From Haloferax larsenii JCM 13917 (GTDB taxonomy: Archaea > Halobacteriota > Halobacteria > Halobacteriales > Haloferacaceae), in NCBI RefSeq assembly GCF_000336955.1, contig NZ_AOLI01000019.1, positions 339,063 to 384,811 on the forward strand: a DNA stretch of 45,749 nucleotides. The letters run 5' to 3'. Under the pieces are notes generated by a model. The model searched no databases, was not told the DNA's origin, and worked only from the letters and a program-made list of their open reading frames with translations. A program made the position numbers and the translations under genes. How positions within the stretch are numbered: position 1 is the first letter of the stretch; the number at the start of each line of letters is the position of its first letter. Of this stretch, positions 1-45,749 are shown one piece after another.

Positions 1-483
1 TTATCCGAAGACGAGAAACACCATCTACTAATCTGCGAGTGCGATAATGTTGGTTCCGATACACTTCACACACACTTAGTAGTTAATGGCACAGTTGAGA
101 GACCATATCGTAATTCTAGTGCAAAAGATATTATTACGAATTCGCATAAGAAGGTGCGTTGGTATAATGATTTATTTGACGAACAAGAGAGCTCCAGTAA
201 GTTCATCAAATTAGCAGTAGTAATGGTGAGTGTTGGTGCGATTCCCGCGCTGAGTAGCCTTACAGGTATACTTTCTGACTCTGCATCAAATACTGTTCCA
301 GAACTTTACGCTGCGCTGGGTGTTTTTGCGTTAGCAATGGCTCTGGTCTTCTTGAGTTACACTATACTTCCACTAATCCGGTTCCGACGGTTTTCATGGG
401 ATTCGCCTAAAACAGAGGATTTGTTTTCTATTATTTCAAACGCAATATCAGAGAATAAGTTGAAAATATTAGCACTATTATAG
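1..483 (+). CDS. Partial hypothetical membrane protein (5' end outside window)
   Basis: The reading frame is open from base 1 and stops at 481-483, so the 5' part of the gene lies outside the window; at least 160 residues are visible. The visible start is a soluble, charged stretch (about residues 1-65). Two hydrophobic segments follow, near FIKLAVVMVSVGAIPAL and LYAALGVFALAMALVFLSY, and then a short basic loop and a soluble C-terminal tail. I do not recognise the family. Codon use is AT-rich (many TTA, AAT and ATA codons), unlike almost every other gene here, which suggests recent acquisition or a mobile segment. A soluble domain followed by two C-terminal membrane helices is also seen in membrane-anchored effectors, but nothing here shows such a role. 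A downstream GTG at 154 is possible as a start, but the open frame before it argues for a longer gene. Confidence 0.6.
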   Translation, partial: LSEDEKHHLLICECDNVGSDTLHTHLVVNGTVERPYRNSSAKDIITNSHKKVRWYNDLFDEQESSSKFIKLAVVMVSVGAIPALSSLTGILSDSASNTVPELYAALGVFALAMALVFLSYTILPLIRFRRFSWDSPKTEDLFSIISNAISENKLKILALL

Positions 484-1065
484 CATTTATTCTATCTAAT
501 CTAACTATCACAAGAAGTCAGAGACGAGAGTTTAGATCAGATTGCAAACAATAGTATCAACAAATCACCTCACGTTTCTAGAGGGATGCACAACCTGACG
601 ACTGCAAACTCACTCAGGCACTTGAAAACAACCGTTGAAGACAAATCGAACCAAGTCTCAACATTCTGAATCGTCTCTTCACCCAGAGAAACGTGAAGCT
701 CACCTACCCTGCTCGTATCTGAAGTGGTCCGTCGAAGTACGCGCTATCCGCCAGCTCAATATTTAGACCCGATAACAACCACATACTCGTAACAAGCTAC
801 ATCAGAGATAGCGCCAAGCAGAATTAACTCGTCAATTTGTCTCCAAATCCGATCCCGAAAAACACCTCACAACAGATCTCCCCTGTATCTCAATTCTCCA
901 CCCCCAAACCCATACCCCAACCATCCACAACCCGAAATCAAAAACCACCGTCCACAACACAAAACCGCAAGACACACCGCCAACGAATCAAATTCCAATA
1001 CCAATTAGTTAGAATATAATAATGTATTTGTAGTCTCAGAAACATTTGCTAGTCGGTGTTACACA
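484..1065. other. AT-rich intergenic stretch without a supported gene
   Basis: About 580 bases with no convincing reading frame. A and T are much more common than in the rest of the window. From about 840 to 1000 the plus strand is rich in A and C and very poor in G; the 60 bases 901-960 hold only two G. A 60-codon frame at 837-1019 exists but would start with TTG and has low-complexity Pro/Thr/Gln/Lys content, so I do not call it. Short frames interrupted by stops between 590 and 770 may be coding remnants, but I cannot assign them. The end of the stretch (1013-1024) is a plausible promoter for the gene at 1066. Confidence 0.5.
1013..1024 (+). promoter_or_regulatory. TATA-like element before the gene at 1066
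   Basis: AATATAATAATG lies about 48 bases before the ATG at 1066, which would leave a leader of roughly 20 bases. The surroundings are AT-rich, so the match is less informative than elsewhere. Confidence 0.35.
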
Positions 1066-1371
1066 ATGCCAACTGAATTAGAAACAGTCCAGTTCTCGTT
1101 CTCGGACGTCACGGGACACGAGTACACTGCCTCGAAAGACGTCGGTGTTCGTGGACGGATTATCTCCGCCGAGACAGCCATCAAGAGCTTCGACATCGGC
1201 TACGACGGCGAAGACCACCACATCATGACCGAGAAGATTCAGACCGACGCCGACGTGCACGGCGACACGGTCAACGTGAGTCTGCACGCGCTCTTCCGCG
1301 ACGCCAGCGGGCACATCGACGACCCCTATGGTGGTAACGTCGAAGTCCTCGTCATCTCCGAGACTGAGTAA
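1066..1371 (+). CDS. Small soluble protein, possibly H-type-lectin-like beta-sandwich
   Basis: 101 residues, acidic, with no signal peptide and no membrane segment. The pattern alternates short beta-type stretches: FSFSDV near the start, then IKSFDIGY, an Asp-His-His-Ile motif (EDHHIM) in the middle, TVNVSLHALFRDASG and, at the end, DDPYGG followed by VEVLVISE. A strand-rich domain with a central DHH motif and a final aliphatic strand resembles small H-type-lectin-like sandwiches, but this is a pattern impression, not a match. It stands alone, after AT-rich DNA and before an unrelated VOC gene. Its base composition is haloarchaeal, unlike the segment before it. A run of five T at 1392-1396 could end transcription. 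Function unknown. Confidence 0.75.
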   Translation: MPTELETVQFSFSDVTGHEYTASKDVGVRGRIISAETAIKSFDIGYDGEDHHIMTEKIQTDADVHGDTVNVSLHALFRDASGHIDDPYGGNVEVLVISETE

Positions 1372-1635
1372 TCCGACCGGTAGTTTGGTTATTTTTCGCG
1401 GTCCGTATCCACAGAGTCTGATTGCTAAATCCCGATTGCGACACTCCTCAGTGAATTCTGGTTCGGCATGCAAGCGAACGGGAGGATTACCATTGAGGCG
1501 TTCGGTTCGTGAGTTCGAGTCGGCTCTACCGAGGTGGAAGTACCGACCAACGAGCCAGCGCATCGGGCCACTCCTCCCGGAGGCCCACGGCTAATCGCCA
1601 CCTACTCTCATTACCCTCGCCGAACGACAGGTAGT

Positions 1636-2085
1636 ATGACCATCCACGGACTCCACCACCTCGTGCTCCTCGTCGACGACCTTCCGGACGGTGAGGCGTA
1701 CTACCGGGACTTGTTCGACATGGAGGTGCTCTTCCGCGAAGGAGTCCGCGGAGACAAGCCGGGAACACTCCCCAAGGATATGGACTGGGACGAGGCTCGC
1801 GAAGCGGGCATCACCCCGACGATGTCGTTTCTCGGTCGCGACGACTTCACCCTCGCCGTCGCAGCCGAGACAGCGGCGTTCGCAGACGGGAGAGTCGACC
1901 ACGTCGCGCTGGCCGTCGACGACGACTCCTTCGAGGCAATCTCCGAGCGCGCCGAGGCAGCCGGAGTGGAGGTCGAACACACCGCGCCACACCATCGGCT
2001 GTTCACCGATAGATACGGCCTCGAATGGGAGTTGAACGCGAAACCCCGGCCACCGGGACGGGCGTTCGAGACGTTCGACGTCTGA
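1636..2085 (+). CDS. VOC (glyoxalase/dioxygenase) superfamily protein
   Basis: 149 residues. The protein begins with the typical VOC strand and metal-site pattern (LHHLVLLVDDL, residues 5-15), then AYYRDLFDMEV. A second half-module, DHVALAVDDDSFEAISERA, ends in LFTDRYGLEWEL, the usual terminal metal-ligand strand with a Glu. These paired beta-alpha-beta-beta-beta modules bind a divalent metal in glyoxalase I, extradiol dioxygenases and related enzymes. The substrate cannot be read from the sequence. The frame is open upstream to 1534, but the upstream part shows no VOC content and the ATG at 1636 gives the expected N-terminus. A strong hairpin terminator overlaps its stop codon. It is probably a single-gene unit. 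Confidence 0.85.
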   Translation: MTIHGLHHLVLLVDDLPDGEAYYRDLFDMEVLFREGVRGDKPGTLPKDMDWDEAREAGITPTMSFLGRDDFTLAVAAETAAFADGRVDHVALAVDDDSFEAISERAEAAGVEVEHTAPHHRLFTDRYGLEWELNAKPRPPGRAFETFDV

Positions 2086-2118
2086 GGTCTCCTAGGCATA
2101 ACTCAGGAGACCTGTTTT
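2085..2118 (+). terminator. Hairpin plus T-tract terminator
   Basis: The arms AGGTCTCCT (2085-2093) and AGGAGACCT (2105-2113) form a perfect 9-bp stem with an 11-base loop, followed by G and four T (2115-2118). The first arm includes the last base of the VOC stop codon. It separates the VOC gene from the convergent gene ending at 2129. Confidence 0.7.
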
Positions 2119-2128
2119 GGGAAGGCCC

Positions 2129-2875
2129 TCAGTCGCGGACGAGAACCCGCGCGTGGGGTGCGACCTGTTTCGTCACGTAGCCGAGCAGCCACGCCGTCGC
2201 ATTCACTAGATTGAGGCCGACGAACAGGAGGACAACACCGACGACGGAAACCAAAAGCGCGCCCTGGAAGGACGTCACCTCACCGTTGACGAGGTGAATC
2301 GGCTCGGCGATGGTGAACGTCCAGAGGTCTTGGGTGAACTGGATTGCCGGAAGGACCTGCACGTTGTCGGCGGTGATACCGAACGTGACGCCAGGCATGT
2401 CGTAGTACACCGGGAGGAGGATGAACGCGGCCGTGAGCGACACCCACGTGGTGAGGGCAGCGAACAGTCCGATACCGACCCAGAGCTTTGCAGAGGTAAA
2501 GACGAGACTGACGTGCGTGCCGTAGTCGGTCGCGAGGTCTTTAACGTACGGAACGATTCCGTCGTCGAGCGTCGCTTCACCTGTTCGGTGAGTCAGGTCG
2601 AATCCGAGGAGTCGGCGGGCGCTCTCCGTCTCGATGCGCATGAACGCGGTGCCGAGAAGAAGTGTCAGTACGAGGAGCGGGGCACCGAATAGGAGGAGAA
2701 TACCCGCGCCGCCGATGCTTCCCGTCGTGATGAGCGTCACGAAGTACACGAGACCGAGCGGGAATGCGGCCACGAGATACAGGAGGTTCTTGTACGTCTG
2801 TGCGTGGAACGGCGCGCCCACAGCCTGCGTGAGCATGGCGGGGACGTCGAACGAACGGGACTCCGTTTGCGTCAT
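2129..2875 (-). CDS. Sensor-domain membrane protein (putative sensor family)
   Basis: 248 residues with about four membrane segments in two pairs: YLVAAFPLGLVYFVTLI and ILLLFGAPLLVLTLLLG near the N-terminus, LWVGIGLFAALTTWVSLTA in the middle, and ALLVSVVGVVLLFVGLNLV near the C-terminus. The layout, including the opening FHAQTYKNLLYLVAAFPLG, is that of the 'putative sensor' domain found fused to histidine kinases in actinobacteria and as stand-alone proteins in haloarchaea. No kinase is attached here, so a signalling role is only inferred. It diverges from an HTH regulator whose start lies about 100 bases away, so the two may share control. A TATA-like TTATT near 2902-2908 lies about 30 bases upstream of the ATG. 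Confidence 0.8.
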   Translation of the reverse strand: MTQTESRSFDVPAMLTQAVGAPFHAQTYKNLLYLVAAFPLGLVYFVTLITTGSIGGAGILLLFGAPLLVLTLLLGTAFMRIETESARRLLGFDLTHRTGEATLDDGIVPYVKDLATDYGTHVSLVFTSAKLWVGIGLFAALTTWVSLTAAFILLPVYYDMPGVTFGITADNVQVLPAIQFTQDLWTFTIAEPIHLVNGEVTSFQGALLVSVVGVVLLFVGLNLVNATAWLLGYVTKQVAPHARVLVRD

Positions 2876-2946
2876 CGTATAGTCAATCTGCCAAGAGGAA
2901 ATAATAGCTTGCCTCCGACTTTCCGGGGTGGAAACTCGGCACTATC

Positions 2947-2954
2947 TTATATAC
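2947..2954 (+). promoter_or_regulatory. TATA box for the HTH regulator; supports leaderless start at 2977
   Basis: TTATATAC is centred about 26 bases before the GTG at 2977. That is the haloarchaeal TATA-to-start distance, so transcription would begin at or next to that GTG. Confidence 0.6.
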
Positions 2955-2976
2955 TCTCCTCGTGGCATCGAAGAAC

Positions 2977-3330
2977 GTGAGTGAGGATTGCGACGACGCG
3001 ACGGTACTGAGCCTCCTCGACGACGAGTACGCTCGGACCATTCTCACCGCAACCAGCGAGAAACCCATGTCCGCGACCGAACTCGCAGAGACCTACGACA
3101 TGTCTCCACCGACCGTCTATCGCCGCGTGGAGTCACTGAAAGCGTGTGACCTCCTCTCCGAACAGACACAGTACGCCGAGGACGGCCACCATTTCGCGGT
3201 CTACAGCGCGAACGTCGGCCAGTTCACGGTCACTATCGAGGACGGAGAGATGACGCTCGACGTCGCCCGCGAGTCCGAACCGGAATCCCCTGCTGACCGC
3301 TTTACCCGCCTCTACGAGGACCTACGATGA
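2977..3330 (+). CDS. Winged-helix transcriptional regulator (ArsR-like)
   Basis: 117 residues from the GTG at 2977; an in-frame GTG at 2962 would add five. I prefer 2977 because of the TATA box spacing. Residues about 9-75 form a winged helix: TVLSLLDDEYARTILTA, then PMSATELAETYDMSPPTVYRR as the helix-turn-helix, then a wing around HHFAVYSANV. The tail is acidic. The fold is that of haloarchaeal ArsR/HTH_20 regulators, usually dimeric DNA binders. The stop codon overlaps the start of the following membrane-protein gene by four bases (ATGA), so the two are translationally coupled. It may control itself and the divergent sensor-domain gene, which is inference from position only. Confidence 0.85.
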   Translation: MSEDCDDATVLSLLDDEYARTILTATSEKPMSATELAETYDMSPPTVYRRVESLKACDLLSEQTQYAEDGHHFAVYSANVGQFTVTIEDGEMTLDVARESEPESPADRFTRLYEDLR

Positions 3331-3665
3331 GCCCACCACATGCCCCTGCCCTTCAGATCGTTCTTCAAGTAACCGAGACGGGGTCGGACACGCAGGTCGC
3401 CCTCGTTTTCGCCAGTTTCGTCGCCTCAGCACTGCTCGGGCTGTTTATCGCGCGAAAGGCCTACCAGGGCTATCGCCGAAACGAGAGTTCACCGATGCTC
3501 TTTCTCGCCATCGGTATCGTCCTTCTGACCGCCGTCCCGGCGGTGTTCTCGTTCGGACTCTCGACGTTTACGTCCCTTCCCGGTTCGGCCGTCGTAATCG
3601 TCACGAACCTGACCGAACTCGCCGGACTGGTCGCAATCGCGTACTCACTGTACGGTCGGTTCTGA
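3327..3665 (+). CDS. Small haloarchaeal membrane protein coupled to HTH regulator
   Basis: 112 residues with three or more hydrophobic helices: VALVFASFVASALLGLFIA, MLFLAIGIVLLTAVPAVFSF and AVVIVTNLTELAGLVAIAY. There are almost no charged residues outside a basic loop (RKAYQGYRRNE) after the first helix. It overlaps the upstream regulator gene by four bases. Pairs of a winged-helix regulator and a small three-helix membrane protein of this kind (the DUF7521-like type, by recollection) recur in haloarchaea; their role is not established. The last 21 bases overlap the end of the convergent HPP-family gene. Confidence 0.75.
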   Translation: MSPPHAPALQIVLQVTETGSDTQVALVFASFVASALLGLFIARKAYQGYRRNESSPMLFLAIGIVLLTAVPAVFSFGLSTFTSLPGSAVVIVTNLTELAGLVAIAYSLYGRF

Positions 3666-4157
3666 GTCGAACACCGACGACATCGCTGCCTTCCTGACGA
3701 CGGCGTCCGCCGCAACGAGGAGCACGACGCTCACGACGATGATGCCGACCTCGTTCGGCGTCGAGAGCAAGCCGAGCGAGACGATGAGCGTCGTCGCGCA
3801 GGCGGGTGCGTGAACGGTGTCGGTGGCGACCATTCCCCAACTCGTCGCGACGACAGACGAGAGACCGCTGGCGACGAGTCCGAGTCCGGCGAGCGAGAAC
3901 GCCGGTGGAGCAGCCGTGAGCGTCGCACCCGACCCGAGGAGCGTGTAGGCGAAGAACCCCGCGACCGCGCCGATAGCGTGCCCTCCGACGACGCGCTTGC
4001 CCCGCGGTCGCTCGGATTCGGCCGCAAAGGCGAGAACGAACGCCGACGGACCGAGACTCGGAAAGATAAACGCCGACCCGGTCCCCCACGCGACGACGCC
4101 GAGCGTGGCAAAGAGCAGACCGGCGGTGAGCCCCGTTTCGAGTCCGCGGCGTTTCAT
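3645..4157 (-). CDS. HPP family membrane protein
   Basis: 170 residues with about five membrane helices. The helices carry the small-residue motifs of the HPP family: SLGPSAFVLAF in the first third, HAIGAVAGFFAY in the middle and TDTVHAPACATTLIVSLG later. HPP proteins are named for a His-Pro-Pro stretch in that last region. Here it reads His-Ala-Pro, a variant of the signature. Some cyanobacterial and plant family members carry nitrite across membranes, but the haloarchaeal ones are uncharacterised. The gene ends inside the 3' end of the convergent membrane-protein gene at 3645-3665. It has no obvious operon partner. Confidence 0.8.
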   Translation of the reverse strand: MKRRGLETGLTAGLLFATLGVVAWGTGSAFIFPSLGPSAFVLAFAAESERPRGKRVVGGHAIGAVAGFFAYTLLGSGATLTAAPPAFSLAGLGLVASGLSSVVATSWGMVATDTVHAPACATTLIVSLGLLSTPNEVGIIVVSVVLLVAADAVVRKAAMSSVFDSEPTVQ

Positions 4158-4267
4158 ACCGGTAGCTCGGCAGGTGCTCCCTGAAAACAGTGTCTGACTG
4201 GAGTCGCGACGCGAGCCAGCCCTCGGCGACGGACGGATTCAAGTGTTGACATAGCAACAACACGCAC

Positions 4268-4840
4268 ATGCCCGGTGCAGTCTTTCTCGAAGGCGACCTC
4301 GTCGAACTCCGAACCGTCGACGAGTCCGACGTGGAGTTTCTCCACCAACTGGTCAACGACCCGCGGGTTCGACGCGGTATCGCCGCCGTCGACCCGGTGA
4401 CACACGCCCAAGAGCGCGAGTGGGTCGATTCGCGGGTCGACGGCGACGACATCGACTTCGTCATCTGCGACGATGGCGACCCGGTCGGAACCATCGGCCT
4501 CAAGCCGCCGAACATCACGACCGGCGCGTCCGAAGTCGGGTACATCGTCGCACCCGACGACTGGGACAACGGGTACGCGACCGACGCGCTGCGAACGATT
4601 TGCGGCTACGCCTTCGAAGAGCGCCGACTGCACAAAGTGTACGCGAACGCCTACGAGACCAACCCGGCGTCGTGTCGCGTCTTAGAGAACGTCGGGTTCG
4701 AAAAGGAGGGCGTCCACCGCGACCAGGGGTTCGTCGGCGGCGAGCACGTGGACGTGCTCCGGTACGGGCTGTTAGCTCACGAGTGGCAGCACACAGCGGA
4801 TGAATCCGGTCGCGAGACCGACCGCGACAGTTGGATTTAG
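4268..4840 (+). CDS. GNAT family N-acetyltransferase (RimJ/RimL type)
   Basis: 190 residues. It begins with the RimJ/RimL-type strand (FLEGDLVELRTVDESDVEFL). The acetyl-CoA motif region is VGYIVAPDDWDNGYATDALR (about residues 98-117), and the late motif is NPASCRVLENVGFEKEG (about 137-153), where the Asn and Tyr/Cys positions contact the cofactor in relatives. Such enzymes acetylate ribosomal-protein N-termini, other proteins, or small molecules and antibiotics; the substrate is not predictable here. The gene ends one base before the convergent asd gene, so the two share a 3' junction with no terminator between them. Confidence 0.88.
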   Translation: MPGAVFLEGDLVELRTVDESDVEFLHQLVNDPRVRRGIAAVDPVTHAQEREWVDSRVDGDDIDFVICDDGDPVGTIGLKPPNITTGASEVGYIVAPDDWDNGYATDALRTICGYAFEERRLHKVYANAYETNPASCRVLENVGFEKEGVHRDQGFVGGEHVDVLRYGLLAHEWQHTADESGRETDRDSWI

Positions 4841-4841
4841 T

Positions 4842-5876
4842 TTAAATCCAGCCTTCTTCGACGAGGAGTTCGCCGTTGAGGACCGACGCCCCGGCCGCGC
4901 CGCGAATCGTGTTGTGGGCGAGGCAGTTGTACTTCACGCCGCCTTCGGTCGCCTGAATCGCGCCGGCAGAGATTTGCATGCCGTCGCCGCGGTCGCGGTC
5001 GAGACGAGGCTGTGGACGGTAGTTATCCTCGAAGACGTGGATGAGTTGCTCGGGAGCGCTCGGGAGGTCGACGCCGGGGTACTCGCGCATCGCGGCCGCG
5101 ACATCCTCGGGCGAGGCGTCGTCTTCGAGGTCGGCGAAGACGCTTTCGAGGTGGCCGTCGAGCGTCGGAATCCGGTTGCAGGAGGCGTTGACCTCGGCGT
5201 CGTGGAGTGCGACTTCTGCGCCGTCGAAGCTGCCGAGCAGCTTGCGCGATTCGGTCTCCATCTTCTCTTCTTCGCCGCCGATGTGCGGGATGGCGTTGTC
5301 GATAATCTCCATCGAGGTGACGCCGTCGTAGCCCGCGCCGGAGACCGCTTGGAGGGTCGTGACGTGGACGCGGTCGAGGCCGAACTGGTCGAGCGCGGCG
5401 AGCGTCGGAACCATCGTGATAGTCGAGCAATTTGGGTTCTTCACGAGCGCGCCGTCCCAGCCGCGCTCGTCGCGCTGGACCTCGATGAGGTCGAGGTGGC
5501 CGGGGTTGATTTCGGGGATGGTAAGCGGCACGTCGGGAGCCATCCGGTCGTTCGAGGAGTTCGACGAGACGACGTAGCCCGCATCGAGGAAGTCGGGTTC
5601 GACCTCCGCGGCGACAGACGAGGGGAGAGACGAAAATAGGAGGTCGACGTCGTCAGACACGGCCTCTGGCGTGGTTCGAGTGACTTCCATCGACGCCACG
5701 TCGTCCGGAATCGGGGTATTGACCCGCCACTTGGCGGCCTCACCGTAGGTCTTGCCCGCGCTCGACTCGCTGGCGGTCACGGCCGCCAGTTCGAAGGTCG
5801 GGTGGTCTTCGAGGAGTTGGATGAATCGCTGTCCGACCGCACCGGTTGCACCGAGGATTCCGACTTGTACTGCCAT
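4842..5876 (-). CDS. asd: Aspartate-semialdehyde dehydrogenase
   Basis: 344 residues, the expected length for the archaeal/fungal-type enzyme. It reduces aspartyl phosphate to aspartate semialdehyde with NADPH, on the path to Lys, Thr, Met and Ile. The nucleotide-binding glycine motif GATGAVGQ is at residues 9-16. The catalytic cysteine is Cys150 in the motif KNPNCST. The substrate-binding part continues through LQAVSGAGYDGV, and a later HDAEVNASCNRIP block is typical of the family. The frame is open eight codons further upstream, but the ATG at 5876 gives the standard start (MAVQVGILGATG) and lies about 29 bases after a TATA-like element, so the message is probably leaderless. It is divergent from pccA. 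Confidence 0.96.
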   Translation of the reverse strand: MAVQVGILGATGAVGQRFIQLLEDHPTFELAAVTASESSAGKTYGEAAKWRVNTPIPDDVASMEVTRTTPEAVSDDVDLLFSSLPSSVAAEVEPDFLDAGYVVSSNSSNDRMAPDVPLTIPEINPGHLDLIEVQRDERGWDGALVKNPNCSTITMVPTLAALDQFGLDRVHVTTLQAVSGAGYDGVTSMEIIDNAIPHIGGEEEKMETESRKLLGSFDGAEVALHDAEVNASCNRIPTLDGHLESVFADLEDDASPEDVAAAMREYPGVDLPSAPEQLIHVFEDNYRPQPRLDRDRGDGMQISAGAIQATEGGVKYNCLAHNTIRGAAGASVLNGELLVEEGWI

Positions 5877-5902
5877 TACCCGTGTCGTAGCGTGGCACAC
5901 GC

Positions 5903-5908
5903 ATAAGG
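5903..5908 (-). promoter_or_regulatory. TATA-like element for asd
   Basis: CTTATG on the minus strand, about 29 bases before the asd ATG at 5876. The remaining bases up to 6072 form the divergent asd/pccA control region; a weaker candidate for pccA (TAGAATAAC, around 6034-6042) lies about 33 bases before its start. Confidence 0.45.
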
Positions 5909-6072
5909 TCGTTTGGATTTGGGCCGATTTTCGCGGTAGTCCGCTTGTACGTCACGTTCTCGGGCATTTCCTTCACGGTCGAACAGGTAAATCGTCGTCT
6001 GTCGAAGGACGAACCGACGTGCGTTGGAGAAACCGATAGAATAACGTGTGGTTCCCTGAAAGATTACCGCAA

Positions 6073-7875
6073 ATGTTCAGCAAGGTTCTCGTCGCCAACC
6101 GAGGTGAAATCGCAGTACGCGTCATGCGCGCCTGCGAAGAGCTGGGTGTCCGAACCGTCGCGGTCTACAGCGAGGCCGACAAGCACGGTGGTCACGTGCG
6201 CTACGCGGACGAAGCGTACAACATCGGGCCCGCCCGCGCGGCAGATTCGTATCTGGACCACGAGTCGGTCATCGAGGCCGCCCGGAAGGCCGACGCCGAC
6301 GCTATCCACCCCGGATACGGGTTCCTCGCGGAGAACGCGGAGTTCGCCCGCAAGGTCGAAGCGTCCGAGTTCAAGTGGATTGGCCCGTCGGCCGACGCGA
6401 TGGAGCGACTCGGTGAGAAGACGAAGGCGCGCTCGCTCATGCAGGACGCCGACGTGCCCGTCGTCCCCGGCACGACCGAACCCGCCGAGTCCGCCGAGGA
6501 CGTGAAGGCTGTCGCCGAGGACTACGGCTATCCGGTCGCCATCAAGGCCGAAGGTGGCGGTGGCGGTCGCGGCCTGAAGGTCGTCCGCACCGAAGAAGAA
6601 GTCGACGACCAGTTCGAGACGGCACAGCGCGAGGGTGAGGCGTACTTCGACAACGCCTCCGTCTACGTCGAGAAGTACCTCGAAGCGCCGCGCCACATCG
6701 AGGTGCAGATTCTCGCCGACGAACACGGCAACGTTCGGCACCTCGGCGAGCGCGACTGTTCGCTCCAGCGCCGCCACCAGAAGGTCATCGAGGAGGCTCC
6801 ATCGCCGGCGCTCTCGGACGACCTGCGCGAGCGCATCGGTGAAGCCGCACGTCGCGGAGTCCGCGAAGCGGGCTACACCAACGCCGGGACGGTCGAGTTC
6901 CTCGTCGAAGACGGCGAGTTCTACTTCATGGAAGTCAACACGCGGATTCAGGTCGAACACACCGTCACCGAGGAAGTGACAGGTCTCGACGTGGTGAAGT
7001 GGCAGATTCGCGTCGCCGCCGGCGAGGAACTCGACTTCTCGCAGGAGGACGTGGAAATCGAAGGCCACTCCATGGAGTTCCGTATCAACGCGGAGGCTCC
7101 CGAGAAGGACTTCGCGCCTGCGACCGGCGAACTCACGACATACGACCCGCCGGGCGGCATCGGCGTCCGCATGGACGACGCCGTCCGTCAGGGCGACGAA
7201 ATCGGCGGCGACTACGACTCGATGATTGCGAAGCTCATCGTCACCGCCTCGACCCGCGAGGAAGTCCTCGCCCGCGCCGAGCGCGCGCTCGCCGAGTTCG
7301 AAATCGAAGGTCTTCGAACGGTCATCCCGTTCCACCGGCTGATGCTCACCGACGAGACGTTCCGCGAGGGACGCCACACCACGAAGTACCTCGACAACAT
7401 CCTCGACCCCGACCGTATCGAGGCGGCAGTCGAGCGCTGGGCACCCGACGCTGTCTCTAACGACAACGACGAGGAAGACGTGACCGAGCGCACCTTCACC
7501 GTCGAGGTCAACGGCAAGCGCTTCGAGGTCAGCCTCGAAGAGCGCGGCGCACCCGCCATCCCGCTTGGCGACGTCAGCGGTGGCAGCGCCTCGCAGTCTT
7601 CCGGCCCGCGCAAGCGCCGCGAGGACAGCGGTGGCGACCAACAGCAGATTATCGAGGGCGACGGCGAGTCCATCACCGCCGAGATGCAGGGGACGATTCT
7701 CTCTGTCGACGTCGGCGAAGGCGACGAGGTCGAACCCGGAGACACCGTCTGTGTCCTCGAAGCGATGAAGATGGAAAACGACGTGGTCGCCGAGCGCGGT
7801 GGCACCGTCTCGCAGGTCCTCGTCGGCGAGGGCGACAGCGTCGATATGGGCGACGTGCTTCTCGTCCTCGAATAG
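6073..7875 (+). CDS. pccA: Acyl-CoA (propionyl-CoA) carboxylase, biotin carboxylase + BCCP subunit
   Basis: 600 residues. It carboxylates its own biotin using ATP and bicarbonate, for transfer to propionyl-CoA (and possibly acetyl-CoA) by PccB. The N-terminal biotin-carboxylase domain starts [20 protein letters not shown] and includes the [14 protein letters not shown] motif, the ATP-grasp loop [12 protein letters not shown], and the catalytic [19 protein letters not shown] and [15 protein letters not shown] blocks. A Gly/Ser-rich linker leads to a C-terminal biotinyl domain with EAMKMEN; the biotinylated Lys is residue 566. An in-frame ATG at 6046 would add nine residues, but MFSKV is the usual start. 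birA follows 66 bases downstream. The partner subunits pccB and pccX are 21 kb away. Propionyl-CoA carboxylase is needed for propionate use in Haloferax. Confidence 0.93.
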
Positions 7876-7941
7876 ACGACTCGCTGCGATTTCCAGACCC
7901 GAACCACGAACCTCTTTCTTCGCGCCGTCGTAGCCGCCCGC

Positions 7942-8985
7942 ATGAGCGACACGCGACGCGCCCTCTTGTCCGCCCTCGCCGACGGACCCGTCTCTGGTCC
8001 CGAACTCGCCGACCGTCTCGACATCTCCCGCGCTGCCGTCTGGAAGCACGTCGAGTCGCTCCGCGACGAGGGATTCGTCGTCGAGAGCGAGAGCGACGGC
8101 TACGTCGTCACCGAGGTCCCGGAGTACGGCGGCCCGGCAATCGAATACGGACTCGAAGCCGACTACGACGTGGCGTTTCACGACGTCCTGGGGTCGACGA
8201 ACGACACCGCCCGCGAACTCGCCGCCGAGGGCGAGAGCGACGTCGTGGTCGTCGCCCGCGAGCAGTCAGCCAGCAAGGGCCGAAAAGAGCGCGCGTGGAC
8301 CGCCCCCGACGGTGGCGTCTGGATGAGTGTGCTCATTCGCCCCGACGAGCCGCCCGCGTTCGCCCCGCTGTACACCTTGGCGATGGCCGTCGCCGTCTGT
8401 GATGCAGCGCGTGAAGCGGGTGTGGACGCGAGTATCAAGTGGCCGAACGATGTCATCGTGAGTCGCCCGTCAAAGCGGGCGGCGAGCGATGGCTCATCTG
8501 ACTCGGGCGAGTCAGATGGTGTGATTGTGAGCGAATCAAGCGATGACTCGCCGGATACAGAAGCCTCCGACCACGACTACCGAAAACTCTGCGGCATCCT
8601 GACCGAGATGGAGGGCGAGGCCGACCGCGTCTCGTGGTTAGTCATCGGACCAGGAACCAACGTCAACATCGCCCCAGAGGAACTTCCCGAGGAAGCGACC
8701 AGTGTCTCCGCAGAGGCGGCCCCGGTCGAACGCCGCATCTTCGTCCAGCGAGTGCTCGAACGCTTCGACGAACTCCGTGCCGACCTCGACAGTGTGCTTC
8801 CGGCGTGGCGCGAGCGAGCAGACACGCTCGGGCGACGGGTGCGCGTTCACACGGCGAACGGCGTCGTCGAAGGCGAAGCTATCGACATCGAACATCCCGG
8901 GACGCTGGTCGTCCGAACCGACGACGGCGAAACGCGAGTCCACGCCGGCGACTGCGAACACCTCCGTCCAGTGGCGGAAACGTAG
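7942..8985 (+). CDS. birA: Biotin--protein ligase with N-terminal HTH (BirA type)
   Basis: 347 residues. It makes biotinyl-AMP and attaches biotin to the BCCP lysine, here most likely that of the adjacent PccA. Residues 1-60 are a winged helix (LLSALADGPVSGPELADRLD, then ISRAAVWKHVESLR), as in BirA proteins that also act as repressors. The catalytic part has DVLGSTNDTARELA, the biotinyl-AMP loop GRKERAWTAPDGG, and KWPNDV around residue 170, with a C-terminal SH3-like domain (VRVHTANGVVEGEAI). Between KWPNDVIV and KLCGIL is an insertion of about 36-40 Ser/Asp/Glu-rich residues (174-213), where family members usually have only a few. The DNA of the insertion is full of inverted repeats. The gene ends two bases before the convergent UspA gene. 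Confidence 0.92.
   Translation: MSDTRRALLSALADGPVSGPELADRLDISRAAVWKHVESLRDEGFVVESESDGYVVTEVPEYGGPAIEYGLEADYDVAFHDVLGSTNDTARELAAEGESDVVVVAREQSASKGRKERAWTAPDGGVWMSVLIRPDEPPAFAPLYTLAMAVAVCDAAREAGVDASIKWPNDVIVSRPSKRAASDGSSDSGESDGVIVSESSDDSPDTEASDHDYRKLCGILTEMEGEADRVSWLVIGPGTNVNIAPEELPEEATSVSAEAAPVERRIFVQRVLERFDELRADLDSVLPAWRERADTLGRRVRVHTANGVVEGEAIDIEHPGTLVVRTDDGETRVHAGDCEHLRPVAET
8461..8580. repeat. Palindrome-rich insertion within birA
   Basis: This segment encodes the extra residues 174-213 of BirA. It holds several inverted repeats: CGCCCG/CGGGCG at 8464-8469 and 8476-8481; GAGC/GCTC at 8484-8495; a perfect 11-bp-arm palindrome at 8495-8518 (CATCTGACTCG, GG, then its complement); and GAGTCA...TGACTC around 8509-8550. 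The reading frame stays open through it. It could be a small palindromic element that landed in the gene, or a locally evolved linker. Confidence 0.55.
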
Positions 8986-8986
8986 G

Positions 8987-9520
8987 TTACTCGTCGGCGG
9001 TCGCCGCGGCGTCGGTCCCCGAATCGGCCGACGCGCCCGCCTCTGATTCGGCAGACGTGACATCTATCAGCGGGTCAGACTCCTGTCCGCCCTCGATTCT
9101 GACCGTCAGTACGGGGACGCTCGACGCGCGGACGACCTTCTCCGCGACCGACCCGAGGAGCAGGCGGTCGATACCGCCGCGACCGTGTGTTCCCATCACG
9201 ATGAGGTCGCACTCGCCGCGCTCGGCGAACTCGACGATTTCGCGACTCGGCGTCCCTTCGAGGATGTGCGTCTCGACCGGAATGTCCCGCGCGCTCGCAG
9301 CGCGCTCGACGAGTTCGACCGCTGCCTCGGCGTCTTCCCGCAACAGGTCGTCGAGCCCCTCCCACGAGGACTCCATCGGCAATCCCGCAAAACTCCCGGC
9401 GTTGACTACGTACACGCCGTGGAGTTCTGCACCGTGGACTGATGCGAGGGCGGCGGCATGGGCTGCGACGCGGTCTGAGCCGTCTGAGCCGTCGATTGGG
9501 ACGATGATTCGGTCGTACAT
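8987..9520 (-). CDS. Universal stress protein (UspA family)
   Basis: 177 residues from the ATG at 9520 (MYDRIIVPIDGSDGSD). An upstream ATG would add seven, but MYDRI is the standard family start. The domain shows the alpha/beta fold with the ATP-binding motif GTHGRGGIDRLLLGSVAEKV (G-x2-G-x9-G-S) near residues 112-131, followed by a final SSVPVLTV strand. It is therefore likely an ATP-binding USP. A low-complexity tail of about 35 residues rich in Ser, Ala, Asp and Glu extends beyond the domain. The specific stress role is unknown; haloarchaea carry many paralogues. It is convergent with birA. Confidence 0.92.
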   Translation of the reverse strand: MYDRIIVPIDGSDGSDRVAAHAAALASVHGAELHGVYVVNAGSFAGLPMESSWEGLDDLLREDAEAAVELVERAASARDIPVETHILEGTPSREIVEFAERGECDLIVMGTHGRGGIDRLLLGSVAEKVVRASSVPVLTVRIEGGQESDPLIDVTSAESEAGASADSGTDAAATADE

Positions 9521-9592
9521 TTCTATGACACGTGGTAACATATTATCGAGTTCGGTAATAACGCTTTGCTACGGCAGGAGTACTGCGAGAAT

Positions 9593-9640
9593 ATGTGTGG
9601 TGGCTGTGGCGTCGGCTCTCCTTCTGCGAGTGGCAAATAG
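9593..9640 (+). CDS. Possible microprotein with CGGC motif (uncertain)
   Basis: A 15-codon frame reading MCGGCGVGSPSASGK, with GGAG at 9577-9580 twelve bases before the ATG. It lies in the 219-base gap between the divergent UspA gene and the membrane-protein gene at 9740. A Cys-Gly-Gly-Cys pair could bind metal or be redox-active, but one short frame can occur by chance. The rest of the gap shows nothing else beyond promoter-like AT-rich stretches. Confidence 0.15.
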   Translation: MCGGCGVGSPSASGK

Positions 9641-9739
9641 AGGCAAAATAACGGCCAAGCTCGACATCTCTCCTCCCGGCGTTCCCACGGAACTGTAATC
9701 ACCACTCAACTAATTGGTCTCGAATTCGTTTGTTCACAT

Positions 9740-10174
9740 ATGTCACGAATTGTGTTCGCTATCCTCGGTGCCGTCGTCGCAGTGTTCCCCAAGCAAACGC
9801 TCACGGTGTACGAATGGCTCGCCATCGAGAATCGAGACGAGTGCACGCGCCGGTCGTGGGTCGTCCCCGCCGTTCGAGTTGAGGGCGTCGTCTTCCTCGT
9901 CGCTAGCCTGCTCGGAGGCAAGACGTACCAACGACTGCTCGACTTCAGCGGCGCTGTCGGGGCTGTCGCACTCGCCGCACCGAAGCAGTATCTCGGCGTC
10001 GGTGGCTGGCTCAGCTACCAGTCGTCGGAAACTGTCGAGTGGAACAGGCGCTTTATCGCGGTCGCCCGGTCGTTCGGCGGTCTGGTCCTCCTGTCCGCGA
10101 TTCGCTCGCACAAAAGTGGGGGCGACGACTCCGACGCGACAGCGGAACTCGACGCTGACGCGGAGTCAGCCTAA
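9740..10174 (+). CDS. Hypothetical membrane-associated protein
   Basis: 144 residues. Hydrophobic segments are SRIVFAILGAVVAVFP at the start, VEGVVFLVASLLGG near residue 55, AVGAVALAAPKQYLGVGGWL near 80, and FGGLVLLSAI near 112. There is an acidic C-terminal tail. The PKQTLTVYEWLAIEN/APKQYLGVGGWLSY similarity between the two halves hints at an internal repeat: each half has a hydrophobic stretch, Pro-Lys-Gln and a Trp. I do not recognise a named family. It stands alone, with an AT-rich promoter-like stretch around 9708-9715, about 28 bases before the ATG. The amidohydrolase gene converges on it with a 15-base gap. Confidence 0.7.
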   Translation: MSRIVFAILGAVVAVFPKQTLTVYEWLAIENRDECTRRSWVVPAVRVEGVVFLVASLLGGKTYQRLLDFSGAVGAVALAAPKQYLGVGGWLSYQSSETVEWNRRFIAVARSFGGLVLLSAIRSHKSGGDDSDATAELDADAESA

Positions 10175-10189
10175 CGTACTCTCGGACGC

Positions 10190-11203
10190 TCAGAGAGACA
10201 CGTCTTTCACGTCCGCCATTCCGGCGCGGCGGACGACGGCGCGAACCACGTCCTGCACGCCGGCTAAGTTGTCCGAGTCGCCGTCGAGGACGAGGAGTTT
10301 CGCGTCGCGTCCCTCCTCGACGAGACCGTAGTTCAGACCGGCGATGTCCGCACCATTGATGGTCGCCATGCGGAGAATCTCGACTGCGGGCACGTCGGCC
10401 AGTTTCGACGTGAACTCCATCTCGCGGAACATCGAGGGACTGTTCAGCATGACGTTGTCCGTACCGAGTGCGACCGTCGTTCGCTCGACGAGGTCGCGAA
10501 TCGGCGGGACGCCGACGCCCGTGACGAGGTTCGACCGCGGACAAACGGCGATTGGAATCTCCTCGTCTTCGACTCGCTGGAGGTGCGCGGGTTCGGGGTA
10601 GACCATGTGAACGAGAAAGTCGGGGTCGAGGTCCAACGCGGGCGTGATGTCGTGTGAGTCGCGTTCGCCCGCGTGGATACCGAACAGTTTTCCGGCGTCT
10701 GCGGTTTCGGCTCTGAGTTCCCCGAACTCCGCGTCTCGAGCCCCCGACGCACCGAATCCGTCCGCTTCTCGCATCGCATCCGCCGTCTCGCGGCCGAGGA
10801 CGACTGCCTCGATGTCGCGGCCGTCGAGCGCCTGGCGGATGACGTCGACACCTTCGACGCCACCCTCACGGAATTCGAGACACGCCGCGGTCCCGCCTCG
10901 TTCCATCATTCGGAGCGAGCGAGCCATCGCGGCCGCCTTCTCGTCGGTGCTGGCCGCCCGGAGGAGGCGGTGTTTCAGTCCGTCCGGCGGCGCGACGAGT
11001 TCGTCGAGCGAGAGTCCGCCACCCGCCTCTTTCGCGATTGAATCGCCGAGGTGGGTGTGCGCGTTGACGAACGCGGGAAGGATGATATCGGTCGAATCGG
11101 TGGTCGTCTCCTCGACGGCGGTTATCGTTCCGTCTTCGACGACGACCCGGCCTTCGACCGGTTCGAACGCCCGGCCACGAAGTACGGTCCCCTCGAGTTG
11201 CAT
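10190..11203 (-). CDS. Amidohydrolase family protein (TRZ/ATZ-like deaminase type)
   Basis: 337 residues. The N-terminal beta-sandwich part (GTVLRGRAFEPVEGRVVVEDG) is followed by the metal motif NAHTHLGDS around residue 47, where the two His bind zinc. Further family features are GIHAGE, an AVCPRSNLVTGVG block and LGTDNVMLN with the late metal/catalytic Asp. The C-terminus returns to the sandwich (GLVEEGRDAKLLVLDGD). This is the architecture of chlorohydrolase/guanine-deaminase/5'-deoxyadenosine-deaminase-like enzymes. At 337 residues it is shorter than most deaminases of about 430, so the exact substrate is open. It is transcribed alone; the HD-domain gene downstream is separated from it by 85 bases. 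Confidence 0.85.
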   Translation of the reverse strand: MQLEGTVLRGRAFEPVEGRVVVEDGTITAVEETTTDSTDIILPAFVNAHTHLGDSIAKEAGGGLSLDELVAPPDGLKHRLLRAASTDEKAAAMARSLRMMERGGTAACLEFREGGVEGVDVIRQALDGRDIEAVVLGRETADAMREADGFGASGARDAEFGELRAETADAGKLFGIHAGERDSHDITPALDLDPDFLVHMVYPEPAHLQRVEDEEIPIAVCPRSNLVTGVGVPPIRDLVERTTVALGTDNVMLNSPSMFREMEFTSKLADVPAVEILRMATINGADIAGLNYGLVEEGRDAKLLVLDGDSDNLAGVQDVVRAVVRRAGMADVKDVSL

Positions 11204-11288
11204 CGCTCACGACTCGGTCGTCGCGCCGCTTGAACCTCCCGCATCGAGGTGGGTGTGGGCGTGGCTCTCCTCGCCTCTTTTTGAGCCG

Positions 11289-12512
11289 TCACTCGAACTC
11301 GTCGAGCGTCGTGTTCAGACCGCCTCGAACCTCGTTGACGAGCGCACCGCTCACGTCTAACCCGAGGACGTCAGCGGCGGCGCGGCCCACCGTTTCGGTC
11401 ACGTCCGCTGGGGCGTACACGCCGAGTCGCCACTGCTGTTCTTGGGCGGTTCGAAGCGCCTGCACGAGCGGAGACTCGCGTTCCAACTGCCGAATCTCGC
11501 CGTTGACCATCACCCGCGACGACGATTCAGTCATCGACGGGCGCGACGGAATATCGACGATGACCGACTCGGAAGACACGTCCGCGGCGTCGGCGATGTC
11601 GCGTTCGAAGCCGGCGATAGTCTCGTGGTCGGCGTCGAGAAGCGACCCGGGAACGTCGGAGAGTTCGGCCCAGACGGCCCGTTTGTACAGGTCACGGGTT
11701 GCCAATCGCTCGGCGAAGTCGGCGGTCGTGGGGTTGAGACGGAGACCGACCAAGAGGTCGTAGTCGTCCATCCGCCGGAGTTCGTGGGCGTCGATGTCGG
11801 GTTCAGAGAGCAACTGTTCCGACGCCCGGCGCAACATCGCCTTCGAGATGCGGGCGACGTGGTGGGCGTAGACGGTGGGGTTCATCAGGGCGCGAGCGAG
11901 GAGGAGCGATTCGGCGGTCTGGACGTTCCCCTCTGCGAGGACGAGTTCGCCGTCGACGAAGGTGAGTTCCCGAATCAGGCGCTCGTGGTCGATAGTCCCG
12001 TAGGGGACGCCCGTGTGGTGGGCGTCGCGGACAAGGTAGTCCATCCGGTCGACGTCGAGTTCGCCCGAGACGAGTTGACCGAACTTCGCGTCCCCGGAGA
12101 CGAGTCGCGCGACCCGCTTTGGGTCGAGTCCGTGGTCGTCGAGGACCGACCCGACGGTCCCGCGCGTGACGAGTTCCTCGACGTCGTCGTGGTACTTTCC
12201 GGTGTGGCGGTGGGTCACCTCCTCGACGTTGTGGCTGTAGGGGCCGTGACCGACGTCGTGGAGGAGCGCGGCGGCCTCGACGTGGGAGGCGGCGTCGCCC
12301 TCGATGCCGAGGTGAGAGAGGGCGCGCGAGGCGAGGTGATAGACGCCGAGGCTGTGTTCGAATCGGGTGTGATTCGCGGAGGGGTAGACCAGTTGGACCG
12401 TCCCCAACTGCTTGATACGGCGGAGACGCTGCATCTCCGGCGTGTCGAGAAGGGCTTCGGCGACGCCCGTGACCTCGATGTGGTCGTGGACGCTGTCCTT
12501 GATGGTCGTCAT
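11289..12512 (-). CDS. HD-domain phosphohydrolase (paralogue 1)
   Basis: 407 residues from the ATG at 12512 (MTTIKDSVHDHI). The frame runs to 12635, but the TATA-like CTTTTTAC 28 bases upstream and the match with paralogue 2 fix this start. The HD signature is complete: [15 protein letters not shown] with His53, LLHDVGHGPYSH with His85 and Asp86, and [14 protein letters not shown] with the late Asp. Members of this COG1078-type group hydrolyse dNTPs or other nucleotide phosphates in a few studied bacteria; the archaeal substrate is unknown. It is very similar along most of its length to the gene at 19038-20207, in the same orientation 7 kb away, on the far side of the glycan-type genes. Confidence 0.9.
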   Translation of the reverse strand: MTTIKDSVHDHIEVTGVAEALLDTPEMQRLRRIKQLGTVQLVYPSANHTRFEHSLGVYHLASRALSHLGIEGDAASHVEAAALLHDVGHGPYSHNVEEVTHRHTGKYHDDVEELVTRGTVGSVLDDHGLDPKRVARLVSGDAKFGQLVSGELDVDRMDYLVRDAHHTGVPYGTIDHERLIRELTFVDGELVLAEGNVQTAESLLLARALMNPTVYAHHVARISKAMLRRASEQLLSEPDIDAHELRRMDDYDLLVGLRLNPTTADFAERLATRDLYKRAVWAELSDVPGSLLDADHETIAGFERDIADAADVSSESVIVDIPSRPSMTESSSRVMVNGEIRQLERESPLVQALRTAQEQQWRLGVYAPADVTETVGRAAADVLGLDVSGALVNEVRGGLNTTLDEFE

Positions 12513-12535
12513 GGTGAGGCTTCGGCCGTCATCGG

Positions 12536-12543
12536 GTAAAAAG
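12536..12543 (-). promoter_or_regulatory. TATA-like element for HD paralogue 1
   Basis: CTTTTTAC on the minus strand, centred about 28 bases before the ATG at 12512, consistent with a leaderless message. Confidence 0.45.
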
Positions 12544-12583
12544 GGTCGGACGCGAGGGAATCGCAGGACGACGAGGCAGAACC

Positions 12584-12658
12584 GCCGGGAGGATGGCGAC
12601 GCGGAGTCGCCGGGAGAACGGTAACGCGAAGTCACCGGCAGGACGGTGGTCCGGAGTC
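12584..12658. repeat. Three 25-bp tandem repeats
   Basis: Three consecutive 25-base units (12584-12608, 12609-12633, 12634-12658) share the pattern [GA]CCGG[GC]AG...GG followed by G[AG]AGTC at the end. A more degenerate fourth unit may precede them (about 12560-12583). The last unit runs into the stop codon of the FemAB/GNAT-like gene, and the array fills much of the gap before the HD gene. Confidence 0.7.
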
Positions 12659-13718
12659 ACCGCTCCGTGAGGAACCCGCCGAGCGGGCCGGGGAGCGAAA
12701 ACGGTACGGCGGGTGCGACGGTGGCGGCAGCCATCTGTCGGAGCGCCATGGGAGTACTCCGCCAGCGGAGATTGTAGTACACCGCGAGTTCGGGGCCGAG
12801 TTTGGCTTTGAATCCGGTGAGCCGCTTCATGTTCGCTCCGCCGAGGTCGTAGACGCTCGCACCCTCGGCTTTCGCCGTCTGCATGATGTGCCAATCGAGG
12901 AGGCTGACGACCGGGAAGCCGACGCCGGGGTCGACAGCGCCCTGCCAGCGGTACACTCGGTCGTCGTCGTGGATGGCGATGATGCCCGTCTCGGGGTCGT
13001 CGTCGACGACCGCGACGTGGGTTCGGACCGTCCCGTCCGGGAGTGCGTCGGCGAGGTCCGTGACGAACGCGGGCGTGACGCGGTAGGACTTGTCCTGTTG
13101 TTCGTGCCGGTCGCGGACGAGGTCGAGCACCATGTCGATGTCGTCGCGGTCGCCCAGTTCGAACGTGAGACGGTGGTCGTCGAGGTCTTTGATGTTCCGC
13201 CGGATGTTCCGACTGAAGCGCGATTTGATGGTCTCCTCGTCGGCCGTCAGGTCGACGTGGTAGGTGTAGTCCGGCGTCGCATCGAAATCTGCCCAGCGAT
13301 AGCACCGCACGTCGGTGAGGTCGGTCGTCCCGCGGAGGTGAATAAAGTCCGGGTCGAACGCGTCGTGAAGCCACTGGACCGACCCGGAGACGAACTCGTC
13401 GAGCGTCTGTTCGCGTCGCCGTCGCTTTCCGGTGTTGGCCGTGTTCAGTACGGGCCCGAGCGAAAAGCTCTCCAGTATGTGCGGGGGCGAGACGACCGCC
13501 GGTCGCCCGTACCGGGTCGTCTCGAAGACCGGAAGGAGACCGACCGGTTCGTCGCCGTGAAGTCCAACGAGGCAGTGGAGCGTCCCCTTCGAGTGCGCTT
13601 CGAGGACGCGAAGTGCCTCAGCCCGGTGAAAGGGGGTTGCGCCAGTGACGTGGTCGTGGTCCACGTATCGGTTCCACGCGTCGGGGTCGGCCGTCAGGTC
13701 GACGAATTCGAGTCCCAT
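12657..13718 (-). CDS. FemAB/GNAT-like (BioF2-like) acyl- or aminoacyltransferase
   Basis: 353 residues, soluble. The first half has the GATPFHRAEALRVLEAHS and VGLLPVFETTRYGRPAVVSPP stretches common in FemAB-like proteins found in polysaccharide clusters. The second GNAT fold includes IKSRFSRNIRRNIKDL, then TGIIAIHDDDRVYRWQGAVD and the late motif YDLGGANMKRLTGFKAKLG, which matches the end of the BioF2/FemX-type acceptor site. Bacterial relatives add amino acids to peptidoglycan precursors or acylate surface polymers. Archaea lack peptidoglycan, so transfer onto a surface glycan or lipid is a reasonable guess given the neighbours. It starts two bases after the phosphodiesterase-like gene ends, so the two are one transcription unit. 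Confidence 0.85.
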   Translation of the reverse strand: MGLEFVDLTADPDAWNRYVDHDHVTGATPFHRAEALRVLEAHSKGTLHCLVGLHGDEPVGLLPVFETTRYGRPAVVSPPHILESFSLGPVLNTANTGKRRRREQTLDEFVSGSVQWLHDAFDPDFIHLRGTTDLTDVRCYRWADFDATPDYTYHVDLTADEETIKSRFSRNIRRNIKDLDDHRLTFELGDRDDIDMVLDLVRDRHEQQDKSYRVTPAFVTDLADALPDGTVRTHVAVVDDDPETGIIAIHDDDRVYRWQGAVDPGVGFPVVSLLDWHIMQTAKAEGASVYDLGGANMKRLTGFKAKLGPELAVYYNLRWRSTPMALRQMAAATVAPAVPFSLPGPLGGFLTER

Positions 13719-13720
13719 GG

Positions 13721-15358
13721 TCAGAGGTAGCCGAGTCCTTGCAGCCGCGATTCGACGTCGTCACCGACGTCGCGGGCCGAGTCGCGGTCGACGGGGCGTT
13801 CGTAGGTGGCTTCCGCTGTGGACGTGACGCCGGGGAGGACAGCCCCTTCCATCCGGTCGCTTCGCGGCAGGCCGAGCAGCGAGAGGACTGTCGGAGCGAT
13901 GTCGAGGAGGTGCGGCGTGCCGAGCGATGCAGTGGGGTCGAATCCGTCGCCCGCGATAGCGACGACGCCGTACGGCTTGTGATTCCACGGTTCGTACATC
14001 GGCCCGAACAGGTCGCCGCGAAGTTCGGCTTCCGGGAACGTCTCGAAGTCGCGCGGGAGGAGCATGATATCTGGTGCGGCTTCGATAAACGGTCCCTCGA
14101 ACACCGCTTCGCGCGGGACGACGGCGTCGAATACTGGGTCTCCGTCCGGGGTGCGAACGGTCGAGAGCTTCTCGATGAGTTCCAGCCGAAGCGACTCGTA
14201 CTCGTCGGGAGAGACGACGCCCGCCGGTTCGCGGCCAGCGAGGTTGATTCGGATACCCAGTTCGTTCGACGTTCGCATGTAGGCTCGGGAGTTCTCGAAG
14301 TCGACACGGGCGGGCACGTCGGCGGCTCTGAGAGTCCGCTGCGGGACGAGACGCTTGACGACGCTGGTCAAGCCGAGTCTCTCGACGGTGTTCGCCGCGG
14401 TCGTGAGTGTTCGGTCCCGAACCCGGTCCACCACGGAGGGCTCGTCCCCGGGGGCAGACGCAGACTCGCCGGGGGCCTTCAGGTCTTGTTTCCAGAGTGG
14501 AATCCACGACGGACTTCCCTCTTTGTCGCGCACTGTCTCGACGTATCCTTCTCGGCTGAGGAACTCGTTGACGCGGAACTCCACGTCTTCGTAGGGACCG
14601 ATGCCGTGGTCGCTGGCGACGAGCACGACGTCCGGGTCGAACGCCTCGATGGCGTGGCCGACCTGTTCGTCGGTGGCGCGGTAGACTTCACGCAAGAGGT
14701 CGAGGTCGCCGGGGAAGTCGTGGACTGCGGTGTCGGTCCGCTGGAACTCGACGAAGCCGAAGTCGGGGTCGAACCGCTCTGTCAGGTAGACGAACGCCTC
14801 GCCGCGCGAGCGAATCAGACGTTTGTACTCGTCGGCGCGGACCGAGGCCGGCACGCGCTCTGCGTCCGACGTGGTCCGATTGAACTCGTCTTCGCCGTAG
14901 ACGCGGTACTCGCCGATTGCCTCGCGAACGTCTGCCAAGAGTCCCGGCGGGTGTGTCGCCGGGTCTTCGGGACCGATGTAGCCCGGTATCAACGCGCCGT
15001 CGAACTCGCGTGGCGGATGTGTCACCGGGGCGTTCACGACGACGCTTCGCAGTCCGCGCTCCGAGAGGAGTTCCCAGAGTGTCGATTCCGCGATGTCCGT
15101 CGCGTCGGAGATGCGCCAGTCGTAGCCGTCGTACGTGAGGAACCCGAACACGCCGTGTTTGGCGGGGTTGACGCCAGTGTACAGCGAGGGCCACGCGCTC
15201 GGCGTCCACTGGGGGACCTGCGATTCGAGCGGGGCCGACGCCCCACGGTCGAAGATGTCCTGAAGATTCGGCAGGAGTCCGTCGTCGAACATCGGCTGCA
15301 TCACGTCAAGACACCCCGCGTCGAGGCCGACCAGGAGGACTCGGCGGTCGGCGCTCAT
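13721..15358 (-). CDS. Alkaline-phosphatase-superfamily enzyme (type I phosphodiesterase/pyrophosphatase-like)
   Basis: 545 residues, soluble, with no signal peptide. The N-terminus RRVLLVGLDAGCLDVMQPMF gives the first metal-binding Asp. QWTPSAWPSLYTGVNPAKHG around residue 50 contains the nucleophile Thr in the usual position, and VVLVASDHGIGPYEDVEF holds the Asp-His metal pair. A later HLLDIAPTVLSLLGLPR stretch is the typical superfamily C-terminal motif. Relatives cleave phosphodiesters or nucleotide sugars, or transfer phospho-groups to glycans. The gene overlaps the amidotransferase gene before it by four bases (ATGA) and is followed two bases later by the FemAB-like gene. It therefore belongs to a glycan-modification operon. 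Confidence 0.9.
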   Translation of the reverse strand: MSADRRVLLVGLDAGCLDVMQPMFDDGLLPNLQDIFDRGASAPLESQVPQWTPSAWPSLYTGVNPAKHGVFGFLTYDGYDWRISDATDIAESTLWELLSERGLRSVVVNAPVTHPPREFDGALIPGYIGPEDPATHPPGLLADVREAIGEYRVYGEDEFNRTTSDAERVPASVRADEYKRLIRSRGEAFVYLTERFDPDFGFVEFQRTDTAVHDFPGDLDLLREVYRATDEQVGHAIEAFDPDVVLVASDHGIGPYEDVEFRVNEFLSREGYVETVRDKEGSPSWIPLWKQDLKAPGESASAPGDEPSVVDRVRDRTLTTAANTVERLGLTSVVKRLVPQRTLRAADVPARVDFENSRAYMRTSNELGIRINLAGREPAGVVSPDEYESLRLELIEKLSTVRTPDGDPVFDAVVPREAVFEGPFIEAAPDIMLLPRDFETFPEAELRGDLFGPMYEPWNHKPYGVVAIAGDGFDPTASLGTPHLLDIAPTVLSLLGLPRSDRMEGAVLPGVTSTAEATYERPVDRDSARDVGDDVESRLQGLGYL

Positions 15359-17385
15359 CGGTCGTCACCTCCGTCGGACCGGGCAATAGAGTGCGTGCCG
15401 TCTGTGCCGTGTTCGTACAACTCGCCGTTCGTCCCGGCAGGTGTCGATTGGAATTGACTGGCTGACATGTCCGCCTCGTCGACAATGCCCGCTTCGCCGA
15501 CTGCGCCCACCTCGGTGACCGTCTCTACCTCATCGACAACGGTCTCGACACCAGCGAGGTGCCGCACGGCGGGCATCCTGACGAACGACAGGAGGGTGTA
15601 GAGTTGGCGGCTGTAGTCCGCCCCGGCGAGGTGCGCGTGATAGGTTCGGACCACGCCGTCCCAGTCGAGGAAGGGAAGCGCGTCGATGACCGCGCGACTC
15701 TCGACGAGCGTGTCGAGGACGAACGAAGTGTCTCTGATGTACTCGCCGTCTTCCATCCACGGGCCGGAGACGTGGTACGACTTCTCTCCGTGTTCGGGGC
15801 GGACGAACAGGTGGTCGAACGCGTTCACTTTCGTCTGGAGGAAGTCCAGTGGATACCGCCGCGACAGCGGGACTCCCGTCGACGCGTGGGGAATCGCGGC
15901 GAGGTCGGCGTCGAGTCTCGCCACGGCGGCGTTCACAAGGTTCGGGCCGATGAGATGCTTGACGGGGACGGTCAGCGCGAGGTCCACGAGGCGGTTGTCG
16001 AGGAACGGCGTCCAGTGTCGCTTCGTCTGTGTCAGCCCGTAGTAAAAGAGGTCGGCGTCGTTGGACATCGGGTAGCACTCGCCGTAGGAGACGAGTTCGC
16101 GGAGCGACGGGTACGTGACGCCGTGGTATTCGAGCCCGTCTCGTCCCGCTTCGACACCGTCGGCGAGTATCCCGTCGAGTGACTTCGAGGCCGATGCCGA
16201 GAGATACGGCGGCAGTTCCGTCGAACAGCGCTGGACGTACTCGTCGGCGTCTGCCGGCGCGTCTTCCCACGGGAGCTGGAACGTCCCCAGCGGGCCGAGT
16301 GGAATCGTCCACCGACGTATCGAGAGGCCCTTGAACAGCCAATCGCTGTAGAGCCCGGTGACCAACAGGTCCACCTCGTCGTGGATGTCGTCGAGAAAAC
16401 CCGTGACGTGGCCCTGATTGAAGTCGCCGTAGAAGTTCATCACTGCCGCGTTGTCGTCGAGGATTCGCGCCGGGTAGCGGTCGTCTCGCTGAAGGAGAGA
16501 GAACGGAACGTTGGCGGCCTCTGCGGTACGCTCCGCGGCGCGAGCCTCGCGGTTCATCCAGTCGTTCATGTGGTAGGTGACGACTGAGGAGTCGTCCGCG
16601 GCGGCGAGAACGAGTCGCGAGTCGCTGCCGCCGCTCAAGAGGACGCCAGCGCGTTCGTCGGTTCTCAGACGGTCGTTGACGACCGTCCGAACCGTCTCGG
16701 TGAACTCGTCGGCGACCTCGTCGAACGGTCGGTCGACCGGGCGGTACGAGAGCGTCCAGTACTGCTCGCGGGTCGTCTCTCCCGCCGTGAGGTCGTACGA
16801 GAGCGTCGTCCCGGGTTCGAGTTCGGTGACGTTCTCGAAGACGGTCTGCGTCCCCGGGACCGCCGCAGTGGCGAAAAACGCGCTGAGCGCGTCGGCGTCG
16901 AAGCGAGCGTCGATAGCTGGATAGACGGCGAGCGCCTGCAGGTCCGTGCCGAAGACGAACGCGCCGCCCGCAGTCTCGGCGAGGTAGATGGGGTGTGTCC
17001 CGAGGCGGTCGGTCGCGACGTGAAACCGCTCGCGCTGTCGGTCGTAGAGTGCGACTGCGAACGTCCCGTTCACTCGCGAGAGGAAGTCGAGACCGAAGCG
17101 GTCGTAGAGGCCGCGGCAGTACGCGGGTGTCGATGGAACGTCGTCCGCCGCGTATCGACTCTCGTAGCCGTCTGCCGTCTGTACCCCGTGGACATCGCCC
17201 CAGACCCAGAGGCGGACGTCCGGCGTCGCCGAAACCGGTTGGTTGGCGTCTGTCATCGTCGAAACGCCGACGCGAACGTCGCCGCCGTCGTACGACTGGG
17301 GTGTCTCTCCGGTCCTCGTGTGTTCCGTCAGAAGTGGTCCGAGTGGACAGTCTCTCGGACCGACGATGCCACATAACCCTGCCAT
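15355..17385 (-). CDS. Asparagine-synthase-related amidotransferase
   Basis: 676 residues. The N-terminal part resembles a class II glutamine amidotransferase: MAGLCGIVGPRD, then FLSRVNGTFAVALYDRQRER and the DRLGTHPIYLAE block. The C-terminal synthase domain has the ATP pyrophosphatase loop VLLSGGSDSRLVLAA around residue 250. In true AsnB the nucleophile Cys directly follows the initiator Met; here the first Cys is residue 5. Ammonia release from glutamine would therefore need unusual processing, or may be lost. Such divergent AsnB-like proteins are common in polysaccharide clusters, where they probably amidate sugars or peptides. A low-complexity stretch of Val/Glu/Thr/Gly (about 610-645) precedes the C-terminus. 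It overlaps the phosphodiesterase-like gene downstream. Confidence 0.88.
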   Translation of the reverse strand: MAGLCGIVGPRDCPLGPLLTEHTRTGETPQSYDGGDVRVGVSTMTDANQPVSATPDVRLWVWGDVHGVQTADGYESRYAADDVPSTPAYCRGLYDRFGLDFLSRVNGTFAVALYDRQRERFHVATDRLGTHPIYLAETAGGAFVFGTDLQALAVYPAIDARFDADALSAFFATAAVPGTQTVFENVTELEPGTTLSYDLTAGETTREQYWTLSYRPVDRPFDEVADEFTETVRTVVNDRLRTDERAGVLLSGGSDSRLVLAAADDSSVVTYHMNDWMNREARAAERTAEAANVPFSLLQRDDRYPARILDDNAAVMNFYGDFNQGHVTGFLDDIHDEVDLLVTGLYSDWLFKGLSIRRWTIPLGPLGTFQLPWEDAPADADEYVQRCSTELPPYLSASASKSLDGILADGVEAGRDGLEYHGVTYPSLRELVSYGECYPMSNDADLFYYGLTQTKRHWTPFLDNRLVDLALTVPVKHLIGPNLVNAAVARLDADLAAIPHASTGVPLSRRYPLDFLQTKVNAFDHLFVRPEHGEKSYHVSGPWMEDGEYIRDTSFVLDTLVESRAVIDALPFLDWDGVVRTYHAHLAGADYSRQLYTLLSFVRMPAVRHLAGVETVVDEVETVTEVGAVGEAGIVDEADMSASQFQSTPAGTNGELYEHGTDGTHSIARSDGGDDR

Positions 17386-17416
17386 GCCTGACAGGAGGCG
17401 AGAAACGCGGTTAGTT

Positions 17417-17434
17417 AGTCACGAACCAGTGACT
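17417..17434. promoter_or_regulatory. Inverted repeat upstream of the asparagine-synthase-like gene
   Basis: AGTCAC, six bases, GTGACT: perfect 6-bp arms 32-49 bases before the ATG at 17385, overlapping where the TATA/BRE region should be. It may be a regulator site. The whole gap 17386-17514 shows no gene. Confidence 0.35.
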
Positions 17435-17514
17435 GTTAGAACGGTCGTAACGTCTCTCGAGAACTACTGTTACGAAGGCGATAACGTCACGCAGCCGTCT
17501 CTTCGAGTCCACGC

Positions 17515-18933
17515 TTATCCGCCCGAGGTGACCGCTCGCGCGAAGTCGAACACGAGCGACCGAATCGACTCGAAGCAGAGCGCCGAGACGGCGTAGACGA
17601 CGCCGCCGAAGCCGACGTACGCGAGGACGGCGACGAGGCCGCTCGGCGGGGCGACCTGCAGCAGTCCCGCGACGGCGACTCCCATCACGGCGGCCGCGGC
17701 GGTGAGTCGAAGCAGGTTGGCAACGGGAAGCCGGTAGGTGACGAGCCGAGAGAGGTACACGACCCGAATCACCATCCCGGCGGTGTACGCGAGTGTCGTC
17801 GCCACGGCCGCCCCGATGAGACCGAACTGGAAGATGAGCACCACGTTCAACACGAGGTTGAGCGAGATGCCGACGACCGTCGCGCGAGCGACCAAATCCG
17901 GGCGGTCGAGGCCGAGCAGACACCGTCCGACGAGTATCTGAATCGCTTCGGGGATTTTGCCCAGGATGAGGACGACGAGGACGAGCCACGCGCCGGCGAA
18001 CGGCGGGCCGAAGACCGCTTCGAGGAGGTCGGAGCCGATGAGAAACGCACCGACTGCGGCGGGAATGATGAGCGCGAGGGCGGGCGTCGTCGCCCGAGTG
18101 AGAAGGCGGCCGATGCGGTCGGCGTTCGCCTCGGCCCACGCGCTGGTCTGCGGGAGGATAGACGGCCCAATCGCGTGAGTGAGAAGGAGCGTGACGCCCG
18201 CAACGCGCCACGCGATTTCGTAGGTTCCGACGGCGTCCTGCGTGAGGATGAACCCGATGATGAGCACGTCCATCCAGCTGTGGACCTGCAGGCCGATTGT
18301 GGGGATGATGTTGTACTTCCCGAAGGCCAGAAGCGACCGAATGCGGGCGAGAGAAGGTCGAGCAATCGACGGGCGGAGCTTCCAGACGGCCCAGGCGAAC
18401 CGGACGCCGAGGCCGGCGAGGTAGGCACCCACGAGTTCGAGTGCGCCCCCGCCGGCGACGACGAGCGCAGTTGCGAGTCCGATAAACACCAGTTGTTGGA
18501 CCAGTTGGAGTGCGGCCGTCTCGCCGACGCGAAGTTCGCCGCGCAGGGCGCTTTCGGCAATCGTCGTCGCCCGGGAGAGGACGAGCGCCGCGAGAATGAA
18601 CGGTGCGGCGTCGACGCCGACGTAGGCCGCCACGTCGCCGCGGAAGACGAACAGGCCGAGGCCGACGAGTCCGGCACCGGCGACGGTGATTGCTGCCGCG
18701 GCCGCGACGACCTCACCGACCCGCTCGCCGCGACCGATTCGCTGCTCGACGGCCGTGCCGATTCCGGCGTCGGCGACGATAGAGAGGACGCCGAGGAGGG
18801 CTTGAAACAGGAAGAACGTCCCGAGGACGCCCGCGCCGAGTTCCCGCGCGAAGTACGCGAAGGCGGCGAACGACAGGACGGTGTTCGCCACCTTCGCGAC
18901 GAAGAGTTTCGACGTGGATAGGGAGATGTTCAT
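17515..18933 (-). CDS. Polysaccharide/oligosaccharide flippase (Wzx/RfbX-like, MATE-fold)
   Basis: 472 residues with about 12-14 hydrophobic helices. The N-terminus (TSKLFVAKVANTVLSF, then YFARELGAGVLGTFFLFQAL) is the typical start of polysaccharide-biosynthesis flippases, with the Gly-x-Phe motif after the first helix. Later motifs include LLAFGKYNIIPTIGLQV and LVARATVVGISLNLVLNVVL, the Asn-rich seventh-helix pattern of the family. It would flip lipid-linked glycans or move lipid carriers across the cytoplasmic membrane. It lies upstream of the amidotransferase/phosphodiesterase/FemAB-like genes on the same strand, with a 129-base gap that probably contains a separate promoter. Confidence 0.9.
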   Translation of the reverse strand: MNISLSTSKLFVAKVANTVLSFAAFAYFARELGAGVLGTFFLFQALLGVLSIVADAGIGTAVEQRIGRGERVGEVVAAAAAITVAGAGLVGLGLFVFRGDVAAYVGVDAAPFILAALVLSRATTIAESALRGELRVGETAALQLVQQLVFIGLATALVVAGGGALELVGAYLAGLGVRFAWAVWKLRPSIARPSLARIRSLLAFGKYNIIPTIGLQVHSWMDVLIIGFILTQDAVGTYEIAWRVAGVTLLLTHAIGPSILPQTSAWAEANADRIGRLLTRATTPALALIIPAAVGAFLIGSDLLEAVFGPPFAGAWLVLVVLILGKIPEAIQILVGRCLLGLDRPDLVARATVVGISLNLVLNVVLIFQFGLIGAAVATTLAYTAGMVIRVVYLSRLVTYRLPVANLLRLTAAAAVMGVAVAGLLQVAPPSGLVAVLAYVGFGGVVYAVSALCFESIRSLVFDFARAVTSGG

Positions 18934-18963
18934 TGCGGGGGCTCGCGCGGGATTCGCGGCGGA

Positions 18964-18992
18964 ACGTTGCCTCGCAACGTGATTAGTTATAC
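18964..18992 (-). promoter_or_regulatory. Flippase promoter with palindrome between TATA box and start site
   Basis: On the minus strand GTATAACTAATC (18981-18992) is a good TATA box about 55 bases before the flippase ATG. A perfect 7-bp inverted repeat, ACGTTGC-CTC-GCAACGT (18964-18980), sits just downstream of it, where transcription would begin. A repressor bound there would block initiation; alternatively it forms an RNA hairpin at the 5' end. Confidence 0.45.
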
Positions 18993-19037
18993 ACCGATTG
19001 ACGGAGCACGGAGCTGCTCGCGTCGGTTATGACCCGT

Positions 19038-20207
19038 CTACTGCGAGACAACGTGCATCGGGAGGTCGAGCACCTCGACCGCCGCCGCGGCCACCTCGTC
19101 GCGGGCGACCTCAGGGGCGTACACGCCGAGTCGCCACTGCGCGCGCTCGGTCGCCCGGAGCGCGCCGACGAGTTCGGAGGCGGATTCGAGTCGCTGAACC
19201 ACGCCGTCGACGACGACGCGACTCCGCGACTCCTTGATTCGCGGCGTCGGCGGCGCGTCGATGATGACTTTCTCGGGAGTGATGTTGGCGAGTTCCGCAA
19301 TCTCGCGCTCGGCGGCGCGTGTCTCGTCGTGGTCGAGTTCCACCACGTCTGTGGGGACGGTACTGAGCGGTGCCCAGATAGCTCGTTTGTAGAGGTTCCG
19401 GCGTTCGATGCGGTTTCCGAGGTCGGGGACGCGCTCACCCAGTGCGACGAGCAGGTCGTGGTCGGCCATCCGAACGAACTCCTCGATTGGCAGGCCGTCG
19501 TCGACGAGGCGTTCGGAGGCGCGTTCGAGCATCGCGCCCGCGATGCGTGACGTGTGATGGCGGTACACCGTCCCGTTCATCAGGGCGCGAGCGAGAAGAA
19601 GCGATTCGGCGGTCTGGACGTTCCCCTCGGCGAGGACCAACTGTCCGTCTCGGTAGCGGAGTTGTCGGACGAGCCGACCGTGGTCGATGGTTCCGTAGGG
19701 GACGCCCGTGTGGTGAGCGTCGCGGACGAGGTAGTCCATCCGGTCCACGTCGAGTTCGCCCGAGACGAGCTGGCCGAGGCCACCGCCGCCGTCGACGATG
19801 TCGGCGACGCGCATCGGGTCCAAGCCGTGTGCTTCGAGCGTCTCACCGACGACAGAGCCGTCGAGCAGGCCGTGAATCTCGTCGTGGTCGCGGCCAGTTC
19901 GACGGCGGATGAGGTCCTCGGTCTGGTGGCCGTACGGTCCGTGGCCGATGTCGTGGAGGAGCGCGGCGGCGCGGACGTGGGCGGCTTCCTCGCCTTCGAT
20001 ACCGAGATGCGAGAGGGCGCGCGAGGCGAGGTGATAGACGCCGAGACTGTGTTCGAATCGGGTGTGGCTCGCCGAGGGGTACACGAGGCGAACCGTCGAG
20101 AGTTGCTTGATATGGCGGAGACGTTGGAACTCGGGGGTATCGACGAGGTCGGCGGCCACGGGGTCCAGAGAGATGTAGTCGTGGACGCTGTCCTTGACGG
20201 CGGTCAT
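19038..20207 (-). CDS. HD-domain phosphohydrolase (paralogue 2)
   Basis: 389 residues from the ATG at 20207 ([12 protein letters not shown]). The frame is open 14 codons further, but a TATA-like element about 27 bases before this ATG and the match to paralogue 1 support it. The metal-binding HD motifs are intact: [35 protein letters not shown] and [20 protein letters not shown]. Long stretches are identical to paralogue 1, including the run from [15 protein letters not shown] through [12 protein letters not shown] and [20 protein letters not shown]. The C-termini differ more. The substrate is unknown; nucleotide phosphohydrolase activity is inferred from the family. It lies upstream of the flippase on the same strand. 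Confidence 0.9.
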
Positions 20208-20230
20208 ATCGGGTGTTGTGTGACTGGCAT

Positions 20231-20237
20231 CAAATAC
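20231..20237 (-). promoter_or_regulatory. TATA-like element for HD paralogue 2
   Basis: GTATTTG on the minus strand is centred 27 bases before the ATG at 20207, so the message is probably leaderless. The divergent cofD promoter lies within the next 110 bases. Confidence 0.45.
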
Positions 20238-20342
20238 CCGACCATTCACGGTTGCCAGAGCGACCGCAGACGTCTGGTCTGTGAGGCAGTCGCCGTCTCC
20301 GGTGAAGGAACTTTCAAACCGCCGGTCACCCTACGCCGGAGC

Positions 20343-21338
20343 ATGGTAACGTTCCTCGCCGGGGGCACGGGCACCCCCAAACTCCTCGATGGGGCCGCCG
20401 AGGTATTCGACCCCGCCGAGACGACAGTCGTCGCGAACACCGGCGATGACGTCGAACTCGGTGGCCACATCGTCTGTCCCGACCTCGACACCGTCCTCTT
20501 TTCGGGTGGCGGCGTCCTCGACACCGACCGCTGGTGGGGCATCGCGGGCGACACCACCGAGACGGACGACGAACTCCACCGCCTCGCCGACGCGGCGGGT
20601 CTCGAACCCGGCCCGCGATACCTCTCTCCGGAGGCCCAGACTGCCGGACGCGACATCGCCCGCTGGCGACGCTTCTCCGGCATCGCCGAGTTCATGGAAA
20701 TCGGCGACCGGGACCGCGCGGTCCACATCACGCGAACCTCGCTCCTCGACGACGGCAACTCGCTGACCGAGGTCACACAGACGCTCGCGGACGCCTTCGA
20801 CCTCGACGCGTCGCTCCTGCCCATGAGCGACGACCCGGTGGCGACCCTCATCCACACCGAGGAGTCGGGCGTCATGCACTTTCAGGAGTACTGGGTTCAC
20901 CACCGCGCCGAACCCACGGTTCGGGACGTAGAGTTCCGCGGTGCCGACGAGGCGACAATCACACCCGAAGTCAGAGACGCGCTCTCGGACCCCGTGGTCG
21001 TCGGTCCCTCGAATCCGGTCACGAGCATCGGCCCGATGCTCGCCCTCGACGACTTCGCCGACGCGCTCGCCGACACGCCGGTCGTCGCCGTCTCGCCCTT
21101 CGTCGAGGATACCGTCTTTTCGGGACCGGCCGCCGACCTCATGGCTGGAATCGGTTACGACCCCTCGACTGCGGGCGTCGCCGAGGCGTACCCCTTCGCG
21201 GACGCGTTCGTCCTCGACGACGAGGACGGGACGGACCTCGACAGGCCAGTCGTCCGCACCGACACGCGAATCGACGCGCCCGAAGACGCTGCTCGCGTCG
21301 CTCGCGCCGTACGCGATGCGCTCGCAGAGGTGTCGTGA
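20343..21338 (+). CDS. cofD: 2-phospho-L-lactate transferase (coenzyme F420 biosynthesis)
   Basis: 331 residues. CofD joins the 2-phospholactate (or phosphoenolpyruvate) moiety of a guanosine diphospho-intermediate to the deazaflavin Fo, giving F420-0. The start [20 protein letters not shown] is the diagnostic N-terminal nucleotide-binding motif. Next come [20 protein letters not shown] and [12 protein letters not shown], both typical of the family, and the later [18 protein letters not shown] and VAVSPFV stretches. The frame is open as far up as 19554, but that part is the shadow of the HD gene; the ATG at 20343 is the family start. Its stop overlaps the next start by one base. It heads a tight operon with the three genes after it. 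Confidence 0.95.
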
Positions 21339-22129
21339 TGTTCGCCCCTCGCGTCGCCGTGGCGAGCCTCAGCGGCGAATCTGACGCCGAGTGGGCGCGC
21401 GCTGCTGCCACCCACGTCGGCGCGGCGTTCCTCGGCGGCGTCGCCATCGACGAGGCTGCACAGGAGGCCGCCGAAGCCCTCGTCGCCCGCGACCGCTCGG
21501 AGTTCCTCACCGACGGCCCGATTGGCTTTCTCGACGAGCAACTGACCGAAGTGGACGCCGCAGACGCCCCCGACATCTTCGCCGCGGTCAACGTCCGGGC
21601 GACGACGGCCGACCCGATTGGCGACGCCGCCGCGGTCTGCGCCGACCACGATGCAGGTCTCGAAATCAACGCACACTGCCGCCAAGACGAACTCTGTGCG
21701 GTCGGCTGTGGGGAGGCACTCCTCCGCGACACCGACAGACTCGTGGCGTACGTCGAAACGGCGCGAGAAGCAGGCGCAGCGGTTGGTGTGAAAGTCCGCG
21801 CTGAAGTCGATGGCGTCGACCTCCCGGAGCTCGCCGCGACCCTCGCAGACGCCGGCGCGGACTGGATTCACGTCGATGCGATGGACTCCGAGGCGGTCGT
21901 CGCGGATGTGGTCGCGGCCGCACCGGACCTGTTCGTCATCGCCAACAACGGCGTCCGCGACCGCGAGACGGTTCGCGAGTACCTCGACTACGGGGCTGAC
22001 GCCGTGAGCGTCGGGCGGCCGAGTGACAACCCCGAGGTGCTCCAGCGCGTGCGCGCCGCGACCGACGAGTGGTTCACGGAACAGGCCAGTCGCCCGGACT
22101 CGGACGACGAGCAGGAGGCGACCGTCTGA
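21338..22129 (+). CDS. Dihydrouridine-synthase-like TIM-barrel protein
   Basis: 263 residues. It begins [20 protein letters not shown] and contains the TIM-barrel flavin-enzyme pattern: EINAHCRQDELC with the catalytic-type Cys, VGCGEALLRD, GVKVRAEVDGVDLPELA, then DWIHVDAM and VIANNGVRDRETVREYLDYG, where the phosphate-binding glycine region follows. This is the archaeal MJ0144-like branch of the tRNA-dihydrouridine-synthase/dihydroorotate-dehydrogenase group. Whether it acts on tRNA is not shown. The start ATG shares a base with the cofD stop and its own stop overlaps the next start, so it is co-translated with cofactor genes. That leaves room for a role in flavin or F420 metabolism. Confidence 0.82.
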   Translation: MFAPRVAVASLSGESDAEWARAAATHVGAAFLGGVAIDEAAQEAAEALVARDRSEFLTDGPIGFLDEQLTEVDAADAPDIFAAVNVRATTADPIGDAAAVCADHDAGLEINAHCRQDELCAVGCGEALLRDTDRLVAYVETAREAGAAVGVKVRAEVDGVDLPELAATLADAGADWIHVDAMDSEAVVADVVAAAPDLFVIANNGVRDRETVREYLDYGADAVSVGRPSDNPEVLQRVRAATDEWFTEQASRPDSDDEQEATV

Positions 22130-22983
22130 TGCCGACCCCAGTCGCAGAGCGCGGCTTCGCCCCGGCGCGACACGCCGAACTCGCACTGCTCCTCGAAGTC
22201 GCCGGGACACCCAAACCGGGGAACGTCGACCGCCGACGCGACCTCTCGGACCTCCACTTCGAACACTTTCTGACTGGTGCTGTCGGGTCGGCGGCGGGGC
22301 TTCGACTGGCTGAAGACGGCGCACCGGTCGGCGAGGCGTTCGAGACCGCGGTCGAGGGAATGAGCAAACAGGGGGGCGGAAACACGCAGTTCGGCTGTCT
22401 CCTGCTTCTCGTCCCGCTCGTGCGGGCCGCGGCCGCAGGCGACCTCTCTCCCGCGGGGGCGACGCGCGTCGCGGAAGCGACGACCGTGGACGACGCAGTG
22501 TCGTTCTATCGAGCCTTCGAACACGTGGACGTCGCGGTGGGCGACCCGCCGGAAGACGCATCGGACCTCGACGTTCGGCGCGGGTCGAACGCTGAATCGA
22601 CGCTTCGAGCAGAGGGGCTGACCCTCTCCGACATCATGGAACTGAGCGCCGAACGAGACGCGAACGCGCGGGAGTGGACCGGCGACTTCGCCCGGACGTT
22701 CCGCGCCGCCGAGTCGATTCTTGCTGACGAGGGGCCGGTCACAGAGCGCGTCGCGCGGGCGTTCGTCAACCTCCTCACCGAAGAGCCGGACACGCTCGTC
22801 GTGACGAACCACGGCGAGGTCGTCGCCCGCGACGTGATGGACCGCGCGGCGGCCGTCTCCGACCTCGACGAGGCCGAGATGCTGGCCGAGGAGTTCGTCG
22901 CCGAGGGAATCAACCCCGGAACGACCGCCGATATCGCCTGCGCGGCGACGTTCGTCGCGCTGGAGCGGGGGGTGCCGCTGTGA
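22129..22983 (+). CDS. Triphosphoribosyl-dephospho-CoA synthase (CitG/MdcB) family protein
   Basis: 284 residues, typical for the family. Signatures are LLLEVAGTPKPGNVDRRRD near the N-terminus (CitG-type PKPGLVDR loop), FEHFLTGAVG, QGGGNTQFGCLLLLVPLVRA (the G-N-T/H motif with Gln-Gly), and the C-terminal ATTVDDAVSFYRAFEHVDV. In bacteria CitG makes the prosthetic group of citrate lyase, and MdcB that of malonate decarboxylase. No citrate-lyase or decarboxylase subunits are nearby. The archaeal proteins sit with F420 and other cofactor genes, so the true product is uncertain. The ATG overlaps the previous stop by one base, and its stop overlaps the GTG start of the next gene. The upstream ATG at 22069 lies inside the previous gene and is not preferred. 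Confidence 0.85.
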   Translation: MPTPVAERGFAPARHAELALLLEVAGTPKPGNVDRRRDLSDLHFEHFLTGAVGSAAGLRLAEDGAPVGEAFETAVEGMSKQGGGNTQFGCLLLLVPLVRAAAAGDLSPAGATRVAEATTVDDAVSFYRAFEHVDVAVGDPPEDASDLDVRRGSNAESTLRAEGLTLSDIMELSAERDANAREWTGDFARTFRAAESILADEGPVTERVARAFVNLLTEEPDTLVVTNHGEVVARDVMDRAAAVSDLDEAEMLAEEFVAEGINPGTTADIACAATFVALERGVPL

Positions 22984-23648
22984 GTCGAAAAACCGACGAG
23001 AACGCGACCGAGGACAGCACCTCTGCCGACACCGTCGAGTGGCCGGTCGAACTCCGCGGCGTCACCGAGTCGGTCGTCGCCACGCTCGGCCCAAACGACT
23101 TGTGGAACTTCGCTGCACTCGGGCTTCACGCGCCCGACGAAGACCAAGACGATGGCGTCGTCACCGCAACCACGTGGGGAAACACCCGAACCCGCCGCAA
23201 CTTCCATCGTCAGGGCGGCGGCGTCGTCCAGTTCGTCAGCGACCCGCGGGACTTCGTGGACGCCGCGATGACAATCTGGGAAGGGGAGACACCCGTCCTC
23301 GACTCGGCGGACGCGTGGGCCGAAGTCGAGGTGGAGATGGTCGATTCAGGCGACGATGGCGGAACTCACTGGGAGACGTGGGAGCTTCGACCCACGGAGG
23401 CGGCAGTCGAAGCGACTCGTCCGTTCACAATCAACCGGGCGTTCGGGGCTGTCGTCGACGCGACGGTCGCGGCCTCTCGACTCGACGTGCCCGCGTTCGA
23501 CGCCGACGAACTGCTCTCTCGGCTCGCGTACTTCGAAGAAACGGTCGAGGCGTGCGGCGGTCAGGCCGAGCGCGAGGCGTTCGAACGCATCGACGAACAC
23601 ACCGGCTGGCAAGAGTTGGCCGCGGAAAGACGGAACGAATCGTTTTAG
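22980..23648 (+). CDS. DUF447 family protein (FMN-binding split-barrel-like)
   Basis: 222 residues from a GTG at 22980 that overlaps the preceding stop by four bases. Features include WPVELRGVTESVVATLGPND, NFAALGLH, ATTWGNTRTRRNFHRQGGGV and VVQFVSDPRDFVDAAMTIWEGE, the standard core of archaeal DUF447 proteins, which have a split beta-barrel like flavin-nucleotide-binding proteins. The first 15 residues are acidic and disordered. Biochemical function is unknown. Its place as the fourth gene of an operon led by cofD suggests an F420- or flavin-linked role, which is inference. rps17e follows 24 bases later. Confidence 0.85.
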   Translation: MSRKTDENATEDSTSADTVEWPVELRGVTESVVATLGPNDLWNFAALGLHAPDEDQDDGVVTATTWGNTRTRRNFHRQGGGVVQFVSDPRDFVDAAMTIWEGETPVLDSADAWAEVEVEMVDSGDDGGTHWETWELRPTEAAVEATRPFTINRAFGAVVDATVAASRLDVPAFDADELLSRLAYFEETVEACGGQAEREAFERIDEHTGWQELAAERRNESF

Positions 23649-23672
23649 TGTTCGTCCGGGGAAATCTCGGAC

Positions 23673-23861
23673 ATGGCAATCAAGCCCAAATACGTCAAGC
23701 AGTTGGGTAACATCCTGCTGGAGCGCTACCCGCAGGCGTTCAACACGGACTTCGAGACCAACAAGGACAGCGTCGACCAACTGACCACCGTCGAATCGAA
23801 GAGCGTTCGAAACCGCATCGCGGGCTACATCACCCGCAAGAAGGGCGGTCAGGCAGCGTAA
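23673..23861 (+). CDS. rps17e: Small-subunit ribosomal protein eS17
   Basis: 62 residues, as expected for archaeal eS17. The sequence AIKPKYVKQLGNILLERYPQ and the TVESKSVRNRIAGYITRK end are diagnostic. It is a component of the 30S ribosomal subunit found in archaea and eukaryotes but not bacteria. It is the last gene of the cofD operon or a separately started gene 24 bases after DUF447. The gap to the convergent ABC gene is only 20 bases. Confidence 0.97.
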   Translation: MAIKPKYVKQLGNILLERYPQAFNTDFETNKDSVDQLTTVESKSVRNRIAGYITRKKGGQAA

Positions 23862-23881
23862 TTCTCGACACAGACGATTCT

Positions 23882-25060
23882 CTACTGAATCTCTTCTCCG
23901 CCCGCTCCGGGAGCGACTGCGTCGGCGCGCTGCGTCCGGTCTTCGGACGACCCGACTGCTGTTTTCGGGGCGTGATACACCGCCTCACCAGTCTCGCGGT
24001 CGAACAGGTGTGAGCGGTCAGCATCGACCGTGAGCGCCACCCGTTCGCCGGGTTCGAACGTCGCCCGCGGGGTCGTCGAGACCTGCACCGTCTCGTCGCC
24101 GAGCCGGCAGTGAACGAGGAGGCTGTCGCCGAGGGGTTCTGTCACCGTCACTTCGGCAGTCGCGGTACAGGTGCCTGCTGGCGCATCGTCGAGAGGCGCG
24201 ATACCGATGTCTTCGGGCCGGACGCCGAGGTCTGCCGCGTCGATGCCGTCCTGCGCGGCCATCTCGTCCGCTGAGACGGGGACTTCGAGGCCGGTGTCGT
24301 GGACGACGGAGTCGCCGTGGACTTCCACCGGGAAGACGTTCATCGCGGGTTCACCGATGAACTCCGCGACGAACCGGGTCGCGGGGCGGTCGTAGAGTTC
24401 CTGCGGCGGGGCAACCTGCTCGGCGTGGCCGTCGTTCATCACGGCGACGCGGTCGCCGAGGGTCATCGCCTCCGTCTGGTCGTGGGTGACGTAGACGGTC
24501 GTCGTCTGGAGGCGGCGATGGAGCGAGGCGAGTTCCGTCCGCATCTGGATGCGGAGTTTGGCGTCGAGGTTCGACAGCGGTTCGTCCATCAGGAAGACCG
24601 ATGGTTCGCGGACGAGCGCGCGGCCGATAGCGACGCGCTGGCGCTCGCCGCCGGAGAGGGCCGCCGGTTTGCGGTCCAAGAGGTCTTCGATACCGAGCAT
24701 CTCGGCAACCTCTGCCGCCCGTTTCGAGAGTTCCGACTCGGAGATGTCGCGGGCGGCGTCCGCGCCGAAGGTCATGTTGCGCTCGGCGGTCATATGCGGG
24801 AACAGCGCGTAGTTCTGGAAGACCATCGCCACGTCGCGGTCCTTCGGTTCGACGCCGTTGACTCGCTCGCCGCCGATTTCGAGAGAGCCGTCGGAGACGG
24901 TCTCTAATCCGGCAATCATTCGGAGCGTCGTCGATTTCCCGCAGCCGGACGGCCCGACGAGTACGAGGAACTCGCCGGGTTCGACGGCGAGAGAGATGCC
25001 ATCGACGGCGGTCACGTCTTCGAATCGTTTCGTCACTGAGTCGAGTTCGATTGCAGTCAT
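23882..25060 (-). CDS. ugpC: ABC transporter ATP-binding protein (UgpC/MalK type)
   Basis: 392 residues. The ATPase domain has Walker A GPSGCGKST at 36-44, a Q-loop in MVFQNYALFPHM, the signature LSGGERQR at 135-142, Walker B with MDEP at 158-161, and a switch His in VYVTHDQTEAM. The rest is a regulatory/TOBE-type domain (RPATRFVAEFIGEPAMNVF, then VRPEDIGIAPLDD and FEPGERVALTVDADRSHLFD). This UgpC/MalK class energises import of glycerol phosphates, polyols or sugars. The ATG at 25060 overlaps the end of the permease gene region (one base between), so it is the last gene of the four-gene importer operon. Substrate: see the binding protein. Confidence 0.94.
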   Translation of the reverse strand: MTAIELDSVTKRFEDVTAVDGISLAVEPGEFLVLVGPSGCGKSTTLRMIAGLETVSDGSLEIGGERVNGVEPKDRDVAMVFQNYALFPHMTAERNMTFGADAARDISESELSKRAAEVAEMLGIEDLLDRKPAALSGGERQRVAIGRALVREPSVFLMDEPLSNLDAKLRIQMRTELASLHRRLQTTTVYVTHDQTEAMTLGDRVAVMNDGHAEQVAPPQELYDRPATRFVAEFIGEPAMNVFPVEVHGDSVVHDTGLEVPVSADEMAAQDGIDAADLGVRPEDIGIAPLDDAPAGTCTATAEVTVTEPLGDSLLVHCRLGDETVQVSTTPRATFEPGERVALTVDADRSHLFDRETGEAVYHAPKTAVGSSEDRTQRADAVAPGAGGEEIQ

Positions 25061-25061
25061 G

Positions 25062-25922
25062 TCACTTCTGTTGGAGCGCGAATGTTTCGAGGAGCGGTCG
25101 ATGCAGGGCGACGAGGACGACGAGCGGGACGCTGAGCGCGAGTATCGACCCCGCCATGATGAGTCCCCACTGCGTCTGGCCGGCCTGACTGGCACTCTGG
25201 AGGTAGCTGATGCCGACTTGGACGACCTGCTTTTGCTGGTCGGAGACGACGATGAGCGGCCAGAGGTACTGGTTCCACGCGTAGACGAACGTGATGACCG
25301 AGACGCCGGCAATCATGCCGCGCGACATCGGCACGAGCACGTCCACGAGGAACTCGATGGGGCCGACGCCGTCGAGCCTGGCCGTCTCGACCAGCGACGA
25401 GGGGATACTCAGGAAGTGCTGTCGGAACAGGAACACCGCCGTCGCGCTGGCGATGTACGGCCCGGTGATCGCGAGCATCGAGTTCGCCCAGCCGAGGTCA
25501 GCCATGAGTTCGAAAAGCGGGACGATTCGCACCGGCACCGGGAGGAGAAGCGTCAAGAGGACGAACGCGAAGATGGCGTCCTTGTACGGGAAGTCGTAGT
25601 AGACGATAGCTAGCGCCGCCAGAAGCGACAGCGACACCTTCCCGACGACGACGATAATCGACATCACGAACGAGTTGACGATGTACCGCGCGAGGTCGTA
25701 CTCGAAGAGGGCGCTCTGGTAGTTTTCGAGGGCGTACCCGCCGGGAGCGAGGTTCGTCACGTCGTAAATCTGGGCGGTCGATTGCGTGCTCATCAGCAAC
25801 GCGAGGAGCAAGGGCGCACCCATGAGGACGATGGAGACGACGAGCGAGAGGTGAACCCACAGCGTGTCCGGGAGGCCGACGGTCGCCGACTCCGAGGTGA
25901 TGGAGGAATCTTCGACCGCCAT
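25062..25922 (-). CDS. ugpE: ABC transporter permease (UgpE/MalG type)
   Basis: 286 residues with six predicted membrane helices. The first (LSLVVSIVLMGAPLLLALLM) follows an acidic N-terminus, and the second lies around FVMSIIVVVGKVSLSLLAAL. The cytoplasmic coupling loop is ETARLDGVGPIEFLVDVLVP, matching the EAA motif of importer permeases (E-x-A-x-x-D-G). It pairs with the permease encoded just upstream to form the membrane channel. The gene is one base from ugpC and one base from the other permease, so it is in the same operon. Confidence 0.93.
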   Translation of the reverse strand: MAVEDSSITSESATVGLPDTLWVHLSLVVSIVLMGAPLLLALLMSTQSTAQIYDVTNLAPGGYALENYQSALFEYDLARYIVNSFVMSIIVVVGKVSLSLLAALAIVYYDFPYKDAIFAFVLLTLLLPVPVRIVPLFELMADLGWANSMLAITGPYIASATAVFLFRQHFLSIPSSLVETARLDGVGPIEFLVDVLVPMSRGMIAGVSVITFVYAWNQYLWPLIVVSDQQKQVVQVGISYLQSASQAGQTQWGLIMAGSILALSVPLVVLVALHRPLLETFALQQK

Positions 25923-25923
25923 G

Positions 25924-26817
25924 TTAGGCCCCGTAGTGGGCGTATTCGCCCGTCAGTTTCAGTTGTGCCAACATCAGTATCGAGACGATGCCGAAGAGGA
26001 CGATGGACTCCGCCGAGGCGAGACCGAGGCTGTTGAACTCGAACGCGTCGCGGTAGAGTTTGAAGATGAGGAGGTTCGTCGCCCCGTTGGGGCCGCCACT
26101 GGTCATCAAGTCCACGAGCGGGAACGTCGCGAAGAACGCGTAGATGGTGTCCATGACGACGAGGAAGCCGAGCGTTGGCGAGATGAGCGGGACGTACACC
26201 TCGCGGAGCATCGTCAGCGACCCGACGCCGTCGAGACGAGAGGTCTCCGCCAGCGACTCCGGGACGTTGTGGAGCGCGGCGAGCAGGAAGACGATGTTGT
26301 AGCCGAGTTGCTTCCAGATGGCGACGACGGCGAGGACGCCGAAGGCCAGCGGGCCGTTCGTGAACCAGTCGAACTCGACGCCGGGAATCAGTTCGATGTA
26401 GTGGGTGATAACGCCGAGGTTCGGGTGCAAGAGGAACAGAAGCACCGTCGCGGCGACAGCCGGCGGGAGTGCATACGGCCAGATGGCCGCGACTAGGTAG
26501 ATGGACCGCCACTTGTCCACGCGATAGAGCTGGTAGGCGACGAACAGCGCAATCGTCAGCGACCCGACGACCACGACGGCCGCGAAGGCGAAGGAGACGA
26601 ACAGGCTGTTGTGATACTCCGGCGACGTGGCGAGCGTGACGAAGTTGTCGAGACCGACGAAGGTCGTCTGCTGACCCAGCAGCAGCGTCTCGTAGAGACT
26701 GAGCCGGAACGTCTCGAACGATGGGTAGTAGAGGAACAGTACCAACACGGCGAGCGTCGGTGCCAGAAACACCGCCGCCGCTCGTGAGTCGTCGAACGCG
26801 CGAATATCTCGTACCAT
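25924..26817 (-). CDS. ugpA: ABC transporter permease (UgpA/MalF type)
   Basis: 297 residues with six predicted membrane helices. The first is AVFLAPTLAVLVLFLYYPSF, followed by the periplasmic loop (FVGLDNFVTLATSPEYHNSL) typical of UgpA-like permeases. The EAA coupling loop is ETSRLDGVGSLTMLREVYVP. It forms a heterodimer with the next permease. The binding-protein gene ends 22 bases upstream, in the classical B-A-E-C order of ugp operons. Confidence 0.93.
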   Translation of the reverse strand: MVRDIRAFDDSRAAAVFLAPTLAVLVLFLYYPSFETFRLSLYETLLLGQQTTFVGLDNFVTLATSPEYHNSLFVSFAFAAVVVVGSLTIALFVAYQLYRVDKWRSIYLVAAIWPYALPPAVAATVLLFLLHPNLGVITHYIELIPGVEFDWFTNGPLAFGVLAVVAIWKQLGYNIVFLLAALHNVPESLAETSRLDGVGSLTMLREVYVPLISPTLGFLVVMDTIYAFFATFPLVDLMTSGGPNGATNLLIFKLYRDAFEFNSLGLASAESIVLFGIVSILMLAQLKLTGEYAHYGA

Positions 26818-26839
26818 AGAAATGCGAGTGTGGAGGCGT

Positions 26840-28180
26840 TCAGTTGGTCTTCTCGGCGTGCGCTTCGAGTTCGGACTCGACCTTGGAGTCCATGTTCGAA
26901 AGCGCGTCGTCCACCGGAGTTCCCTGAATCATCGAGACGTACCCCTCCTCGATGATGGTCCGAGTCTTCAGGAACGGCCCCATGACCGCCCCGCGGGTGG
27001 CGGGGCTGTCTTTCGTCTCTTGGAGTTGCTCGAAGGCCGTGACGTAGTTGGGGTTCTCGTCGAACCAGCCGTCGTTTTCGAGGGTATCGACGGCTCCGGA
27101 GTGGATTGGGAAGTAGCCGGTGCCCTTGTGCCAGCGAACCTGCTGTTCGGGCTGGGTCAGCCACAGGAGGAACTCGGCGGCGGCCTCCTGCTGGGCGTCC
27201 GTGAGGCCCGAGGGAACCCACAGCGACGCCCCGCCGATGACCACACCGTTTCGAGACCCGTTCGGGACGGGAAGGTAGTCGACGCCGACGTCGAAGCCGT
27301 TTTCCTTGCCACCGGTGGTCAGCGACGTGATTCCCGAGGTAGAGGTGATGTGCATGCCAGTCTTCCCCGAGAGGAACGCCTGGTCCGCTGCGCTCCACGC
27401 TTCGACGCCGGGGTTGAGGTAGTAGCCCTCGTCGTACATGTCGGTCCACCACTCGAAGATGTTCCGCGAGGCGTCGGTCGTCAGATTCGCCTTCATCGGC
27501 GTCCCAGCGCGGCCGTTCTGCTTTCCGACGAGCAGTGCGTCCTGCTCTGCGAACCACTGCTCGACGAACCACGAGTGGTTGGCGAACGTGATTCCTTTCT
27601 CTACGTCCGCGTTCGCGACGAGCGCCTCAGAGGCCGCACGGACTTCCTCGAACGTCTTCGGCGGCGACTCGGGGTCGAGTCCGGCCGCCTCGAACGCGTC
27701 TTTGTTGTAGTAAAGAACCGGGTTCGAGGAGTTGAACGGCATCGAATTGAGCGTCCCGTCGAGGCGGTAGTAGTTCATCACCGAGTCGAGATACTGGTCG
27801 TAGTCGATGCGGTCCGACGGGATGATTTCCTCGACGGGGACGAACGCGCCACTGTCGATTGCGAGTTGCGTCCCGACCTCGAAAATCTGGGCGACTGCGG
27901 GCGGGTTCCCGGCTTTCACCGCGGAGGTGGTCGCGTTCAGCGTCTCGCGGTAACTCCCTTTCGAGGCCACGTCGAGTTTGATGCCCTCGGTCTGGGATTC
28001 GAAGTCCGAACCCATGTCGTCGAGTAACTTCGCCGTGTCACCGCCCATCGCGTGCCAGAATTTGATTGTCGTCGTGCCGCCGCCGCCGAGACTACCTGTA
28101 CAACCGGAGAGTCCAGTGAGTCCAGCAACGCCTGCCGTGCCTGCTCCTTTGAGGAAGCGTCGTCGGTTGAGACCGTGCAT
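26840..28180 (-). CDS. ugpB: Extracellular solute-binding lipoprotein (UgpB-like), Tat-exported
   Basis: 446 residues. The N-terminus has a Tat motif (NRRRFLKG, residues 5-12), a short hydrophobic region and a lipobox ending in Cys27 (LSGC), so the protein is exported folded and lipid-anchored, as is common in haloarchaea. The mature part starts IKFWHAMGGDTAKLLDDM and includes the MPFNSSNPVLYYNKDAFEAA motif and the FLSGKTGMHITSTSGI stretch, all typical of family 1 (UgpB/MalE) binding proteins. With the divergent glycerophosphodiester phosphodiesterase, the likely ligands are glycerol-3-phosphate or glycerophosphodiesters, though maltose-type ligands cannot be excluded. It is the first gene of the operon. 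Confidence 0.93.
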   Translation of the reverse strand: MHGLNRRRFLKGAGTAGVAGLTGLSGCTGSLGGGGTTTIKFWHAMGGDTAKLLDDMGSDFESQTEGIKLDVASKGSYRETLNATTSAVKAGNPPAVAQIFEVGTQLAIDSGAFVPVEEIIPSDRIDYDQYLDSVMNYYRLDGTLNSMPFNSSNPVLYYNKDAFEAAGLDPESPPKTFEEVRAASEALVANADVEKGITFANHSWFVEQWFAEQDALLVGKQNGRAGTPMKANLTTDASRNIFEWWTDMYDEGYYLNPGVEAWSAADQAFLSGKTGMHITSTSGITSLTTGGKENGFDVGVDYLPVPNGSRNGVVIGGASLWVPSGLTDAQQEAAAEFLLWLTQPEQQVRWHKGTGYFPIHSGAVDTLENDGWFDENPNYVTAFEQLQETKDSPATRGAVMGPFLKTRTIIEEGYVSMIQGTPVDDALSNMDSKVESELEAHAEKTN

Positions 28181-28223
28181 CGCTCGGAGGGAACCAAGCG
28201 TCGATGAAAAGCCTTTCTTTCAG

Positions 28224-28281
28224 ATAATAAATTAGAGAAAATAGATTTGAGTGTCATAATGATTGTCTATCTAGACATCAT
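28224..28281. promoter_or_regulatory. Divergent ugpB/glpQ control region with palindrome
   Basis: ATTTATTAT on the minus strand (about 28224-28232) is a good TATA for ugpB. Further out is a palindrome TGTCTA-TC-TAGACA (28264-28277), flanked by ATGA and TCAT (28259-28262, 28278-28281), which extends it imperfectly to 23 bases. It lies between the divergent genes and could be the operator of a phosphate- or glycerol-responsive regulator. No regulator gene is adjacent. Confidence 0.45.
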
Positions 28282-28347
28282 GTTTTGCCTTTGTCACTGT
28301 GTGTCAATTGAGAAATGGCTTTCAACCGAGGTATCTCACACACCTCC

Positions 28348-29016
28348 ATGCGCGCTTTCGCTCACCGGGGCTGTCCTGTACTCGCGCCCGAGAACACGCT
28401 CGCTGCATTCCGCGCCGCCACGCCGCGTCTCCCCTGCGTCGAACTCGACGTGCGCCGCTGTGGGAGTGGCGAACTCGTCGTCTTCCACGACGAGACGGTA
28501 GACCGCATGACCGACGGGTCAGGAGCGGTCGCCGACGCGACACTCGCGGAGCTTCAGGAACTTCGCGTCGGCGACTCAGACGAGTCGATTCCGACGCTCG
28601 CGGCGGTGTTCGACGCGCTTCCGGATTCGACGTTCGTCAACGTCGAACTGAAGGAATCGGGACTCGCCACCGACCTCGCAGCCGTCGTCGCCGACGTTTC
28701 GAACGAGGTTCTCGTCTCGTCGTTCGAGGCCGATGCGCTCCGCGAAGTTCGGGAGGCGTCTACCCTCCCGGTCGCGTACCTCTTCGCGGACGACTGGGCC
28801 GACCCGCTCGCTACCGCCGCGGAACTCGACTGCGCGGCCGTCCACCCGTACTACGAACTGCTCTCGGCGGCCCGCGTCGAGGAGGCACAGGATGCTGGGT
28901 TCGACGTCAACACGTGGACGGTTCCAGACCGCGAGACGGTCGAGAGACTACGCGAGTGGGGCGTCAATGGTGTCATCGTGGACGACCCGGCACTCGTCGC
29001 CGAGCAGATGAACTGA
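28348..29016 (+). CDS. glpQ: Glycerophosphodiester phosphodiesterase
   Basis: 222 residues from the ATG at 28348. An ATG at 28315 would add eleven residues, but MRAFAHRG is the normal family start. GDPD motifs are AFAHRG (first catalytic His), PENTLAAF, CVELDVRR with the metal-binding Glu and Asp, and VVFHDETVDRMTDGSG with the second His. It has no signal peptide and so works in the cytoplasm. There it would split imported glycerophosphodiesters to glycerol-3-phosphate and an alcohol. It is divergent from a Ugp-type importer, matching the classical ugpBAEC-Q set with Q inverted. The stop codon lies inside the first unit of a tandem repeat. Confidence 0.93.
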   Translation: MRAFAHRGCPVLAPENTLAAFRAATPRLPCVELDVRRCGSGELVVFHDETVDRMTDGSGAVADATLAELQELRVGDSDESIPTLAAVFDALPDSTFVNVELKESGLATDLAAVVADVSNEVLVSSFEADALREVREASTLPVAYLFADDWADPLATAAELDCAAVHPYYELLSAARVEEAQDAGFDVNTWTVPDRETVERLREWGVNGVIVDDPALVAEQMN

Positions 29017-29098
29017 GAGCGGAGAGAGTAGAATTGAGAGTGGGGAGAGTAGAACTGAGAGCGGAGAAAGTAGAGTAGACTGAAAGCAGGGAGAGTAG
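29011..29098. repeat. Purine-rich tandem repeats of about 21 bp
   Basis: Four imperfect copies of a 21-base unit (consensus AACTGAGAGCGGAGAGAGTAG): 29011-29031, 29032-29052, 29053-29073 and, after a five-base AGTAG fragment, 29079-29098. The plus strand is almost all purine. The first copy contains the glpQ stop codon, and the array ends two bases before the pccX stop, filling the gap between the two convergent genes. Confidence 0.8.
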
Positions 29099-29099
29099 A

Positions 29100-29369
29100 T
29101 TAGAACCGGTCCGTGCGCCCCGAAGCGGCCCACGCGTTCGTGGGCGCACCCGACGGAACCCGACGACCGCAGCCGGTGACCGATTCGAGTCGGCCGGCGT
29201 ACTGCCAGCGCTTTTCGTTCCACGTCTCTTCGTCACCGTTCGCGGCTGCCGCTGCTGCGGCCGCGGCTTGGTCGCGCATGTGCGCGCCGACCGCGGCGGC
29301 GATGGCTGCGGCCTCTTCCGGGTCCGCGTCGTCTGGAATCGACAGCCCCGACAGGATGTCCTCGCTCAT
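29100..29369 (-). CDS. pccX: Propionyl-CoA carboxylase small third subunit (PccX / epsilon-like)
   Basis: 89 residues, acidic. It has an N-terminal [20 protein letters not shown] helix, a run of nine Ala (35-43), and the short [14 protein letters not shown] motif around residues 50-63. This is the pattern of acyl-CoA-carboxylase epsilon subunits, in which the C-terminal W...W region contacts the carboxyltransferase. In Haloferax mediterranei a small PccX protein is reported to be needed for propionyl-CoA carboxylase activity; the match here rests on size, motif and location. It overlaps pccB by four bases (ATGA), so the two are translated together. Confidence 0.85.
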
Positions 29370-30916
29370 AGCGGGATGTTGCCGTGCTTCTTGTCCGGTT
29401 GCGACTTCCGCTTGGACTTCAGCATCTTGAGGTCGGAGACGAGTCGTTTGCGCGTCTCGGCCGGCTCGATAACGTCGTCGACGTAGCCGCGGTCGGCTGC
29501 GGTGTACGGGTTGGCGAACTCCTGACGGTACTCGTCGATGAGTTCGTCACGACGCTCGTCGGGGTTTTCGGCGGCTGCCAGTTCCTCCCGGTAGAGGATG
29601 TTGACTGCGCCCTGTGGACCCATGACTGCGATTTCGGCGGTCGGCCACGCGTAGTTCACGTCCGCGCCGAGGTGCTTCGAAGCCATGACGTCGTAGGCAC
29701 CGCCGTAGGCCTTGCGTGTGATGACCGTCATGAGCGGCACGGTCGCCTCCGAGTAGGCGTACAGCAGCTTCGCGCCGTGGCGGATGATGCCGTTGTGTTC
29801 CTGGTCGGTTCCGGGGAGGAAGCCGGGGACGTCCACGAACGTGAGAATCGGGACGTTGAACGAGTCGCACATCCGGATGAACCGGGCGGCCTTCTCCGAG
29901 GCCTCGATGTCGAGGGTTCCGGCGTTCACACGCGGCTGGTTGGCGACGATACCGACCGAGTGGCCGTCGAGTCGCGCGAAGCCGACGACGATGTTCTTCG
30001 CGAAGTCCTTCTGGACCTCGAAGAAGGAGTCCTCGTCGAGGACGCCGCCGATGACGTCGTGCATGTCGTAGGGCTTTTTCGGCTGGTCGGGGACGACTTC
30101 GGCGAGGTGTTCGTCCTCGCGCTCGGGGTCGTCCCACGGCTCGACGCGTGGCGGGTCTTCGACGTTGTTCTGCGGGAGATACGAGAGGAGATGACGAATG
30201 TCGTCGAGTGCCTGTTCTTCGGTGTCGGTCGCGAAGTGAGCGACCCCGCTCGTCGCGGTGTGGGTCGTCGCGCCACCGAGTTCGTCGAAGGTGACTTCCT
30301 CGCCCGTGACCGTCTTGATGACGTCCGGCCCGGTGATGAACATGTGGCTGGTGTCGCGGACCATGAACGTGAAGTCCGTCAGGGCGGGGGAGTAGACCGC
30401 GCCGCCGGCACACGGCCCCATAATCGCGGAAATCTGGGGGATAACGCCCGACGCCTCGGTGTTGCGGCGGAAGATTTCACCGAAGCCACCGAGCGACTGG
30501 ACGCCTTCCTGAATCCGCGCACCCGCGGAGTCGTTCAGGCCGACGACGGGGGCACCGACTTCCATCGCCTTGTCCATCACCTTACAGACCTTCTCGGCGA
30601 ACACCTCGCCGAGCGACCCGCCGAAGACGGTGAAGTCGTGCGCGAAGACGAAGACGGTTCGGCCGTCTACCTCTCCGTAGCCCGTGATGACGCCGTCGCC
30701 GGGGAGTTTCGTCTCCTCCATCCCGAACTTGTGGTTACGGTGGGTTCGGAACTGGTCGAACTCCTGGAACGTGCCGTCGTCGAGGAAGTAGTCGATGCGC
30801 TCGCGCGCAGTCATCTTGCCCTTCTCGTGTTGCGACTCGATTCGGTCCTCACCGCCGCCTTTCTTCGCTTCCTCGCGCTTCTCCCGCAGTTCGTCGATCC
30901 GGTCTTCCATCGTCAT
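29366..30916 (-). CDS. pccB: Propionyl-CoA/acyl-CoA carboxylase carboxyltransferase subunit
   Basis: 516 residues, the usual size for the beta subunit. It moves the carboxyl group from biotin on PccA to propionyl-CoA, forming methylmalonyl-CoA. Features include [20 protein letters not shown] near the N-terminus, [17 protein letters not shown], the oxyanion-type [16 protein letters not shown], and the second crotonase half [19 protein letters not shown] with a final [13 protein letters not shown]. Start: MTMEDR at 30916; MEDR at 30910 is also possible. A TATA-like element 25-28 bases upstream supports a leaderless start. pccX overlaps its 3' end. pccA is on the other strand 21 kb away. Confidence 0.94.
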
Positions 30917-30937
30917 GCCAGACCACCTTCGCTCATT

Positions 30938-30946
30938 GAAATATCG
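30938..30946 (-). promoter_or_regulatory. TATA-like element for pccBX
   Basis: GATATTTC on the minus strand lies about 26 bases before the pccB ATG at 30916, the spacing of a leaderless haloarchaeal promoter. Confidence 0.5.
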
Positions 30947-31094
30947 GTGCGTATCCCGGGGTCAAAGGAGTTCCGCAATCCGGCAACCCAGTCTTCGACA
31001 GTCGTCGAAATCTACACGTAACAATCATCACATACTGAGGTGGCGAATCGACAGACTGCACGGGGTGGTGTCGAACAGCGACCACACGAACGCG

Positions 31095-31100
31095 AAAAAA
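31095..31100 (-). terminator. T-tract terminator for the sodium symporter gene
   Basis: On the minus strand six T occur 28 bases after the stop of the gene at 31128. Archaeal terminators are often simple T-tracts such as this. Confidence 0.45.
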
Positions 31101-31127
31101 GAGCGGAGTGTGCGGGTCTTCGCTTCG

Positions 31128-32552
31128 TCAGACGACCGATTCGGGTCGGCGAAGACCGAAGAACGCGACGGCACTGGCGACGACTGCGATACCCACAGTC
31201 CGCCAGAAGCCGATACTACCGTCCACACCGAAGTGCGTCAGGAGCGTGAAGACGAGGAACAGCGGGAGCACGATGCCGACGGCGAAGAGCCACGGCGTAC
31301 TGAGAGAGCGGCCGAGCGACCCTGCGCCCGACGCCAACTCCTCGATAGCGTCGCGTCCCATGACCCAGCCGACGAACAGGAGGAACGCGGCGAGTCCGGC
31401 AGTCAGGAGGATGTTGACGAGCGTTCCGGCGACGAAGCCGAAGATGGAGGGTTCGAACGCGCAGACGGTGCCAGTGACCGCGACGAGACCGGCCATTCCG
31501 GCGACTGCGCGCTTTCGGGAGACATCGTATTCGTCGACGAGGAACGCGACCGGGATTTCGAGCATGCTGATAGAACTCGACAGCGCCGCGAGCGTCACGA
31601 CGGCGAAGAACGCGGTTGCGATGAGCGTTCCGGCGGGGAGTTGCGAGAACGCGCCCGCGAGGCCGACGAAGAGTGCGCCGGGGCCAGTCCCCGTCTCGGT
31701 CGGGTTGATACCCTGCGAGAACAGAAGCGGGAAGACCACGAGTCCGGTGATGACGCCGACGCTCGTGTTGAGTACGGCGATGGCGCTCCCGTCGAAGGGG
31801 AGCGAGCGGTCTTCGCCGAGGTAGGAGGCGTAGGTAATCATCGTCCCTGCGCCGAGAGAGAGCGTAAAGAGTGCCTGTCCGGCGGCGGGACCGAGGATAG
31901 CGAAGAAGTTCTCCGAGATGACCGAGGGGTCGAAGCGGAGGAAGAACGCGTAGCCTGCGGCCGCGTTCGGTTGGGTCGCGGCCCACGCAGCGAGGCCGCC
32001 GAGGAGGACGAGCACAGCGGGCATCATGATTTTGGTGCCGAGTTCGATGCCCTTGCGGATGCCGGCGAAGACGATGAGTGCGGTCAGTCCGAGGAACAGC
32101 AGGTGGTAGAGCGCAGCATCCGCGCCGGCGGAGACACCGCCGAAGTACTGTCCGGGGTTCGTGAAGTACGCGGGGTCAGAGCCGACCAGAGAGACGCCGC
32201 TTTCGAGGAGGTAGCGCATAATCCAGCCGCCGACGACGCTGTAGAACGACAACAGCGAGATGCCGGTGATGACCGAGAACATGCCGATGAAGCCCCACGA
32301 GCGTTGCCCGGAGAGTTCCCGAAGTGCGCCGACAGGTGATTTGTTCGCGCGACGTCCGATGACGAACTCCCCGAGGAGTCCGGGGACGCCGACGAGGAGG
32401 ACGATTCCGAGGTAGACGACGAGGAACGCGCTCCCACCGTTTTCTGCGGTCTGCCACGGGAACCGCCAGATATTCCCGAGACCGACCGCGCTTCCGACGG
32501 CGGCGAGGATGAACCCGAGCCGCGTCGCCCATGTTTCTCGTGCCATTGACAC
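31128..32552 (-). CDS. Sodium-dependent transporter, NSS/SNF family (paralogue 1)
   Basis: 474 residues with 11-12 predicted membrane helices. The N-terminus (RETWATRLGFILAAVGSAVG, then LGNIWRFPW) is the family signature, including the unwound TM1 Gly-Asn-Ile-Trp-Arg-Phe-Pro. NSS proteins import amino acids or related compounds with sodium. The substrate is not predictable, but short prokaryotic members of this kind usually carry amino acids such as tryptophan, tyrosine or leucine. The start could be 32552 (MSMARETW) or 32546 (MARETW). A T-tract follows its end. It is preceded by a close relative in the same direction, separated by 165 bases that include that gene's terminator. Confidence 0.92.
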   Translation of the reverse strand: MSMARETWATRLGFILAAVGSAVGLGNIWRFPWQTAENGGSAFLVVYLGIVLLVGVPGLLGEFVIGRRANKSPVGALRELSGQRSWGFIGMFSVITGISLLSFYSVVGGWIMRYLLESGVSLVGSDPAYFTNPGQYFGGVSAGADAALYHLLFLGLTALIVFAGIRKGIELGTKIMMPAVLVLLGGLAAWAATQPNAAAGYAFFLRFDPSVISENFFAILGPAAGQALFTLSLGAGTMITYASYLGEDRSLPFDGSAIAVLNTSVGVITGLVVFPLLFSQGINPTETGTGPGALFVGLAGAFSQLPAGTLIATAFFAVVTLAALSSSISMLEIPVAFLVDEYDVSRKRAVAGMAGLVAVTGTVCAFEPSIFGFVAGTLVNILLTAGLAAFLLFVGWVMGRDAIEELASGAGSLGRSLSTPWLFAVGIVLPLFLVFTLLTHFGVDGSIGFWRTVGIAVVASAVAFFGLRRPESVV

Positions 32553-32636
32553 TCATTGACAGCCCATCCCTAAAATGACTTTCGGACCGAAGATACGTCA
32601 CCACAGAAATTTAACGGTTTTACCCGCCTCAAACGC

Positions 32637-32657
32637 AAAATTCTCCGTCGGATTGTC
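32637..32657 (-). terminator. Terminator region after the second sodium symporter gene
   Basis: On the minus strand the 7-bp inverted repeat TTCTCCG...CGGAGAA (arms 32657-32651 and 32647-32641, nine-base loop) is followed directly by TTTT (32640-32637). A T5 tract at 32700-32696 lies 18 bases after the stop and may act as well. Confidence 0.5.
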
Positions 32658-32717
32658 GGAGAAAATGCACCGCTATCGAGGAATCGTAACTACTCAAAAA
32701 TGTGTCGATTCGCCGCC

Positions 32718-34055
32718 TCAGATAGGCGGGATGATAGCCGGACTCTCGCCGAGGAACAGGGTCTGGAAGCCCAGGACCAGCGTGGCGACGACAGCCACGA
32801 TGACGAGCGTGCGTGCGAGCCAGAGCCACGTCAGGCCGACGCCTTCGCCGAGGCCGCTGCCCTTCATCACTTCGTCGAGGGCTGGTGCGCCGTAGACCCA
32901 CGCGACGAAGATGAGGATACCGAGGACGCCCACCGGCAGGAAGAACTTGTACGCCAGCGTGTCGAACCAGCCGAGCCACGCCGTGTCGAGTGCCGAGGGG
33001 ACGCCGAGCAGGAAGATGACGCCACCGAGGAGGATGGCCATCTGCGGGCGCGTCACGTCGTAGTTGTCGATAGCCCACGAAACGACGACTTCGAGGAGGC
33101 TAATCGCCGACGAGAGTGCGGCGATGAGAACAACGAGGAAGAAGATGAGGCCGATTGCCTGCCCGCCGGGGATGTTGGCGAACGCGCCAGCGACGCTGAT
33201 GAACACCGCACCGGCACCGCTCGTGTTGGGGTCGATACCCTGTGCGAACAGGAGCGGAAGCACGACGAGACCGGCGAGGATGCCGACGAAGCTGTTCAGG
33301 AAGACGATGGTGATACCGTCACCGAACAGGCTCTGGTCGCCGTCGATGTAAGAGGCGTAGGTAATCATCGCACCCATACCGAGCGACAGCGAGAAGAACG
33401 CCTGCCCGACGGCGAAGGGGACGATGTCGCCTAAGTTCGCAAAGAGCGCGTCGAAGTCGGGCGACAGGAAGTACGCGTAGCCCTCGGACGCTCCGGGGAG
33501 CGTGAAGGCGAAGATTGCGAGCGCACCGAGGATGACGATGATACTCGGGACCATCAGCTTCGTCGCCTTCTCGATACCGTCTTCGATACCGGCGGCGACG
33601 ATGACGACCACGAGTGCCATGAAGACGGCGTGGAGCGCGAGCGCATCCATACCGGCCGAAATCTGTCCGAAGTACTTGGCAGGCGCACCGAAGTACGCAC
33701 CCGTCAGGCTGCCGCCGATGTAGCGGAGGACCCACCCGCCGACGACGCTGTAGTACGACAGAATCCAAAAGCCGGTGAACAAGCCGAGAGCACCGACGAA
33801 GCGCCAGTTCTTGTGGCCGAGTTTCTCGAAGGCGCTGATGGTATTGAGGTTGCTTCTCCGACCGATGACGAACTCGGCGAGGATGGCCGGGAGGCCGATG
33901 CCGAGCGCGGCGATAACGTAGACGATGAGGAAGGATGCCCCGCCGAACTGCGCAGTCTTGAACGGGAACTGCCAGATGTTCCCGAGACCGACTGCACTGC
34001 CGACTGCAGCGAGGATGAAGCCTGCTCTCGTCGCCCAGGTTTCACGTTCGTTCAT
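32718..34055 (-). CDS. Sodium-dependent transporter, NSS/SNF family (paralogue 2)
   Basis: 445 residues, 11 or more membrane helices, beginning MNERETWATRAGFILAAVGS and then AVGLGNIWQFPF. TM1 has the family motif with Gln in place of Arg (IWQFPF versus IWRFPW in paralogue 1). The Arg at this position closes the outer gate in studied transporters, so the change may alter transport. Other shared blocks are VIGRRSNLNTISAFEKLG, SFYSVVGGW/SYYSVVGGW, and the LGMGAMITYASYIDGDQSL sodium-site region. The gene is tandem to paralogue 1 but probably transcribed separately. The 264 bases upstream hold promoter-like AT-rich sequence and no gene. Confidence 0.92.
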   Translation of the reverse strand: MNERETWATRAGFILAAVGSAVGLGNIWQFPFKTAQFGGASFLIVYVIAALGIGLPAILAEFVIGRRSNLNTISAFEKLGHKNWRFVGALGLFTGFWILSYYSVVGGWVLRYIGGSLTGAYFGAPAKYFGQISAGMDALALHAVFMALVVVIVAAGIEDGIEKATKLMVPSIIVILGALAIFAFTLPGASEGYAYFLSPDFDALFANLGDIVPFAVGQAFFSLSLGMGAMITYASYIDGDQSLFGDGITIVFLNSFVGILAGLVVLPLLFAQGIDPNTSGAGAVFISVAGAFANIPGGQAIGLIFFLVVLIAALSSAISLLEVVVSWAIDNYDVTRPQMAILLGGVIFLLGVPSALDTAWLGWFDTLAYKFFLPVGVLGILIFVAWVYGAPALDEVMKGSGLGEGVGLTWLWLARTLVIVAVVATLVLGFQTLFLGESPAIIPPI

Positions 34056-34145
34056 GTTCTACCACCGTGTTGCTGACGAGGGTGTGATAAATGACGCGGT
34101 ATGCCGTCGCATATCGGGCGGAAAACCTACACATTTCTCCAAACG

Positions 34146-34154
34146 ATTATATAT
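34146..34154 (-). promoter_or_regulatory. Strong TATA-like element upstream of sodium symporter 2
   Basis: The minus strand reads ATATATAAT here, the best TATA match in the gap 34056-34319. It would give a leader of about 70 bases to the ATG at 34055. A weaker TTTATC at about 34087-34093 would give a near-leaderless start. I see nothing else in this gap except AT-rich sequence after the SDR stop. Confidence 0.35.
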
Positions 34155-34319
34155 GATGGCACGTTCGTCCGAATCTTGGCGATTATTCACCCCTGATTTC
34201 TAACGCTTGTCGTGTTCGTGAATGTCATGCGCTCGGTGCAAAAATTCGCGCGCACCCAAAGCAACCCGGTGGTAGTAACGCCTAATCATCTCCAGTATTG
34301 TCAAGTCAATAATTATTTC

Positions 34320-35027
34320 TCACGCTTCGCCGTACACCGGGACCGCCGCCCCGCTCGTCGCCAAGGAGGCGTCCGAACAGAGGAACAGAATCGTCTGTGC
34401 AATCTCCGCTGGCGTGACCCACGTTTCGAAGTCCGCGTCGGGCATCATCTCCCGGTTCATCGGCGTGTCGATGATACTCGGCATCACCGCGTTCGCACGC
34501 ACGTCGCCGAGGTTCTCTTCTGCAATCGTCTCCGTCAGGAGTCGAACACCGGCTTTCGACACCCGGTAGATGCCATCGCCTTCGCCGCCTTCGAGCGACG
34601 ACCGAGCAGAGACGCTCACGATGGTCCCCGCCGTCTCGCGGAGGTGTGGAATCGCGTGCTTCGAGGCGAGGAACATCGTCTTGAGGTTCACGTCGAAGAG
34701 GAAGTCGAACGTCTCGGCGTCGGTTTCGTCGATGGGCGTCCCGCCGCGCCACGTTCCCGCGATGTTCGCGAGGTGGTCGATGCGGCCGAAGTCGTCGGCG
34801 ACGGCGTCGACGACGCGGGCAACCTCGTCTTCGTCCGTGAAGTCACCCTCGTAGAAACGGACGCCATCCGAGTCGAAAAAGCCGTCTTCGTCGTCCGGTT
34901 CGACGACGTCCGCGGCCGCAACTGACGCGCCCGCATCGTGGAAGGCCCGGGCGACTGCACCACCGAGTACCCCGCTGGCACCGGTGACGAGTGCGACTGT
35001 CCCTTCGAAGTCGAAATCGACGCTCAT
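34320..35027 (-). CDS. Short-chain dehydrogenase/reductase (SDR) family oxidoreductase
   Basis: 235 residues from the ATG at 35027 (MSVDFDFEG); the frame extends seven codons further. The cofactor motif TGASGVLG is at 15-22, the structural NIAG (88-91) replaces NNAG, and the catalytic residues are Ser140, Tyr154 and Lys158 (YRVSK). The C-terminal part (AEIAQTILFLCSDASLATSG, then AAVPVYGEA) is typical of classical SDRs. The acidic residue at the end of beta-2 (Asp40) suggests NAD rather than NADP. The substrate is unknown; FabG-like 3-oxoacyl reductases and polyol dehydrogenases are both possible. A 72-base gap separates it from the quinone-oxidoreductase-like gene upstream on the same strand. 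Confidence 0.9.
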   Translation of the reverse strand: MSVDFDFEGTVALVTGASGVLGGAVARAFHDAGASVAAADVVEPDDEDGFFDSDGVRFYEGDFTDEDEVARVVDAVADDFGRIDHLANIAGTWRGGTPIDETDAETFDFLFDVNLKTMFLASKHAIPHLRETAGTIVSVSARSSLEGGEGDGIYRVSKAGVRLLTETIAEENLGDVRANAVMPSIIDTPMNREMMPDADFETWVTPAEIAQTILFLCSDASLATSGAAVPVYGEA

Positions 35028-35099
35028 GGATGTGACAATTGCCCTCAAATGACATAAGGTGCGGTGGCCAGTCGAGACGCCGCAGTATCCGGAGAGCGC

Positions 35100-36065
35100 T
35101 CAGGGCGTGATAACCAGCTTTCCGAGGACGCTGTCTTCCATGACGGCTCGGTGTGCGTCTGCAGCCTCCTCGAGGTCGTAGGTTCGCGCAACGTCGATTT
35201 CGAAGTCGCCAGCGCCCAGTAGTCCGGCGAGTTCCCGGAGCGGGGCCGCGAGTTCCGGCGTGTTGAACATGCTCATCATCGTAATCTGGAGGTCCTTCCC
35301 GCGAGCGGCGGACGACAGTTCGAACCCGACCTGCGGGTCGTTCTCGCCGATACCGACGACTCGACCGCCTGTGGTTGCCACGTCGGCGTCGAACTGGAGG
35401 TAGTCGTCGAGGCGGTGGTCGAGCGTCAGGTCCACGCCGTCACCCTTCGCGGCGTCTTTCACTGCCTCGGCGAGGTCGTCGCGGGTGTAGTCGAGGACCA
35501 CGTCAGCGCCGAGTTCTGCCACGCGGTCGTGGTAGGTCGGGGCCGCCGTGGCGATGACGTGTGCCCCTGCTGCGTCGGCGAGTTGGACGGCCGCGTGGCC
35601 GACGCCGCCTGAGCCGCCGTGAATCAGAACTGTCTCGCCGAGTTGCATCCCGCCGTGGTCGACGAGCGCCCGCCACGCGGTGACGCCCGCAACTCCCGCG
35701 CCGCCCGCCGCGACGAGGTCCGCGTCGTCGGGGAGGACCGCGAGACGGTCGGTCGGAACCGCCGCGAACTCGGCGTAGCCGCCGTAGTGGTCCTTTCCGA
35801 TGCCGGTGCCGACGACGGGGTCGCCAACTTCGAAGTCGGTGACGCCGGAGCCGACGGCTGCAACCTCGCCAGCAACATCGACGCCCGGAATCATCGGCAT
35901 GGTGAAGGGTTGGTACGACCCGTCTCGGAAGTAGGTATCGACGGGGTTGACGCCGGCAGCGGCGACCTCGACGAGCACCTCGTCGGGCCGTGGCTCGGGC
36001 ACGTCGATGTCGTCTACCTGCAACACGTCGAGTCCGCCGTGGGTGTGGAATCGAACGGCGCGCAT
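35100..36065 (-). CDS. NADPH:quinone oxidoreductase-like (zinc-free MDR family)
   Basis: 321 residues from the ATG at 36065 (MRAVRFHTHGGLDVLQVDDI). It has the GroES-like catalytic domain (VEVAAAGVNPVDTYFRDGSY), a PGVDVAGEVAAVGSGV motif, and the Rossmann domain with HGGSGGVGHAAVQLA around residues 147-161. The structural zinc Cys cluster of alcohol dehydrogenases is absent, as in quinone oxidoreductases and zeta-crystallins. It would reduce quinones or other activated carbonyls with NADPH. The longer frame reaching 36320 has no family resemblance at its N-terminus and overlaps the divergent gene at 36204. It is followed on the same strand by the SDR gene. Confidence 0.9.
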   Translation of the reverse strand: MRAVRFHTHGGLDVLQVDDIDVPEPRPDEVLVEVAAAGVNPVDTYFRDGSYQPFTMPMIPGVDVAGEVAAVGSGVTDFEVGDPVVGTGIGKDHYGGYAEFAAVPTDRLAVLPDDADLVAAGGAGVAGVTAWRALVDHGGMQLGETVLIHGGSGGVGHAAVQLADAAGAHVIATAAPTYHDRVAELGADVVLDYTRDDLAEAVKDAAKGDGVDLTLDHRLDDYLQFDADVATTGGRVVGIGENDPQVGFELSSAARGKDLQITMMSMFNTPELAAPLRELAGLLGAGDFEIDVARTYDLEEAADAHRAVMEDSVLGKLVITP

Positions 36066-36203
36066 GGCTCTGCGTGCGTCGCCGTCCCTGATAAAAACGG
36101 AGTCACCGGAGAGATTGGTGGGGAGAGCAGATGGTGTGGAGAGCCCACGAAGACGTATTGGCTGGCCGAAAACACTTACCGGCGCATCGAGAAGCACTCG
36201 CCG

Positions 36204-36686
36204 ATGCCCTCCCGACGCGTTCTCACGCTTGTTGCGGTCGCCGTCGTCTTTTTCGCGGGGGCGGCGGCGATGCCCATCGTGGACACGTCCCGAGACATCG
36301 ACTACGCCGTCGAAGTCCATCCCGCGACCGACGGGACCGTGGACGGACTCTCGTACAGCGAGTCAGACGTCGTTACCTACGACGACCTCTCGCCAGCGGC
36401 ACAGCGTGCCTTCGACCGGGCGCGAGCCGCGTCGAACAACACGTACGTGGTGGACGACGAGAACCAGACCGCACCGGACCTCCACTACGCGACGGATCAC
36501 ATCGACGTCGGCCACGGTCTGTACCCGGTCAGATACGAGGGAGACGTGTACTCACTGCGTGCCGACCAGATAGGCGGCGGCATCGACGTGGGTGCGCTCG
36601 TCCAACTCTATCTGCTGCGTCCGGTCCTCGCCGGGCTCGGTCTCGTATCCGGGCTCTTCGGCGCGTATTATTTCGTTCGCGAGTAA
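36204..36686 (+). CDS. Hypothetical membrane-anchored protein with two terminal helices
   Basis: 160 residues. An N-terminal helix (RVLTLVAVAVVFFAGAAAM) could be a signal peptide or anchor. The middle is an acidic soluble domain of about 95 residues (VDTSRDIDYAVEVHPATDG to YPVRYEGDVYSLRADQIGG), and a C-terminal helix (PVLAGLGLVSGLFGAYYFV) ends the protein. The domain is therefore probably outside the cell between two membrane segments. The repeated pattern of a conserved Tyr and Asp/Glu (YDDLSPAAQRAFDRA, then LHYATDHIDVGHGLYPVRY) is shared, by recollection, with small haloarchaeal proteins of unknown function. The ATG at 36204 is preferred because the frame before it is the shadow of the oppositely oriented gene. 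Confidence 0.7.
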   Translation: MPSRRVLTLVAVAVVFFAGAAAMPIVDTSRDIDYAVEVHPATDGTVDGLSYSESDVVTYDDLSPAAQRAFDRARAASNNTYVVDDENQTAPDLHYATDHIDVGHGLYPVRYEGDVYSLRADQIGGGIDVGALVQLYLLRPVLAGLGLVSGLFGAYYFVRE

Positions 36687-36725
36687 TCTCCGTCGGCGAA
36701 TTTCACCGCCTTCCGACGAGGAGAT
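36686..36725 (+). terminator. Imperfect hairpin between the membrane-protein gene and sucC
   Basis: ATCTCC-GTCGG (36686-36696) pairs with CCGAC-GA-GGAGAT (36713-36725), with one two-base bulge and a 16-base loop. There is no T-tract after it, so it could be a terminator or a processing site. It starts at the stop codon of the preceding gene. Confidence 0.35.
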
Positions 36726-36733
36726 GATTGGGA

Positions 36734-36739
36734 TTTAAG
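36734..36739 (+). promoter_or_regulatory. TATA box for sucCD
   Basis: TTTAAG about 30 bases before the sucC ATG at 36767 leaves a leader of only a few bases. An ATG at 36728 lies before this element, which argues against the longer sucC frame. Confidence 0.55.
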
Positions 36740-36766
36740 CGCGTGCCTTCCCCTCCCACGGATGGC

Positions 36767-37912
36767 ATGAAGCTTCACGAATATCAGGCGAAGGACATCT
36801 TCGCCGAAGCCGGGATTCCGGTGCCCGAGTCCCGTCTCGCATCGTCGGTAGACGAGGTTATGGAGGCGGTCGAGGACATCGGCTACCCTGCTGCCATCAA
36901 GGCGCAGGTACACGTCGGTGGGCGTGGCAAGGCTGGCGGTATCAAAATCGCCATGGACGAAGACGAAGCTCGTCAGGCCGCCGAGGACATTCTCGGGATG
37001 GACCTGAAGGGCTACACCGTCGAGAAAGTTCTCGTCGAGGCTGGTGTCGACTTCGAGAACGAACTGTACGTCGGTATCACGATGGACCGCAGCGAGGGCA
37101 AGCCCGTCGCGATGGTCTCGACCGAGGGTGGCGTCAACATCGAGGAAGTCGCCGAAGAGAACCCCGACGCCATCGCACGCGAGCACATCGACCCCGCGTT
37201 CGGTCTGCACCCGTACCAGGCCCGCAAGGTCGTCTTCGAGGCTGGTATCCCCCGCGACGTCGCCTTCGACGTCGCCTCGTTCCTCTCGACGCTCTACGAC
37301 CTCTACGAGGCCAACGACGCGTCTGACATCGAAATCAACCCCGTGATGATTACCTCGGACCGCGACGTGGTGGCCGCGGACGCCGTGATGAACATCGACG
37401 ACGACGCGCTCTTCCGTCACGACGACCTCGCGGCGATGGAAGAAGACTCCTACGAGGACGAACTCGAAGCCAAGGCCGGCGAGTACGGCTTCGACTACGT
37501 CCGTCTGTCGGGCAACACTGGCATCATCGGCAACGGTGCCGGGCTGGTCATGACGACGCTCGACCTCGTCGACTACTACGGCGGCACACCCGCCAACTTC
37601 CTCGACATCGGCGGCGGTGCGAAGGCAGAACGCGTCGCCAACGCGCTTGACATGGTCTTCTCCGACGAGAACGTCGACTCTGTCGTCTTCAACATCTTCG
37701 GCGGCATCACCCGCGGTGACGAGGTCGCCAAGGGTATCAACGAGGCGCTGGAGCAGTTCGACGAGATTCCGAAACCGGTCGTCGTCCGCCTCGCGGGCAC
37801 GAACGCCGAGGAAGGCATGGAGATTCTGAACACCGACCTCGTGCAGGTCGAAGCGACGCTGGAAGACGCCGTCCAGCGTGCTGTCGAGAACGCCAAGGAG
37901 GTGTCCCAATGA
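36767..37912 (+). CDS. sucC: Succinate--CoA ligase (ADP-forming) subunit beta
   Basis: 381 residues, typical length. With SucD it forms succinyl-CoA synthetase of the citric acid cycle, linking succinyl-CoA breakdown to ATP formation. The start [20 protein letters not shown] is diagnostic. The ATP-grasp domain shows [16 protein letters not shown], and the later [20 protein letters not shown] and [12 protein letters not shown] motifs are the usual carboxy-terminal nucleotide and CoA contacts. Succinyl-CoA also comes from propionyl-CoA via methylmalonyl-CoA, tying this gene to the pcc genes in the window. The last four bases overlap the sucD start (ATGA). Confidence 0.97.
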
Positions 37913-38778
37913 GCATTTTCGTCGACGACGACACGCGTGTAGTTGTACAGGGTATCACTGGTGGGGAAGGGAAGTTCCACACCCGGCAGATGGTGGAGTA
38001 CGGCACGAACGTCGTCGCCGGAACGTCCCCCGGAAAGGGTGGACAGGACGTCGACGGCATCCCCGTCTACGACACCGTCTCCGAGGCCGTCGAAGAGGAA
38101 GACGCCAACGCCTCCGTCGTGTTCGTCCCGCCGGCGTTCGCCGCGGACGCCATCTTCGAGGCGCTCGACACGGACCTCGACCTCGTCGTCGCCATCACGG
38201 AAGGCGTCCCGACGCAGGACATGGCCAAGGTCAACAAGCGTCTGTCAGAGACCGACACGCGTCTCATCGGCCCCAACTGCCCGGGTATCATCACGCCCGG
38301 CGAGGCCAAACTCGGCATCCTCCCCGGCAACATCTTCGAGGAGGGTAACGTCGGCCTCGTCTCGCGCTCCGGCACCCTCACGTACCAGGTCGTCTCGAAC
38401 CTGACCGAGCGCGGCATCGGCCAGACCACCGCCATCGGTATCGGCGGCGACCCCATCATCGGCACCTCGTTCATCGACGCCCTCGAAGCGTTCGAGAACG
38501 ACCCCGACACGGAAGCCGTCGTCATGTGCGGTGAGATTGGCGGCGAAGACGAAGAACAGGCCGCGAAGTTCATCGCCGAGAACATGGACACGCCGGTCGC
38601 TGGCTTCATCGCGGGCCGCACGGCACCGCCGGGCAAGCGCATGGGCCACGCGGGCGCTATCGTCTCCGGTTCCGGTACGGGCACCGCAGAGTCCAAGATT
38701 AACGCCCTCAACGACGCGGGCGTCCCCGTCGGCGACACCCCGAACGAAGTCGCCGACCACATCGAAGACTTCCTCTAA
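37909..38778 (+). CDS. sucD: Succinate--CoA ligase (ADP-forming) subunit alpha
   Basis: 289 residues. The CoA-binding N-terminus includes [18 protein letters not shown] and [15 protein letters not shown]. The ligase half has [18 protein letters not shown] and the phosphorylated-His motif [13 protein letters not shown], with the active His at residue 247. It overlaps sucC by four bases, as usual for this pair. The end of the gene is 11 bases from the convergent zinc-ribbon gene. Confidence 0.97.
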
Positions 38779-38789
38779 GTCTTCCGCAC

Positions 38790-39089
38790 CTATCTTCGTT
38801 TTAGCCGCGTTCCGCACATCCCACAGCGATTGCTTCCGACCACGTTCGGCGCGCCGCACTCCCGACAGACGACCATTCGCTCGCGCGACTTTTCCTGTGC
38901 CGTCTGGAGGAACAGCGTCGGGTCGACAGTCGTTCCCTCACCTTCGACACCCTCGTCGAGTCGGTCGACGACCCGTTCGACGAGCGCGTCGTCCCGCATG
39001 CTATCGAGGAGGCGGACGAACCCGACGAAGAGGAGCGACGGGGCCACGATGCAAAAGCCCGCCACGAGGAGGGGAACGACAGCTTCCAT
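38790..39089 (-). CDS. Zinc-ribbon membrane-anchored small protein
   Basis: 99 residues from the ATG at 39089; an upstream ATG would add five. One N-terminal membrane helix (AVVPLLVAGFCIVAPSLLFVGF) is followed by an acidic linker and a C-terminal zinc ribbon with two Cys-x2-Cys pairs: CRECGAPN and CGMCGTR, 12 residues apart. The ribbon would face the cytoplasm given the basic-rich tail. Such anchored zinc ribbons are common in haloarchaea and their role is unknown. It is monocistronic and divergent from the chemotaxis transducer gene. Confidence 0.8.
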   Translation of the reverse strand: MEAVVPLLVAGFCIVAPSLLFVGFVRLLDSMRDDALVERVVDRLDEGVEGEGTTVDPTLFLQTAQEKSRERMVVCRECGAPNVVGSNRCGMCGTRLKRR

Positions 39090-39198
39090 GGGTGACGATA
39101 GCACTGAACAGCCCTATCTGTGACGCTTGATTAGTGGAATCCAATATTTCCAACGAACACACAAGAAGATTATCGATGTTGATATTCAGGAGCGCGGA

Positions 39199-39204
39199 TT
39201 TATC
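39199..39204 (+). promoter_or_regulatory. TATA box for the transducer gene; supports start at 39230
   Basis: TTTATC is centred 28 bases before the ATG at 39230. The ATG at 39134 in the same frame lies upstream of this element, so the leaderless start at 39230 is preferred. Confidence 0.5.
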
Positions 39205-39229
39205 GGGGAAATTCTATTCGTGTTGGGTA

Positions 39230-41569
39230 ATGGCTGGAAACATCGTCGAGGAAGCCGAATCCCGGCTTCCTGATGCGATTACGAAGAGCTACGTGCGACG
39301 GCTCGTCTCTGCGATGCTCCTTGTCTCTGTTCTCGTTGCTGGTGTTGGTGTGATTCAGTTCCAACAGACGTCGGCAAGCATCAACGAAGACGCCCGCGCC
39401 AACTTGCTCACCGAGGCCGAACGCGAGGGCCTGCAAGTGAACTCGTGGATCGAAGAGCGGTCGAGACTCGTCAGCATCGTCGCTGCCGACCCATCGGCGG
39501 GGAGTACGACCGAAGACCGGTCTTCGCAAGCACTCTCGCAGGCGAAAGAGGATATGCCGCAAGACGTGGCTGCGCTCCACTTCGTCAACACCGAGACGAC
39601 GGAGGTTCTCGGCTCGTCTGAGGACGGCGTCGCCGGGACGAAACTCTACGAAGACGGGCAGATACCGCTCCCCGAGAGCGCCGACCTCTCTGACGACGGC
39701 GTGGAGCGAACGACGGTGTACGTCAAAGACGGCGTCGCCTACATGGCGTTCGTCGCGCCGCTGCCCTCTATCGAACCGCAGGCTATCGTTCTGGTGGCCG
39801 AAGCCTCGTCGCTCGGGGCTGCATTTGACGGTGGTACCAAAGGAAGCTTCACTCAACTCGTCACGCAAGACGGAACTATCGTCTACGACGGTGGCGGTGG
39901 CCAAGCCGGTGTTGCATACCCCGCCGCCGACGCCGCGGCACTCGACACGGCGTTCGACGGGAAAGCAGGCGTGTCCCGCCTCCCACCGGTCGAAGGGTTC
40001 GTCTCCTCGCCGCATCTGGTCGCACACGTTCCGATTCACGGCGGCAGCGTGCTCCTCTTGCACGCACCCACCAGCGCCGTCTTCGCACAATCGCGGGCGA
40101 TTGGCATCCAGTTCGGGGTACTCCTGTTCATGAGCATCCTCGGGTTCGTCGGGTTCGCACTCATCATCCGCGGGAACACCGCCAAACCGCTCGTCGAACT
40201 CGCGGACACCGTCTCGACGCTCCGCAGCGGCGACCTCGACGTGGAACTGGAGACAGACCGGGACGACGAGTTCGGACAGGTCGTCCGCGGTATCGACAAC
40301 CTCCGCGACGACTTGCGCGACCAGCGAGCTGACGCCCGACGCTACAGCGAGTCCATGGGGAAGGCCGCCGACGGCGACCTGACCGTCCGGCTCCCGACCG
40401 ACTCGCAGAGCCAAGACATGCGCCTCGTCGCCGAGTCGTACAACGAGATGATGGACGACATCGAACAGACGCTCGGAACCGTCGTCACGTTCGGCGACGA
40501 GGTTGCGACGCTCGCCAACCGGGTCGCGTCGCGGGCGGACGAGGTTTCCACCGCGAGCGAGGAAGTCTCCGAGTCCGTCCAGCAGATTTCTGACGGGGCG
40601 ACCGAGCAGACTGACAACCTCATGGCCGTCTCCGACGAGGTGAACGACCTCTCGGCGTCCATCCAGCAGATTGCGTCTGCGGCCGACGAACTCGTCCGAA
40701 TCACTGAAGAGGCGGAAACCCGGTCTCTCGACGGGCAAGCCGCCGCCAGCGAAGCACTCGACGACATCGACACGATTCGCGACGAGACGGAAGCGACCGT
40801 CACGGAGGTCCAAGCACTGGACGAGAAACTCGAAGAAGTCGGGAACATCGTCGAGGTTATCACCGAAATTGCCGAGCAGACCGACATCCTCGCGCTCAAC
40901 GCCAACATCGAAGCCGCACGGGCGGGCGAGGCCGGCGAAGGGTTCGCCGTCGTCTCCAACGAGGTCAAGCAACTCGCACAGGAGACGAAGTCCTCTGCGG
41001 CCGACATCGAGGACCTCATCGAAGAGATAGAGACCCAACGCGACGCCGTCGTCTCCCGTATCGAGCGCATGCGCGACCGGGTCGAAGAAGGTGCAGACTC
41101 GGTCGACGATGCACTCGCCTCCTTCGGCGGTATCGTCGAGCGCGTCGAAGAGACGACCGACAGCGTTCGAGAGATTTCGGACGCCACGAGCAGTCAAGCC
41201 AACTCCTCGCAGGAGGTTCTCGCCATGACGGACGAAATCGCGGGTATCTCCGAAGAGACGACCGCAGAGGCGGAGACCGTCTCGGCGGCCGCCCAACAGC
41301 AGACCGCGGCGCTCACGGACGTCAACCAAGACATCCGCGAGCTTTCGACCCACGTCGCTCACCTCGACGAACTGCTCGATGCGTTCGAGGTCTCTGCAGG
41401 TGACGGAGCTGTGTCGGGCGGCACCCACGACGGCAACGCCGCCAGCGGTACTGACGGCCACGAAGAATCGGCTTCCGACCACGCTCCCGACCCCGCGGAC
41501 CCACCGACTGAGGACAGTCACTCCTCGACTGCGAACCCGGCTGACGCACCGACGCCGAGCGACGACTGA
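39230..41569 (+). CDS. Methyl-accepting chemotaxis protein (haloarchaeal transducer)
   Basis: 779 residues. Layout: TM1 at about 25-45; an extracellular sensor domain at 46-290, of the Cache type by length and position; TM2 at about 291-313; HAMP at 314-367, likely followed by a second HAMP; a long coiled coil; and the conserved signalling hairpin ([20 protein letters not shown] and [19 protein letters not shown]) around 546-587, which binds CheA/CheW. Gln/Glu-rich heptads such as [20 protein letters not shown] are methylation regions. The tail (about 735-779) is low-complexity and acidic. It transmits a ligand or energy signal to the motor; the ligand is unknown. No other che genes are nearby, and the gene stands alone. 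Confidence 0.93.
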
Positions 41570-41726
41570 CGAGGTGGTCCGAGGCCGCGACACCCGTCTC
41601 GTCCGCTGAAATCCCCGCACTCGCACTACCGCAGAATCATGCGTGTGAATAACACTCAAGTGAATACATCGAGTTTCTCATCAGAATGGCATCGCTCACT
41701 GAACCAGTCTCTGCGGACCAGTACCC

Positions 41727-42164
41727 ATGCAAGTTGACGAAATAATGACCGAAGACGTTGTGACAGTTGACGAGCACTCGACGGTCTCCGACTGCGCGCG
41801 GACCATGCTCACGAACGGGACGGGAAGCGCCATCGTCACCGTCGACGACGAGCCAGCCGGAATCATCACCGAGTCGGACATCCTGTGGGCTGGCGTCTCG
41901 ATAGACGATTGCCTGTCGGGGATTCCAGTTCGGAAGGTCATGTCCCATCCGATTACGTGGATTCGCCCGACTGCGACACTGCGTGCCGCCGCGAAGAAGA
42001 TGCAAGACGAGGAAATCAAGAAGCTCGTCGTCCTCGACGGGTCGGAGATGGTGGGTATCGTGACCGTGAGCGATATCGGACACCACGTCTCGGATATCGC
42101 CCGCGACGTGACCGAGTCGATGGGACTCAAACGGAAGTGGGAGTCCGACCGACGGTTCAGATAG
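41727..42164 (+). CDS. CBS-domain pair protein
   Basis: 145 residues: two CBS motifs and little else. The first is QVDEIMTEDVVTVDEHSTVSDCARTML (about residues 2-28), then GIITESDILWAGV; the second is VMSHPITWIRPTATLRAAAK with EIKKLVVLDGSEMVGIVTVS. The Asp residues of each I-T-x-S-D motif suit binding of an adenosine nucleotide (AMP, ATP or SAM). Such two-CBS proteins often sense energy charge or modulate partners. A 157-base gap after the transducer gene and a 75-base gap before the DUF2062 gene make it likely monocistronic. Confidence 0.92.
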   Translation: MQVDEIMTEDVVTVDEHSTVSDCARTMLTNGTGSAIVTVDDEPAGIITESDILWAGVSIDDCLSGIPVRKVMSHPITWIRPTATLRAAAKKMQDEEIKKLVVLDGSEMVGIVTVSDIGHHVSDIARDVTESMGLKRKWESDRRFR

Positions 42165-42206
42165 TCACTCTGTGGCGGTAGTGCACCCTCTGTCGCCGAC
42201 GAAGAA

Positions 42207-42214
42207 TTGATATC
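42207..42214 (+). promoter_or_regulatory. TATA box for the DUF2062 gene
   Basis: TTGATATC lies about 28 bases before the GTG at 42240, supporting GTG as a leaderless start. Confidence 0.5.
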
Positions 42215-42239
42215 GAACACGCGCATCTAGCCCACAACA

Positions 42240-42737
42240 GTGCGCGAGAGAGTCGCGGCAGTCCGAGCGAATATCACGGCGCTGCCGACGCGCGTCCAGT
42301 CGGGTATCCAGCGAGCGATTGCGGAGGACCACACTCCCCACGAAATCGCCCTGAGCTTCGCCTTCGGCGTTCTCGTGACGGCGCTGCCAACCGCTGGCAC
42401 TGCATTTGTCATCTTCGCACTCGTCGCCTACTTCGTCGACCGGGCGAACAAACTCGCGTTGGTCGCGTCGCTCGTCGTCTTCAACCCCCCCGTGAAGTGG
42501 GCCGTCTACGGTGCGAGTTTCTGGCTCGGGTCATTCCTCCTCGGCCCGGTTCCCGGCGCGTCAGTTTCGGACGTGTCTCTCGACGCCGGATTCGACATCG
42601 TGCTTCGGCAACTGCTCGGGAACGGTGTTCTCGCCGTCGCACTCGCCGCACTCGGGTACGTCGTGGCGTTGTCGCTGGTGCAACTTCACCGCCGCCGGGA
42701 GTTTGCCGTGCCGGATGTCGCCCCTGCGGACGATTAG
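42240..42737 (+). CDS. DUF2062 family membrane protein
   Basis: 165 residues from a GTG at 42240, fixed by the TATA box. DUF2062 features are the ...EDHTPHEIALSFAFGVLVTA motif after an amphipathic N-terminus, then helices at TALPTAGTAFVIFALVAYFV, NKLALVASLVVFNPPVKWAV and AVALAALGYVVALSLVQL, and the family N-P-P-x-K-W/P-x-Y pattern (NPPVKWAVYG). Functions are not established; bacterial members often sit near lipid or cell-envelope genes. There is an acidic tail. Downstream, 103 bases without a clear terminator separate it from the convergent protease operon. Confidence 0.85.
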   Translation: MRERVAAVRANITALPTRVQSGIQRAIAEDHTPHEIALSFAFGVLVTALPTAGTAFVIFALVAYFVDRANKLALVASLVVFNPPVKWAVYGASFWLGSFLLGPVPGASVSDVSLDAGFDIVLRQLLGNGVLAVALAALGYVVALSLVQLHRRREFAVPDVAPADD

Positions 42738-42840
42738 TGAGTCTCGGTGGAGTGGGTCACTCGTGGAGAAAATGGTGGTGGCAGAGTTGTCACCAGATGT
42801 TGGCTTGTCGCTTCGGTGAGCGTTTCTCAGCGTGCGACAG

Positions 42841-43488
42841 CTACGATTGCTTCCTCTCTAACCAGTCGATGAGCGTGTTTCGTGCCTCTCCGGCTCGCTC
42901 TGCTTCGATGAGCTTCGAGATGTCCAAGTGGCCGCCTCTGACACGGTCTTTGACCTCCGCTACGGTCCCCGAGACGATGGCCTCGTAGTCCATCGCGGTT
43001 TGCTCGACGGGGGCGGCTGCTGGACTCCCGTTAGTCGGGACTGAAGGACGGCCAGCGTCGGCCTTTTCCTCGAACGTGGACCCAGCGGCCTGTCTGGGAG
43101 ACCGACCAGCATATGGATTCCCTTCCTGCCTCGACGGCTCTCGCCTCGGGCTTGGGCTTGGATCTGTTTGGGGTGCTTTTCCTGCGTCGGTCGCTTGCCC
43201 CGTGGTGTACCCGGATCTTCCATCTCTGGACGTGGACGCGTCTAGCGAGCGCGGCGCAGCACCGCCATCGACGGTCTGTTCCGAATCGCCCCGTGTTCGT
43301 TTCGGTGTTGGATTCGACTTCGGCGTGCTTTCGGGCTGTGTCGGACTGGTAGTGGAACCAATACTGGGTGCTCTTCCTGCGTCGGTGGCTTCTTCGGGTG
43401 CTTTCTTCGCAGCGTCGAGTTGCTCTCGAACAGCGGTCTGAATCGTCTCAGCGTCCGTTTCTTCGTCCGTCTCGATGATGATGCGCAT
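42841..43488 (-). CDS. Low-complexity protein with repeated DAG[RK]AP-type motifs, end of subtilase operon
   Basis: 215 residues, with no signal peptide or membrane helix. The N-terminus (RIIIETDEETDAETIQTAVR) is a short strand plus helix. The middle is disordered (Ser, Thr, Pro, Gly, Arg) and carries five related motifs: DAGRAPS (36-42), DGGAAPR (74-80), DAGKAPQ (101-107), YAGRSPR (126-132) and DAGRPSV (144-150). A compact helical C-terminus (AMDYEAIVSGTVAEVKDRVR, then GHLDISKLIEAERAG) ends with LIDWLERKQS. The motifs look like docking or cleavage sites, an idea without proof. It starts 12 bases after the small beta-domain gene. I do not recognise the family. Confidence 0.8.
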   Translation of the reverse strand: MRIIIETDEETDAETIQTAVREQLDAAKKAPEEATDAGRAPSIGSTTSPTQPESTPKSNPTPKRTRGDSEQTVDGGAAPRSLDASTSRDGRSGYTTGQATDAGKAPQTDPSPSPRREPSRQEGNPYAGRSPRQAAGSTFEEKADAGRPSVPTNGSPAAAPVEQTAMDYEAIVSGTVAEVKDRVRGGHLDISKLIEAERAGEARNTLIDWLERKQS

Positions 43489-43500
43489 GGCTGTGTTCCT

Positions 43501-43755
43501 CTAGTTCAGTATCGCGTATCTGGCTTCGACCTGGACGCTGTCGCCCGTGTTGTTCTGAATCGATATCCAGTACGTGATGTCGTTGCTCGATGCGCGCTCT
43601 ACCTCTACGTCCCAGTCGATTTGTGGGCCGCCTTTCTCGGGCGACGTGGGGACGACGTACCACGTGACGTGCCAGTTTTCGGGCCAGCCCCACGTGAACC
43701 AGCGTCGGCTGCTGTTTGCCGGGACGGTGCCGCGGAATTGGACTCCTGTGTTCAT
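43501..43755 (-). CDS. Stand-alone copy of the subtilase C-terminal beta-rich domain
   Basis: 84 residues with no signal peptide. By eye about three quarters of positions match the last 83 residues of the adjacent protease (TGVQFRGTVPANS, RRWFTWGWP, VVPTSP, GGPQI, VEVERA, ITYWISI, VEARYA). It has many aromatic residues and regular strands, so it is probably a small beta sandwich. It may have arisen by tandem duplication of the 3' end of the protease gene, or it may be an ancestral partner of a fused domain. Candidate roles are a protease inhibitor or regulator, or a shared binding module. It lies 60 bases after the protease stop and 12 bases before the next gene. Confidence 0.85.
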   Translation of the reverse strand: MNTGVQFRGTVPANSSRRWFTWGWPENWHVTWYVVPTSPEKGGPQIDWDVEVERASSNDITYWISIQNNTGDSVQVEARYAILN

Positions 43756-43815
43756 CTTCGTGTCTCCGTGTGTGTTCGGTCGTGTCGGCTGCTCGCGTTC
43801 GTGAGTCGGTTCATC

Positions 43816-45546
43816 TTATGTCTCCCCGAGGACGGCGTAGCGGGCCTCCACGTCCACCGACGAACCGGTCTTGTTCGTGATGCTAATCCAGTACGTGATG
43901 TTCTCGTGGGTGGCTCGTTCGACCTCGACGTTCCAGCTAATCTGGGGTCCACCGGGGTCGGGCGACGTCGGGACGACAGTCCACAAGACGTGCCACTGTG
44001 CTGGCCATCCCCACGTGAACCAGCGTCGCGTACTGTTTGCCGGGACGGTTCCGCGGAACTGGACGCCGGTCCAGTCACTGGTCTGCAACGCATTGGGGAT
44101 GAGTTCCCGGAGGTCCGGTCGGTTCCCGATTCGCTGTGAACTGGGACGACCGGGCGCGTCCTGCTGGGGCGTTCCTGTCGAGCGAAGTAGCTCACGCGCT
44201 CGCAGTGGGCTAAGTTGGGCTTGGCTGTCCCGCCGCAAGATTCCCTGTACGCAGGCCAACGCGCCGACGACGATGGGTGACGCACTCGACGTCCCGCTGA
44301 ACTGGTCAGTGTACCACTCGTTTTTGTTCGACCCGCCCTGGAGGTCGCCGTATCCGGTGGTGGTGACTTCTCGGCCCCACCCCTGCGTATCGAGTATGCT
44401 CCCGTAATTGGAGAAGCCGAGACGCGACCGGTCGGGGCCCCAGTCGTTCCCGTGAGTGCCCGACGGTGGCGCACCGGCACCGACGACAATGGCACCCGAG
44501 TCGCGGTCGCCCCGCCGGAACGGATTACTCCAGTCGGAGGGGAACCACGAGGGCCTGTTGTCGTAAATCGCGTCGTCGAGGTTCTCGTCACCGTTCCCCG
44601 CGGCTTCGACGACGATGACTCCCTTCGCGACGGCGTATCGGATGGCCGCCCAATCGTCGGGCCACCATTCGATGGCGATGTACCCGTCTTGGTCACCGCG
44701 TTGCTGGAAGTTGTTTCGCGGGCCCGGTCGGTGAATTTCGAGCAGCATGATGTCGCCGCGGTGTAACCGATTCGCGGCGAGTCGAATCGCTCGTGCCGTC
44801 GCCATCGAGAAGGCGACCGCGCTGACGTTGGCCTCGGATGCGATACCGGTGACTCCGAGTCCGTTCTGGTCGCCACCGATTTCACCGATGACGGCAGTCC
44901 CGTGGTTGTCGTACGGCGAGTTGCTGCCTCCGACAACGCCACCTTGGTTGTTCTGGTGGTCTTCGTGGCTGAAGTTCCAGCCCCATTCGAGGTCGATTAC
45001 ATCGACCCCCTGTCCTCTGCCGCCGGGGAATTGCCACGCGTAGCGGGCGTCGATACCGTCGGGTGCGGAATCGAGGTATCCCTGACGAGGTGTGAAGTCC
45101 GGCGTGTTCACCGGCGGCGACTCCATGGCTGGAGTCATGTCGTTGAGGGCCTCGACTTCGGCCTCTCCGACCGCCTCCGCTGGTTCTGCCGGTGGTTTCA
45201 CGTACGCGGCTTCGACTGCATCGAGTTCGTTCAACCGTTTGGCGACCGCTTCCATCCGGTCTTCGTCCGCGTCGACGGTGTAATACAGCGACAGGTCCGG
45301 GACGTCCATGTCCGACTCGGAAGCGACGGCTTCGACGTCGGCGCGCAAGCGCTCTTCAGTGGTTCCAAAGAGTGGTTCGATAGTCGCACCTTCGTCGTCG
45401 AGAACGTCCGACAATGGACTGAGGTCGGCGTTCGCTGCCGAAGTCAGCCCGTCGGGTCGTGCCCGTAACTCGACGTCCGACTTGGCGACCATGACTAGTT
45501 CCGGCTTTCCTCGAACCGCTTCTGCGTCTCTCGTGTTCGGATTCAT
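43816..45546 (-). CDS. S8 (subtilisin-like) serine protease with C-terminal beta-rich domain, apparently cytoplasmic
   Basis: 576 residues. There is no signal peptide or Tat motif; the N-terminus MNPNTRDAEAVRGKPELVMV is soluble. Residues 60-118 resemble an I9-type propeptide (VPDLSLYYTVDADEDRMEAV, then AKRLNELDAVEAAYVKPP). The catalytic Asp185 is in VDVIDLE, His215 in NHGTAV, oxyanion Asn318 in AAGNGD and Ser420 in SGTSSASP, so the triad is complete. Residues 494-574 are a beta-rich domain (FRGTVPANSTRRWFTWGWP, ending VEARYAVLG), repeated as a separate gene downstream. Typical haloarchaeal halolysins are secreted by Tat, which makes the missing signal notable. The ATG at 45546 has a GGAGG-type sequence about 14 bases upstream. 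It is the first gene of an apparent three-gene operon. Confidence 0.92.
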   Translation of the reverse strand: MNPNTRDAEAVRGKPELVMVAKSDVELRARPDGLTSAANADLSPLSDVLDDEGATIEPLFGTTEERLRADVEAVASESDMDVPDLSLYYTVDADEDRMEAVAKRLNELDAVEAAYVKPPAEPAEAVGEAEVEALNDMTPAMESPPVNTPDFTPRQGYLDSAPDGIDARYAWQFPGGRGQGVDVIDLEWGWNFSHEDHQNNQGGVVGGSNSPYDNHGTAVIGEIGGDQNGLGVTGIASEANVSAVAFSMATARAIRLAANRLHRGDIMLLEIHRPGPRNNFQQRGDQDGYIAIEWWPDDWAAIRYAVAKGVIVVEAAGNGDENLDDAIYDNRPSWFPSDWSNPFRRGDRDSGAIVVGAGAPPSGTHGNDWGPDRSRLGFSNYGSILDTQGWGREVTTTGYGDLQGGSNKNEWYTDQFSGTSSASPIVVGALACVQGILRRDSQAQLSPLRARELLRSTGTPQQDAPGRPSSQRIGNRPDLRELIPNALQTSDWTGVQFRGTVPANSTRRWFTWGWPAQWHVLWTVVPTSPDPGGPQISWNVEVERATHENITYWISITNKTGSSVDVEARYAVLGET

Positions 45547-45647
45547 TGCTGGGTTTCCTTCCTCCGTTTCTGTGGTGTTCCCGTTCCGTCTCCTCGGCTC
45601 GTTTCACCTCCCCTTCGCGAGGGACACCATGTTTAATATCCGTATAT

Positions 45648-45667
45648 TTGACAATAGTTGTTGTCAA
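45648..45667. promoter_or_regulatory. Inverted repeat in the divergent promoter region of the protease operon
   Basis: TTGACAA and its exact complement TTGTCAA are separated by six bases. TATA-like sequences for the minus-strand operon (GATATTAAAC around 45631-45640, or AAATATAC around 45642-45649) lie on one side; a TATA-like AATAGTAAAG (about 45680-45689) for a plus-strand gene lies on the other. A dimeric regulator bound here could control both directions. Confidence 0.5.
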
Positions 45668-45717
45668 CTAGGTGGAAGTAATAGTAAAGTAACAACTGTG
45701 TGTTGGTTTCTAGCGTG

Positions 45718-45749
45718 ATGTCGTCTGAATCGCTCGTGGAACCTCGCGT
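45718..45749 (+). CDS. Start of a divergent gene cut by the window end
   Basis: An ATG at 45718 (or GTG at 45715) opens a frame reading MSSESLVEPR that runs off the window. A TATA-like stretch about 30 bases before it supports a leaderless start. Too little is visible to identify a product. If real, it would share the control region with the protease operon. Confidence 0.4.
   Translation, partial: MSSESLVEPR

Follow-up and report, generated by a model that had tools for sequence, protein, structure and literature searches.

The described systems closest to the locus reported here include the halolysins (SptA, R4, and Nep), secreted haloarchaeal S8 proteases that, like the enzyme of this locus, join an S8 domain to an N-terminal pro-domain and a C-terminal extension of jelly-roll type. 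Deletion of the jelly-roll-like extension of SptA abolishes binding to insoluble protein substrates, and two conserved cysteines are present in the halolysin extension (PMC3158780). Trypsin and S8 peptidases are also found among the components of bacterial conflict systems built on effector-associated domains (EADs), in which the adaptor domain occurs in separate proteins (Kaur et al. 2020, PMC7159879). Finally, in the trypsin-nuclease pairs of Hachiman and AVAST, an intracellular protease lies beside a dedicated partner gene (PMC12799240), an arrangement that this locus shares.

We analyzed a 45,749-nucleotide stretch of DNA from Haloferax larsenii JCM 13917 (contig NZ_AOLI01000019.1), referred to here as the window. 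A first-pass annotation, made from the sequence alone, had described three contiguous genes on the minus strand with gaps of 60 and 12 bases, and all of these coordinates were confirmed. The first gene encodes a subtilase with the following parts.

43816..45546, minus strand: subtilase gene, 576 residues, match to Pfam Peptidase_S8 (PF00082) at E 1.1e-13
About residues 15-120 of the subtilase: N-terminal pro-domain, I9-like
About residues 150-484 of the subtilase: S8 catalytic domain
44992..44994, minus strand: codon of catalytic Asp185, invariant in 16 relatives
44902..44904, minus strand: codon of catalytic His215, invariant in 16 relatives
44287..44289, minus strand: codon of catalytic Ser420, invariant in 16 relatives
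43819..44070, minus strand: C-terminal beta-domain of TGVQ type, residues 493-576

The intact triad (D185, H215, S420) noted in the first-pass annotation was borne out, and the oxyanion residue N318 is likewise invariant among the 16 relatives. Membership in S8 follows from the PF00082 match, the invariant triad, and a subtilisin fold at Z of about 19. Residues 15-488 of the AF2 model align with unprocessed pro-subtilisins at Z 18-19, in a full-length model whose mean pLDDT of only 62.8 is too low for placing the beta-domain. The start codon is common to three species, and inspection of the sequence at this conserved start, rather than a signal predictor, revealed neither a hydrophobic nor a twin-arginine signal in any of them, in keeping with the earlier remark that the protease has no export signal. 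The subtilase cassette is probably cytoplasmic.

Over residues 11-483, the subtilase shares 53-63% identity with subtilases of Pelomonas, Roseateles, Nocardia, Nostoc, and Paenibacillus, and the beta-domain is absent from all bacterial relatives examined. Since the nearest relatives are bacterial and lack this domain, the simplest reading is that the subtilase core was probably acquired horizontally from bacteria. The full subtilase was found in 2 of 392 genomes of the order, namely, the window's own and that of Haloferax mucosum (G192). The Paenibacillus plasmid pART37 (L032 2623-6089) has four consecutive genes: one for a subtilase, one for a trypsin-like protease, a separate one resembling a pro-domain, and one related to the subtilase of the window.

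The C-terminal domain of the subtilase is duplicated as a separate small gene, as the first-pass annotation had recognized, and the two copies are 78% identical.

43501..43755, minus strand: free beta-domain gene, 84 residues, AF2 pLDDT 87.7, six strands

Neither of the window's beta-domains contains a cysteine, and the fold predicted by AF2 for the free copy is all-beta. Among solved subtilase domains, the nearest to it are the C-terminal jelly-roll domains of Tk-SP and KP-43, with Z 6.0 for KP-43 and VIA Z 7.6-7.7 for the C terminus of Tk-SP, the nearest of all, where a Z below 8 may reflect a mere common arrangement. We know of no free domain copy or partner for either Tk-SP or KP-43. Assigning the beta-domain an identity from its fold (GOLD, Tk-SP, or collagen-binding domains, Z 6-8) was not decisive, and Foldseek returned no match with E <0.001. 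Pfam, NCBIfam, and PADLOC models gave no match above threshold to the free beta-domain or to the product of the third gene. Against PHROGs, the free beta-domain (43501-43755) gave one weak match, to a phage family whose function is not annotated (phrog_36339, E 0.0013).

The third gene encodes a 215-residue protein, hereafter the partner, which had been described as mostly disordered with five short basic/Pro motifs.

42841..43488, minus strand: disordered multi-motif partner, 215 residues, with orthologues in H. mucosum (199 residues) and Haloferax mediterranei (213 residues)
43459..43488, minus strand: N-terminal strand MRIIIETDEE, signature M[EKRQ][IVL][TSI][IF]
43360..43383, minus strand: motif 1, DAGRAPSI, one residue from DAGPAPSI of the glutaminase system described below
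43246..43269, minus strand: motif 2, DGGAAPRS
43165..43188, minus strand: motif 3, DAGKAPQT
43090..43113, minus strand: motif 4, YAGRSPRQ (degenerate)
43036..43059, minus strand: motif 5, DAGRPSVP
42856..42993, minus strand: conserved C-terminal segment, Haloferax only, with 37-39 identities in 47 residues across three species

Disorder describes most of this protein, but not its last ~46 residues, which are well conserved and not disordered-looking; this C-terminal segment had no match in Pfam or PHROG. The five repeats and their spacing of 18-38 residues also stood (starts at residues 36, 74, 101, 126, and 144; spacing 38, 27, 25, and 18), but the basic/Pro label did not: the motif is D(A/G)GxAP, and position x is not consistently basic, holding E, A, P, G, or M in other species. 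The pattern [DN][AG]G.[AP][PS] fits four of the five motifs compared to 0.01 expected from composition shuffles, and a looser pattern fits all five compared to 0.07, values that are optimistic if taken alone because the pattern was chosen after viewing the sequence. Independent support comes from H. mediterranei, which has all five motifs at matching positions, and from H. mucosum, where the match is looser and motifs 1 and 4 are degenerate. A genome-wide search for DAG targets was unproductive, as the codon pattern was not enriched (32 matches versus 52 for the reversed control). The existing annotation of H. mediterranei covers just the final 50 of the 213 codons of the third gene (L030 11062-11703), as the hypothetical protein WP_004061043.1.

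Purifying selection acts on each of the three genes, with dN/dS ratios of 0.08-0.13 for the subtilase and the free beta-domain and of 0.29-0.41 for the partner. Within the partner, pN was 0.06-0.13 at the two ends, 0.19-0.40 in the motifs, and 0.38-0.51 in the linkers.

H. mucosum (L006 8001-10658) and the H. mediterranei megaplasmid pHME505 (L030 9001-11703) have the three genes in the same order, with genomic neighbors that differ among the species. The cassette is a co-inherited unit, as had been proposed, occupying differing genomic sites in all three Haloferax species; the refuting conditions set by the first-pass annotation, homologues lying mainly apart or a 215-residue protein missing wherever the protease occurs, were checked and did not refute it. 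None of the libraries searched describes the three-gene unit, which the first-pass annotation had called undescribed, and no published description of the cassette was found in the literature searched, mostly outside subscription papers and preprints. Similarity at the DNA level extends upstream of the genes and takes in a probable operator.

42814..45697, minus strand: DNA similarity with H. mediterranei (blastn), from the region upstream of the subtilase gene through all three genes
45648..45667, minus strand: inverted repeat TTGACA-N8-TGTCAA, probable operator upstream of the subtilase gene

The H. mucosum match runs from 42835 to 45666 in two main pieces, and the inner TGACA-N8-TGTCA is kept in the three Haloferax cassettes. 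Because the inner repeat is conserved in three species and the window's genome holds no second exact copy of the full one, the cassette is probably controlled by a specific factor through its own operator.

In a close relative of the window's genome (G346, flanks 93% identical), the site is empty, and everything between about 42742 and a point past the cassette is missing. Besides the cassette, the inserted stretch holds one membrane-protein gene, and its end adjoins tandem tRNA-Val genes. These tRNA-Val(GAC) genes (L039 2876-2950 and 2994-3069), together with a partial tRNA-Val-like remnant near the insertion edge (L067 6613-6672), suggest an integration hot spot. A viral origin was considered and set aside after three IMG/VR scans and two phage searches revealed no relative. 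In H. mucosum, a matrixin-like (Peptidase_M10) lipoprotein gene (L006 10896-11933) lies downstream of the cassette, at a distance of about 240 bases. The window itself ends at 45749 in a one-N scaffold join, and, since the preceding roughly 75 bases are repeated directly after it, the contigs overlap there.

To place the beta-domain and the cassette more widely, we searched subsets of genomes. In a genome of the same phylum and another family (G655), the beta-domain profile matched two adjacent genes (E 3e-22 and 2e-21) at a locus of 45% GC, unlike haloarchaea. Here the three-gene order is that of Haloferax (locus L071).

L071 6593-5274: enzyme with C-terminal beta-domain, 439 residues
L071 5264-4995: free beta-domain, 89 residues
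L071 4982-4656: partner, MKITIQIDGEE..., 108 residues, with DAGPAPSI, DCGEAPKE, and DAGKAV

This enzyme belongs to the protein-glutaminases (Gln_deamidase_2, E 4.6e-31) and aligns, together with its pro-region, to the pro-glutaminase of PDB 3a54 (E 2e-31). A Sinorhizobium relative stops where the beta-domain starts. The L071 beta-domains share 46-54% identity with those of Haloferax, and the partner contains three DAG motifs compared to 0.001 expected under a pattern fitted to that sequence. The first-pass annotation had read the locus as a protease-specific switch, and this is only partly supported: the free beta-domain and the DAG-motif partner also accompany a protein-glutaminase in the place of the subtilase. 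Since an unrelated enzyme is found with the same beta type and motif type, the motifs belong with the beta-domain. Motif type thus appears to track beta-domain type rather than enzyme, given a glutaminase form seen at one locus in one genome and beta-domain and enzyme types that co-vary in haloarchaea and are separated by L071 alone. For the same reason, that this free beta-domain and DAG partner occur with a glutaminase, the DAG motifs are unlikely to be subtilase cleavage sites. The fused and free beta-domains of L071 group together in the tree (98/98), which counters a single-event origin of the free domain from the fused one; the free copies may have arisen by either independent duplication or gene conversion, and a free copy is kept in both cases. 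Downstream of the glutaminase cassette, at a distance of about 380 bases, is a metalloprotease-like gene (L071 1930-4272) in which inspection showed two repeats resembling P-domains.

A profile search also placed a distantly related version of the beta-domain at the C terminus of trypsin-like (S1) proteases in nine further haloarchaeal genomes, again without a visible export signal. Profiles built separately from the S8 and S1 beta-domains aligned at E 5e-9 over 77 columns (hhalign), and the only matches of the S1-only profile in the window's genome were the window's two beta-domains; because of this comparison and this search, the S8/S1 homology is not circular. In seven of the nine S1 loci (five genera), a small acidic disordered protein overlaps the stop of the enzyme gene or follows within about 10 bases downstream. 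These S1 partners start with the strand M[EKRQ][IVL][TSI][IF], a signature present in 11 of 11 partners; a scan of 497 ATG-started open reading frames gave nine matches to it, eight being partners and one a nonpartner. Six of the seven S1 partners have two [AP]Pxx[FY] motifs (P 0.0004-0.003 per protein). Kinship between the S1 and TGVQ-type partners is judged from position, start signature, and motif style, as low complexity prevents a demonstration of homology by sequence. The S1 systems have no free beta-domain. In Natronococcus sp. AD-5 and a congener, whose beta-domains are divergent, we found no partner at the loci; the AD-5 protease gene (L037 4983-6562) is frameshifted, with an intact relative in L063. 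One genome (G280) was considered as an intermediate between beta-domain and enzyme types and was rejected, as its beta-domain is S1-like (34-40% versus 19-25% identity) and its partner motif count is not significant.

The reading we tentatively prefer is that these loci represent a modular archaeal cassette, in which a docking beta-domain would bring a swappable, pro-domain-bearing enzyme to a multivalent disordered partner while the free domain competes. The constant part would be the jelly-roll-like domain, fused to the enzyme and here also free, together with the disordered partner; the variable part would be the enzyme, a subtilase here and a protein-glutaminase or trypsin-like protease elsewhere. 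TGVQ-type beta-domains would dock on DAGxAP, and the GPW type of the trypsin-like enzymes would dock on [AP]Pxx[FY]. The enzyme would be synthesized in the cytoplasm, and its N-terminal pro-domain would keep it inactive until it is triggered by the partner or by another signal. The partner, being multivalent, may gather several enzyme copies, either silencing them or bringing them together for activation, and the free beta-domain would set a threshold by competing for partner motifs. Gene order, conservation, selection, beta-domain homology, the enzyme swap, motif enrichment, and the shared operator are observed directly; from the substrate binding of the SptA extension and the predicted all-beta fold of the beta-domain, we infer docking on the motifs and, beyond it, clustering, competition, and a physiological trigger and target. 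The absence of a free beta-domain from S1 systems argues against competition as a general feature. Docking itself has against it that the C-terminal segment of the Haloferax partner has no place in the scheme and that linkers and motifs evolve quickly.

A multi-site, disordered, fast-evolving partner would also fit a dedicated substrate, with the beta-domain serving as an exosite and cutting or deamidation near the motifs freeing an active fragment or signal. That the C-terminal jelly-roll-like extension of SptA helps bind protein substrates speaks for this alternative, as does the established proteolytic activation of the paired protein in trypsin-nuclease pairs (PMC12799240). We nevertheless consider it unlikely, as one motif occurs with both subtilase and glutaminase, chemistries that need not share a site preference, and as the DAG motifs are Gln-poor and offer no conserved residue at an obvious scissile position. 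At the L071 locus, the simplest alternative also meets its main difficulty, namely, ordinary turnover by an enzyme that the beta-domain merely stabilizes at high salt, with the 215-residue protein functionally unrelated. The jelly-roll-like extension does stabilize SptA, and many subtilases have a C-terminal jelly roll, but a free beta-domain and partner accompany the enzyme in different species, at different sites, and through changes of enzyme class, even into a stretch of 45% GC, and we regard turnover as highly improbable.

The compactness and patchy distribution of the unit, the empty site beside tRNA-Val genes in a close relative, the megaplasmid location in H. mediterranei, and the small, acidic, disordered partners would instead suit an intracellular toxin neutralized by its partner, maintained as a mobile unit of addiction or competition. 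Against such an antidote, the enzyme gene comes first in order, the enzymes already have pro-domains, and no role is left for the free beta-domain. PADLOC gave no match to the three window proteins or four S1 relatives, viral relatives were not found, and relatives of the cassette are flanked by housekeeping genes. We see no sign of the defense role that the first-pass annotation had raised, and the antidote reading seems distinctly improbable.

Were the modular docking reading correct, a fixed docking domain and motif protein with a swapped enzyme would provide archaea with a module for the regulated control of intracellular enzymes, of a design described so far mainly in bacteria. It would open three orphan protein groups to functional tests in Haloferax species that are genetically tractable, and the motif-domain pair may double as a salt-tolerant recruitment tag. 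The loci also suggest a route by which archaea capture subtilases and glutaminases, with the bacterial core retained and an archaeal beta-domain appended C-terminally. A broader and more doubtful extension is a general archaeal plug-in chassis, in which the beta-domain and multivalent partner would use induced proximity to control zymogen-type enzymes of unrelated chemistry and the free domains would serve as dominant-negative decoys, by analogy with death-domain-only proteins in animal cell-death pathways. Such a chassis would be an all-beta, motif-based equivalent with no component in common with known immune or death systems.

Set against the described systems, the window's subtilase differs from halolysins in having no export signal and a core nearer to bacterial subtilases, and in place of a two-cysteine extension it has a cysteine-free beta-domain that also occurs free, plus a dedicated disordered partner. 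The L071 enzyme resembles the protein-glutaminase of 3a54 in its catalytic domain and pro-region, but it has a beta-domain, a signal peptide was not seen, and a free beta-domain and DAG partner lie downstream. In contrast to the Hachiman and AVAST pairs, the locus lacks a sensor gene, and its partner protein is no nuclease. Likeness to EAD systems lies in their logic of one adaptor domain with exchangeable effectors: the beta-domain rides on S8, S1, and glutaminase enzymes and is also present alone as free copies. However, Pfam searches of the three genes and the gene content of the cassette revealed no EAD/Trypco domain, Death-like domain, NTPase, or NucA or other nuclease core, and the domain is all-beta and archaeal. 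Modular adaptor-effector logic is already known from bacterial EADs, and the cassette works like those systems rather than being a member of them.
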